38,281 nucleotides of DNA from a virus. The notes beneath the pieces are model-generated. The model was given only the letters and a program-made list of their open reading frames with translations. It made no database searches and was not told where the DNA came from. A program made the position numbers and the translations under genes. Shown piece after piece: positions 1 through 38,281 of this stretch. Position 1 is the stretch's first letter, and every line of letters starts with the position of its first letter. The stretch is from positions 1-38,281 of the IMG/VR virus record IMGVR_UViG_3300044712_000961. One strand, 5' to 3'.

Positions 1-127
1 TGTTACTAGGAGAATAAAAATGACATCAAAAACAAAAAAAGCCAAGAAAACAATGACCAAGACTCAAAAAATGACACCTAAGCAAACGCCAAAAACCACT
101 CCGAAAAAGACAACGACAAAAAGCAAA
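1..127. repeat. Terminal direct repeat, copy 1 (circular-assembly overlap)
   Basis: These 127 bases are identical to 38155-38281. The length matches a common assembler k-mer and coding continues across the join, so this is best read as the overlap left when a circular graph is opened. A biological direct terminal repeat is less likely. The true circle is 38,154 bp. Confidence 0.95.
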
Positions 128-130
128 TAA
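20..130 (+). CDS. 36-aa Lys/Thr-rich basic peptide
   Basis: This tiny gene encodes 36 residues made almost entirely of Lys, Thr, Pro, Gln, Ser and Met, with no aromatic residue and no acidic residue. A clear AGGAG lies at 8-12, seven bases before ATG 20, and the stop overlaps the next start (TAATG at 128-132), which supports translation and coupling to the methyltransferase-like gene. It is the first gene of the rightward unit. The composition resembles disordered nucleic-acid-binding tails (histone-H1-like), but I recognise no family. A role in DNA or RNA binding is inference only. Confidence 0.6.
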   Translation: MTSKTKKAKKTMTKTQKMTPKQTPKTTPKKTTTKSK

Positions 131-1014
131 TGACAGAATTTAAAACTGAAAACGAGGCACTGGAATATTTCCATAAAAATCCAGTGCTTATCGATTTTGA
201 TTTAAATGCATTACTTAAGTATGCAAATGAACTGGTAAGGGCCGATGAAGCGCAAATGGCGCTTCGGATGCTTGAGACTTGTTTGCCTGGATTTTATAGA
301 GACAATCCGCCGTTGGCTGTTGTGGCTTTAAAGCATGAGATTTTATCGCGTATTAGTTTGCCATCTACATATGCCAATCACCATGAAGAGCAAAAGAATG
401 ATTTAAACATCATTCTTACAATGAAAAAAAGCTTACGTGGCGCTTTGATTATTGAAGATGTCAAAAGACTAAACAACAATGGATTAATTCCACAGATTGT
501 CGATTACGGGCCTGGCGAATATTGGCTTCCGATTATCCTAAAATCTGAAAACTTAAATTTTAAGTACTTACCAATCTATCTTGATCAAAACGCCTTTTCG
601 TCGATGCGACAATATTTTAATGACGTGCTTATCAGTACGCCAACGACCGATCAGCCGATTATGTATACGGCGTTAGAAATTATTGAACACCTTTGGAATG
701 AAAATGACATCGTGGCGGTAATAAATAGACTTAAAGTAGTACCTGATATAATTCACGTAAGTACGCCAAAATACACGTATAATGTACTTGTAAGAGATTG
801 GCGTGAAGAGATACCGGAATTAGGTCATTTACGTACGTATACGCCTAAGGAGTTTAGTGTACTACTACGCAGTATGTTTCCAATGCATCATCACACTTAT
901 ATAGATAGTAAGGTCATGCAAATGCGCATGGTCTACCAATTCACGCCTTTTCAATCGATTTTACAGACTAACCCACAGGACGTTTTAAATTCAGTCATGG
1001 AGACACTCAAATAA
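130..1014 (+). CDS. SAM-dependent methyltransferase-like protein, paralogue A
   Basis: The 294-residue protein looks like a class I methyltransferase of the type found in glycan clusters. Residues 1-85 form a helical N-terminal region. A glycine motif I-like stretch (IVDYGPGE) is at 123-130, EIIEHL at 183-188 is the post-motif found in many such enzymes, and STP at 211-213 precedes GHLRTYTPKEF at 232-242. The leftward protein at 30527-31339 matches it in the N-terminal region and in the E-x-x-E-H, STP and GH-x-R-x-YT-x-EF elements, so the two are paralogues. It is coupled to the 36-aa gene and followed directly by a GT2 gene, which suggests methylation of a sugar. Substrate unknown; the fold call is moderate. 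Confidence 0.65.
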   Translation: MTEFKTENEALEYFHKNPVLIDFDLNALLKYANELVRADEAQMALRMLETCLPGFYRDNPPLAVVALKHEILSRISLPSTYANHHEEQKNDLNIILTMKKSLRGALIIEDVKRLNNNGLIPQIVDYGPGEYWLPIILKSENLNFKYLPIYLDQNAFSSMRQYFNDVLISTPTTDQPIMYTALEIIEHLWNENDIVAVINRLKVVPDIIHVSTPKYTYNVLVRDWREEIPELGHLRTYTPKEFSVLLRSMFPMHHHTYIDSKVMQMRMVYQFTPFQSILQTNPQDVLNSVMETLK

Positions 1015-1791
1015 ATGACATTACCTAAGGTCTCAATCATCATTACGGCATTCAATAAAGACCACAAACGGTACTTAGATGCGTGTGTGGCATCGGTTAA
1101 AAATTTAAATTATCCAAAAGAGCTTTTAGATGTCTCGATTGTAAGTCATGTTGAATACAATCCAACTTATCCAGACACCAAAACCATAAATTTTCCAGAC
1201 AAAAATTATCATAATCCTGCGGCCTTAAATCGTGGGTTTAGAGAAGCCGATCCCGATTCGAAATTCTTTTTGATGCTTAACGATGACACGATTGTAACTA
1301 AAAATTCTTTAAAAAATATGATCAGTGTTGCAGTAGATGAAAATTTAATCGTTGGGCCAATCGCTCCATGCGATAACTATTGGCTCTACTATTTGCATTT
1401 CTCGTTTGCCTCAAACAATGAATTTATCGGCCTAAGTGAGCGCTTTTATAAGTATGAGCACTTAGCGCCTTACATTAACGATCTAATGAATGCTGAAAGT
1501 CATTATCCAAAAGGCCTTTTGTTTCAGCCCTTCCTTTGCCTATTCGCCCACTTAGTCCCAAGAAAAGTATGGAACGCCGTTGGTGAATTCGATGAGAATT
1601 TCAAAACTGGCCAAGACGATGTTGATTATTGTTGGCGTGCACGAAACAAAGGTTTTTTAAGTGCAGTTGCCTTAGATAGTTTCATTTTCCACTTTGGCGG
1701 TATTAGTAGTGATAAAGGAATTGACCAAGCCACACGCCAAGCGAATCAGGCTTATTTTAAAGAAAAATGGGGAGTCGCTCCGCCATGCTAG
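1015..1791 (+). CDS. GT2 family glycosyltransferase
   Basis: This 258-residue protein has the GT-A fold hallmarks of family 2. The N-terminal strand VSIIITAFN is at 6-14, NDDT at 89-92 is the metal/nucleotide-sugar DxD-like motif, GEFDENF is at 190-196, and DDVDYCWR at 201-208 is the acidic acceptor-site motif, followed by HFGG near 226. It would transfer a sugar from a nucleotide-sugar donor in the cytoplasm. The start abuts the stop of the methyltransferase-like gene (TAA-ATG), so the two are probably co-translated. Acceptor unknown: virion protein, host surface glycan or DNA base are all possible, with the operon partner favouring a glycan. Confidence 0.88.
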   Translation: MTLPKVSIIITAFNKDHKRYLDACVASVKNLNYPKELLDVSIVSHVEYNPTYPDTKTINFPDKNYHNPAALNRGFREADPDSKFFLMLNDDTIVTKNSLKNMISVAVDENLIVGPIAPCDNYWLYYLHFSFASNNEFIGLSERFYKYEHLAPYINDLMNAESHYPKGLLFQPFLCLFAHLVPRKVWNAVGEFDENFKTGQDDVDYCWRARNKGFLSAVALDSFIFHFGGISSDKGIDQATRQANQAYFKEKWGVAPPC

Positions 1792-2372
1792 TCGGTAAAC
1801 GATTTAATTATCTAACCGTAGCCGAAGAGCCGATTGGGCCAAAGATGCTTTGCGCTTGTGATTGCGGCACTAGAAAAGTCATAAACAAATACGCCGTTTT
1901 TCATGGGCATACAAAATCGTGTGGTTGTTTAGGCAGGCGAGTTACGGCTGAAAGGCAAACCGTTCACGGCATGTCCAATGATCCTGTTTACATGAGCTGG
2001 AAAAAGATGCTTAGCCGCTGCAATTCGCCTAAGGCTAAAGACTATAAATGGTACGGCGGGATCGGTATCACCGTTTCAGAATCGTGGCACAAATTCGAAA
2101 ACTTCATTAACGATATGGGAATGCGGCCAAAGGGAATGGTGCTAGACCGCATTGATCATACCAAAGGCTATTCAAAAGAAAATTGCCAATGGACTACTAA
2201 GCTAGAGCAAAACAATAGAGTTAGACGAAATCGCATTTTAACAATAAATGGTCAGCAGATCACGATGGCTAATGCGGCTAGAAAATATAAAATTCCTTAT
2301 TACACTTTACGCTCTAGAATTCACATTCTAAAATGGGATCATGAAAAAGCCGTTAACACACCGGCAAAATAA
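1785..2372 (+). CDS. HNH/AP2-like DNA-binding protein (homing-endonuclease type)
   Basis: From ATG 1785 the product is 195 residues. An N-terminal zinc-ribbon-like segment has CACDCG at 23-28 and CGC at 46-48. The middle carries the conserved phage pattern WYGG (89-92), DRIDH (121-125) and NCQWT (133-137), seen in HNH- and AP2-linked free-standing homing endonucleases. The C terminus (about 158-180) looks like a helix-turn-helix. ATG 1785 is preferred over ATG 1767 because the family typically starts with a VGKRF-like sequence and GGGGAG lies ten bases upstream. The gene overlaps the GT2 stop. It is probably a selfish DNA-binding or nicking protein; catalysis cannot be shown from sequence. 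Confidence 0.7.
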   Translation: MLVGKRFNYLTVAEEPIGPKMLCACDCGTRKVINKYAVFHGHTKSCGCLGRRVTAERQTVHGMSNDPVYMSWKKMLSRCNSPKAKDYKWYGGIGITVSESWHKFENFINDMGMRPKGMVLDRIDHTKGYSKENCQWTTKLEQNNRVRRNRILTINGQQITMANAARKYKIPYYTLRSRIHILKWDHEKAVNTPAK

Positions 2373-2375
2373 ATA

Positions 2376-2462
2376 ATGACGGAACTAGAAGAAATATTAG
2401 CCTTCATTCTTATGTGGTTAATTTTGTTCTGGATTATCTGCGTTTTTTGCCAATTCAACTAA
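2376..2462 (+). CDS. 28-aa single-span membrane peptide
   Basis: A short ORF begins four bases after the previous stop and encodes 28 residues: an acidic N terminus (ELEE at 3-6) followed by a continuous hydrophobic segment of about 18 residues rich in Ile, Leu, Trp and Phe. The composition is what a one-pass membrane peptide would have, and placement in the operon suggests reinitiation. There is no convincing Shine-Dalgarno site and no recognised family. It may not be expressed. Confidence 0.4.
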   Translation: MTELEEILAFILMWLILFWIICVFCQFN

Positions 2463-2505
2463 AGCCCAGTTGACTTGTGTCTATCAAAAGGCGTGCAATC
2501 TTTTA

Positions 2506-2991
2506 ATGACTAACAATCCAAAAGACAGAGCACGTAAAGCTTTAGAAAATTACTATACAAAACAAATAAAAAAATCTGGTCCGCCAAAGAAGAACCGTAA
2601 ACCAGAAAAAGAAGTCGCCAAATGGTGCATGGACTGGATGCGCTCTCAAGATTGGTCTGTACAGATCGTAGAATCTAAAAACACCTATAACCCACAAGCT
2701 GGTAGATGGGTTTCGTCATCGACCAAAGCCGGCACCGCAGATTGTCTTGGCACACTACCAAGTGGTACTTTCGTTGCCATTGAATTTAAATCGCCTGGGC
2801 GCTTAAGCACTTTCAATGCTGATAAAAATGTACGCCAACGCGATTACATCATTGAAAAAATCCATACATATTCTTTTGCCTGTGTAGTCGATAGCGTTGC
2901 GCGCTTAAAAGAAATCTATGATGCGTATGTGTCAGCGCTAGAAGTTTCTAAAGACAAAGCTAAAAATGTCCTCTTAAATTATCTACCTTAA
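2506..2991 (+). CDS. VRR-NUC domain nuclease
   Basis: From ATG 2506 the product is 161 residues; an upstream TTG at 2470 would add 12 more. A basic N terminus is followed by a PD-(D/E)XK-type VRR-NUC fold: a GTADCLG element, then AIEFKSPG supplying the E-x-K catalytic pair, then QRDYI and a C-terminal VDSVARL strand-helix. Stand-alone VRR-NUC proteins in phages are usually placed in replication and recombination as structure-specific nucleases, such as Holliday-junction or flap processing. The gene lies directly before the primase-helicase and ends at a hairpin, consistent with a DNA-metabolism role. The domain call is good; the exact DNA substrate is unknown. Confidence 0.8.
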   Translation: MTNNPKDRARKALENYYTKQIKKSGPPKKNRKPEKEVAKWCMDWMRSQDWSVQIVESKNTYNPQAGRWVSSSTKAGTADCLGTLPSGTFVAIEFKSPGRLSTFNADKNVRQRDYIIEKIHTYSFACVVDSVARLKEIYDAYVSALEVSKDKAKNVLLNYLP

Positions 2992-3002
2992 AGAAAAATA
3001 AA

Positions 3003-3040
3003 AAAGCCCATTTAAACCAGCAGTAATTTAAATGGGCTTT
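3003..3040. terminator. Hairpin terminator, U-tract strongest on the minus strand
   Basis: Perfect 14-bp arms (3003-3016 and 3027-3040, AAAGCCCATTTAAA and its complement) flank a 10-base loop just after the nuclease gene. On the plus strand only three T follow. On the minus strand the hairpin is followed by a long T-rich tract, complementary to the A-run at 2993-3006. It could stop rightward readthrough and would also stop leftward antisense transcripts coming from the primase region. Confidence 0.7.
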
Positions 3041-3092
3041 ACGCAAACTAAAACAACTGAGGATATACAGTGAATAATAGCAGATCAAATTT

Positions 3093-3108
3093 AAACTACC
3101 GATAGTTT
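3093..3108. promoter_or_regulatory. Small palindrome upstream of the primase-helicase gene
   Basis: AAACTA-CCGA-TAGTTT forms perfect 6-bp arms with a 4-base centre, 49 bases upstream of the primase-helicase start. The rest of the 2992-3156 spacer holds only the hairpin terminator and AT-rich DNA; I could not settle on -35/-10 boxes. An operator is possible. Confidence 0.3.
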
Positions 3109-3156
3109 CTAAGCAAACCAAAAACACTAGCACTAGGGGATATGGGGTAAAGCGTT

Positions 3157-5337
3157 ATGGGTTTTGAAGATATTCGTAATGAAATGTTAAATAAGGGTTT
3201 AAGTCCAAATGAACTTATAGCCGATGGCACAATCAAAAGATTTAAAGCAAACGCCGATGATCATGGCAAAGCCGGTTGGTACATCGGATACCAAAACAAA
3301 ACGAATTCCGGCGATGACTACTTCGTTTTTGTTTATGGCAATTTTAAAACTGGCGAACGTTACACGTCTCGGCCAAACAAAAAACTAGGCCCAGATGAAC
3401 AAGCACAAATTAAAAAGCAACTTAAAGAAATAAGCCGAAAGGCCAATGAAGAAAAAGAAAAAGGCCAAATAGAAGTTGCGAGAAAAATATCCTATGAGTG
3501 GAATGGCAAACAACTTTCGCTTCCGTCACTCTACATTCAAAACAAAAAAATCAGCGATGATGTGTTGGCCAAAAGTGATATTAGATTTGATATCATTGAC
3601 GGCGAAAACGTTTTGCTAATTCCCGTTATCGATGTCGATGGGCAGATTTGGTCAGTTCAAAAAATTTGGCCAGATGGCTCAAAGCGGTTTGAAACAGGTG
3701 GAAAAATTAAAGGATGCTTTATGAGCATCGGTTATTTGGAAGAAACCGCTCCAATTTATCTTTGCGAGGGATACGCAACCGGAAGCTCAATTTATCAAGC
3801 CACCAATGGTTTTGTGGTTTGCGCATTAAGCGCTAATAATATGGAGCCGGTTGCGCGTGACCTTTTAAAAGCGCATCCAAATCGCAAGTATATTGTTTGC
3901 GGTGATGATGACCGTTTTGGCCAATCCAATGCCGGACGCAAAGGCGCACTTGGCGCTGCTAAAATATTAAACGCTAAATGCGTTTTTCCAAAATTTGATG
4001 ATGGCATTAGTGGCACCGACTTTAATGATATGCACATAGCCTCTGGGTTAAAGGCAGTAGCCGATGTCATTTTTGATGATGTTGGCGCCGCGCAAGATGA
4101 GTACAGTCTTTACAAAGAATTTTTTGAAAAGAAATTTAAAGGAGCTAAAAAAGACATCATCTCTCGCGAATTCCTATGGCTAGATCATGGTCTTTGGCAG
4201 TCGCCACTTAATTGGCTTGATGCAATTAAGTCATATGCAATTGATGAAAACCTTAATCATTCAAAAATCCAATTCCATCTTCAAAGATACATTTCAGAAT
4301 TACCGTATGAGCCGTTAATGAATATTCCTGAATGGGATGGAGAAGATCGGATTGCCGCTTTAGAGCCCTTTATAAAACTTAAAGGCCAGCCGTGGTCCGT
4401 ATTTGAAGATGCTTTTAAAGAGTGGGGAGCCAACGTCTTTAGGCGGCTATTCGATGAAGGTGCACAAAATAGATGCATAATTTTAAAAGGCACTCAAGGG
4501 CTTGGCAAAGACCGACTGCTTAATAGCCTTTTAAGTGGCTTTAAGCCTTACTATTCAAAATTCTCCACTAACCGTGATGAAAGGGCCATTTGGGATCAGG
4601 TGACTGGCAATTTGGTCTTACATATTGAAGAGTTTGATCAAACTGGCTCTATGTCAGTGGCCTTTTTAAAGGATTTGATTACCCGCGATTACGCTACATA
4701 TAGGTCAGCATTTGAACGCAAAAACCTAACGCGTAAGTGCCATGGAAGCTTCATTTCAACTGTCAATATTGACTCAATCTTGCGTGATGAGACTGGAAAC
4801 AGGCGTTTTGCGGTATTTGAGATCGAACATATTGATTGGGACTATCCAAAGGATATTGGGCTTCAGGTTATGGCTCAATTCCATGCCCTCTATTTGCAAG
4901 GCTATAAGGCTAAACCAGAAACATGGCTAGCCGTTACTGAAGGTAATATTCAGTTTGAACAAGTCGATATCGTCCCTGAGCTATTGGAAATATGGGATGA
5001 GAGATTAAAGACCATGATGACTTTTGGGGATCGCGATTTGTCGTTCACTCTTGTTGCGCCAGTGGTGTCTGATTTATGCAAAATCAGTGGGTGGAAAACC
5101 AAAACAATTTTGTCGATTTTGAAGGTCAATAATAGATCCAAAAAAACAAAGAATGGGGCGCGTTATTGGCCCAAAAAAGAGGGTGACCGATCGACCACCG
5201 AAAACAATGTGGTGACCGGACAATTTACGGCTGCCCGTAGCGTCAAGAATTATGCGCCGCAGGGTGACCGGACACCCAATGACATCGGTCACCCGATCGG
5301 TCACCACTTAACCAGTGAAGATGACTTACCTTTTTAG
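3157..5337 (+). CDS. Toprim primase plus VapE-type superfamily 3 helicase
   Basis: This 726-residue protein joins a primase-like Toprim half to a virulence-associated-E helicase half. In the Toprim part CEG (203-205), GDDD (249-252) and DFND (288-291) are the acidic metal-binding motifs. In the helicase part EWDGEDRI (392-399) precedes Walker A GTQGLGKDR (445-453), Walker B-like HIEEFD (489-494) and the TGNRRF arginine region (546-551). It would prime and unwind phage DNA at the origin. The last ~50 residues look low-constraint and repetitive (GDR, VTG, GHP), because the DNA here carries repeated GGTGACC motifs. No DNA polymerase gene is present, so the host polymerase is probably recruited. 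The start follows a G-rich stretch rather than a classical Shine-Dalgarno site. Confidence 0.9.
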   Translation: MGFEDIRNEMLNKGLSPNELIADGTIKRFKANADDHGKAGWYIGYQNKTNSGDDYFVFVYGNFKTGERYTSRPNKKLGPDEQAQIKKQLKEISRKANEEKEKGQIEVARKISYEWNGKQLSLPSLYIQNKKISDDVLAKSDIRFDIIDGENVLLIPVIDVDGQIWSVQKIWPDGSKRFETGGKIKGCFMSIGYLEETAPIYLCEGYATGSSIYQATNGFVVCALSANNMEPVARDLLKAHPNRKYIVCGDDDRFGQSNAGRKGALGAAKILNAKCVFPKFDDGISGTDFNDMHIASGLKAVADVIFDDVGAAQDEYSLYKEFFEKKFKGAKKDIISREFLWLDHGLWQSPLNWLDAIKSYAIDENLNHSKIQFHLQRYISELPYEPLMNIPEWDGEDRIAALEPFIKLKGQPWSVFEDAFKEWGANVFRRLFDEGAQNRCIILKGTQGLGKDRLLNSLLSGFKPYYSKFSTNRDERAIWDQVTGNLVLHIEEFDQTGSMSVAFLKDLITRDYATYRSAFERKNLTRKCHGSFISTVNIDSILRDETGNRRFAVFEIEHIDWDYPKDIGLQVMAQFHALYLQGYKAKPETWLAVTEGNIQFEQVDIVPELLEIWDERLKTMMTFGDRDLSFTLVAPVVSDLCKISGWKTKTILSILKVNNRSKKTKNGARYWPKKEGDRSTTENNVVTGQFTAARSVKNYAPQGDRTPNDIGHPIGHHLTSEDDLPF

Positions 5338-5475
5338 TATAGGTGACCTGATGACCTGTATATTATATAAAGTAAACTATTTTCCTAAAAAAAGGGAATC
5401 CAATTGGAAAGGCTATTTTGGGTAGTATTTATAGGAATTAAGAAAATACCGTTTTGATCGGTCACTCCGGTCACC
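5182..5475. repeat. Iteron-like GGTGACC array, putative replication origin
   Basis: GGTGACC occurs at 5182, 5211, 5263 and 5342 on the plus strand. Its complement GGTCACC occurs at 5287, 5299 and 5469, with a one-mismatch copy at 5460. Flanks are shared (consensus near GGGTGACCGGA). The array covers the end of the primase-helicase gene and the spacer after it; an AT-rich stretch (about 5355-5458) lies between the last two clusters, as a DNA-unwinding element would. P4-like phages also have a primase-helicase that binds short iterons. The origin function is inferred. Confidence 0.6.
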
Positions 5476-5503
5476 CTTACTTTTGATGGATTTTCTTTAT
5501 AGT

Positions 5504-5525
5504 TTGGACGCTTTGTGTTAACATT
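5504..5525. promoter_or_regulatory. Repeated upstream element, copy 1
   Basis: GACGCTTTGTGTTAACATT here recurs as GACGCTTTGTGTCAAGATT at 6212-6230 (17 of 19 identical). Both copies lie just upstream of rightward small genes. Read on the minus strand, both give TTRACA followed by CAAAGCGTC, where TTRACA resembles a -35 box. Whether it is a promoter or a repressor site is open. Confidence 0.4.
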
Positions 5526-5531
5526 CTAAAA

Positions 5532-5714
5532 GTGAGCAAAGAAAAGTGGGAACAAACTTTGATAGAAGCAGACTTAAGCAAGGATCCGTTTACTGCTGAG
5601 ATGCAGCTCATTTACATGGATCAAAAACCCACCAATGAGATATTGAAAGCCATTTTCAATTTGAAGAAGTTGATTATTTTTGAGGCATTCCAAAAAACTG
5701 AAGGTAGCGACTAA
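5532..5714 (+). CDS. Hypothetical 60-aa protein
   Basis: A GTG-started ORF encodes 60 residues, acidic and then amphipathic, with a hydrophobic helix near residues 38-52 (ILKAIFNLKKLIIFEAF). I recognise no domain. Immediately upstream lies the repeated GACGCTTTGTGT element, but there is no Shine-Dalgarno site. Its 3' end overlaps the convergent lipoprotein gene by four bases. The reading frame is plausible rather than proven. Confidence 0.4.
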   Translation: MSKEKWEQTLIEADLSKDPFTAEMQLIYMDQKPTNEILKAIFNLKKLIIFEAFQKTEGSD

Positions 5715-6181
5715 AGACAAAGAATTTCTTCTAGCGGCTGATTAAACGTCACATCAGCCGTGTGCTTATAATAAAAGCAATGAAGTCCACCATATTGCTC
5801 ACCGCCATCATAGGTGGACTCTAATAGGGTCAGCCCATTATCGAATAGGTGTGAGCCGGTGGGCATATAGCTATAGACCACATAGCCATCAGGTACGCCA
5901 TTAAGGTCTAAGGCCGATTTGCCAGTGCAGCTAAATTCGCTATGGCCGTCATCAGATACGGCATAGGCGCAATCCATCTTTGGGTAAGTACCGCATTCAA
6001 ATACCTGAGCATTGAGCGTACCCCATTGCCTAAACGCGTACGAGCCCGTCTGAGGTGCGGCACATCCAGATGGAGCTGATAGGGCTGCTTCACCATTAGC
6101 GCTTGATGGTGGGGCTTTAGCGCAGTTTACAAGGCATGTGCTTAAAAATAAGACAAGGAGAGTCAAAATAAGCTGGTTCAT
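5711..6181 (-). CDS. Phage-encoded lipoprotein
   Basis: From ATG 6181 the product is 156 residues with a lipoprotein signal: a hydrophobic core at 4-18 and the lipobox Leu-Val-Asn-Cys with Cys20 as the acylated residue. The mature part contains several further cysteines (for example near FECG, MDCAY and FSCTG), suggesting disulphides in the periplasm or on the outer membrane. GAGG lies five bases before ATG 6181, preferred over GTG 6187. The gene runs against its rightward neighbours. Phage lipoproteins expressed alone often alter the cell surface (superinfection exclusion or receptor masking); that role is inference, and no family was recognised. Confidence 0.7.
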   Translation of the reverse strand: MNQLILTLLVLFLSTCLVNCAKAPPSSANGEAALSAPSGCAAPQTGSYAFRQWGTLNAQVFECGTYPKMDCAYAVSDDGHSEFSCTGKSALDLNGVPDGYVVYSYMPTGSHLFDNGLTLLESTYDGGEQYGGLHCFYYKHTADVTFNQPLEEILCL

Positions 6182-6210
6182 GTACACCTCGACTTTTATC
6201 TTGCTTTATT

Positions 6211-6230
6211 AGACGCTTTGTGTCAAGATT
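6211..6230. promoter_or_regulatory. Repeated upstream element, copy 2, in a divergent spacer
   Basis: Second copy of the GACGCTTTGTGT-AA-ATT element, between the leftward lipoprotein gene (start 6181) and the rightward zinc-finger gene (start 6247). On the minus strand it contains a consensus TTGACA, with GATAAA about 20 bases further on, a possible lipoprotein promoter with a long spacer. Confidence 0.4.
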
Positions 6231-6246
6231 ATTGAAGAGGTGGCAA

Positions 6247-6483
6247 ATGAAGAACAATCAATTTAGATGCAGCTGTTGCAATGAAGTAAAATCGACTAAA
6301 ACCATGGTTATGATCCCATGGGCAAGATCTAGAAAACATTATGAATTAAAAAGGAGTGGGACAGACACAACGCAAATGGTAGGCGTATGCAAAAAGTGCG
6401 CGTCACTGCAGGATCCAAATGAAACAGGACGGGCGCTGATCAGAAGAATGGAGTACATTCAGATGCTACAAGCGGTACTTTGA
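6247..6483 (+). CDS. Small zinc-finger-like protein
   Basis: ATG 6247 is chosen because GAGG lies seven bases upstream. It gives a 78-residue basic protein. Cysteines occur as CSCC (8-11) and as CKKC around 48-51, enough for one four-cysteine zinc site, with an Arg/Lys-rich region between and a helical C terminus. Such small proteins in phages often bind nucleic acid or host RNA polymerase; nothing here identifies a target. The next gene starts with TTG overlapping its TGA stop. Confidence 0.6.
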   Translation: MKNNQFRCSCCNEVKSTKTMVMIPWARSRKHYELKRSGTDTTQMVGVCKKCASLQDPNETGRALIRRMEYIQMLQAVL

Positions 6484-6806
6484 GTATTATGATTGGCCCA
6501 AAAAAGTACAGCTTCGAGATTGATATTAGCTCATGGGCCGATAGCGGCCTAATTGATGCCAAACCCTATTGGCTTGGATGGGACTGCGCTTACGCTGAAG
6601 GTAATTCGTTGGATGAGTTATTGGATAATGCTCAATTGACCACCAGTGATCAGGATGGTGGTGAAGGACCAACTTATACTAGTGGCGATTTGTCTGATGC
6701 AAAGTTTGAAAGTTTAAAGGGTTTTATTAAAGACGCTATGGATAAGCAGCATGACCGCAGACGCGGTAAGTTTAGAGTAATTTCTGGTCTCCAATCTGAA
6801 GGATAA
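6480..6806 (+). CDS. Hypothetical 108-aa protein
   Basis: A TTG start overlapping the preceding TGA (TTGA) gives 108 residues; ATG 6489 is an alternative three codons in. The protein is acidic in the middle (DELLDNAQ, DQDGGEGP) and basic at the C terminus (DRRRGK). I recognise no domain. Its last 35 bases overlap the convergent metalloprotease-like gene. It probably forms an operon with the zinc-finger gene. Confidence 0.5.
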   Translation: MSIMIGPKKYSFEIDISSWADSGLIDAKPYWLGWDCAYAEGNSLDELLDNAQLTTSDQDGGEGPTYTSGDLSDAKFESLKGFIKDAMDKQHDRRRGKFRVISGLQSEG

Positions 6807-7071
6807 ATGCCGATAACGTTTGAGCAATCATTTCATTAGCATCACGGCTCGTGAATTCGTGAACGCCACTTTCAAACATATATGCATGTACAAGCTCATG
6901 CCAAAGCGCACGTTTAAAAGCCTTTTTGTTATCTTTTAAATTCTCATCGATCAATATCAAATACATATCAGGGTAAGTCATGCCCTCAGCGTTTTCTGTT
7001 TCAATTAAGCCTTTGGCAAATTTAATTTCGTAAACTTCAGTCAAAACCTTTATCTTTTTAGGCAATTTCAT
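6772..7071 (-). CDS. HExxH metalloprotease-like protein (ImmA/SprT-like)
   Basis: The 99-residue protein contains ALWHELVHAY, where HELVH (58-62) is a zincin metal-binding motif, preceded by a small beta-rich segment and followed by an acidic helix (ANEMIAQTL). Size and layout match short ImmA/IrrE- or SprT-like peptidases common in phages and mobile elements. ImmA-type enzymes cleave phage or ICE repressors; SprT-type act on DNA-protein crosslinks. No repressor gene is visible here. Its ATG overlaps the stop of the upstream HNH gene (ATGA), so the two form a leftward pair antisense to the packaging unit. Confidence 0.72.
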   Translation of the reverse strand: MKLPKKIKVLTEVYEIKFAKGLIETENAEGMTYPDMYLILIDENLKDNKKAFKRALWHELVHAYMFESGVHEFTSRDANEMIAQTLSAFILQIGDQKLL

Positions 7072-7466
7072 TTACGCATCCTAAAGTTATAGATTTTAGT
7101 GATGGCAGTGAGGAACTCGTCCAAGGTCAGAACTGATTTTAGTTTATTGCATACACTACAGCACGGCACACAATTCTCTAAAGTATAGCCTTTAGTATTG
7201 TCTAATCGGTCGATACCGTTTCGTGGCTCTGTAACCATCTTTTCTTTAGCCCAACCTGTTTGAGTTTTTTTGCCAGCATAAACTGTCACAGAAACTATTC
7301 TTGGTTTTGGTTCTTCACCGCAAAAGAAACAGGCTTTTGAGGAAATGGTGTCAAACTCGTTAAAGGTTAATTCAAAACTGCGATTGCGACGACGGGCGCC
7401 CCGAACATAATCTTTAAAGAAACTATTTACGTACTTTCTAGTCCGTAAGTTAGTCATTAAAGACAT
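7068..7466 (-). CDS. HNH endonuclease
   Basis: This 132-residue basic protein has CFFC at 46-49, NGIDRLDN at 83-90 (the conserved Asp-Arg-Leu-Asp of the HNH core), NC at 98-99 and CCSVCN at 102-107, giving two CxxC zinc knuckles around the beta-beta-alpha metal fold. In phages this form is often a free-standing homing nuclease; HNH proteins also sit beside terminase genes and assist packaging, and the small terminase lies only about 340 bases away. No Shine-Dalgarno site is seen before ATG 7466 (or ATG 7457); the start lies directly next to the palindromes of the divergent spacer. Confidence 0.82.
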   Translation of the reverse strand: MSLMTNLRTRKYVNSFFKDYVRGARRRNRSFELTFNEFDTISSKACFFCGEEPKPRIVSVTVYAGKKTQTGWAKEKMVTEPRNGIDRLDNTKGYTLENCVPCCSVCNKLKSVLTLDEFLTAITKIYNFRMRK

Positions 7467-7474
7467 GTTGACGT

Positions 7475-7489
7475 GCCTAAAGTTTAGGC
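7475..7489. promoter_or_regulatory. Perfect palindrome in divergent spacer, left site
   Basis: GCCTAAA-G-TTTAGGC is a perfect 7-bp inverted repeat nine bases from the HNH start. It occupies the 51-bp spacer between the leftward HNH gene and the rightward packaging operon, the expected place for an operator controlling both. Confidence 0.55.
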
Positions 7490-7494
7490 TAAGG

Positions 7495-7514
7495 CTAGTT
7501 TTAAATAAAACTAG
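7495..7514. promoter_or_regulatory. Perfect palindrome in divergent spacer, right site
   Basis: CTAGTTTTA-AA-TAAAACTAG is a perfect 9-bp inverted repeat ending three bases before ATG 7518. It lacks a G/C-rich stem and T-tract, so it is not a terminator; a protein-binding site that blocks ribosome or polymerase access is more likely. Confidence 0.55.
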
Positions 7515-7517
7515 ACA

Positions 7518-7826
7518 ATGATATTAAAACACATACTCTCTAAACATACAGACACCATGGATAACACTCCAGATGACTACATTTCGACGGTAGAAAAGCG
7601 ATTATGGTATGCTGTGTTGGCGTCTTATTTTGTGGATGCCTCAATGAAAAGATTAGATTCGAGAGACTGGCAATATTTATTGTTCCAAGCGCAATCGGAT
7701 TGGACTAAAGCAATTTGTAGTATGATTGATTTGGATCATGATTTTTTTCTTGATACGCTGATTAAGTTTAAAAATTCAGGCAAAAAATTTACGATGGGTA
7801 CGGTGTTTGAAAAAGAACAAACCTAA
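7518..7826 (+). CDS. Hypothetical protein upstream of small terminase
   Basis: The ORF gives 102 residues from ATG 7518, or 89 from the in-frame ATG 7557 (MDNTPDDY). Neither start has a Shine-Dalgarno site. The helical, tryptophan-bearing pattern (RLWYAVLASYFVDA then RDWQYLLFQAQSDW, then ICSMIDLD) resembles short proteins that precede terminase genes in many phages, whose function is not established. The 3' end overlaps the TTG start of the small terminase. Confidence 0.6.
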   Translation: MILKHILSKHTDTMDNTPDDYISTVEKRLWYAVLASYFVDASMKRLDSRDWQYLLFQAQSDWTKAICSMIDLDHDFFLDTLIKFKNSGKKFTMGTVFEKEQT

Positions 7827-8364
7827 AAACAAAGTAGGCGCTCCCACAAGTTATAAGCCCGAATACTGTCAACAAATATTGGATTACTTCGGCGTAGCTC
7901 CTTATTACATGAAGCCAGTTGAAACTTATGACAAAAAGAGCGGGCAAGTTATAAAGATTATGATGGAAGTTGCTAGCGACACTCCATCAATGGCTGGTTT
8001 TGCATGTGAGCTTGGTGTTCATCGTGGAACACTTTGGGATTGGACAGAACGCTATCCAGAGTTTGCCGACGCCGTAAAAAAAGCTAAAGATTTACAAGAA
8101 CGTTTCCTCATAATTAATGGAAATAAGGGCATAATTAACACTGCGTTTTCAATTTTTATGGCTAAAAATGTGCTTAAATGGAGCGACCAACAAGAGATAA
8201 AACAATTTACCCAATCCAATGTTGAGATTAATGCGACTCTTAAAGAAAATCTTGCGGACTTTAGGAAAATCATTGAACTATCGAAGAATGAGCAACAAGA
8301 AAACAATTCGCAATTCGACAAGCAACTACTGGATGCTGGTCAAAAAAGCGAATCTAACAAGTAA
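7807..8364 (+). CDS. terS: Terminase small subunit (P22 gp3-like)
   Basis: The 185-residue protein begins with a basic tail and then GAPTSYKPEYCQ, the usual opening of gp3-type small terminases. A helix-turn-helix-like region follows around residues 60-85 (GVHRGTLWDWTERYPEFADAV), then an oligomerising helical segment and an Asn/Gln-rich C terminus. Small terminase recognises the packaging site and brings phage DNA to the large subunit. The TTG start lies inside the end of the preceding gene. A small zinc-finger ORF separates it from the large subunit. Confidence 0.85.
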   Translation: MKKNKPKNKVGAPTSYKPEYCQQILDYFGVAPYYMKPVETYDKKSGQVIKIMMEVASDTPSMAGFACELGVHRGTLWDWTERYPEFADAVKKAKDLQERFLIINGNKGIINTAFSIFMAKNVLKWSDQQEIKQFTQSNVEINATLKENLADFRKIIELSKNEQQENNSQFDKQLLDAGQKSESNK

Positions 8365-8533
8365 AGGTCTTTTTCCTTCAAGTCAGGAATTATTTGATTT
8401 GATGCATATCACTTCATGTGAGCACGCGCATGAGCGATGGAAAAAGCACTGGTCATTTTGTCCCGTGTGTGGCGCCATGCCAGATAACGATGGATTAATT
8501 AAGCATAAAGAAAAAGCTGAGATAACCTGTTGA
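8333..8533 (+). CDS. Small CxxC protein between terminase genes
   Basis: From ATG 8333 the ORF encodes 66 residues, overlapping the small terminase end in another frame and ending inside the large terminase start (TTGA). FCPVCG gives one CxxC, and an earlier SCEHAHERW offers another Cys plus His, so a small zinc site is possible. I recognise no family. The tight overlaps on both sides support it being a real gene; no strong Shine-Dalgarno site is present. Confidence 0.55.
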   Translation: MLVKKANLTSKGLFPSSQELFDLMHITSCEHAHERWKKHWSFCPVCGAMPDNDGLIKHKEKAEITC

Positions 8534-9252
8534 TTGATCACGATAAACTCTTAAGCGCTATTGATAATGCGAGAACGGCCGAAGAGTTTCAGGCTTTGGT
8601 TGATATACAAAAAGAGTATTACAAAACTAGCCTTTTCAATTTCTGTAAGTTTGTGTTGGGATTTAGTGATGTCACAAAAGACACTCACGGCGACATTCTC
8701 AATTCTTTACAGAGGCATTCGAAGAGGAAACTCATTGTTATGCCGCGTGGCTGTCTTAAGAGCACTCTCGCTTGTGTTGGATATCCTATTTGGCTGCTTA
8801 TTAATGATCCTAATCATAGGATTCTTATTGACTCTGAGTTATACACTAACTCCACTACATTCATCCGTGAGATCAAAGCGCATCTTGAATCACCAAAGCT
8901 TACAAACTTGTTTGGGCAATTCAAAGGTCCAGTGTGGAACTCAGACGAAATAATAATTCAACAGCGAACTAGGAATTACAAAGAGGCATCGATTATTGCT
9001 GGTGGAGTGGGTACGACAAGAGTTGGTCAGCATCATAGCGTGATCATTGGCGACGATTACAATAGCCATAACAATACAAATTCGGTTGAAAATGCTGAGA
9101 AAGTGATTGACCATTATCGCAGGAACATTAGTATTTTAGAGCCTGATGGTACTTATGTTATTATCGGGACGCGCTATCATACGATGGATGTGATAGCTCA
9201 TATTTTAGATAACGAAGATCACAACTGCACATTTAACTATAAAGGACTATAG
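8530..9252 (+). CDS. terL: Terminase large subunit, N-terminal ATPase half (split gene)
   Basis: This 240-residue protein is the packaging motor ATPase alone. Walker A-like PRGCLKST is at 72-79, Walker B VIIGDD at 171-176 and the coupling motif GTRYH at 213-217. The sequence then ends at residue 240 with TAG, at the point where family members run on into the nuclease domain. That domain is encoded at 9580-10365, after an intervening 107-aa gene. The three ORFs are in the same frame, separated only by TAG and TAA. The start is TTG overlapping the previous TGA. The halves presumably associate in the motor; whether readthrough joins them is unknown. Confidence 0.9.
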   Translation: MIDHDKLLSAIDNARTAEEFQALVDIQKEYYKTSLFNFCKFVLGFSDVTKDTHGDILNSLQRHSKRKLIVMPRGCLKSTLACVGYPIWLLINDPNHRILIDSELYTNSTTFIREIKAHLESPKLTNLFGQFKGPVWNSDEIIIQQRTRNYKEASIIAGGVGTTRVGQHHSVIIGDDYNSHNNTNSVENAEKVIDHYRRNISILEPDGTYVIIGTRYHTMDVIAHILDNEDHNCTFNYKGL

Positions 9253-9255
9253 ATA

Positions 9256-9579
9256 ATGAGCTTAAAGAATGACATCACATCATTGGGCGCCACTCGTTTT
9301 GCAGTGGGCTTATCGCAAATCGTTCGCTGTGTTGCTACTGATTATGTGACAGATTGGCAATTAAGAATTCTAGTTGGCGGTGGAACTTTAGAGATTGTGC
9401 CACCAGCATTTTCTGGAACAAGCACAGTTGCCGCAACCGCTTGGGGAACTGGTTACGCAGTTGGATCAAGTGAAGTTATCTTTGGGCAAGGTCCTGCAAC
9501 AGTTTATTTAGCTGCGACTGGTGCAACGATGACTGCGCAAATGGCATTGTTTTATTCAAACGGTGTTACATTAAAGTAA
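9256..9579 (+). CDS. Structural-like 107-aa protein inserted inside the terminase gene
   Basis: The product has a short N-terminal segment and a Gly/Ala/Thr/Val-rich, apparently all-beta body (GGGTLEIVPPAF, GTGYAVGSSEV, GPATVYLAATGAT) like small phage decoration or fibre-base proteins. It has its own weak Shine-Dalgarno site (AAAGGA, nine bases upstream). It starts three bases after the ATPase stop and ends directly against ATG of the nuclease half, in the same frame as both. It lacks intein end motifs, HNH or GIY-YIG residues. It is probably a virion protein that landed in the terminase linker. Family unrecognised. Confidence 0.75.
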   Translation: MSLKNDITSLGATRFAVGLSQIVRCVATDYVTDWQLRILVGGGTLEIVPPAFSGTSTVAATAWGTGYAVGSSEVIFGQGPATVYLAATGATMTAQMALFYSNGVTLK

Positions 9580-10365
9580 ATGAAATGGGATGTAGTTTAC
9601 AAGACTGCATACAATGAGGATGGCACAGCTTTTTTTCCAGAGAAGTTGTCATTGGAACGCCTTGAGGAAATTAAACGTTCTCAAGGCATTTATATTTTTA
9701 CGAATCAATATCTTAATAAGGTTATTCCAACAGAGCTTCAGACATTCAAACGAGACTGGCTCAAGATATATACAAGAGTACCAAGACGAGTTAACACTTT
9801 CATGGCTATTGATCCGGCTTTATCTGAAGCAGATACTGCGGACAATACTGGTATTGTGGTGGTTGATGTCGATGCCCAAAACCAAAGGTATGTTAGATAC
9901 GCCAAAAGGCATAGAGTTAACCCGACTGAGCTCATCGATCTTATCTTTAGATTACACGCTCAATTCAACACGACGGCAATTGGCGTTGAGCAGATCGCAT
10001 ACCAAAAAGCGCTTTTATATTTTCTTGATCAGGAAATGCGTCGACGCAATACAATTTTGCCAGTTGAGGGCATCAAGTATCCTCCGACAAAGTCTAAGCA
10101 AACCAGGATTTTGAGTTTAGTTCCCTATTTCGAATACGGACGAATGTTATTGAACCAAGGGTTACAGGAATTAGAACAAGAGCTATTAGAATTCCCACGT
10201 GGACGGCATGATGACTTAATTGACGCACTTGCTCAGATTGATTATCTTGCCTATCCGCCTACAGATAAGGAAGAGTTTAAGAAACCACATTCTCAACATC
10301 ATGCAGATTACGAGAAGTGGTACATCCACAATTTGCAAAAAAACCAAGACGTCATGGAAGAATAA
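9580..10365 (+). CDS. terL: Terminase large subunit, C-terminal nuclease half (split gene)
   Basis: The 261-residue protein begins with the usual ATPase-nuclease junction (WDVVYKTAYNEDGTAFFPE at 3-21) and continues with the RNase H-like headful nuclease. Asp78 is in FMAIDPA, Glu137 in GVEQIA, and the Asp pair 211-212 with Asp215 in RHDDLIDA; together these are the metal-binding acids. ATG 9580 follows the TAA of the inserted gene with no Shine-Dalgarno site, so it depends on reinitiation. It would cut concatemeric DNA at the start and end of packaging, and needs the separate ATPase half to work. Confidence 0.9.
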   Translation: MKWDVVYKTAYNEDGTAFFPEKLSLERLEEIKRSQGIYIFTNQYLNKVIPTELQTFKRDWLKIYTRVPRRVNTFMAIDPALSEADTADNTGIVVVDVDAQNQRYVRYAKRHRVNPTELIDLIFRLHAQFNTTAIGVEQIAYQKALLYFLDQEMRRRNTILPVEGIKYPPTKSKQTRILSLVPYFEYGRMLLNQGLQELEQELLEFPRGRHDDLIDALAQIDYLAYPPTDKEEFKKPHSQHHADYEKWYIHNLQKNQDVMEE

Positions 10366-10368
10366 AAT

Positions 10369-11007
10369 ATGATTTGGTTTCAAACTGTAAGCACATCAAG
10401 TTCATCGGCATCAGCGGCATCAATGACAATTACAACGATGAAGGCAGCTGGGTCATCGACATACACAACGCCGTCTAACGTTTCATTCTTAAAAGTTTAT
10501 GTAGTTGGTGGCGGTGGTGGCGGTGGTGGAAACACTGGTGCAGGTGCAGCTGGTGGAACATCAGCATTTGGAACTGTGTTTGCCTTAGGCGGTGCTCTTG
10601 GTGGCAACTCCACAATTGGCGGTGCAGGTGGCGGTGCCACTACAGGTGGGTTTGCCGGCTTCGCTGTGAGTGGTGGCGGCGGCGGCGCTGGTGGGAACTT
10701 TGTGGGAAGCCAGGGTGGACATGGTGGTAACTCAATTTTTGGTGGTGGTGGACCAGGTGGACCGACTAGCGGTTCTGGTGGAGCGCCTGCAGCTAATAGT
10801 GGCGGTGGCGGTGGTGCATGTGGATCTGTTGCTGGTGGCGCTGCCAGTGGTGGTGGCGCAGGTGGAGCGGCAGTTGTTTTAATTCCTGCTCCTGGTGCCA
10901 CATATTCATTTACAGTTGGCCCTGGTGGTAACGGTGGAAGTGGTGGCGGTGGTCAGATTGGTGCCACTGGCGCAATTGGTATTGTTGTTGTGGAAGAGTG
11001 GCGATGA
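10369..11007 (+). CDS. Glycine-rich adhesin-like protein
   Basis: The 212-residue protein has a Ser/Thr N terminus, then a FLKVYVVGGGGGGGG entry strand and about 140 residues of glycine runs, ending in a FTVGPGG...GIVVVEEW closing strand. This frame is typical of glycine-rich domains in tail-fibre tips (polyglycine II sandwich in T-even gp38-type adhesins). Such tips bind host receptors. Its place between the terminase nuclease and portal genes is unusual for an adhesin. The repetitive GGTGG codons favour recombination and length change. Adhesin function is inferred from composition. Confidence 0.65.
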   Translation: MIWFQTVSTSSSSASAASMTITTMKAAGSSTYTTPSNVSFLKVYVVGGGGGGGGNTGAGAAGGTSAFGTVFALGGALGGNSTIGGAGGGATTGGFAGFAVSGGGGGAGGNFVGSQGGHGGNSIFGGGGPGGPTSGSGGAPAANSGGGGGACGSVAGGAASGGGAGGAAVVLIPAPGATYSFTVGPGGNGGSGGGGQIGATGAIGIVVVEEWR

Positions 11008-11264
11008 GTAATTTAGTCGATAGTAAGGGTAAGACGATTGAGTTTAAGCCAAAGTTAAAAGTGGCAGAGCCAACTCAAGTGCAAGCATCTACTATTGACG
11101 TTGCTGAATTTCACAAAAAGACAATCAGTGATTGCCAAAACTATTTCCAAAAACTTGAGCACGCTTCACCGATGATTATTAAGGTGATGAAGCGAGCGTA
11201 TGCAGATGCGATTGATAATATGTGTAAAGCTTTAGATGAATGTAAAATAAAGGGGAGTAAATGA
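11004..11264 (+). CDS. Hypothetical 86-aa protein
   Basis: ATG 11004 overlaps the TGA of the glycine-rich gene (ATGA); GTG 10998 is an alternative. The product has a Lys-rich N terminus and two predicted helices (AEFHKKTISDCQNYFQKLEH and KVMKRAYADAIDNMCKALDE). I recognise no family. It belongs to a run of three small genes before the portal, joined by short overlaps. Confidence 0.6.
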   Translation: MSNLVDSKGKTIEFKPKLKVAEPTQVQASTIDVAEFHKKTISDCQNYFQKLEHASPMIIKVMKRAYADAIDNMCKALDECKIKGSK

Positions 11265-11551
11265 GCAATCAACAACAGGTAAGAAAACAAAAGGTGCCAA
11301 CTGAGTTATCGGCAAAGCTTTTGGAAGCACGTCAAGAGATTGAGCGTGCGCGTGTTTCTGGTGATGAGTATGTGGAAGTGCCAGAAGATGTATTTAAGTT
11401 CATGACCCAAGGCGCAGAGACTCCATTCTTAACAGATGGAAATCCTGGAGTGATGGTTTTTGTTGAGGGAACTCGCGAAAAGCTGATGTCTCAAGGCAAT
11501 ATGCCTGCAGAAGTTTACTACGATAAATACATCAAAAAAGCATTGGGCTAA
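11261..11551 (+). CDS. Hypothetical 96-aa protein
   Basis: A strong GGGGAG precedes ATG 11261, which overlaps the previous stop by four bases. The protein opens with a basic, helical segment (ELSAKLLEARQEIERAR) and ends in an aromatic region (EVYYDKYIKKAL). No domain recognised. Position before the portal suggests a head-assembly or packaging accessory. Confidence 0.65.
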   Translation: MSNQQQVRKQKVPTELSAKLLEARQEIERARVSGDEYVEVPEDVFKFMTQGAETPFLTDGNPGVMVFVEGTREKLMSQGNMPAEVYYDKYIKKALG

Positions 11552-11787
11552 TGGAAATAGCTGTCTACTTAACGATAGTTGTTTTGGCTGGACTAAATAT
11601 TTGTCAATACCTTTTTTGGTCTAGGCAAGTAAATCAGCTATTGAACAAGCTGATGAGTAGAAACTATGCTGAGTATGTTTCAATAGAAAAAGAAATTGCG
11701 TCGCCTCCCCAAGTCAAGATGGATCTTGATCCGGCAATTGATGAAGAAAAAGAAATATTGTCAGAACTTAACGGGATGTTAGCTTGA
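11551..11787 (+). CDS. Small membrane protein upstream of portal
   Basis: The 78-residue protein has an N-terminal transmembrane helix (about 4-23, IAVYLTIVVLAGLNICQYLF) followed by a charged, mostly acidic tail. ATG overlaps the previous stop by one base. Function unknown; an inner-membrane anchor for assembly or a lysis accessory are possible. The portal TTG start overlaps its TGA. Confidence 0.6.
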   Translation: MEIAVYLTIVVLAGLNICQYLFWSRQVNQLLNKLMSRNYAEYVSIEKEIASPPQVKMDLDPAIDEEKEILSELNGMLA

Positions 11788-13871
11788 GTATATTCGACAA
11801 AGTTTTAGGCAAGTTGGGTTCACCCACCAAGGATGGCGCTCAGTTAGCAGAGATTCAATCTGCTAACGAGCAGCCCATGGATGAGCAAAAGATTGTTTCT
11901 TACGTCAAACAAAAGATTGATGAAAGTCGCCAGTCTAATTCACGCATTATCATTGAAGGCATTTACTTAACAAACACTGCATATTTAGTTGGTTACAACC
12001 AAGTTGTGTTTGATCCTAATATTAGACAATTTAAAAATGCTGATAATCGCCGTCGAATTAATAGAGCCGCATTTAAGATCAATAAGATATTGCCAACATG
12101 TCAGAACAGATTAGCTAGACTTTGCAAGAGTCCACCAAAGTATGAAGTAAGACCGAATTCGAATGATGTTGATGACAAAGACGCTGCAGTATTGGGCGTT
12201 GAGATCATTAACGATACGATGGATAAGAACGAATTTCAGTCTAAACAACAAGAGCTATTGATGTCGACCATGCAAGGTGGACACGCTTATGTGCAGACGT
12301 CTTGGGATCCCAATGCTGGTAATCCCATGTATGATCCTGACACTGGTGAGCTTGTTGGTTATGAAGGCGACATTAAATTAGAGATTTTGAATTGCTTGCA
12401 GGTGTTTCCCGATCCTTTGGCTAAGACGGTTGAGGAATGTAACTATCTGATTAAAGCTAAGGTAAGGAAATTAGATTATTTCAAAGAGCGATTTCCAGAG
12501 CGTGGACATTTAGTAAAAGAGGAAGCCACTTGGCTTATTTCGTCCACATATGACATGCGTACAAATGCAATGTCGCCCGCTGGAATTGCTGGTGCTCAAA
12601 TCAATGAGCAGCAAAAGAACTCCGCAATAGAATTGGTTTATTATGAAAAGCGCAGCAAGGATCATCCGAATGGCCGAATGATCATTTGCGCAAGCGGGGT
12701 ATTGCTTGAGGATAAAGAGCTACCTATTGGTGAATACGATATTGTTAAGTTTGATGATATCTTGGTTAGTGGACGGTACAATTCTGAAGCAGTTATTACT
12801 CATTTACGTCCTATACAAGACCAATATGTAATCTTGCGTACAAAAATGGCCGATTGGATTAAGCGCACTTTAGGTGGCAAATATCTAGCGGCAAAGGGCG
12901 CTAACCTTTCACAAGAAGCTCTTAACTCTGAGAGTGGTGAAGTGGTTGAGTATAATCCAGTGCCGAATGCAGCTCCGCCAATGGCGATGCAGATTCCGCA
13001 ATTGCCAGCGTACACTTATCAAGACTTAGAGGTTTTAGATAAGGAGTTTGATTTTGTTTCTGGCATTAACGAAATATCCCGTGGTGTTTTGCCATCGGCT
13101 TCAATTCCAGCTGCGGGAATGGCCTTTTTGCAAGAGCAAGATCAAACGAGAATTGGTGTTTCTACTAATCGAAATGAGATTGGTTACTCAAAAGTTGGCC
13201 GACATATTTTAAAATATGCGCATAAAATGATGCAGACTCCACGGCTTATGAAATTGGCCGGTGATGGATTGCAATACACAGTTAAAGAGTTTGTCGGTGA
13301 GGATATCAATGGAAACTATGACTGTAGAGTTGTGCCTGGTAGTACTCTTCCTGACAGTCTTGTACTTAAACGCCAAGACTTAATGACGGCATTCAATGCT
13401 GGCCTATTAGGAAATCCTCAAGATCCAAAGGTGCAAGCTCGTGTTCTTAAGGACATGCAGTTTGGTGATATCCAAGACATTTGGAAAACAAGAAACTTGG
13501 ATGATGCTCAGATCAAAAAAGCTATTGATATGATTGAGCACAGTCAGATGCCTGTTGCTCATGAATGGGACAATCACGAATTGTTCATTCAAGAGCTCAA
13601 TGACTTTAGAAAAACAGATAAATTTGATCAGATGTCAGATGAGCAAAAGGGAATGCTCAATATGTGCGTTGAGCAGCACATTAATTTCTTGGTTAATCTG
13701 ACCAATCCAGAAGTTGGCCAAGCACAAAACATGGCTGAGCACGTTGTAAATACAATGCATGAACAAGATCAAGGAGCTAGTGGACAAATGGGCGTTGAGC
13801 CGCCACCACAGCCGGCAGGGCCTGGAATTCCAACAATACAGGGCCAAGGCCCTCAAGCGATGGGAGCTTAA
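11784..13871 (+). CDS. Portal protein (P22 gp1-like)
   Basis: The 695-residue protein is close to the P22 portal in length (725) and lies where the portal is expected. Recognisable pieces include RINRAAFKINKILPTCQNRL near residues 90-110, the QVFPDPLAKTVEEC wing region near 205-218, the ILRTKMADWIKRT stem-like helices near 350-362, FVSGINEISRGVLPSAS, and a Pro/Gly-rich C-terminal tail. Twelve copies would form the ring through which the motor pumps DNA. The start is TTG in a TTGA overlap with the membrane-protein gene; there is no ATG nearby. Confidence 0.92.
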   Translation: MSIFDKVLGKLGSPTKDGAQLAEIQSANEQPMDEQKIVSYVKQKIDESRQSNSRIIIEGIYLTNTAYLVGYNQVVFDPNIRQFKNADNRRRINRAAFKINKILPTCQNRLARLCKSPPKYEVRPNSNDVDDKDAAVLGVEIINDTMDKNEFQSKQQELLMSTMQGGHAYVQTSWDPNAGNPMYDPDTGELVGYEGDIKLEILNCLQVFPDPLAKTVEECNYLIKAKVRKLDYFKERFPERGHLVKEEATWLISSTYDMRTNAMSPAGIAGAQINEQQKNSAIELVYYEKRSKDHPNGRMIICASGVLLEDKELPIGEYDIVKFDDILVSGRYNSEAVITHLRPIQDQYVILRTKMADWIKRTLGGKYLAAKGANLSQEALNSESGEVVEYNPVPNAAPPMAMQIPQLPAYTYQDLEVLDKEFDFVSGINEISRGVLPSASIPAAGMAFLQEQDQTRIGVSTNRNEIGYSKVGRHILKYAHKMMQTPRLMKLAGDGLQYTVKEFVGEDINGNYDCRVVPGSTLPDSLVLKRQDLMTAFNAGLLGNPQDPKVQARVLKDMQFGDIQDIWKTRNLDDAQIKKAIDMIEHSQMPVAHEWDNHELFIQELNDFRKTDKFDQMSDEQKGMLNMCVEQHINFLVNLTNPEVGQAQNMAEHVVNTMHEQDQGASGQMGVEPPPQPAGPGIPTIQGQGPQAMGA

Positions 13872-14240
13872 ATGTCTTTTTATAAAGAAGCCTTAATGAA
13901 GCATTTGTCTAAACTTAAAGGATCAAAGCATGGCCAAGTTATGGCTCATCCGAATGAAGATCCTGAAAACAAAATGCATGATCAAGCTCCAGAAGTAAAA
14001 GGTCATGAAATGGGTGATGGGCAAGTGGTTGCGCCATCTACTGTTGAGGAAGACATGGAGCATGAAGAGGGTGAAGAAAAAGGCATGATGGAGCATGAGG
14101 ATGAAGCTCAAGATATTGAATTAATCAAAAAGATTTTAGGTGAAAGTAAGCTTGCTCAAAAAGGAATGGACCTTGGAGTAGCTAAACAAGAATCAAAAGA
14201 AAAACATGGCAAATTGTTTGCCAAAAAAATGAAAGTTTAA
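13872..14240 (+). CDS. Acidic head-associated hypothetical protein
   Basis: This 122-residue protein begins directly after the portal stop. It is rich in Glu, His, Met and Lys, with an acidic middle (EEDMEHEEGEEKG) and a basic helical C terminus (AKKMKV). The pattern of an acidic disordered region plus a basic C-terminal helix is like assembly chaperones or scaffold helpers, and the next gene is the scaffold. No family recognised. Confidence 0.65.
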   Translation: MSFYKEALMKHLSKLKGSKHGQVMAHPNEDPENKMHDQAPEVKGHEMGDGQVVAPSTVEEDMEHEEGEEKGMMEHEDEAQDIELIKKILGESKLAQKGMDLGVAKQESKEKHGKLFAKKMKV

Positions 14241-14250
14241 GGAGTAACAA

Positions 14251-15132
14251 ATGTCAGGTGGTTTTGAAGCTGCAGATCAGGCTTTTGAACAGAGTCAATC
14301 TGCTTCCCCAGATTCAACAACTTCTAGCGCACCAGAAATGGGATCGGGTTCGGACCGTTCCACTGGTGCGCCTGCTATAACTTCTCAACAACAAGATGCA
14401 CAGACTCAAGCCGAGCAGATCATGGAGCTCGAAAAGCATTTTGGTGATAAGAAATTTAGGTTCAATGGTCAGGAAATGACCGTTAAAGAACTTAGAGCCG
14501 CTTACATGCGGCAGCAGGACTATACGACTAAGACCCAAACCCTTGCAGAGGAACGTAAGTATTACGAGAACCTCTACTGGGATTTACAAAAGGTTAAAGA
14601 GAATCCACAGCTTGTCCAAGAATTTATTAAGACGTATCCAGAAAAGTTTCATAACTATTTGGATAGTGTTTTAAAAAACACTCAAGGGCAACAAACTGTA
14701 GACTCTAGAGCGCAGAGCCCTCAGTACGATGTACAGACTCTCTCTCGTCTAGAACGGCTTGAAAAATCATATCATGCACAGGAGCTAGAGAAGAATGAGC
14801 TTGCTATTCAGCAAGTGATGACTTCAATGGCCAAAAAGTATCCAGACGCGCATGACAGATTTGTCTTACCAGTTGCTTATGAACTCGCTGAGAAAAAAGG
14901 CGAACAACTCACTGAGCAAGAATGGGAAGATATTTATAAAGCCGCAGACCAGGAGATGAAGTCCATCATCAAGGGCAAGATTTCAGAGAATCAGAAAAAA
15001 CAGTCTGAAGCTAATCGCAAAGCGCAAGACGTAAGCTCTGGTGGTGGTACTGTTGGACAAGCTCCTAAGAAATTTAAGACTATTCAGGAAGTCGGCGAGT
15101 ACGCACAGAGGTCGTTGAGCAATCGCGGTTAG
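14251..15132 (+). CDS. Scaffolding protein
   Basis: AAGGAG eight bases upstream supports ATG 14251. The 293-residue product is mostly helical: a disordered Ser/Gln/Thr N terminus (1-55), then FGDKKFRFNGQEMTVKELRA near 69-88 and QQDYTTKTQTLAEER, a motif repeatedly seen in phage scaffolds, then a long Gln/Glu/Lys coiled-coil region. The C terminus is basic. It lies between portal and coat, as in P22 (portal-scaffold-coat). It would guide coat assembly and leave the procapsid. Confidence 0.85.
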   Translation: MSGGFEAADQAFEQSQSASPDSTTSSAPEMGSGSDRSTGAPAITSQQQDAQTQAEQIMELEKHFGDKKFRFNGQEMTVKELRAAYMRQQDYTTKTQTLAEERKYYENLYWDLQKVKENPQLVQEFIKTYPEKFHNYLDSVLKNTQGQQTVDSRAQSPQYDVQTLSRLERLEKSYHAQELEKNELAIQQVMTSMAKKYPDAHDRFVLPVAYELAEKKGEQLTEQEWEDIYKAADQEMKSIIKGKISENQKKQSEANRKAQDVSSGGGTVGQAPKKFKTIQEVGEYAQRSLSNRG

Positions 15133-15161
15133 CTTCTTAAAAACATTTTAAGGAGTTAACA

Positions 15162-16391
15162 ATGGCAAATCAGTTTCAGGGTATATCATCGGGCCTTGCG
15201 GAGTTGAAAAACTTCTATCAAGGTCCTATCGTAGATCTCATTTCCGAAGAAATTCCGGTGTATCGTGCAGCGGAAAAAGTTAAACAAGGTTGGTCTGGAT
15301 ACCAGGTTATTCGTCCATTACGTACGAATCGTAACCAAGGTATTGGAGCAACTACTGACGGTGGTACATTGCCAAAGATTGGTCGTCAGACCACTCAACA
15401 GGCAATCATCACTGCGAAGTTTAACTACCTTCGCTTCGGTATCACTGGTCCCATGATCAAGGCTTCTCAAAGTGACGTTGGATCGTTCGTTCGATCTGCT
15501 CGCTATGAACTTGAGATGGGTTATCAGGATCTTAAGACCTCTCTTAACCGCCAACTTTGCTTTGACGGTACTGGAACACTTGCGCAGACAAACACTGCTG
15601 CAGCTGCTTCCAATACACTTGTCATCAAAGGCCGTACAACTGGTGAACCCGCATTGAAGTATGTCGATGTTAATACTACTTTTGACATCTATTCTTCGGC
15701 TGGTGTTCTTAAAGTTTCAGGCGTGACAGTTAGCTCCATTTCCTCTGGAACTGGAAGTTCAACAACTGCCACTTTGATTCTTGACCAGGCTGTTACATCT
15801 GCAGCTGGCGATTTGATTGTTCTTAGTGGTTCGTACAATAACGAAGTTCAAGGTATTTTCTATGCTTTGGATGGAGCGACTACTACTGTGTACAACATCG
15901 ATCGTTCGACTTACATCGCTTATCAGGGCAACTACTCTGATATCTCTTCCAACGGTGTAACTCAATTAACTATCGATGCGATGCAAAACCCTTTCAACGA
16001 GGGATTACGTCGCGGTAACGTTGGTTCATACAATGCTTGTTTTACCGACTTTACTACTCTTCGTTATTACCAAAAACTTTTGGTACCGGATAAGCGTTAT
16101 ACTTCGATGGAAGGTGACGGCACTTTCGGTTCTAAAGGCAAGTTTTATTTGGATTTCAACGGTATTGCCGTTGTTCCTGATAAAGACATGCCTACTCGCA
16201 TTGCAATGTTACCCGCAGAAGTACTTAAATTATATGAATTGTGTGCAATGGAATTCGCCGATGAACAAGGCACAATGTACATTGCCCAATCTGATTCAGA
16301 TTCGTTTGAAGTACGTTTGCGCCACTTCACTAACCTTTTCAACGAACAACCTGCAGCTTGCAGCGTTCTCGTTGGATACTCTTCGCCGTAA
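15162..16391 (+). CDS. Major capsid (coat) protein
   Basis: A strong AAGGAG precedes ATG 15162. The 409-residue protein has the features of an HK97-fold coat. The N-terminal helix region (AELKNFYQGPIVDLISEEIP) is followed by GATTDGGTLPKIGRQ, an E-loop-like sequence, and LRFGITGPMIKAS. A Thr/Ser/Ala-rich inserted beta domain spans about 140-235, and IAMLPAEVLKLYELC leads into the C-terminal P/A-domain strands. The codons are the most host-like of the window. A strong terminator lies two genes downstream, consistent with high-level expression. Confidence 0.9.
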   Translation: MANQFQGISSGLAELKNFYQGPIVDLISEEIPVYRAAEKVKQGWSGYQVIRPLRTNRNQGIGATTDGGTLPKIGRQTTQQAIITAKFNYLRFGITGPMIKASQSDVGSFVRSARYELEMGYQDLKTSLNRQLCFDGTGTLAQTNTAAAASNTLVIKGRTTGEPALKYVDVNTTFDIYSSAGVLKVSGVTVSSISSGTGSSTTATLILDQAVTSAAGDLIVLSGSYNNEVQGIFYALDGATTTVYNIDRSTYIAYQGNYSDISSNGVTQLTIDAMQNPFNEGLRRGNVGSYNACFTDFTTLRYYQKLLVPDKRYTSMEGDGTFGSKGKFYLDFNGIAVVPDKDMPTRIAMLPAEVLKLYELCAMEFADEQGTMYIAQSDSDSFEVRLRHFTNLFNEQPAACSVLVGYSSP

Positions 16392-16403
16392 TTGGAGTTT
16401 TTT

Positions 16404-16865
16404 ATGGGCCGTGCAAGGACTATAACCAACTTCATTAAGAGCTATGACCCGCTCCTGTACTGCGCAAGAGGCATGGAAGGGAAGCTGTGCATTTTTCGCA
16501 AAAGCACAGTGGTGGAGTCATATGAACTAAATGGCGACAGTTATAGCTTTGTACGGCCCGCCTCTCATTTCATTTTTGCATTGACTGACAATGGTCGAAT
16601 TGATGGTCATCCGGTTGACTGGGGATGTTTAAGGATTTTGAATAGACTTAGGTCATCGGATTTACATCAAAGAGACATTGCTGAAGATACAATTAAAGAG
16701 ATTGAGGCAAACGAAAAGACTTATCGAAGAGATTTAGGAAATAACTTAGAGAGTTTTCTCTATGATTTCCGAGATCAGTTTAAGGATACTTTTAAAGATG
16801 TAAACACTCAAAGCTTGGCTAAGAAGGATCTTAGACGGGATAGAGAAAAAAGAATTAAGGAGTAA
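16404..16865 (+). CDS. Hypothetical head-region protein (153 aa)
   Basis: ATG 16404 is chosen because GGAG lies seven bases upstream; an earlier TTG at 16392 is less likely. The product is basic, with an N-terminal mixed region (ITNFIKSYDPLLYCARGMEG, YELNGDSYSFVRP) and a helical, highly charged C terminus (EANEKTYRRDLGNN, LRRDREKRIKE). Position after the coat suggests head completion or decoration. No family recognised. Confidence 0.65.
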   Translation: MGRARTITNFIKSYDPLLYCARGMEGKLCIFRKSTVVESYELNGDSYSFVRPASHFIFALTDNGRIDGHPVDWGCLRILNRLRSSDLHQRDIAEDTIKEIEANEKTYRRDLGNNLESFLYDFRDQFKDTFKDVNTQSLAKKDLRRDREKRIKE

Positions 16866-16868
16866 TAA

Positions 16869-17333
16869 ATGGCTATTGTAAATAGAACTTTAGACGCTAC
16901 AGAACAAAGAAAAATCTTGTCGCAAGAATACGCTGCGACTCAATTAACAAACGGTATCACTAATTTAGTTGGTATCGTTCCATGGCCTTGCACTATCGAT
17001 GCAGCGGCAGTCGCACTTTATGGTGTTTCTGGCGCTCCAACGGCAGCATTGTTTGTTGGCCGATTCATCGCCGGTACAGGATACACGGCATTTGCAGTTG
17101 CAACTGGTAGTTCAAACACTCCAGCCGATTACGGCGTGAGCGGTTTTGGTGCTAACTATGCGACTGGAATGTTGCTTGCCGCTTCTGGCTCTACACTTCG
17201 TAACCTCTTGGCTAATGACGTACTTTTGTACGTAACTGGTGGTGGTACTGGTGCAGCTGCGGTTATTGGAACTGTAAGTGTTGTTTTGCGACCATTGCAA
17301 GACATCAAATACAATTTCGGTTCTGCAGTTTAA
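16869..17333 (+). CDS. Putative head decoration protein
   Basis: AAGGAG precedes ATG 16869. The 154-residue protein has a short helical start (DATEQRKILSQEYAATQL) and an Ala/Gly/Thr/Val-rich beta body without charged patches (TAALFVGRFIAGTGYTAF, LLYVTGGGTGAAAVIG). Composition, placement after the coat and co-transcription to the terminator fit a capsid-surface decoration or fibre protein. It is similar in style to the 107-aa protein in the terminase gap, but I cannot align the two convincingly. Confidence 0.6.
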   Translation: MAIVNRTLDATEQRKILSQEYAATQLTNGITNLVGIVPWPCTIDAAAVALYGVSGAPTAALFVGRFIAGTGYTAFAVATGSSNTPADYGVSGFGANYATGMLLAASGSTLRNLLANDVLLYVTGGGTGAAAVIGTVSVVLRPLQDIKYNFGSAV

Positions 17334-17344
17334 TATTAGTAACC

Positions 17345-17378
17345 AAGGCGAGGGATGGATTTCCTCGCCTTTTCTTTT
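17345..17378 (+). terminator. Rho-independent terminator after the capsid unit
   Basis: AAGGCGAGG (17345-17353) and CCTCGCCTT (17363-17371) form a perfect 9-bp G/C-rich stem with a 9-base loop, followed by TTCTTTT. It would end or attenuate transcripts of the head unit before the fibre and glycosyltransferase genes. No promoter is obvious between it and the next start. Confidence 0.9.
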
Positions 17379-17389
17379 AAGGATGAAGA

Positions 17390-18121
17390 ATGGCACAAAG
17401 TTATTTCTTACGTTTTGGAAGCGGCCAGCCTAGCGTTAATTCTGGCTTATCGCCAACCTTCATTGCTTTTGTTAAAGCAGACGGAACATCCACAGCGCCG
17501 CCATCAATATCGGCAGTTGGCACATCTTTAGGAATATACACATTTTCGTATGGCGTAACACAATCGATTGCTTTCGTTGTGGATGGCGCAACTACGGGAT
17601 TAGCCAATTCAGATCGCTATATTTTCGGTGCGATTGATCCATCTGACAGAATTTCAGAGTATGGAAACTCATTAATGGCTTACGGCGCAAGTATTAGCGC
17701 TCAAGGCGTTTCGATTTTAGCTCAAGGCACATCGATCTTGTCGTTTGGAGTCACTCTAACAGCGATTGGCACATCAAACATTGCTCAAGGCCTAACAACG
17801 CTTGGTTACGGCGTATCTATTTACAGTTTAGAGCAGGCGATGAGCGTAACTTTAGCCGGAATTGGAACTACACTTTCAGTTATTGGAATTTCTTTAGGCA
17901 ATTTATCCAATTTAATTGGATCAACGGCATCAAGTTTTGGAACTGATTCGGTGGATCCGGTTGATTTATTTGGTTACCTGAAGCGGACTCAAGAATTCTT
18001 GGAAGGAAATCAGAATTACACGAAAATTCCAGGCTCTTGGGACATTTATTCTCGCGGTTCAAGTCAATTATTAAGATCAAAAACATTAACTAACAGCATA
18101 TCCATGGTTGTTAAAGCATAA
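17390..18121 (+). CDS. Heptad-repeat fibre-like structural protein
   Basis: The 243-residue protein has an N-terminal beta domain (1-90) and then about 11 tandem seven-residue units of the form aromatic/Gln-Gly-x-Ser/Thr-Ile/Leu-x-x (about 91-180; for example YGASISA, QGVSILA, QGTSILS, IGTSNIA), ending in a DPVDLFGYLKRTQEFLEG helix and a small C-terminal domain. Regular heptads with Ile/Leu point to a trimeric coiled-coil or fibrous stalk. AAGGA precedes ATG 17390. It probably forms a fibre or head-surface whisker. The next gene is a glycosyltransferase, and its many Ser/Thr residues would be candidate acceptors. Confidence 0.65.
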   Translation: MAQSYFLRFGSGQPSVNSGLSPTFIAFVKADGTSTAPPSISAVGTSLGIYTFSYGVTQSIAFVVDGATTGLANSDRYIFGAIDPSDRISEYGNSLMAYGASISAQGVSILAQGTSILSFGVTLTAIGTSNIAQGLTTLGYGVSIYSLEQAMSVTLAGIGTTLSVIGISLGNLSNLIGSTASSFGTDSVDPVDLFGYLKRTQEFLEGNQNYTKIPGSWDIYSRGSSQLLRSKTLTNSISMVVKA

Positions 18122-18135
18122 AAAAGGAGTAACAA

Positions 18136-20382
18136 GTGCATTCACTTCCCAATGCGCAAGTAATGACTAAAAGGCCAACGATTTCACTATGTGTAATTGC
18201 CAAAAATGAAGAGAAAAACGTTAGACGTTTTTTAGATTCATGGATTGGCGCCGTTGATGAGATCATTTTTGTGGATACTGGATCAACTGATAAGACAGTT
18301 GAGATCGCCACAGAGTATGGCTGTAGCGTTCATCATTTTGAATGGGTGAATTCCTTTTGCAAAGCACGTAATTTCTCATTTTCTAAAGCCACTAAAGATT
18401 ACATGATTTGGTCAGACTTGGATGATTGTCTTTTCAACAAAGAAAACTTCATCAATTGGCGAAATACGGCTATGCAGTTTGCCGATTGTTGGCTTGCCGC
18501 TTATCACTATGCTTTGGATGAAGCTGGAAAACCGATTATTTCATTTGCCAGAGAGAGAGTTTTCAAAAGAGACATAAATCCAGTGTGGAATTATGATTTG
18601 CATGAAGGCGTAATGGTAAGGCCAGAGTGGAAAAGGAATTATGCTACCACTTGGGCGATTAATCATCACCGTGACGCCGAAGATGTGGCGGCAGATAAGT
18701 CTAGAAACATAAAAATACTAGAAACTCTTAAAGATGAGGGAAAATTAGACACTCGTTTAGAGTTTTATTATGGAAAAGAACTTTATGAAGCGCAAAGAGC
18801 CGAAGAGGCCGTCACACAATTTGAAAAGGTGATCAAATTACCAAATTTAGAAGCGCATGACAGGCTTTTGGCTTATCAATATGGCGCTTATGCATCGATG
18901 ACTACATATTTGCAGACAAAAGATGAGTTTCAAGAAAAGAAGATGAAATATTTTGAAAAAATCATCGACTTTTGTTTGCAAGGGTTAAAACAAGATCCAA
19001 ATCGCGCAGAATTACATGTTGCTCTTGGTGATGCTTACTTAACTCGTAATGAGTTGATTAAAGCGTTGCCATGTTTTAGTGCGGCTAAGAATTGTTTGAA
19101 CTCTAAAGATATGGGAATGCCTTATGAAGGAGCAACGTACAGCTTTTTGCACTGTTATGGAGAAAATCCAGCAATCCAGCTTGCAAGGATCTATTTCAGT
19201 CTTGGAAAACTTGATGAAGCAAGAGCTGAAGCCGAGATGTGCATTAAGCGTTACAATAGCCAACAAGCGAAGGATATGCTTGTTGAATTGGATCGCTTAT
19301 CAAGCCTTATCAAACTTGATAACAATCAAAAAGACACTTCCGACATCGTAATCACAACACCACCGCAAGTGGCTTATGATTTTGACGAAGAGCTTTACAA
19401 GACTAAAGGCATGGGTGGATCTGAAACAGCTTTAATTGAGATTGCGGCATGGTTAAAGAAATTAACCAATCGTTCGGTTAAGGTGTTTTTGCCAAAGGCT
19501 GAAGATAAGATTTGTGAAAGTGGCGTTGAATATTTATCCAATAGAAATTTGAACGCTTACTTTAGCCAGAACCGTCCACATGTGCATATAGCATGGCGAC
19601 ATAACATTAAGGTTACGCAAGCTAGGACTTATCTATGGTGCCACGATCTATTTACGCCTGGTGTAGAGACGGTACATAATTTTGATAAGTTTTTAGCTTT
19701 AAGTAATTTCCATAAGAATTACACGATTGGGCTTCAGGGAGTACCGGAAGAAAAGATCATAGTTACTCGTAATGGGCTAACTCCATCTAAGTTTAAGTTT
19801 GAGCGTAAACCAAAGAATCCAAATAAGTTTGTATGGATGTCTAGCCCAGATCGAGGGTTAGAGCGTTGCATTTATATAGTAGAGAGAGTGCGCCAAGAGT
19901 TTCCGGATGTGGAGCTTCATGTTTATTACGGTATTGAGGGTCTTTACAAATATGGACCTGTCATGTCGGCATTAGCTGATAAGCTAAAGGCAATGATGAG
20001 CGAAAGGCCATGGATAAAGTATCATGGTTTCACTGAGCAATCTAAAATGTATCAGGAAGTTTCGGATGCAGTGGTTTGGTGCCATCCAAATGACTTTATT
20101 GAAACATATTGTATTACTGCTATTGAGTGCTTGGCTAATGGCATATTTCCTGTGGTTCGTCGTCTCGGAGCACTTCAGGATACTCTCAAAGAAGCTGAAG
20201 AAAAGCGGCAAGCAATTTTACTAGATTACGATTGGAATGACGTTGAGTATTCGATTAAGCAGCATGCAGATGCATGTTGCCGAGTGCTCTTGAATAAGCA
20301 GTGGGAAAATATTGATTTTGATATTGAAAAACACTCTTGGGAGTCAGTTGCCAAAGAGTGGAAACAGTTTATGGAGTTGTAA
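18136..20382 (+). CDS. Two-catalytic-domain glycosyltransferase: GT2 - TPR - GT-B
   Basis: This 748-residue protein starts at GTG 18136 with AGGAG seven bases upstream. Residues 14-230 form a GT2 domain: ISLCVIAKNEEKNVRRF, DTGSTD (47-52), DLDD (94-97). Residues about 190-390 look like TPR helices (repeated alanine/leucine helices, LHVALGDAYLTRNELIKALP). The C-terminal half is GT-B-like: MGGSETA at 426-432, NGLTP near 547, and an E-x7-E type segment (ETYCITAIE) near 655-664. It could build a short glycan on its own. It sits inside the virion gene block between a fibre-like protein and the neck genes, so virion protein glycosylation is the leading hypothesis. Confidence 0.88.
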   Translation: MHSLPNAQVMTKRPTISLCVIAKNEEKNVRRFLDSWIGAVDEIIFVDTGSTDKTVEIATEYGCSVHHFEWVNSFCKARNFSFSKATKDYMIWSDLDDCLFNKENFINWRNTAMQFADCWLAAYHYALDEAGKPIISFARERVFKRDINPVWNYDLHEGVMVRPEWKRNYATTWAINHHRDAEDVAADKSRNIKILETLKDEGKLDTRLEFYYGKELYEAQRAEEAVTQFEKVIKLPNLEAHDRLLAYQYGAYASMTTYLQTKDEFQEKKMKYFEKIIDFCLQGLKQDPNRAELHVALGDAYLTRNELIKALPCFSAAKNCLNSKDMGMPYEGATYSFLHCYGENPAIQLARIYFSLGKLDEARAEAEMCIKRYNSQQAKDMLVELDRLSSLIKLDNNQKDTSDIVITTPPQVAYDFDEELYKTKGMGGSETALIEIAAWLKKLTNRSVKVFLPKAEDKICESGVEYLSNRNLNAYFSQNRPHVHIAWRHNIKVTQARTYLWCHDLFTPGVETVHNFDKFLALSNFHKNYTIGLQGVPEEKIIVTRNGLTPSKFKFERKPKNPNKFVWMSSPDRGLERCIYIVERVRQEFPDVELHVYYGIEGLYKYGPVMSALADKLKAMMSERPWIKYHGFTEQSKMYQEVSDAVVWCHPNDFIETYCITAIECLANGIFPVVRRLGALQDTLKEAEEKRQAILLDYDWNDVEYSIKQHADACCRVLLNKQWENIDFDIEKHSWESVAKEWKQFMEL

Positions 20383-20651
20383 TGGCTAAAGCGGAGAACA
20401 TGGTCGATAAAAACCAAACTGGTCTTTACGGCGAGGCTCTGCTTGATTACGGCATTTGTGTACGACAAGCTGTTAATGGATATGGCTTAGAGACTTTCGG
20501 ATTAGTTTGGCAAGGGCCTGACATTTGGATCACTCCATCAGCACATGATGGGGTGACTACCACATGGACTAGCTCTGAAACGGCAATCACTACGACATGG
20601 ACACCGTCGACAGTGTTTGGTTATGGGAACGAATTCCCCGAAATGGGATAA
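20382..20651 (+). CDS. Hypothetical 89-aa structural-region protein
   Basis: ATG 20382 overlaps the glycosyltransferase stop and has GGAG five bases upstream. The protein contains a duplicated TTTWTSSE/TTTWTPST segment (about 62-78) and a Trp-rich middle (GLVWQGPDIWIT). Small and beta-like; no family recognised. Its position before the adaptor suggests a head or neck component. Confidence 0.6.
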   Translation: MAKAENMVDKNQTGLYGEALLDYGICVRQAVNGYGLETFGLVWQGPDIWITPSAHDGVTTTWTSSETAITTTWTPSTVFGYGNEFPEMG

Positions 20652-20666
20652 CAAGGATGTTAAAAT

Positions 20667-21323
20667 ATGACCAGATCGCAATTGTCTGCATTAGTTGTTT
20701 CATGGCTTGATGATTTAAACCAAACGTACTTTACGCCAACTCAAGTAAACACTTGGCTAAATCTTGCTCAAAGGCAAGTGCAGCAGTTGTTATTGCAAGC
20801 TGGTCAAAACTGGTACATGACGCCGGTTGAAACTACGACTGTGATAGGCCAAGCTGATTATGTTTTGCCTGCTGACTTTATGGTTGAGCATCGATTAGAG
20901 GTTGTTCAATCCGGCACTGGCGTAAACGAAAATCGAGTTACATTAAACGAGATTACAACTAACCAACAACCGTTTGTACCGATTGGGTTAGGCTGTCCAA
21001 CTAATTACTTCATTAAGAAAAATAGAATTACACTTTCACCAACGCCGGATCAGGTTTATCCGTTACGTCTTTATTATTCGTACATGGTTGCAGACATGAC
21101 GCTTGATTCGGATACGCCGGATGTACCAGAGCAATTCATGGAATACATAGCGCTGTTGGCGGCCTTTGATGGATTTATTAAAGATGATAGAGCGCCACAG
21201 AATTTGGTTATGAAAAAAGAGCGTTATGAAATGTTGTTAAAAGAAATGGCGAATGACAGAACTCAAGACAAGGGTAGAGAAGTCGTGCAGATGACTGATT
21301 ACGACTCTGTACAATGGTACTAA
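20667..21323 (+). CDS. Head-tail adaptor (P22 gp4-like)
   Basis: The 218-residue protein opens with MTRSQLSALVVSWLDD and TYFTPTQVNTWLNLAQRQVQ, a pattern common to phage adaptor proteins that attach under the portal; then a beta region (YVLPADFMVEHRLEVV) and a C-terminal helix carrying RAPQNLVMKKERYEMLL. P22 gp4 is shorter (166). It would close the portal vertex after packaging. AAGGAT lies upstream of the ATG. Confidence 0.8.
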   Translation: MTRSQLSALVVSWLDDLNQTYFTPTQVNTWLNLAQRQVQQLLLQAGQNWYMTPVETTTVIGQADYVLPADFMVEHRLEVVQSGTGVNENRVTLNEITTNQQPFVPIGLGCPTNYFIKKNRITLSPTPDQVYPLRLYYSYMVADMTLDSDTPDVPEQFMEYIALLAAFDGFIKDDRAPQNLVMKKERYEMLLKEMANDRTQDKGREVVQMTDYDSVQWY

Positions 21324-21324
21324 C

Positions 21325-23454
21325 TTGCCACACGCAAAGTTTAAATCTGAAAGTTATAATGCAATAGGCGGGATCAATTCCAAGATTTCGCCTTACCTTA
21401 ATGGCCCATTAGAGTTTTTGGACATTAAGAATTACGACTTTCAGGTTGTTGGTGCTTTGAATCAACGTTGGGGATCCACAATGTATGTGGGCCAAACGTT
21501 TCCAAGTAAGATCACTCATTTGGTGGAATATCCAAAGTTAAACGGCCAAAGTTTTGTGATAATTGGAACTACTCAAGGCGTTTGGTATGGTGCCACTACT
21601 GGAAACAGCCAGGGAATGAGTTTTACTTATTTTGGCGCAACTCAAAGCACGCCTGGTGCAACTTTGCCACAGTATGGTTTTTACGCTTACGATTTTGCGT
21701 TTGTTGGTGGCGGCGTTCAAGATTATAGAGCAACTGCCAAGAATTGGGCATTAGATGCAGATTTAAATCAGCAAGTTGGTGCAAGTCAGCCTATTTTAAA
21801 TCCAGATTGGCCACCAAGTGGTGACATTACATCTTCAGTTGTTTTTGGTAATTACTTGTTTGCGGCAGATGGCAAAAAAGTATGGAAATTTGATGGGACC
21901 ACTAACACTATCGCTCAACTTGCTCCGCCGGCTTTTGATGGAAATTATTATGTAAGTTACGGCAGCAGTTTCCCAGCTGGAAGTGTGCATTATGGAATGG
22001 GTTATTCTGGCACTTATTTTTACCAATTCTCATATGTAAATTCTAGAGGTGTTGAAGGCCCAAGGTGGCCGCTCGCAGCCTTTAATGCCGGTGTCGCCGG
22101 TCCAACTTTGGCGTCTAAGGGTGGCACATTTTTATTTGCCGGTGTTTACATGCAAGTGCCAGAAGCTTATGGAGTTTCTGCAATTAATCTTTATTGTTAT
22201 CATGGCATCACTGACGTAACTATTGCAGATCCATCTGTATGGTCTTATCCGTATACTTTTGTGAGAAGTATTCCCGCCACTGGAACAACTACTTATGGTG
22301 ATAATCCAACAGTTTTAGTTGAGCTTGGCGCTACATTTGGCGGTGTTTCTTATTTAATTAATAATTTATATCCAATTCCACAGCCCAATAACTATGTCGC
22401 CTTAGGTTTAAGCTTAACGTTTAACAATCCAACTAATACAGGTGGCATGACTGCATGGGCGATTGGTTCATATAGCCCAAGATATTTAGAGATTTATCAA
22501 AACCGATTGTTCATGGGTGGTTTTTCGTCAACTCCATCAACCGTTTGGTTTTCTGATATTGGTGAGCCGGAAGGTGTAGAGGCTGATTGGAACTTTGAAG
22601 TAAGAACCAATGACGCCGATTTCATTACTTGCATGAAGGCTTACTCAACTCGCCTTTATATATTTAAACAAAAATCATTCTTTATCTTAAATGGCGATAG
22701 TCCAGATAATTTCTACTTACAGCAACTATCGGCGATTTATGGATGCGTAAACAATAAGTGCGCAGTTGTGTTTAATGATTTAATGGCCTTTTTGGATAGA
22801 AAAGGCGTTATTTTATACAACGGCGCTAACATTGTTTTCTTAAGCGATAAAGTACAGCCTATTTTTGATCGAATGAATTATGCGGCAGCTTTAACTGAAG
22901 CTTGCGCCACTCACGATAAACAAAGAAACCAATTGTTATTTGGAATTCCAGTTGATGGATCAAGTGTCAACAATTTGACGGTTGTTTATGACTACATGGC
23001 TCAAGCATGGACTACATACAATGGGTTTAGTCCATCTTACTTTGCGCAAATCCAAGGAAGAAATACCACAGTAAACACATTTTATGGAAATTACTCTGGG
23101 ATGATTAATTGGTTTGGCCAAAGCTTTGTTACAGACAATGGAGTTGGCGCCACTTTATATTTTAAAACTAGATTCTTGCATGACATGGGCGAGAGTGTAG
23201 AGAAGCAATTTAGACGTCTTTACATAAACACAGATGACGTTTCTGCAACGCTTACTTTTAACATTAACTTTTTCCAAGATTATGGAACGAGTGTGGTGCT
23301 TGGGATTACAATGCTCACATCAGAATTCCAACAACGAATTGATTTTGGAATACCAGCAAAGTCATTGGCTTTTGAAATGGCATTTTTGCCAATCAATAGT
23401 CCACTTAGAATTTATGGATTTACTATAGAGTCGAGGTTTCAACGTAATGTCTAA
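21325..23454 (+). CDS. Tail hub / DNA-stabilisation protein (P22 gp10-like)
   Basis: The 709-residue protein is beta-rich with repeated aromatic/Gly segments, beginning with a conserved YNAIGGINSKISPYL-DIKNYDFQVVGALNQRWG region and carrying RLFMGGFSSTPSTVWFSDIGEPEG near the middle. This layout matches the beta-propeller-like tail proteins that follow gp4 in P22-like phages. It is longer than P22 gp10 (472). It would form the tail nozzle or hub. TTG is the only start near the conserved beginning, directly after the adaptor stop. Confidence 0.68.
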   Translation: MPHAKFKSESYNAIGGINSKISPYLNGPLEFLDIKNYDFQVVGALNQRWGSTMYVGQTFPSKITHLVEYPKLNGQSFVIIGTTQGVWYGATTGNSQGMSFTYFGATQSTPGATLPQYGFYAYDFAFVGGGVQDYRATAKNWALDADLNQQVGASQPILNPDWPPSGDITSSVVFGNYLFAADGKKVWKFDGTTNTIAQLAPPAFDGNYYVSYGSSFPAGSVHYGMGYSGTYFYQFSYVNSRGVEGPRWPLAAFNAGVAGPTLASKGGTFLFAGVYMQVPEAYGVSAINLYCYHGITDVTIADPSVWSYPYTFVRSIPATGTTTYGDNPTVLVELGATFGGVSYLINNLYPIPQPNNYVALGLSLTFNNPTNTGGMTAWAIGSYSPRYLEIYQNRLFMGGFSSTPSTVWFSDIGEPEGVEADWNFEVRTNDADFITCMKAYSTRLYIFKQKSFFILNGDSPDNFYLQQLSAIYGCVNNKCAVVFNDLMAFLDRKGVILYNGANIVFLSDKVQPIFDRMNYAAALTEACATHDKQRNQLLFGIPVDGSSVNNLTVVYDYMAQAWTTYNGFSPSYFAQIQGRNTTVNTFYGNYSGMINWFGQSFVTDNGVGATLYFKTRFLHDMGESVEKQFRRLYINTDDVSATLTFNINFFQDYGTSVVLGITMLTSEFQQRIDFGIPAKSLAFEMAFLPINSPLRIYGFTIESRFQRNV

Positions 23455-23794
23455 GGTACAAGGTCAGAGTGATTTAAGTCAGATTAAGGATACAGATCAA
23501 TTTAGGATTTATTGTTCCCGCATAGTTGGTGACATTGTTGATGCACTAAACGGCAACGTTGATTTTGGTCCTAATATTCCATGCACGATTGCCAAAGACA
23601 TTACTTTTGTGGCTAACCAAGTGCAGTCAATAGCGCATACTTTAGGACGAGTTCCTAATGGTTACATTTGTATTAGAAACAATATTCCAAATGTTAACTT
23701 TGCTTTGTCTAGTTCAAACGATCCAAATCCAAGCGATAAGTTTGTGTACATTTATACGGGAACACCTTGCACAGCTAGTTTTTTAATATTTTAG
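23447..23794 (+). CDS. Small tail-associated protein
   Basis: The 115-residue protein overlaps the hub gene end by eight bases. It has a helical N terminus (QFRIYCSRIVGDIVDALNG) and a beta C terminus with IAHTLGRVPNGYICI, a motif seen in many phage tail and fibre proteins (hydrophobic-H-x-LGR-x-P-x-G). The role is probably structural, at the tail tip. Confidence 0.65.
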   Translation: MSKVQGQSDLSQIKDTDQFRIYCSRIVGDIVDALNGNVDFGPNIPCTIAKDITFVANQVQSIAHTLGRVPNGYICIRNNIPNVNFALSSSNDPNPSDKFVYIYTGTPCTASFLIF

Positions 23795-23803
23795 AGGGGT
23801 TTT

Positions 23804-24130
23804 ATGTCTTTATATGGAGATTACATAAAAGAGCGAGAGGGTAAGAAAATCATCGAAGAGGATTATGGTTTTGTTACTTATCAAATCTTTGGTGATCAAG
23901 TTTATATAGAGGACATGTTTATTGAAAAGCAGTGTCGCAGATCGGGACTGGCCTTTCAGCTAGCCGATGACGTTAGAGAAAAGGCAAAGGAGCATGGATG
24001 TAAGAAAATGCTTACGTCTGTTGTACCAAGTGCTAATGGATCAACCGAGAGTGTTAAAGTAATATTGGCGTATGGATTTCGGCTGATGTCGGCTCAAGAT
24101 AATTTCATTATGTTTGAGATGGAGATTTAA
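23804..24130 (+). CDS. GNAT-family acetyltransferase
   Basis: The 108-residue protein fits a minimal GNAT fold: VYIEDMFIEKQCRRSGLAFQL places the strand before QCRRSGLA, a variant of the acetyl-CoA pyrophosphate loop (Q/R-x-x-G-x-A), then a helix, ANGSTESVKVI and YGFRLM. GAGGGG lies upstream. It is encoded between tail and ejection proteins, so a virion or host protein could be its target; acceptor unknown. The end of the gene overlaps an alternative ATG for the next ORF, but GTG 24132 is the better start there. Confidence 0.82.
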   Translation: MSLYGDYIKEREGKKIIEEDYGFVTYQIFGDQVYIEDMFIEKQCRRSGLAFQLADDVREKAKEHGCKKMLTSVVPSANGSTESVKVILAYGFRLMSAQDNFIMFEMEI

Positions 24131-24131
24131 C

Positions 24132-24785
24132 GTGGGAAAAAAGATAAAAGAAATAGTTAGTCATCCAGGGGAAGTGCTGACAAGTCTGCCAAATCCTTTG
24201 AATACAGCTGGTCCCCTTTCAGGAGTAACTAATAAATTTACTGGTGGCTTGCAGTCGCCATTTGGTCAAGGTGGAGTTTTAACTAATTTAATAGCCGGCG
24301 GCCAAAAAGGGCCCAATGCGCCTGGAGTAGATCCGGCTTTAATTGCGTTAAAGCAAAAGCAAGTGGCCAATGCAAATGCGTTTCGTAAGAACTTGCCGAA
24401 CATGCAAGGGCAAATGACTAGCCAATTGGAAGAGCAAGCGCAGGGTCAGCTTCACGATACCGTTGGCACCATTCGCCAAAACGCCTCTAATCGTGGGCTT
24501 TTGTATGGTGGATTAAGAGCTGGGTCTGAAGGAAAAGCACGGGCTGGAATTGCTAAAAACTTAGCCGCTGGAAAAATGGATATTAATTCAATGACGAACA
24601 CGGCTGCAGATCAAATGGATTTAGATGCAATTCAGTCAGGAATTAATATTCAAAAGTCTCAGCAAGAAATTCAAAACAATGTTTATGCTCAAGCTTTAGC
24701 TAAAATGCAAGGACAGGGAGCTATACTTGGATCGATATTTAGCGCCGGTGGATCAATCCTTGGCGGGAAGATGGGAGCTAAATAA
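24132..24785 (+). CDS. Internal virion / ejection-type protein 1
   Basis: GTG 24132, with GGAG eight bases upstream and just after the GNAT stop, is preferred over ATG 24114. The 217-residue product is Gln/Ala/Gly-rich with a helical middle (QMTSQLEEQAQGQLHDTVG, ADQMDLDAIQSGIN) and a glycine-zipper hydrophobic C terminus (SIFSAGGSILGGKMG). Position and style match the short ejection proteins (P22 gp7/gp14 area). The C-terminal zipper is shared with the next protein. Confidence 0.62.
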   Translation: MGKKIKEIVSHPGEVLTSLPNPLNTAGPLSGVTNKFTGGLQSPFGQGGVLTNLIAGGQKGPNAPGVDPALIALKQKQVANANAFRKNLPNMQGQMTSQLEEQAQGQLHDTVGTIRQNASNRGLLYGGLRAGSEGKARAGIAKNLAAGKMDINSMTNTAADQMDLDAIQSGINIQKSQQEIQNNVYAQALAKMQGQGAILGSIFSAGGSILGGKMGAK

Positions 24786-25414
24786 TGGCGGCTGATCTTT
24801 TAAAGGGTATAAAAGACACCCTTAATTTTGGTAATGTCACGAAAGGCGTAAATTATTCGCCAGTCGAATTAGATCCAGAAACTAGACAGCGGATGAACGA
24901 TTATATTACTCGTTCTTCTAGGTCACCTGAAGAAATGGCAGCTGAGCAAAATGCAGGTGCGCAACAGCTTGGCCAAAGAGCATTTGAAACGCCAGAGCAG
25001 ATACAAAGACAAGTCGCTGGTGGAATGACTGACAATTCCTCAATGCTTCAGGCGATTCGAAATAAATATAATAAGTCTGCGCAAAAAGACATTTCAGGAT
25101 TGATGAAGAAAAACGAAATTGATTCGCCATTACGAGGTGCTGAAGCACTGAAAAAAGCATCAGAAGTTGCGATGGCCAGACAAAATGTGGCAATGGAAAA
25201 CTATTCGAATATGGTTAACGCTTATAACCAGTCGCAGATAGCAAGGGCGCAAGTCATATCATCATTGTTTAGCGCTGGTGGTACGGCTGCAGGCTATGGA
25301 TTTGCAGGAAAGAAAAAGAATCAAGATGGTGGCCAGCCATCAAATAATAGTTCTTATGAAAACGATGGAACTGGACGACGTCCATATGCAATGGCCGGAA
25401 TAGGAGACAGATAA
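24785..25414 (+). CDS. Internal virion / ejection-type protein 2
   Basis: ATG 24785 overlaps the previous stop by one base. The 209-residue protein has a helical, Gln/Arg/Ala-rich body and a hydrophobic SSLFSAGGTAAGYGFAG segment near 160-176, similar to the end of protein 1, suggesting related membrane-interacting C termini. It is followed by an Asn/Gly/Ser-rich tail. Ejection-type role inferred from position and composition. Confidence 0.6.
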   Translation: MAADLLKGIKDTLNFGNVTKGVNYSPVELDPETRQRMNDYITRSSRSPEEMAAEQNAGAQQLGQRAFETPEQIQRQVAGGMTDNSSMLQAIRNKYNKSAQKDISGLMKKNEIDSPLRGAEALKKASEVAMARQNVAMENYSNMVNAYNQSQIARAQVISSLFSAGGTAAGYGFAGKKKNQDGGQPSNNSSYENDGTGRRPYAMAGIGDR

Positions 25415-25415
25415 A

Positions 25416-26423
25416 ATGCCAGTACAAATACCAAATTATGGATTACTAAGTGGAATAGCCAACGGCGTAAACAGCTTTATGAATGCTTATCAAACGGCTA
25501 AGGGAATAAAGCATCAGCAAAAAATGCAAGAGCTTTTGGCTGGAGTTACTGAAGATGAGCAAGGGAATATGGCTTTAACTCCCGAGAAGCAGCAAGAAAA
25601 AGAATTACAGCGTGGGCTGATCCAATCAAAAATTGAAGAACTAAATCCAAGGAGTAAGGCATTAAAAGAAGAACTTGGAATGACTGCGGGATATAAAGCC
25701 ATAAAAGATGAAAACGGTAATGTTATAGGTCGAGAGCCAGATTATGCTTATTTAACCGCCAAGGGAAACAGTACTTTTGGTGGCGGAAGAGGCGCCGATT
25801 TGCGTACCGACAAGCAAGCTGCTGAAGCCACAAATCGCATTCACAATGACAAAGACATTACACAAATGCGTGGGCAAGCAAATGCCATTTATAGAGGAAT
25901 GCATTTAATAAGTGATCCAAATAATCCGCCATCTGTTACAGCCATGCACGAAATTGCTCAAGATTTTGCTTCGGCTTTGAATAACGGAAAGGTTTCTTCA
26001 GATTTTAAATTAAAAAGTATTTCCACTCCGACTTTGCAAGAAAACATGAGGAAGTTGGAATCTTTTATTACCTCTAATCCAAATCAGCCAGCTCCACCTG
26101 AAGTAGTGCGGTTTTGGAAAGATATGGGCTCAAGACTTAATGATGCATACAAAAGACAAATGGGCGCAAGAGCTAGCACCATAACAAAAGAACTTGGGAC
26201 TGTTTATAAGCACAATCAACAAGCTAGAGATGCGGCGGCCGCAGCTGCACAATCTTATATTGATGGCTCATGGATCAATTCTGGTGAAGAGCAGCCGCAA
26301 GAGGCAGCGCCAATGGGCATGATTGGAAATGCGCCTAAGTCTGCAGGGCCTAAAGAGGGTGACACAAAAGAATGGCAAGGAAAAACTTATAAAGTAATCG
26401 GCGGCCATTGGGTGGCTCAGTAA
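25416..26423 (+). CDS. Internal virion / ejection-type protein 3
   Basis: GGAG lies nine bases before ATG 25416. The 335-residue protein is largely helical (QTAKGIKHQQKMQELL, DAYKRQMGARASTITKEL) with an Ala-rich stretch (AAAAAAQSYI) and a short C-terminal module (KEWQGKTYKVIGGHWVAQ) that looks like a small beta hairpin. It lies where P22 has gp20-like ejection proteins. No enzymatic motif seen. Confidence 0.62.
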   Translation: MPVQIPNYGLLSGIANGVNSFMNAYQTAKGIKHQQKMQELLAGVTEDEQGNMALTPEKQQEKELQRGLIQSKIEELNPRSKALKEELGMTAGYKAIKDENGNVIGREPDYAYLTAKGNSTFGGGRGADLRTDKQAAEATNRIHNDKDITQMRGQANAIYRGMHLISDPNNPPSVTAMHEIAQDFASALNNGKVSSDFKLKSISTPTLQENMRKLESFITSNPNQPAPPEVVRFWKDMGSRLNDAYKRQMGARASTITKELGTVYKHNQQARDAAAAAAQSYIDGSWINSGEEQPQEAAPMGMIGNAPKSAGPKEGDTKEWQGKTYKVIGGHWVAQ

Positions 26424-29204
26424 ATGACTAAAGAAGAAAAAGAGCAAAGGATAAAGGAGCTTGCTCAATTAGCTGAAAAAGATCAGATGTCCAAGATGCT
26501 TCTTGGGCAAGGGCAATTTCGAGACACTGGCCGTGAAGCTGAAGGCTATGGCGAATCAATAGATTCTTTGATTGGCGCACCAGCCAGACTTGCCCTTTCA
26601 GAATTACAACAAGGCAATATTAGCAAAGAAGCTTTTAAAAAAGTAGTTTCCCAAATAGGAAAAGATCCAAGGAATGCGCCAACTGGTTACGATATTGCCT
26701 CAAAAGTTACGGATAATCCTTACTTGGGCGCTGGCCTTGCGACCGCTATCGATGTTGGTGCGCAGTTGCCGGTTCCAGAAGCCGCTATGGCTCCTGGAGT
26801 TAGAGGGATAATAAAAGAACTAGACGGGCCTCTTTATCATGGGACGCCAAAAGAATTTGCAACAAGTGAACTTAAGGCAAGCCGTGGCGGTTATGTTGGC
26901 CCTGGAGTGTATATGGCAGACACTCCGAACGTGGCTAAGGGATATGGAGAAAATCTTCACGCTGCGAATGTTAAAAATGTAAAGTTGTTGGATTTACATG
27001 ATTTAAGTTCTGGTGATGCGCTTAATGCAGCAAAAGAATTAGGTGTTGAGGAAGGTTTTAGTAAAAGAATGAATCGCAAAGGTGAGCGTCACGATTCGAC
27101 TGGCCAATTTTATGCTTTACGGGACGCTTTGATTGAAAAAATAGATCCTGAATACAAATTAATTGGAAACCAGCGTGCTCAAGCTCTGCAAGACGCTTTA
27201 AAAGAAAAAGGCTATACTGGTATTAAGTTCTTGCACAACGATAAGCCTGCTTATTCTATCTTTGATGAAAAAAACCTAACTCCAGCTCATAAGTATACTG
27301 TCCGTAGTAATGATGGCGACATTCGTCTTTATAGTGAGCCAGCTCAAGCTTCTGGCACTTTGCTTGGAGCGGACTCGGTTCAAGAAATGGATCCGGAAAT
27401 AATTGATCATTTGAATAAACTTGGCGTTTCACCGCAAGAATTATTTAGATTAGAAACTTTAAATTCAGATGTTAGTGGTTACGGCGCCAAGGCTTTAAAA
27501 AAAATGGAAGAATCTGCGAAAAATCGTGGAGCCGAATATTCTTATCTAAACGCAGCGCCGATGGGTCGCATGGGAATTCCGCCTGGAATGACACAGGAGT
27601 CATCGGCGGCAAAGCTTAGAGAGTATTATCAAAATCAAGGATATGAGCCCGTAAAAGATTATGGGACTAATACCATGATGTTAAAAAAACTAAAGGCCAT
27701 GACTCCATCAGCAGGTCTCCCAATTAACGTAAGCCCAAGCCAAGGAAATAATATGCCACAACAAAAACAAGCATTTAAAGTTGGTGAAGCCCCATGGGAA
27801 GTTGCCTCAAACAATAATAATCAGGCGCCAGCGGCTTTTAAAGTTGGTGAAGCTCCATGGGAGCAAGGCGAGAATGAGCAGCCACAAGAGCAATCTTGGC
27901 TTGATACGCAATTGCCTTTTAACACTACCCCAAGAGGATTTATCCAAGGTGGATTAAATGCACTGCCTGCAGCTGGCACTATCGGTGGTGGTATGCTTGG
28001 CGCCGCCGCTGGTTTTCCCACTGGCCCTGGCGCAATTGCCGCTTCAGTTGGTGGCGCGGGCCTTGGCGCTGCTGCCGGTACCGCTTTAAAGAATCTTGGC
28101 GAAAGCGCAATTTTAGGACAAAACAAAACCAGAAAAGACATTTATTTGGATCCCGCAAAGGGATTTTTACAAGGCGCAAAAGACGAAATGACTGGGCAGT
28201 CTATTGCCGCTGGTATCGCTAAGTATGGACCCAAAATAGCCCATACGGTTAGTGGAATTCCTGAAAAAGAAGTAGAAACTTACGCTAAAAACGCCGATGA
28301 AATCAACGCCATGACAAAATCAGCCGATAATGATGTGCAAGAAATGGCTGATATGGCTAGAGGGAAATTAAACTCACAAATTCAAGACACTAGAAAAGCA
28401 ATGAATGAGCAAATATCTCAAGCGCTAGCAACTAAAAAGGGTAGTATTGACTCATTTGATATCCTTGATGCTTTAGAAACTTCAAAAGCGCAAATCAATG
28501 CCAAATTAAGACCTGATGAAATTAAAGAAGTCGATGAACTAATTGGAAAAGTTAAGAGCTTAAGCAACAAAGGAAAAATCGGACTTCAGGATGCCCATGA
28601 TTTAAAAGAATATTTGCAAGAGGTGGCTGAGGGTTCTTACTCAAAAGCAGGACAAATCTTCCAAGCTGGTGACAAAACGCAAAGAGCTGCAAAATCAGCT
28701 GGAGCCATGGCTAGAAAATTATTAAATGCTGAAGCGCCAGAAATAGCTGAAGCCAATAATACATTGTCAAAGCTTAGAAAAATTGAATCTACGATGAATA
28801 AAAACATGCTAGCCGAAGGCAAGACCGCATCGTCATTGTTGGCGGCTGGCACTGGTGGAAACCCAGCTAACGCAAAGCTACTCGAACGATTAGGCCAAGT
28901 GACTGGCACTGATGCATTGGGTGAAGCTCAAAAACTTGCCGCCGCTAGAACATTCGGAAATCCAGCCTATATGCCGATAGATCAAACCGGAAAATCACTA
29001 ACGAGAATGGGGATTGCCGGCGGACTTGGATATCTGACTGGTGGAGTGCCTGGCGTTGTGGCCGGTGAAGTTTTGTCGTCGCCTGCTGCTATAAAGCAAA
29101 TGATTAATGTTGGTGCGCCAATAATGAAAACTCCAGGCGGAGTACAAGGCTTGGTTCAAGGCGGAAAGGTTTTGAAAAGAGGGTTATTAGGGGAGGGCCG
29201 ATAA
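26424..29204 (+). CDS. Large ejection protein with ADP-ribosyltransferase-like domain
   Basis: This 926-residue protein looks multidomain. Residues 1-130 are helical. Residues about 136-285 match the ADP-ribosyltransferase-like (ART-PolyVal type) pattern: LYHGT (His139), GPGVYMADTPNVAKGYG (Tyr163) and a late GYTGIKF...YSIFDEKNLTP strand pair. Two FKVGEAPWE repeats at about 450-480 form a linker. A Gly/Ala hydrophobic stretch follows (about 515-555), then a long helical C-terminal half, as in ejected membrane-crossing proteins. As the last and largest ejection gene it would be delivered with the DNA, like T4 Alt. I could not place the catalytic Glu with certainty. Confidence 0.72.
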   Translation: MTKEEKEQRIKELAQLAEKDQMSKMLLGQGQFRDTGREAEGYGESIDSLIGAPARLALSELQQGNISKEAFKKVVSQIGKDPRNAPTGYDIASKVTDNPYLGAGLATAIDVGAQLPVPEAAMAPGVRGIIKELDGPLYHGTPKEFATSELKASRGGYVGPGVYMADTPNVAKGYGENLHAANVKNVKLLDLHDLSSGDALNAAKELGVEEGFSKRMNRKGERHDSTGQFYALRDALIEKIDPEYKLIGNQRAQALQDALKEKGYTGIKFLHNDKPAYSIFDEKNLTPAHKYTVRSNDGDIRLYSEPAQASGTLLGADSVQEMDPEIIDHLNKLGVSPQELFRLETLNSDVSGYGAKALKKMEESAKNRGAEYSYLNAAPMGRMGIPPGMTQESSAAKLREYYQNQGYEPVKDYGTNTMMLKKLKAMTPSAGLPINVSPSQGNNMPQQKQAFKVGEAPWEVASNNNNQAPAAFKVGEAPWEQGENEQPQEQSWLDTQLPFNTTPRGFIQGGLNALPAAGTIGGGMLGAAAGFPTGPGAIAASVGGAGLGAAAGTALKNLGESAILGQNKTRKDIYLDPAKGFLQGAKDEMTGQSIAAGIAKYGPKIAHTVSGIPEKEVETYAKNADEINAMTKSADNDVQEMADMARGKLNSQIQDTRKAMNEQISQALATKKGSIDSFDILDALETSKAQINAKLRPDEIKEVDELIGKVKSLSNKGKIGLQDAHDLKEYLQEVAEGSYSKAGQIFQAGDKTQRAAKSAGAMARKLLNAEAPEIAEANNTLSKLRKIESTMNKNMLAEGKTASSLLAAGTGGNPANAKLLERLGQVTGTDALGEAQKLAAARTFGNPAYMPIDQTGKSLTRMGIAGGLGYLTGGVPGVVAGEVLSSPAAIKQMINVGAPIMKTPGGVQGLVQGGKVLKRGLLGEGR
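27771..27862 (+). repeat. Internal duplication in ejection-protein linker
   Basis: Two near-identical 29-base segments (27771-27799 and 27834-27862) encode FKVGEAPWE twice, 63 bases apart, between the ART-like region and the hydrophobic region. Repeats of this sort may be peptide-binding or self-assembly linkers. Confidence 0.85.
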
Positions 29205-29519
29205 ATGTTAGACCAATTCGAATTCATATCAGGATTCTTAAGTCAGGCAGCTCAAACGTCGCTTGGTGAAAAAATAATTGTTGTGATGGTCGTTTGGTTT
29301 TTCATGGGCCGAAAGGTAGCTGAGCATTTTAAAGGTCTAGAAAAAGGAATGGCCGATGGATTTAAAGGTGTAAGAGAAGAGTTATTAGAACTTAGACTTG
29401 CAATAACTCATGTGGAAACTGATCATTCTAATAGGCTTGGAAAAATTGAAACTAACATGAACCAATTTGATGACCGAATTGGAAAATTAGAAAAAGGAGT
29501 TGAAAATGGCAGAAACTAA
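29205..29519 (+). CDS. Membrane-anchored coiled-coil protein
   Basis: The 104-residue protein has one transmembrane helix near 22-36 (KIIVVMVVWFFMG) and a charged coiled-coil tail (GVREELLELRLAITHVE, GKIETNMNQFDDRIGKLE). GGGAGGG precedes ATG 29205. Location between ejection proteins and lysis-like genes makes a holin-associated or spanin-like role possible, but it does not match a family I know. Confidence 0.6.
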   Translation: MLDQFEFISGFLSQAAQTSLGEKIIVVMVVWFFMGRKVAEHFKGLEKGMADGFKGVREELLELRLAITHVETDHSNRLGKIETNMNQFDDRIGKLEKGVENGRN

Positions 29520-29781
29520 AGGCGTAAAAGAGTGTTTGGAACTTTTGGAAGGCGTAAAAGTAGTTGGCGTTGCTGTAAAGAAAGTATTGGCCGATGGCAA
29601 AGTAAGCGTTGGTGATTTGCCTGTACTTGTTGAGGTATTGGGCAAGTTTTCAGTTCTAGTTGATTCTGTACAAGGCCTTGATCAAGTGCCTGCAGAATTT
29701 AAAGATTTAAGCGCTGATGAAGCTAATCAGCTTTTGGCCAAAGTGCTTGAGCTGATCACTGTAATAAAAAGCGCCGCATGA
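29506..29781 (+). CDS. Hypothetical helical 91-aa protein
   Basis: ATG 29506 follows AAAAGGAG at the right spacing; the upstream TTG 29500 is less likely. The product is a helical, Val/Leu/Lys-rich protein (GVKVVGVAVKKVLADGK, DLPVLVEVLGKFSVLVD, ANQLLAKVLELITVI). Similar short proteins occur at phage lysis/tail boundaries; I know of no assigned function. It overlaps the previous gene in another frame by 14 bases. Confidence 0.6.
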   Translation: MAETKGVKECLELLEGVKVVGVAVKKVLADGKVSVGDLPVLVEVLGKFSVLVDSVQGLDQVPAEFKDLSADEANQLLAKVLELITVIKSAA

Positions 29782-29987
29782 GCATATTTTTAAGTATATT
29801 AAATTTTATCAGTGGCCTATTGGCGGCTTATAAAGAGTGGCTGGCTGAGCGTGAAAAAGCACGCTTGGCCGTTGCTCAAGAGAAAAGACAAAAGCGCGAA
29901 AAGGCAGTTGATGAATCAAAAAAGGCGGAATCGGATGAGGACATTTTTAAAAGCCAGCAAACTATTGTGGATAACAAGCCTAATTAG
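29778..29987 (+). CDS. Candidate inner-membrane spanin (i-spanin-like)
   Basis: The 69-residue protein has an N-terminal hydrophobic segment (IFLSILNFISGLLAAY, about 3-18) followed by a highly charged helix (EREKARLAVAQEKRQKREKA). A lipoprotein gene starts inside its 3' end in another frame. This Rz/Rz1-like overlap is the classic layout of spanin pairs, which fuse the inner and outer membranes at lysis. It is shorter than typical Rz, so the call is tentative. Confidence 0.5.
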   Translation: MSIFLSILNFISGLLAAYKEWLAEREKARLAVAQEKRQKREKAVDESKKAESDEDIFKSQQTIVDNKPN

Positions 29988-30210
29988 TGGCTGTGCCTCA
30001 TTGCCTGATTTTCCTGAAGTGTGGCAGTGCCAAATAAATGGCAATCCTCGCGCATTCTATTGCGTAAACACAGAAACCAAAAAGCAGATGAAATTGCCTA
30101 TTGATGATCCATCAATGAAAGGCGCGCAATGCTTAAGCGCTGATGATTACAAAAAATCAGAAGCTTGGGTGGATGCAGTTATTAATATCGCGCAAATTAG
30201 GTGCAAGTAG
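29935..30210 (+). CDS. Lipoprotein, candidate outer-membrane spanin (o-spanin-like)
   Basis: From ATG 29935 the 91-residue product has a signal (about 1-20) and lipobox Ile-Ser-Gly-Cys, with Cys21 acylated. The mature part (PDFPEVWQCQINGNPRAF, CVNTETKKQM, QCLSADDYKK) is not proline-rich, unlike classical o-spanins. It begins inside the upstream i-spanin-like ORF. AAGGCGG lies just upstream. An alternative is a surface-exclusion lipoprotein. The stop abuts the first leftward gene (30210/30211). Confidence 0.6.
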   Translation: MRTFLKASKLLWITSLISGCASLPDFPEVWQCQINGNPRAFYCVNTETKKQMKLPIDDPSMKGAQCLSADDYKKSEAWVDAVINIAQIRCK

Positions 30211-30540
30211 CTATTTTTCAATAGTTCCAATTAATTCAAGATTGGTTCTATCCGGCATGAAATAAATAGGATCCGTGTCGGCTCTTAATTCGATTATTTG
30301 ATTTCTCTTAAAAGAATATTTCCCATGATTGACGTCTTGATCATTGTGGAAATAATCAAAATCTCTTTTAACTCTGTATTGTAAGTATTTAATTGGATCA
30401 AATTTAACTTTTGGTTCATATCTTATATGCTTTCCGGTCAACTCACTTTCTAATTTAGCTCTAATCGCTCCAATAGCATCATCCATAACAGCACCAGCAA
30501 AAACTTCAAAAGCTCCCTTTTTATTATTATTTAGTCCCAA
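30211..30540 (-). CDS. Hypothetical 109-aa protein
   Basis: Last gene of the leftward unit; its stop lies directly against the last rightward stop with no terminator in between. The protein has an N-terminal helix (AFEVFAGAVMDDAIGAIRAKL) and a polar beta-like C-terminal half (GKYSFKRNQIIELRA). No family recognised. It overlaps the methyltransferase-like gene by 14 bases. Confidence 0.6.
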   Translation of the reverse strand: MGLNNNKKGAFEVFAGAVMDDAIGAIRAKLESELTGKHIRYEPKVKFDPIKYLQYRVKRDFDYFHNDQDVNHGKYSFKRNQIIELRADTDPIYFMPDRTNLELIGTIEK

Positions 30541-31339
30541 CTAGCACCTGCGAATGATGAAAATAATATTGCCAAATGTAACCTGGAAAAAACTTTTGAG
30601 CTAAACTACAAAACTCTTCTCTAGTGTACCCTCTAACATGCCCTAACCTTCGATCCTTCCAATGGTTAAGCCCATGCCAAAGACATCCATATGGAGTTGA
30701 CATAAAGATCATGTCAAAATCAATATCCATTTTGGTGTACATTTGTAGCAAATCCTCTTCACGATACACATGCTCAAGCGCTTCTGTGAACACAAAGATT
30801 TTATATTGATCTTTGTCAGGCGCTTCTTTCCATATTCCATCAGGTAACCACGAAATGATTTTATCTAAAGCTTTTTGGTTTAAATTTTGCGCATAGAAAT
30901 TAAACTTTACGCCATGCTTTGCTAGACCTAATGGCAAGTTGCCGTGTGACGTTGAAAGCTCACCAATCCATGGCGTTTTGCCGTCTTGATTCAACTGTTG
31001 CATAATTTGCATCAATATCTCAGCTCTTGGTGTTGTGTACGGGCTTAACCATTGATTTTCGGCAGCTTCTTTGGTCCATCCGGCTTCTGCCTCATCGGTC
31101 GCATAATCAATCGGCGAATATAGATTCTTATAAATCGTACGCTTTAGCTCTTTTAATTGTTCTGGATAATTTTCTTTTTCTCTATACCAAGCTGGTGGAT
31201 GATTAATGAGCCAAAGCGCAGTTTCAATCTCATCTGCAAACATATAAGAATCAATAGTGGCAATATAAGCATCCCAATCAAAAAATTCAGGACGACCAAT
31301 GTTCTTTGGATCAGTTTTGTCGAATGGGATTAAAGCCAT
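30527..31339 (-). CDS. SAM-dependent methyltransferase-like protein, paralogue B
   Basis: The 270-residue protein shares an overall plan with the gene at 130: N-terminal helical region with FADEIETALW (34-43), then WIGELSTSHGN (124-134) in the glycine-motif place, EALEHV (186-191), MSTP (213-216) and GHVRGYTREEF (233-243). The glycine motif is less canonical than in paralogue A, so activity is less certain. It lies in the same leftward unit as a glycosyltransferase (32875) and wall peptidase. A sugar-methylation role is inferred from the parallel pairing of paralogue A with a GT2 gene. Confidence 0.65.
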   Translation of the reverse strand: MALIPFDKTDPKNIGRPEFFDWDAYIATIDSYMFADEIETALWLINHPPAWYREKENYPEQLKELKRTIYKNLYSPIDYATDEAEAGWTKEAAENQWLSPYTTPRAEILMQIMQQLNQDGKTPWIGELSTSHGNLPLGLAKHGVKFNFYAQNLNQKALDKIISWLPDGIWKEAPDKDQYKIFVFTEALEHVYREEDLLQMYTKMDIDFDMIFMSTPYGCLWHGLNHWKDRRLGHVRGYTREEFCSLAQKFFPGYIWQYYFHHSQVLVGTK

Positions 31340-31542
31340 TACAGATCCACCATTTTTCCATAATCATCATAAAGCGTGTGTAGCTCTGACAATTTATCTT
31401 CATTCAATGATTTTTGTTTTTTCTCAATCCATTTATTGAATATCTCATTGGCCGTTGCAATAGAAACGTAGAGGATCATTTGATCTTTCTTCTGATCAAA
31501 AATAGCCTCTTCTGCATCGCGCTTTTTAAACAATTCAATCAT
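31339..31542 (-). CDS. Hypothetical 67-aa protein
   Basis: A charged helical 67-residue protein (KKRDAEEAIFDQKKDQ, EKKQKSLNEDKLSELHTL), overlapping both neighbours by a few bases. No signal peptide or motif seen; probably an accessory of the adjacent peptidase or methyltransferase genes. Confidence 0.55.
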   Translation of the reverse strand: MIELFKKRDAEEAIFDQKKDQMILYVSIATANEIFNKWIEKKQKSLNEDKLSELHTLYDDYGKMVDL

Positions 31543-32020
31543 TTTTCACCGGCCATTTGTAAGCCACCACTTGATCGTGACCAGCTCTGTTGCCAGATAG
31601 ATTAAAAATAGATGCCTTTATGGAATTGGACTGATTTCCACCAATACATTCTGCAATGTGCTTTGATTCATCAATCCACTTACTAAAAAATGTAACATGA
31701 TTGCCACCACTTGGATGTCTCATAACTAAGACACATCCAGGGATAGCGTAGGCCAACTCTATACCATATTTAGCAAATGAAATGGCTGCAGCAGAATTTG
31801 TGCCTTTATATCCATTTGTATTAAGAAATGAATTTACACAAGCCGCACACCATGGCGTCTCATCGCTATTGGTTTTGTAAGTGGTGTATTTAAACATCGC
31901 CACAATGACTGAATTAGCGGCGCGTCCTGCAATTTCTTTTACTTTGCCAACTTGTTTTTTTATTCCCAATTCGCCGTCAAACCATGGGCGTATGGAGAAA
32001 TCTATCGATTCAGATGCCAT
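31535..32020 (-). CDS. TIGR02594-type cell-wall peptidase (CHAP/NlpC-like)
   Basis: The 161-residue protein contains DETPWCAACVNSFL, where Cys58 is the expected nucleophile, GTNSA near 73-77, PGCVLV near 94-99 and GGNHVTF (His108 as base) with GGNQ at 127-130. This is the order of the TIGR02594 family of papain-like wall peptidases found in phages. It has no obvious signal peptide, so it would rely on a holin. GAGGTG lies six bases before ATG 32020. Together with the GH24 lysozyme it gives the phage two wall enzymes. Confidence 0.82.
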   Translation of the reverse strand: MASESIDFSIRPWFDGELGIKKQVGKVKEIAGRAANSVIVAMFKYTTYKTNSDETPWCAACVNSFLNTNGYKGTNSAAAISFAKYGIELAYAIPGCVLVMRHPSGGNHVTFFSKWIDESKHIAECIGGNQSNSIKASIFNLSGNRAGHDQVVAYKWPVKND

Positions 32021-32778
32021 TTTTTCACCTCATTTTGAAATAGCTGCCATGTTGGATACTCGCCAACGGCATTTGTGTGCTTAAACCATTTTATGATTAG
32101 AGTGTCCCAATCATTTATTCTAAATGCTAATTTAGAAATAAAATTAGGCAATATATTTCTCGCCACTATACAAGAGAGCATGTGATTTCGAGTGATGTTA
32201 GATAGCTTATGCCGCCATAGAAAAGAGCTGATCAAAAGCTGAATATCTAGGATTGGCAAAATGAGGTTAGCGTACCATGGCTGAAAAGCTCTTAGCCATA
32301 AAGCCCATACATCTGGGCCAGTCAGATCTGGCAGTTTCCATGGTGTTACCATTTGGCCATTAGCTCTTGTGTTCCAGGCAAATATTAATCCTCTTCTCAA
32401 ATGAGCTTTAAATACTCTCTTAGCCATACTTTTATATACGCCAGTTGAGAAATAGCACAAAAGCGGGATTAGCTGATCACGGGAGCATCTATCAGCTTGG
32501 CCGTACCATTTTGTTTTATCTGGATGACGTAATGGTACGCCCTCATTGTTCATAAACATCAAAAGCTGAAGCCGCAAATAAAGTGGGTCAATAAATTCTT
32601 CGTCAAGGATTGGCGATAAATCATCGAAGGTTAAAATGGTGCATACTATGGCGAGGCTATCGCCACCATCAAATGCGTAGTCACCATCGGCAGAATAAAA
32701 ATCAAGTTTGCATCCAGGGATGCCGTCTGCATCGATATATCTTGGGCGATTCAATGAGTGCTCGCTATCATCGCCCAT
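32002..32778 (-). CDS. Hypothetical 258-aa protein
   Basis: Rich in Trp, Leu and Arg, with an N-terminal beta part including YIDADGIPGCKLDFYSADGD and GGDSL and a mostly helical remainder (LLCYFSTGVYKSMAKRVF, LILPILDIQLLISSFLW). It overlaps the peptidase start by 19 bases, suggesting coupled expression. The hydrophobic stretch near 165-185 could be membrane-associated. I recognise no family; a lysis or surface role follows only from its neighbours. Confidence 0.6.
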   Translation of the reverse strand: MGDDSEHSLNRPRYIDADGIPGCKLDFYSADGDYAFDGGDSLAIVCTILTFDDLSPILDEEFIDPLYLRLQLLMFMNNEGVPLRHPDKTKWYGQADRCSRDQLIPLLCYFSTGVYKSMAKRVFKAHLRRGLIFAWNTRANGQMVTPWKLPDLTGPDVWALWLRAFQPWYANLILPILDIQLLISSFLWRHKLSNITRNHMLSCIVARNILPNFISKLAFRINDWDTLIIKWFKHTNAVGEYPTWQLFQNEVKKWHLNR

Positions 32779-32846
32779 ACAAATCCAAACGTTAGTATTA
32801 AAATGACGACAATGGCAGCTAAACCAATAACAAGCGGCTTATTCAT
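32751..32846 (-). CDS. 31-aa single-span membrane peptide
   Basis: This ORF encodes 31 residues consisting of a short basic N terminus (MNKP), one hydrophobic helix (LVIGLAAIVVILILTFGFVW) and a short polar tail. GGGGAT precedes ATG 32846 at about nine bases. It overlaps the next gene's start by 28 bases in another frame. Size and topology are compatible with a pinholin or a small lysis regulator, and wall peptidase genes lie just downstream. Function is unproven. Confidence 0.5.
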   Translation of the reverse strand: MNKPLVIGLAAIVVILILTFGFVWAMIASTH

Positions 32847-32874
32847 TTGTTTTATCCCCAGTGTTTTCAATTAC

Positions 32875-33852
32875 TTAGTAGTTTTCGACCGAATCTTCCA
32901 GGCGTTCACGATTGTAGTGCATGATCGCCTGCTCTAATTCAGTCTTACCCTTAAGCTTTAATATTCCATGGGCGTCATATTTCAAGTCTTTTAATGGATC
33001 GAATTTATATTTCACAAGAATTCGCCATCTGCTCCAATATTGGCGTCTTGTCTTTGGCCCATGAAAATGATGTTCAATTCTTCCAGGTGTGTAACCCACA
33101 TGAGCGCCACATGCATATTTTGCTTTTGTTTGCCATGCCTTTGCCGCATGTTTATATCCGTCTGTAACTTCAGGATTCATGGTATCAATGACCTTACCTA
33201 AACAGGCCCATGCCATATGGTTATCGCCTGCTCCTAATATGGCAAAGTCTAATAGCTTTTCTATGTTTTCATAAAAGTACCTAGTACACGCCCATGCGAA
33301 ACCAGTGTGGCCATACTTATGATTGTATGGATTGTTACCAGATGGAGCTTGAGGAATTCTTTTTGCACATAGGTAACCAAAGCTTTGAAAGTGTTTATGA
33401 ATACCACCATCAAAAGTAAGATCAACGGCATCTGACCATGGCTGTACAATTTTATAGTGCTGTAATTGGTGAAGGGTTTCGGTAGCCCAATTGTGATTAC
33501 GAAATGAAACATCACAATCCACCCACGCCATGTACTTCCAATTTTTGGGTAGTAAATATCTTACACCTAAATTAATTAGGTTTTCTTTTAGCCAAATCTC
33601 AGAGTGAATGTGAAAAGCTTTATAGCTGTATTCGCCGTTTTCTGGTTTACATTCTGGATGTCTATCGCCATAAACGCCCTCAACCACATGCAAAGTTACA
33701 TTTGGCGTATCCAGCATTTCTTTAACCCATCTTTTAAAGAGGCGATAACGCGAATTAAATCTTACAGGATTAGTGATAACGCCGATGACGTGTAATGTTT
33801 CTTCAGATCTTACGCACTTATGCTTAATGTGATTAACGATATGCTCAAACAT
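32875..33852 (-). CDS. GT-A type glycosyltransferase
   Basis: The 325-residue protein has LHVIGVITNPVRFNSRYRLF near 20-39, DCDV at 112-115 as the DxD metal/nucleotide-sugar motif, GHTGFAWA at 181-188, GAGDNHMA at 207-214 and HHFHG at 261-265 with a following YWSRW. This order is typical of phage GT-A enzymes of unnamed families. AAGGGGA precedes ATG 33852. It is the third glycosyltransferase of the genome and lies with paralogue B of the methyltransferases, suggesting one modification system spread over both strands. Confidence 0.82.
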   Translation of the reverse strand: MFEHIVNHIKHKCVRSEETLHVIGVITNPVRFNSRYRLFKRWVKEMLDTPNVTLHVVEGVYGDRHPECKPENGEYSYKAFHIHSEIWLKENLINLGVRYLLPKNWKYMAWVDCDVSFRNHNWATETLHQLQHYKIVQPWSDAVDLTFDGGIHKHFQSFGYLCAKRIPQAPSGNNPYNHKYGHTGFAWACTRYFYENIEKLLDFAILGAGDNHMAWACLGKVIDTMNPEVTDGYKHAAKAWQTKAKYACGAHVGYTPGRIEHHFHGPKTRRQYWSRWRILVKYKFDPLKDLKYDAHGILKLKGKTELEQAIMHYNRERLEDSVENY

Positions 33853-33873
33853 GCAGTCCCCTTATTTTAGTTG

Positions 33874-33887
33874 TACGCTTTAGCGTA
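33874..33887. promoter_or_regulatory. Palindrome upstream of the leftward glycosyltransferase
   Basis: TACGCT-TT-AGCGTA has perfect 6-bp arms and lies 22 bases before the glycosyltransferase start, in the 80-base spacer behind the preceding gene. It may be an operator; no clear promoter boxes were found on either side. Confidence 0.35.
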
Positions 33888-33932
33888 TAGACTAATCACA
33901 TATTCGAGATGCTGCAATATTTGCGCGATGGT

Positions 33933-34604
33933 TTATTTTTGTTTTTCTAAATAAGCTTTGGCGCGTTTATACCAATCGCGGTCAGCGCACTCTTCAATGT
34001 CAATAACCCGACTAAATCTATCAAAAATATCTTTAAGCAACCCTTCCGCCGTGTCTTCTTTTTCAATCGGCTTGATGTCGATGAGTAGGGCTGTGTGCGT
34101 ATCTTTGTTTTTCTGTGCAAACAATGTCCCGCGATGCTGAGTTATGCTCCAGTCTAAATTATCTGGATAGCCACCAGACCCATACACCCTCACCCCACGC
34201 TCTTGGAGTATGCGGTTAGCGATAGCCGCTGCGCAGCCGTTAATGCTCATTTGTGCTGGGTATCCCTGAAAGTTAAAATCCTCAGGCTTAAAAAACCCAT
34301 ATTCCTTATCTGGCATATTTCTCCCGTATTCCTTATTTGGATTAAACTGTCTCTCATTTTGGACATCTTTTTCAAATACTCTGGCTTGGGCAGAGGTTTC
34401 TGGTAAAGTCATTTTCCTAATCGCTTCAGCATTGGCAACGATAGCGTCAATGCGGTCGACTGAAATATAGCCACCCGTGCTTACTGTACTACCAGGTAGT
34501 ACACTTGCTGGATCATTAAAGAACTTCCATGCTGGGCTTTTTAAATTACTAGTACGCAAAAACGTCTCAAGTGGCGTTTCCGGAGTGTGGTCCGAATTAG
34601 TCAC
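33933..34604 (-). CDS. Hypothetical 223-aa protein
   Basis: GTG 34604 overlaps the TGA of the upstream 37-aa ORF (GTGA), with AGGTGA just upstream. The protein is hydrophilic, with a Thr/Pro/Ser N terminus and a middle part with SINGCAAAIANRILQERGVRVYGSGGYPDN, then LFAQKNKDTHTALLIDIKP. The SINGCAAA plus DTHTALLID pattern is vaguely like a papain-type (Cys then His) layout, but I cannot support a family. Codon composition is intermediate between the GC-rich block behind it and the rest. Confidence 0.6.
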   Translation of the reverse strand: MTNSDHTPETPLETFLRTSNLKSPAWKFFNDPASVLPGSTVSTGGYISVDRIDAIVANAEAIRKMTLPETSAQARVFEKDVQNERQFNPNKEYGRNMPDKEYGFFKPEDFNFQGYPAQMSINGCAAAIANRILQERGVRVYGSGGYPDNLDWSITQHRGTLFAQKNKDTHTALLIDIKPIEKEDTAEGLLKDIFDRFSRVIDIEECADRDWYKRAKAYLEKQK

Positions 34605-34714
34605 AACTCACCTATAATGATCCAGCCCAAGCCAATACGCACAACCAGCTCCCACGCATATGTTGCGCAAGTCAGCTGATCTAGCTCTGGATGATACAAA
34701 ACGATGTCACTCAT
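34601..34714 (-). CDS. 37-aa hypothetical peptide
   Basis: A short ORF of 37 residues whose start overlaps the previous stop as ATGAGTGA and whose stop overlaps the next start as GTGA. The C-terminal half is hydrophobic (LVVRIGLGWIIIGEL), so a membrane peptide is plausible. The same ATGAGTGA junction occurs one gene upstream (34981-34988), supporting that this frame is translated. Confidence 0.5.
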   Translation of the reverse strand: MSDIVLYHPELDQLTCATYAWELVVRIGLGWIIIGEL

Positions 34715-34988
34715 GCGAGCCTTCCAATGCTTGGTGAGCCAAATCACGCAAGAAAAGAATATCGTCATGCTCACCTTGATCGGGTCCGTTCGCTATACGC
34801 CCAAGCGCCGCTTTGTAACGGTCGCGCTCCGCTTTCATGGCGTCGAATCCAGCGTCATAGCCTGCGCGATAGTCGTTGTACCGTTGTATGTTGACAAGCT
34901 CGCCAGACTTCATTCGTATGTTGGCGTATTCGTTCGCTAGCTCATCGCGCTTTTTTTCACACTCCCGCGCCTTCGTTTGGTCACTCAT
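34707..34988 (-). CDS. Hypothetical 93-aa coiled-coil protein
   Basis: ATG 34988 overlaps the previous stop as ATGAGTGA; longer in-frame versions reading upstream are unlikely. The protein is a charged helix-rich peptide (KKRDELANEYANIRMKSGEL, KAERDRYKAALGRIANG) with no catalytic motif. Base composition is markedly G/C-richer than the structural genes. Confidence 0.62.
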   Translation of the reverse strand: MSDQTKARECEKKRDELANEYANIRMKSGELVNIQRYNDYRAGYDAGFDAMKAERDRYKAALGRIANGPDQGEHDDILFLRDLAHQALEGSHE

Positions 34989-35511
34989 CGCCCGAGCCTT
35001 TCGTGGGGGGTTTGTGTGTATTATGATCGCATCCGAAGTGCCATATTGAGGACCCGCTCCAACTGCCAATAACTTGTTCGTTCCACTTAAATCCTTTGCG
35101 GCAGAATGTGCAGCGTTCAAATGCCCAGCGATACAGTTTCTGCCATGGATGTATTTGAATTCTCCAATGCCAAAAGTGATAGCGCGGATGCCAGCGCAGT
35201 CGTGTCTTCTTTTTGAGCTGCCAATAAGCGTCCTTTACTGGCTGAAACCTAATGTGGCCTTCATGATCAGGATAAAAGGGGCGATTATCTAAAACTGTCT
35301 CCAGTCTCCGAATCGCTTCGCCCAAAGCGTCGAGTTTAGGGCTTCTCTTTTTTTGTCCGAACCAGTCACACGAATTGTCGCTTCCATCGGAGCATGGATC
35401 TTTGTGCCAAATTGTGATGAAAGTATCTCGATAGCCTTTCGGGAAAAACTCAGACGGCTTATTGCGCCAAGGGTACTTGATTTCGATTGCAACACTCAAT
35501 GGATCGAACAT
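34981..35511 (-). CDS. Hypothetical phage protein with C-terminal CxxC
   Basis: This 176-residue protein is basic and Trp/His-rich: HPRYHFWHWRIQIHPW (about 108-123) followed by CTFCRKGF and a last Trp-His-Cys region (SIWHFGCDH), which could bind one zinc. Proteins with this HxW-rich plus CxxC pattern occur in unrelated phages without a known role. Start overlaps the previous stop by one base (TAATG). Confidence 0.62.
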   Translation of the reverse strand: MFDPLSVAIEIKYPWRNKPSEFFPKGYRDTFITIWHKDPCSDGSDNSCDWFGQKKRSPKLDALGEAIRRLETVLDNRPFYPDHEGHIRFQPVKDAYWQLKKKTRLRWHPRYHFWHWRIQIHPWQKLYRWAFERCTFCRKGFKWNEQVIGSWSGSSIWHFGCDHNTHKPPTKGSGDE

Positions 35512-35765
35512 TACCCACCCACCTCATCCAAGCGGCGTTTAAGCGCGGCGAGGGCTTCACATATGGCAATTTCTGCATCATTAGGATTTTTATAGCCGAT
35601 CTTAGTCCACTCTTCGACTGCTTTAACTAAAGCTACAAGCTCCTTGAGGACTGGGCTGAGACGCTTATTCTCTGCGCGGCGACCATGTTTATACTGATTG
35701 TTGGTCTTTGAAATTTCGCACAACTCAAACTCCAAAAACTTCTCGAGCTGTTGGGGGAGGGTCAT
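35511..35765 (-). CDS. Hypothetical 84-aa helical protein
   Basis: ATG 35765 overlaps the lysozyme TGA (ATGA). The product is helical with an amphipathic segment (LKELVALVKAVEEWTKIG) and EAIICEALA-like C-terminal helix (AEIAICEALAALKRRLDE). No signal or motif. Translation coupled to lysozyme suggests a lysis-module accessory or a chance neighbour acquired with it. Confidence 0.58.
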   Translation of the reverse strand: MTLPQQLEKFLEFELCEISKTNNQYKHGRRAENKRLSPVLKELVALVKAVEEWTKIGYKNPNDAEIAICEALAALKRRLDEVGG

Positions 35766-36199
35766 GAGCAATACAAGTCCGCTTCAGCGGCTCGCCTCTT
35801 CGTCAATCCAGCAAGTACTTTCCCACCTGCGTGGTTGTAATGCCCAAACATATCGTGAACGGCCGCTACTGAATCCGGCACATTATCATTAACCATTTCT
35901 AAGAGCTTAGACTTCTTCAAAAGCCCAATCCCGCAATTATAAGCGAATGATAAAAGCGCACAGAACTGATTATCATTAACATCGACTTTCAAAAGCTTTT
36001 CTAAAGCAGCGCTACGCTTTACTAGATCGTCCTCTAAAAGAGCTAAAGCCTTTTCTTTTGTGATAACTGTACCAGCCTTAACCCATGCGCCCGTTATGCC
36101 AAACCCGATCGTCCAGATGCCAACTGGGTCTTTATAAGCTTTAAGGCGTAATCCCTCGAACTTCTTAATCAATTCAACTGCTGGTTTCAAATTTCTCAT
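35762..36199 (-). CDS. GH24 phage lysozyme (endolysin)
   Basis: The 145-residue protein has the GH24 core: FEGLRLKAYKDPVGIWTIGFG with Glu15 as the acid, Asp24 and Thr30, giving the E-x8-D-x5-T triad, then FCALLSFAYNCGIGLLKKS and the closing GLTKRRAAEADLY. It would cut the glycan backbone of peptidoglycan. There is no signal-arrest helix at the N terminus, so a holin is needed. AGGAG lies ten bases before ATG 36199. The gene follows a membrane/coiled-coil gene without a gap. Confidence 0.93.
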   Translation of the reverse strand: MRNLKPAVELIKKFEGLRLKAYKDPVGIWTIGFGITGAWVKAGTVITKEKALALLEDDLVKRSAALEKLLKVDVNDNQFCALLSFAYNCGIGLLKKSKLLEMVNDNVPDSVAAVHDMFGHYNHAGGKVLAGLTKRRAAEADLYCS

Positions 36200-36625
36200 T
36201 TAAATCTTACTCCTAAAATTAATAGTGCCTTCGTTAAGAGTTTTTAACTCAAGCTCCAGTTCATCAATTTTATTATTCAAAAACAAAATTTCTTTTTGCT
36301 GCTCTTCATGTTCTCTTAAAAATCGACTAAAATCGTTTTGCCCTACAGCAAATACATTAGCTTGAGTGGCATCTAATTGCTTTTTCAATTCTTCATTTTC
36401 ACTTTTCAATGAAGCAACAATTGACAGATCGCTCGTAAAATCTTTTTCTTCTGGCTCAAACCAAGATTCAACTGAATAATAGATGTTTTTTACAGTCCAC
36501 CACAAAATCTGAATTCCAAAATATGCAAGCCAAAAACAAAAGAGCCACCGCAATACTGACATTCCAAGTGGCTCGTTGCATATTTCAACCGGATACGCCG
36601 TCCATGAATTTCTTAACTCATCCAT
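36200..36625 (-). CDS. Membrane coiled-coil protein beside lysozyme
   Basis: The 141-residue protein has one hydrophobic segment near 24-48 (VLRWLFCFWLAYFGIQIL) and then a long coiled coil (SENEELKKQLDA, REHEEQQKEILFLNNKIDELELELK). Membrane anchor plus periplasmic coiled coil is i-spanin-like, and the next gene is the lysozyme; a holin role is also possible. I recognise no named family. Confidence 0.6.
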   Translation of the reverse strand: MDELRNSWTAYPVEICNEPLGMSVLRWLFCFWLAYFGIQILWWTVKNIYYSVESWFEPEEKDFTSDLSIVASLKSENEELKKQLDATQANVFAVGQNDFSRFLREHEEQQKEILFLNNKIDELELELKTLNEGTINFRSKI

Positions 36626-36638
36626 AATCTTTTAAGCT

Positions 36639-37109
36639 CTAATCTGCCAAAGCTTTATCTAAATCACTATCGTCATCAGAATGCGACAAATCTAATGGCT
36701 GAATTGAAGCTAATTGCGCTGCTTCATCTGCAGTGATTGGATTTTTCTTTTGGTTAACCGCCGTCACTAAATATTCAGTATCAGTTGCGCCAGAACCTTT
36801 TCGCTTAATAATGATTGGCGACTCTTCCAATGGATACTGCTCATTTACTTCAAACAATCTTTTATAAAGCTCTGCGCCTTGCTCTAAAACCTTTGGCGTG
36901 TACGTGCCACCATTTTTTACAGCAAATGTAACTCGAAATCTAAATTTAGCTCCCTCAACACCTTTTGACGATTTCTCATAATACTTACCGTTAAATTTAG
37001 CGTAGTAAGTGTAAAATTCGCCGATGATCATGCCTTGAGCGCTATCGCCGTCTTTTAAAATAAGTAAATCTTTTTTCGATTCTTTGCCTGGTAGTTTTTC
37101 CATTTTCAT
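36639..37109 (-). CDS. SSB-like single-stranded DNA-binding protein candidate
   Basis: The 156-residue protein has a beta-rich, aromatic core consistent with an OB fold (GMIIGEFYTYYAKFNGKYYE, GAKFRFRVTFAVKNGG, SPIIIKRKGSGATDTEYLV) and a strongly acidic C-terminal tail (DDDSDLDKALAD), the hallmark of phage and bacterial SSBs. It lies just after the PD-(D/E)XK nuclease, a common recombination pairing. GGGAG precedes the ATG. The fold is inferred from pattern rather than a known family match. Confidence 0.65.
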   Translation of the reverse strand: MKMEKLPGKESKKDLLILKDGDSAQGMIIGEFYTYYAKFNGKYYEKSSKGVEGAKFRFRVTFAVKNGGTYTPKVLEQGAELYKRLFEVNEQYPLEESPIIIKRKGSGATDTEYLVTAVNQKKNPITADEAAQLASIQPLDLSHSDDDSDLDKALAD

Positions 37110-37110
37110 T

Positions 37111-37812
37111 TCACTCTCCCTTAATTCGTTTTAGTGTTTTATGTAAAAGTAAAGCGGCTTTAAAGCCTTTAAAATCTAACTTAAAATCATCAAAGTACTT
37201 GGCTTCAAATTCGCCAGTCGTCTTATCAAATCTGATAACCCATCTACCATCAAATTTGTGCCCTAATTGCTCTTCTAAAGCTTGTTGGTAAGCGGCGGTT
37301 TGAAATCGCATTTCAGGATAAATTCCAGATGACGTTTTAAAATCGCCAACTACGGCTTTTCCATCTATTTCAGCCACCAAATCGCAAGTGCCGGCATAGT
37401 AATAGTTTTTAGAAAAAACCATCTGCTCACTCGCCAAAAGCTTTACGTCATGGGCGTCTAACCATTTGTGAAATGCCTCAGCTCCCATTTCAGCTTGCGG
37501 CGTTTTTAATTTAGGCAAAGGCTGATTCTTTAAATAACATTCGGCGTATTCGTGCACATTGGTGCCGATGTCTGCAGCGGCTTTGCTTAACTTCTTATTC
37601 GCCGACCAACTTTCACGATGGATGACGTGATAATCAGTGCGGCCTGCTTTTAATTGTTCAAGCCAATAGTCGCGTGTGACTTTGATGTACCAATTATTTA
37701 AGGACTCTTTAGCAATGACCTTTAAAATAGTGGTAACTCCGGGTACAGGAACGCCGTCCATACGATACACATGCTCTTCGGCATCAAAAGTTAGCCCTGC
37801 ATAATTATTCAT
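37111..37812 (-). CDS. PD-(D/E)XK exonuclease (RecB/Cas4-like)
   Basis: The 233-residue protein carries GTNVHEYAE at 83-91 (motif I His), a Glu at SEQMV (129), GTCDLVA at 141-147 (Asp), GDFKTS at 156-161 (D-x-K) and QTAAY at 171-175. This is the complete RecB-type nuclease active site. In phages it usually trims DNA ends for recombination with an SSB or annealing protein. It overlaps the gene before it by four bases (ATGA) and is followed two bases later by the SSB-like gene. Confidence 0.88.
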   Translation of the reverse strand: MNNYAGLTFDAEEHVYRMDGVPVPGVTTILKVIAKESLNNWYIKVTRDYWLEQLKAGRTDYHVIHRESWSANKKLSKAAADIGTNVHEYAECYLKNQPLPKLKTPQAEMGAEAFHKWLDAHDVKLLASEQMVFSKNYYYAGTCDLVAEIDGKAVVGDFKTSSGIYPEMRFQTAAYQQALEEQLGHKFDGRWVIRFDKTTGEFEAKYFDDFKLDFKGFKAALLLHKTLKRIKGE

Positions 37813-38000
37813 TCTTTAATAACCCCATCAATCATGTGGCGAATTTTGTCGGATGTCTCTTCAGACATTTGATGCATATCCTTATGCAATGTAATTAGAG
37901 CGTGTGCCACTTCTGGTCTGCGTCTTAATTCTTCGATTAGCTCATTCACTGATGCTTCTGGTAGCTTTTTTCGCCTTACCTTTACTTTTAGCTTTTCCAT
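37809..38000 (-). CDS. Hypothetical 63-aa protein
   Basis: The ORF starts at ATG 38000 with an excellent GGAGG eight bases upstream, even though it begins 59 bases inside the previous gene. The product is helical, basic at the N terminus (KLKVKVRRKKLPEAS) and acidic later (SEETSDKIRHMIDG). The strong site supports true overlapping translation. No family recognised. Confidence 0.62.
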   Translation of the reverse strand: MEKLKVKVRRKKLPEASVNELIEELRRRPEVAHALITLHKDMHQMSEETSDKIRHMIDGVIKE

Positions 38001-38127
38001 ATGCGTATTCCTCCAAACACTTGGTTAAATAACTTTGCATAGTTTGCTTTTCTTTAAACATTTTAGACTTTGCGTAAATAAATAAGTCCATATCAATTTT
38101 TATTTGCACATACTTATCATATTTCAT
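37942..38127 (-). CDS. Ribbon-helix-helix-like DNA-binding protein
   Basis: ATG 38127 is supported by GAGG about eight bases upstream; a longer reading (from 38214) would run antisense through the 36-aa gene. The 61-residue product has a strand-like KYVQIKIDMDLFIYAKSKM followed by two helices (KEKQTMQSYLTKCLEEYAYG), the layout of Arc/MetJ ribbon-helix-helix repressors, and a Lys/Ala tail. First gene of the leftward unit, next to the divergent spacer, so it may regulate both units. Confidence 0.55.
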   Translation of the reverse strand: MKYDKYVQIKIDMDLFIYAKSKMFKEKQTMQSYLTKCLEEYAYGKAKSKGKAKKATRSISE

Positions 38128-38173
38128 AAGCTTGGACCTCGAATCATAAAACCATGTTACTAGGAGAATAAAA
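38128..38173. promoter_or_regulatory. Divergent spacer between leftward and rightward units
   Basis: On the circle only 46 bases separate the leftward start (38127) from the rightward start (20, equivalent to 38174). The spacer carries a Shine-Dalgarno site for each direction, so promoters must lie partly inside the flanking genes. I could not identify convincing -35/-10 pairs. It is a natural target for the adjacent ribbon-helix-helix-like protein. Confidence 0.5.
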
Positions 38174-38281
38174 ATGACATCAAAAACAAAAAAAGCCAAG
38201 AAAACAATGACCAAGACTCAAAAAATGACACCTAAGCAAACGCCAAAAACCACTCCGAAAAAGACAACGACAAAAAGCAAA
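38155..38281. repeat. Terminal direct repeat, copy 2 (circular-assembly overlap)
   Basis: Exact copy of bases 1-127. It contains the Shine-Dalgarno site and nearly all of the 36-aa basic peptide gene, whose stop codon lies only in copy 1 (128-130). This copy should not be counted twice when annotating the circle. Confidence 0.95.

What the first reader, a model, noticed from the sequence alone, without database searches (positions are those of the whole stretch)
8530..10365. Large terminase split into ATPase and nuclease genes by an unrelated structural-like ORF
The ATPase motifs (PRGCLKST, VIIGDD, GTRYH) are in 8530-9252 and the complete nuclease acids are in 9580-10365, but a 107-aa beta-rich ORF with its own start sits exactly at the domain linker. 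All three ORFs share one frame and are separated only by TAG (9250) and TAA (9577). The insert has no intein, intron or homing-nuclease signs. A motor assembled from two chains, perhaps with a virion protein expressed from the hinge, would be an unusual terminase. In-frame stops also leave room for low-level readthrough giving a 611-aa fusion.
Basis: partly seen in the sequence, partly recalled or inferred. Interest (0 to 1): 0.85.

Follow-up and report, generated by a model that had tools for sequence, protein, structure and literature searches.

The report
Viral packaging motor split in two
In a whole lineage of uncultured bacterial viruses the DNA-packaging motor, in well-studied phages a single protein, is encoded as two separate proteins with a changeable set of other genes wedged between them, which suggests that the motor's halves need not be physically joined to work.

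Summary
The window's large terminase (TerL) is two genes, ATPase (8530-9252) and nuclease (9580-10365), separated by a 107-aa beta-rich gene. This is not a chimera or decay. In 37 of 37 complete loci of one clade (window plus IMG/VR contigs) the halves are separate genes, 228-6350 bp apart, mostly out of frame, with a single ATPase and nuclease gene per record. The break is at the same place in all. TerL was also split independently in two other clades; in one contig the halves lie on opposite strands. No intron, split intein or spare TerL was found.

Corrections: the break is not at the ATPase/nuclease hinge but about 50 residues earlier, between ATPase core and lid, so the "nuclease" chain carries lid plus nuclease. 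Readthrough fusion is not conserved. The insert belongs to a fast-evolving family present in 34 of 37 intervals and almost nowhere else in these records; it is the constant gene of a variable cassette (fibres, lectins, HNH, glycan enzymes).

Best explanation: a two-chain terminase assembled in trans, with a virion/host-interaction cassette between its halves. Assembly in trans is inferred, not shown.

The parts
7807..8364 (+). Terminase small-subunit-like gene
   Evidence: PHROG 3064 'terminase' E 5.8e-26; Pfam GP3_package E 6.2e-11
8530..9252 (+). TerL ATPase core gene (240 aa, TTG start)
   Evidence: PHROG 38 positions 266-466; invariant P72 R73 G74 K77 S78 (Walker A), D175 D176 (Walker B) and G213 T214 R215 across the clade; AF2 pLDDT mostly above 88 for residues 11-230
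9253..9255 (+). Junction after the ATPase stop TAG (9250-9252); AAAGGA about 11 nt before the insert ATG looks like a ribosome-binding site
   Evidence: sequence itself
9256..9579 (+). 107-aa insert: member of a ~105-aa family that lies between the two terminase genes in 34 of 37 complete clade loci
   Evidence: AF2 pLDDT 84.2, small all-beta fold
9580..10365 (+). TerL lid + nuclease gene (261 aa), start codon adjacent to the preceding stop (TAA-ATG)
   Evidence: PHROG 38 positions 468-719; Pfam Terminase_6C E 1.7e-10; invariant D78, E137, D212, D215; AF2 high confidence to about residue 225
9580..9729 (+). Lid (ATPase subdomain II) part of the nuclease gene, including the WDVVY strand (9586-9600)
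   Evidence: T4 gp17 ATPase domain 2o0h aligns to read-through 9-399 and P74-26 ATPase domain 4znk to 33-405; read-through residue 351 is nuclease residue 1
9727..10254 (+). RNase H-type nuclease domain
   Evidence: G20c nuclease 5m1k aligns to read-through 400-575, Z 16.0, rmsd 2.8 over 162 residues
11784..13871 (+). Portal gene; conserved neighbour, 417-1422 bp downstream of the nuclease gene across the clade
   Evidence: PHROG 156 E 2.8e-38

Best explanation
The locus encodes a two-chain large terminase. One gene makes the ATPase core, a second makes the lid plus the RNase H-type nuclease, and the two are translated separately. They most likely assemble in trans on the portal into the same motor that other tailed phages make from one chain; the lid chain probably adds the last strand of the ATPase sheet (WDVVY). 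Between them lies an exchangeable cassette of virion or host-interaction genes, of which the 107-aa insert family is the constant member. Shown here: the split, its age and conservation, single copies of each half, purifying constraint on both halves, and the position of the break. Inferred: assembly in trans, strand complementation, and the role of the insert as a virion-surface-type protein.
For: Split in 37 of 37 loci that hold both halves, fused in none. 35 non-redundant rows form one clade with support 100 in FastTree and IQ-TREE, among fused relatives. One ATPase and one nuclease gene per record in contigs up to 40.8 kb. Same break everywhere: the ATPase ends 17-41 residues after GTRY and the nuclease starts a few residues before W.V.Y. 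The closest fused relative L090 reads straight through at that point. Catalytic residues are invariant. Third codon positions differ about 1.6-7 times as often as first or second positions in both halves. The read-through model gives both halves at high confidence and matches whole TerLs (8dgc_E Z 24.9; HK97 6z6d Z 19.5, rmsd 7.6 over 398 residues). Two independent splits elsewhere, one with the halves on opposite strands. Cassette content.
Against: No expression, proteomic or biochemical data exist. In phage T4, removing the hinge leaves both domains active but abolishes DNA translocation (PMC9958956), so a severed motor is not expected to work without compensation. The model was built with fused homologues in the alignment, so the docking of the halves is partly borrowed from them. 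Only 15 of 59 nuclease starts have a recognisable Shine-Dalgarno sequence, and L168 has no ordinary start codon before the conserved tryptophan.
Confidence: 0.83

Rival explanations
1. The halves are rejoined after transcription or translation by a self-splicing intron, trans-splicing or a split intein, giving a normal single-chain TerL.
For: terL genes are interrupted by spliced group I introns in ICP1 (PMC10448857) and in Jug phages (PMC12363816), and by inteins in Mic1 (PMC7156551). An HNH endonuclease lies just before the nuclease gene in L218 and L194.
Against: No Rfam family, group I or II introns included, reaches threshold in the window or in 15 split loci, and nothing credible appears at relaxed threshold near the insert. 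ATPase tails (17-41 residues after GTRY) and nuclease leaders (mostly 1-15 residues) are too short for split-intein halves. Intervals hold up to 11 genes. In L102 (another split clade) the halves are on opposite strands.
Confidence: 0.07
2. Stop-codon readthrough makes a 611-aa ATPase-insert-nuclease fusion.
For: In the window the three ORFs are in one frame with single stops between them.
Against: Halves are out of frame in most relatives and up to 178 stops intervene where they are in frame. The nearest relatives L168-L172 have different frames.
Confidence: 0.02
3. Decaying terminase, assembly chimera, or a second intact TerL elsewhere.
For: Low prior for a severed motor given the T4 result.
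Against: Same arrangement in 37 loci from many metagenomes; one copy of each half per record; catalytic residues kept and third-position bias.
Confidence: 0.03
4. The insert is a working part of the packaging motor (for example a clamp or adaptor between the two chains) and not virion cargo.
For: It is in 34 of 37 complete intervals, lies in the interval in nearly every record searched whole, and in the window it is the only gene there.
Against: It evolves much faster than either half (mean pair identity 0.33 against 0.51 and 0.50), is absent in L169/L170 and L198, is often duplicated, and keeps company with fibre, lectin and glycan genes. Its weak best fold match is the PM2 spike protein (Z 8.8).
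Confidence: 0.2

Closest known systems
Single-chain large terminases (T4 gp17, P74-26, HK97, Sf6, T7 gp19 / phiV-1)
   Same: Same ATPase core, lid and RNase H nuclease, in order; PHROG 38 membership; whole-length fold match
   Different: Two genes, broken between core and lid; in T4, severing the hinge abolishes translocation (PMC9958956)
terL interrupted by group I introns or inteins (ICP1, Jug phages, Mic1)
   Same: TerL coding sequence in pieces with other sequence between
   Different: There the pieces are rejoined by splicing; here no intron or intein is detectable and the spacer holds ordinary genes
ctLwi270 (MW202554.1) and its IMG/VR relatives (split B)
   Same: TerL in two annotated genes; in ctLwi270 a 62-aa ORF lies between
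   Different: Broken about 70 residues later, after the lid; separate clade and origin; ctLwi270's ATPase gene also carries an intein-like insert
L099/L110/L102 clade (split C)
   Same: Broken at about the same core|lid point; one member has four small genes between
   Different: Separate clade; L099 has the halves adjacent, L102 has them on opposite strands
PHROG 4758 (243 positions) and PHROG 5573 (250 positions), both 'terminase large subunit'
   Same: Lengths fit ATPase-only and nuclease-only proteins, and match our halves
   Different: Which phages they come from was not tested; no characterised two-chain motor was found in the papers searched
Cultured Arthrobacter phage Jasmine, Microbacterium phage Shocker
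   Same: Nearest cultured portal relatives (about 22% identity); same order terminase-small genes-portal-head protein
   Different: TerL annotated as one gene of about 527 aa

Membership tests
Large terminase (TerL) | ATPase motifs: Walker A, Walker B, coupling motif | tested here: met
   PRG..KS, DD and GTR invariant in the clade alignment; PHROG 38 E 2.4e-34
Large terminase (TerL) | RNase H-type nuclease with D/E/D catalytic acids | tested here: met
   D78, E137, D212/D215 invariant; Terminase_6C; nuclease structures Z about 16
Large terminase (TerL) | Position next to small terminase and portal genes | tested here: met
Large terminase (TerL) | Both domains on one polypeptide | tested here: not met
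   Two genes in all 37 complete clade loci
Large terminase (TerL) | DNA translocation and cleavage activity | not testable with these tools
   needs biochemistry
Group I/II intron-interrupted terL | Recognisable intron RNA between the exons | tested here: not met
   No Rfam match in window or 15 split loci
Intein- or split-intein-containing TerL | Intein segments fused to the halves at the break | tested here: not met
   Tails and leaders too short
Known fold family for the 107-aa insert | Clear structural match | tested here: inconclusive
   Best Z 8.8 (PM2 spike), many cupin/jelly-roll rows near Z 7-8; viral library best E 2.5e-4, uncharacterised phage proteins

The most novel reading that the evidence does not exclude
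A stable two-component packaging motor in which the nuclease/lid chain completes the ATPase core by donating its last beta-strand, so that covalent linkage of the domains is dispensable for translocation, with the insert family acting as a third, lineage-specific motor or portal-vertex component.
Probability: 0.2. Interest if true: 0.88.

Novelty: new variant of a known kind. Interest (0 to 1): 0.72.

Why it matters
Models of viral DNA packaging have one TerL chain couple ATP hydrolysis in its N-terminal domain to DNA movement through a lid/hinge, and in T4 cutting that connection stops packaging. A lineage that has lived with the cut for long enough to diverge to about 50% identity, plus two independent cuts elsewhere, one on the other side of the lid, is a natural experiment on which connections the motor needs. 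It also warns annotators that these halves are real genes, not frameshifts, and shows a packaging gene pair hosting a swap site for host-interaction genes.

Tried and rejected
Intron or RNA element: no Rfam hits. Tandem or inverted repeats marking an insertion: none at the junctions. Direct sequence searches with the insert or the nuclease alone found no relatives in viral contigs; only alignments with distant TerLs opened the clade. The insert alignment was too variable to use as a scan query. No relative in GTDB genomes, so no host can be named. Sequence search of the nuclease profile against the PDB: nothing. Foldseek and VIA-align on the insert gave only common beta folds. dN/dS could not be computed because synonymous sites are saturated, so codon-position differences were used. 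From memory and untested: SEA-PHAGES function lists name separate ATPase-domain and nuclease-domain terminase genes.

Full report
WHAT IS THERE. The two outer ORFs match consecutive parts of one TerL profile, PHROG 38 positions 266-466 and 468-719, so nothing of TerL is missing. The middle ORF matches no family and no phage record. A small-terminase-like gene lies upstream and the portal downstream.

IT IS A CLADE TRAIT. Alignments with distant TerLs found relatives in IMG/VR. Fifty-nine loci carry a nuclease gene 40-59% identical to the window's. In every locus that holds both halves (37 with the window) they are separate genes, 228-6350 bp apart and usually in different frames. In the trees the 35 non-redundant split rows form one group with support 100, set among fused TerLs (FastTree, 150 rows; IQ-TREE, 74 rows). 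Records searched whole hold one ATPase and one nuclease gene each (the ATPase of G020 is found in two pieces of one 602-aa frame; some short records lack the ATPase end) and no other TerL. This excludes an assembly chimera and makes decay very unlikely. Catalytic residues are invariant, and substitutions concentrate at third codon positions, for example 0.18/0.07/0.52 at positions 1/2/3 for the nuclease of L199 and L226.

WHERE THE BREAK IS. All ATPase genes stop 17-41 residues after the GTRY motif, and nearly all nuclease genes begin within about 15 residues before W.V.Y. The nearest fused relative, L090, runs NEH-SKFFDILVRRAIKADGSLLYPERL through the same point. A model of the read-through frame, made only to compare folds, gives both halves at high confidence and the insert low. 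Solved ATPase-domain constructs (T4 gp17 2o0h, P74-26 4znk) align to residues 9-399 and 33-405 of it, and nuclease constructs start at 400. The break therefore lies inside the classical ATPase domain, between core and lid, and the "nuclease" gene carries about 50 residues of lid. Several RecA-like (DEAD-box) structures align up to residues 357-359, which suggests that strand 354-357 (in WDVVY), encoded by the nuclease gene, belongs to the ATPase core sheet. That is an inference from alignment ends, not a seen contact.

NOT SPLICED. No RNA family reaches threshold in the window or in 15 split loci. The ends of the halves leave no room for split inteins. Intervals of many genes and different frames exclude readthrough as the general mechanism. 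The nuclease start often touches or overlaps the preceding stop (TAA-ATG in the window), which fits translational coupling; few starts have a Shine-Dalgarno sequence.

OTHER SPLITS. Split B (the public genome ctLwi270, MW202554.1, and twelve IMG/VR loci) breaks TerL about 70 residues later, after the lid; in ctLwi270 the ATPase gene also holds an intein-like insert and a 62-aa ORF separates the halves. Split C (L099, L110, L102) breaks at core|lid: adjacent genes in L099, four small genes between in L110, and in L102 the nuclease and portal on the strand opposite to the ATPase. The IQ-TREE set needs three fused/split changes; L035 may be a fourth case.

THE CASSETTE. The interval holds 1-11 genes. 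It is the variable part of the region: its length varies 228-6350 bp (CV 0.67) against 417-1422 bp for nuclease to portal (CV 0.32). Close relatives swap contents: L207, L215 and L218 (65-75% identical TerLs) share the insert family but differ in what follows, respectively a 267-aa protein, a different 263-aa protein, and a 643-aa protein with an HNH endonuclease. Recognised contents are LamG and lectin domains, glycine-rich domains, K1-lyase C-terminus, podophage fibre gp80, CHAP, epimerase, glycosyltransferase, DNA methylase and HNH. The insert family is the constant gene: 34 of 37 complete intervals, often two copies, and in whole records it lies in the interval, with one weak exception (G023, E 0.005). 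It evolves faster than the terminase (mean pair identity 0.33 against about 0.5). Its model is a small beta fold (pLDDT 84) whose best but weak match is the PM2 spike protein (Z 8.8). Together this favours a virion-surface or host-contact protein (inference); a motor role is not excluded.

MEANING AND NOVELTY. Split or interrupted terL genes are known, but the published cases found are respliced or follow homing-gene insertion. In T4, separated domains keep their own activities but lose translocation (PMC9958956). A long-lived lineage with separate core and lid-nuclease genes is therefore a new variant of a known machine, and it raises a testable question about what must be linked. How the split arose is open; HNH genes beside the nuclease in L218 and L194 hint at a homing-element origin, as reported for a split nucleotide reductase gene (PMC10448857). 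No expression data or cultured member exists; the nearest cultured portal relatives have a single annotated terminase gene.

Noticed in passing
L102:3112-3906 (-), L102:1262-3112 (-) and L102:4974-5717 (+): TerL nuclease and portal lie on the strand opposite to the TerL ATPase gene; assembly not checked.
   Followed up: partly
L006:3920-5575 (MW202554.1, ctLwi270): The ATPase half of a split TerL carries a 235-aa intein-like insert, so both kinds of interruption occur in one gene.
   Followed up: partly
L206:5836-7641 (G020): ATPase gene with a large insertion inside one 602-aa open frame, probably an intein.
   Followed up: no
L213:1655-3397: Nuclease gene with about 310 extra residues just before its last motif; possible intein. 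The nuclease of L225 is also in two overlapping frames.
   Followed up: no
L168:2345-2400: The nuclease frame has no ATG/GTG/TTG before the conserved tryptophan; unusual start or frameshift from the preceding gene.
   Followed up: no
window 7068-7466 (-): Endonuclease VII/HNH-like gene (PHROG 1035, E 1.1e-16) on the opposite strand, upstream of the terminase genes.
   Followed up: no
window 10369-11007 (+): Glycine-rich tail-fibre-like gene (PHROG 863, E 2.5e-6) between nuclease and portal: a second apparent cargo site.
   Followed up: no
window 1015-1791 and 18136-20382: Two glycosyltransferase genes, the second with TPR repeats between two glycosyltransferase regions.
   Followed up: no
window 26424-29204: 926-aa protein with a weak ADP-ribosyltransferase 'polyvalent protein' match (E 1.1e-4, below Pfam's cut-off).
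   Followed up: no
window 6772-7071 (-): Weak IrrE-like peptidase match (E 6.9e-4, just below cut-off).
   Followed up: no
clade-wide nuclease starts (L168-L226): Only 15 of 59 nuclease starts show a Shine-Dalgarno-like sequence; stop-start contact is common.
   Followed up: partly
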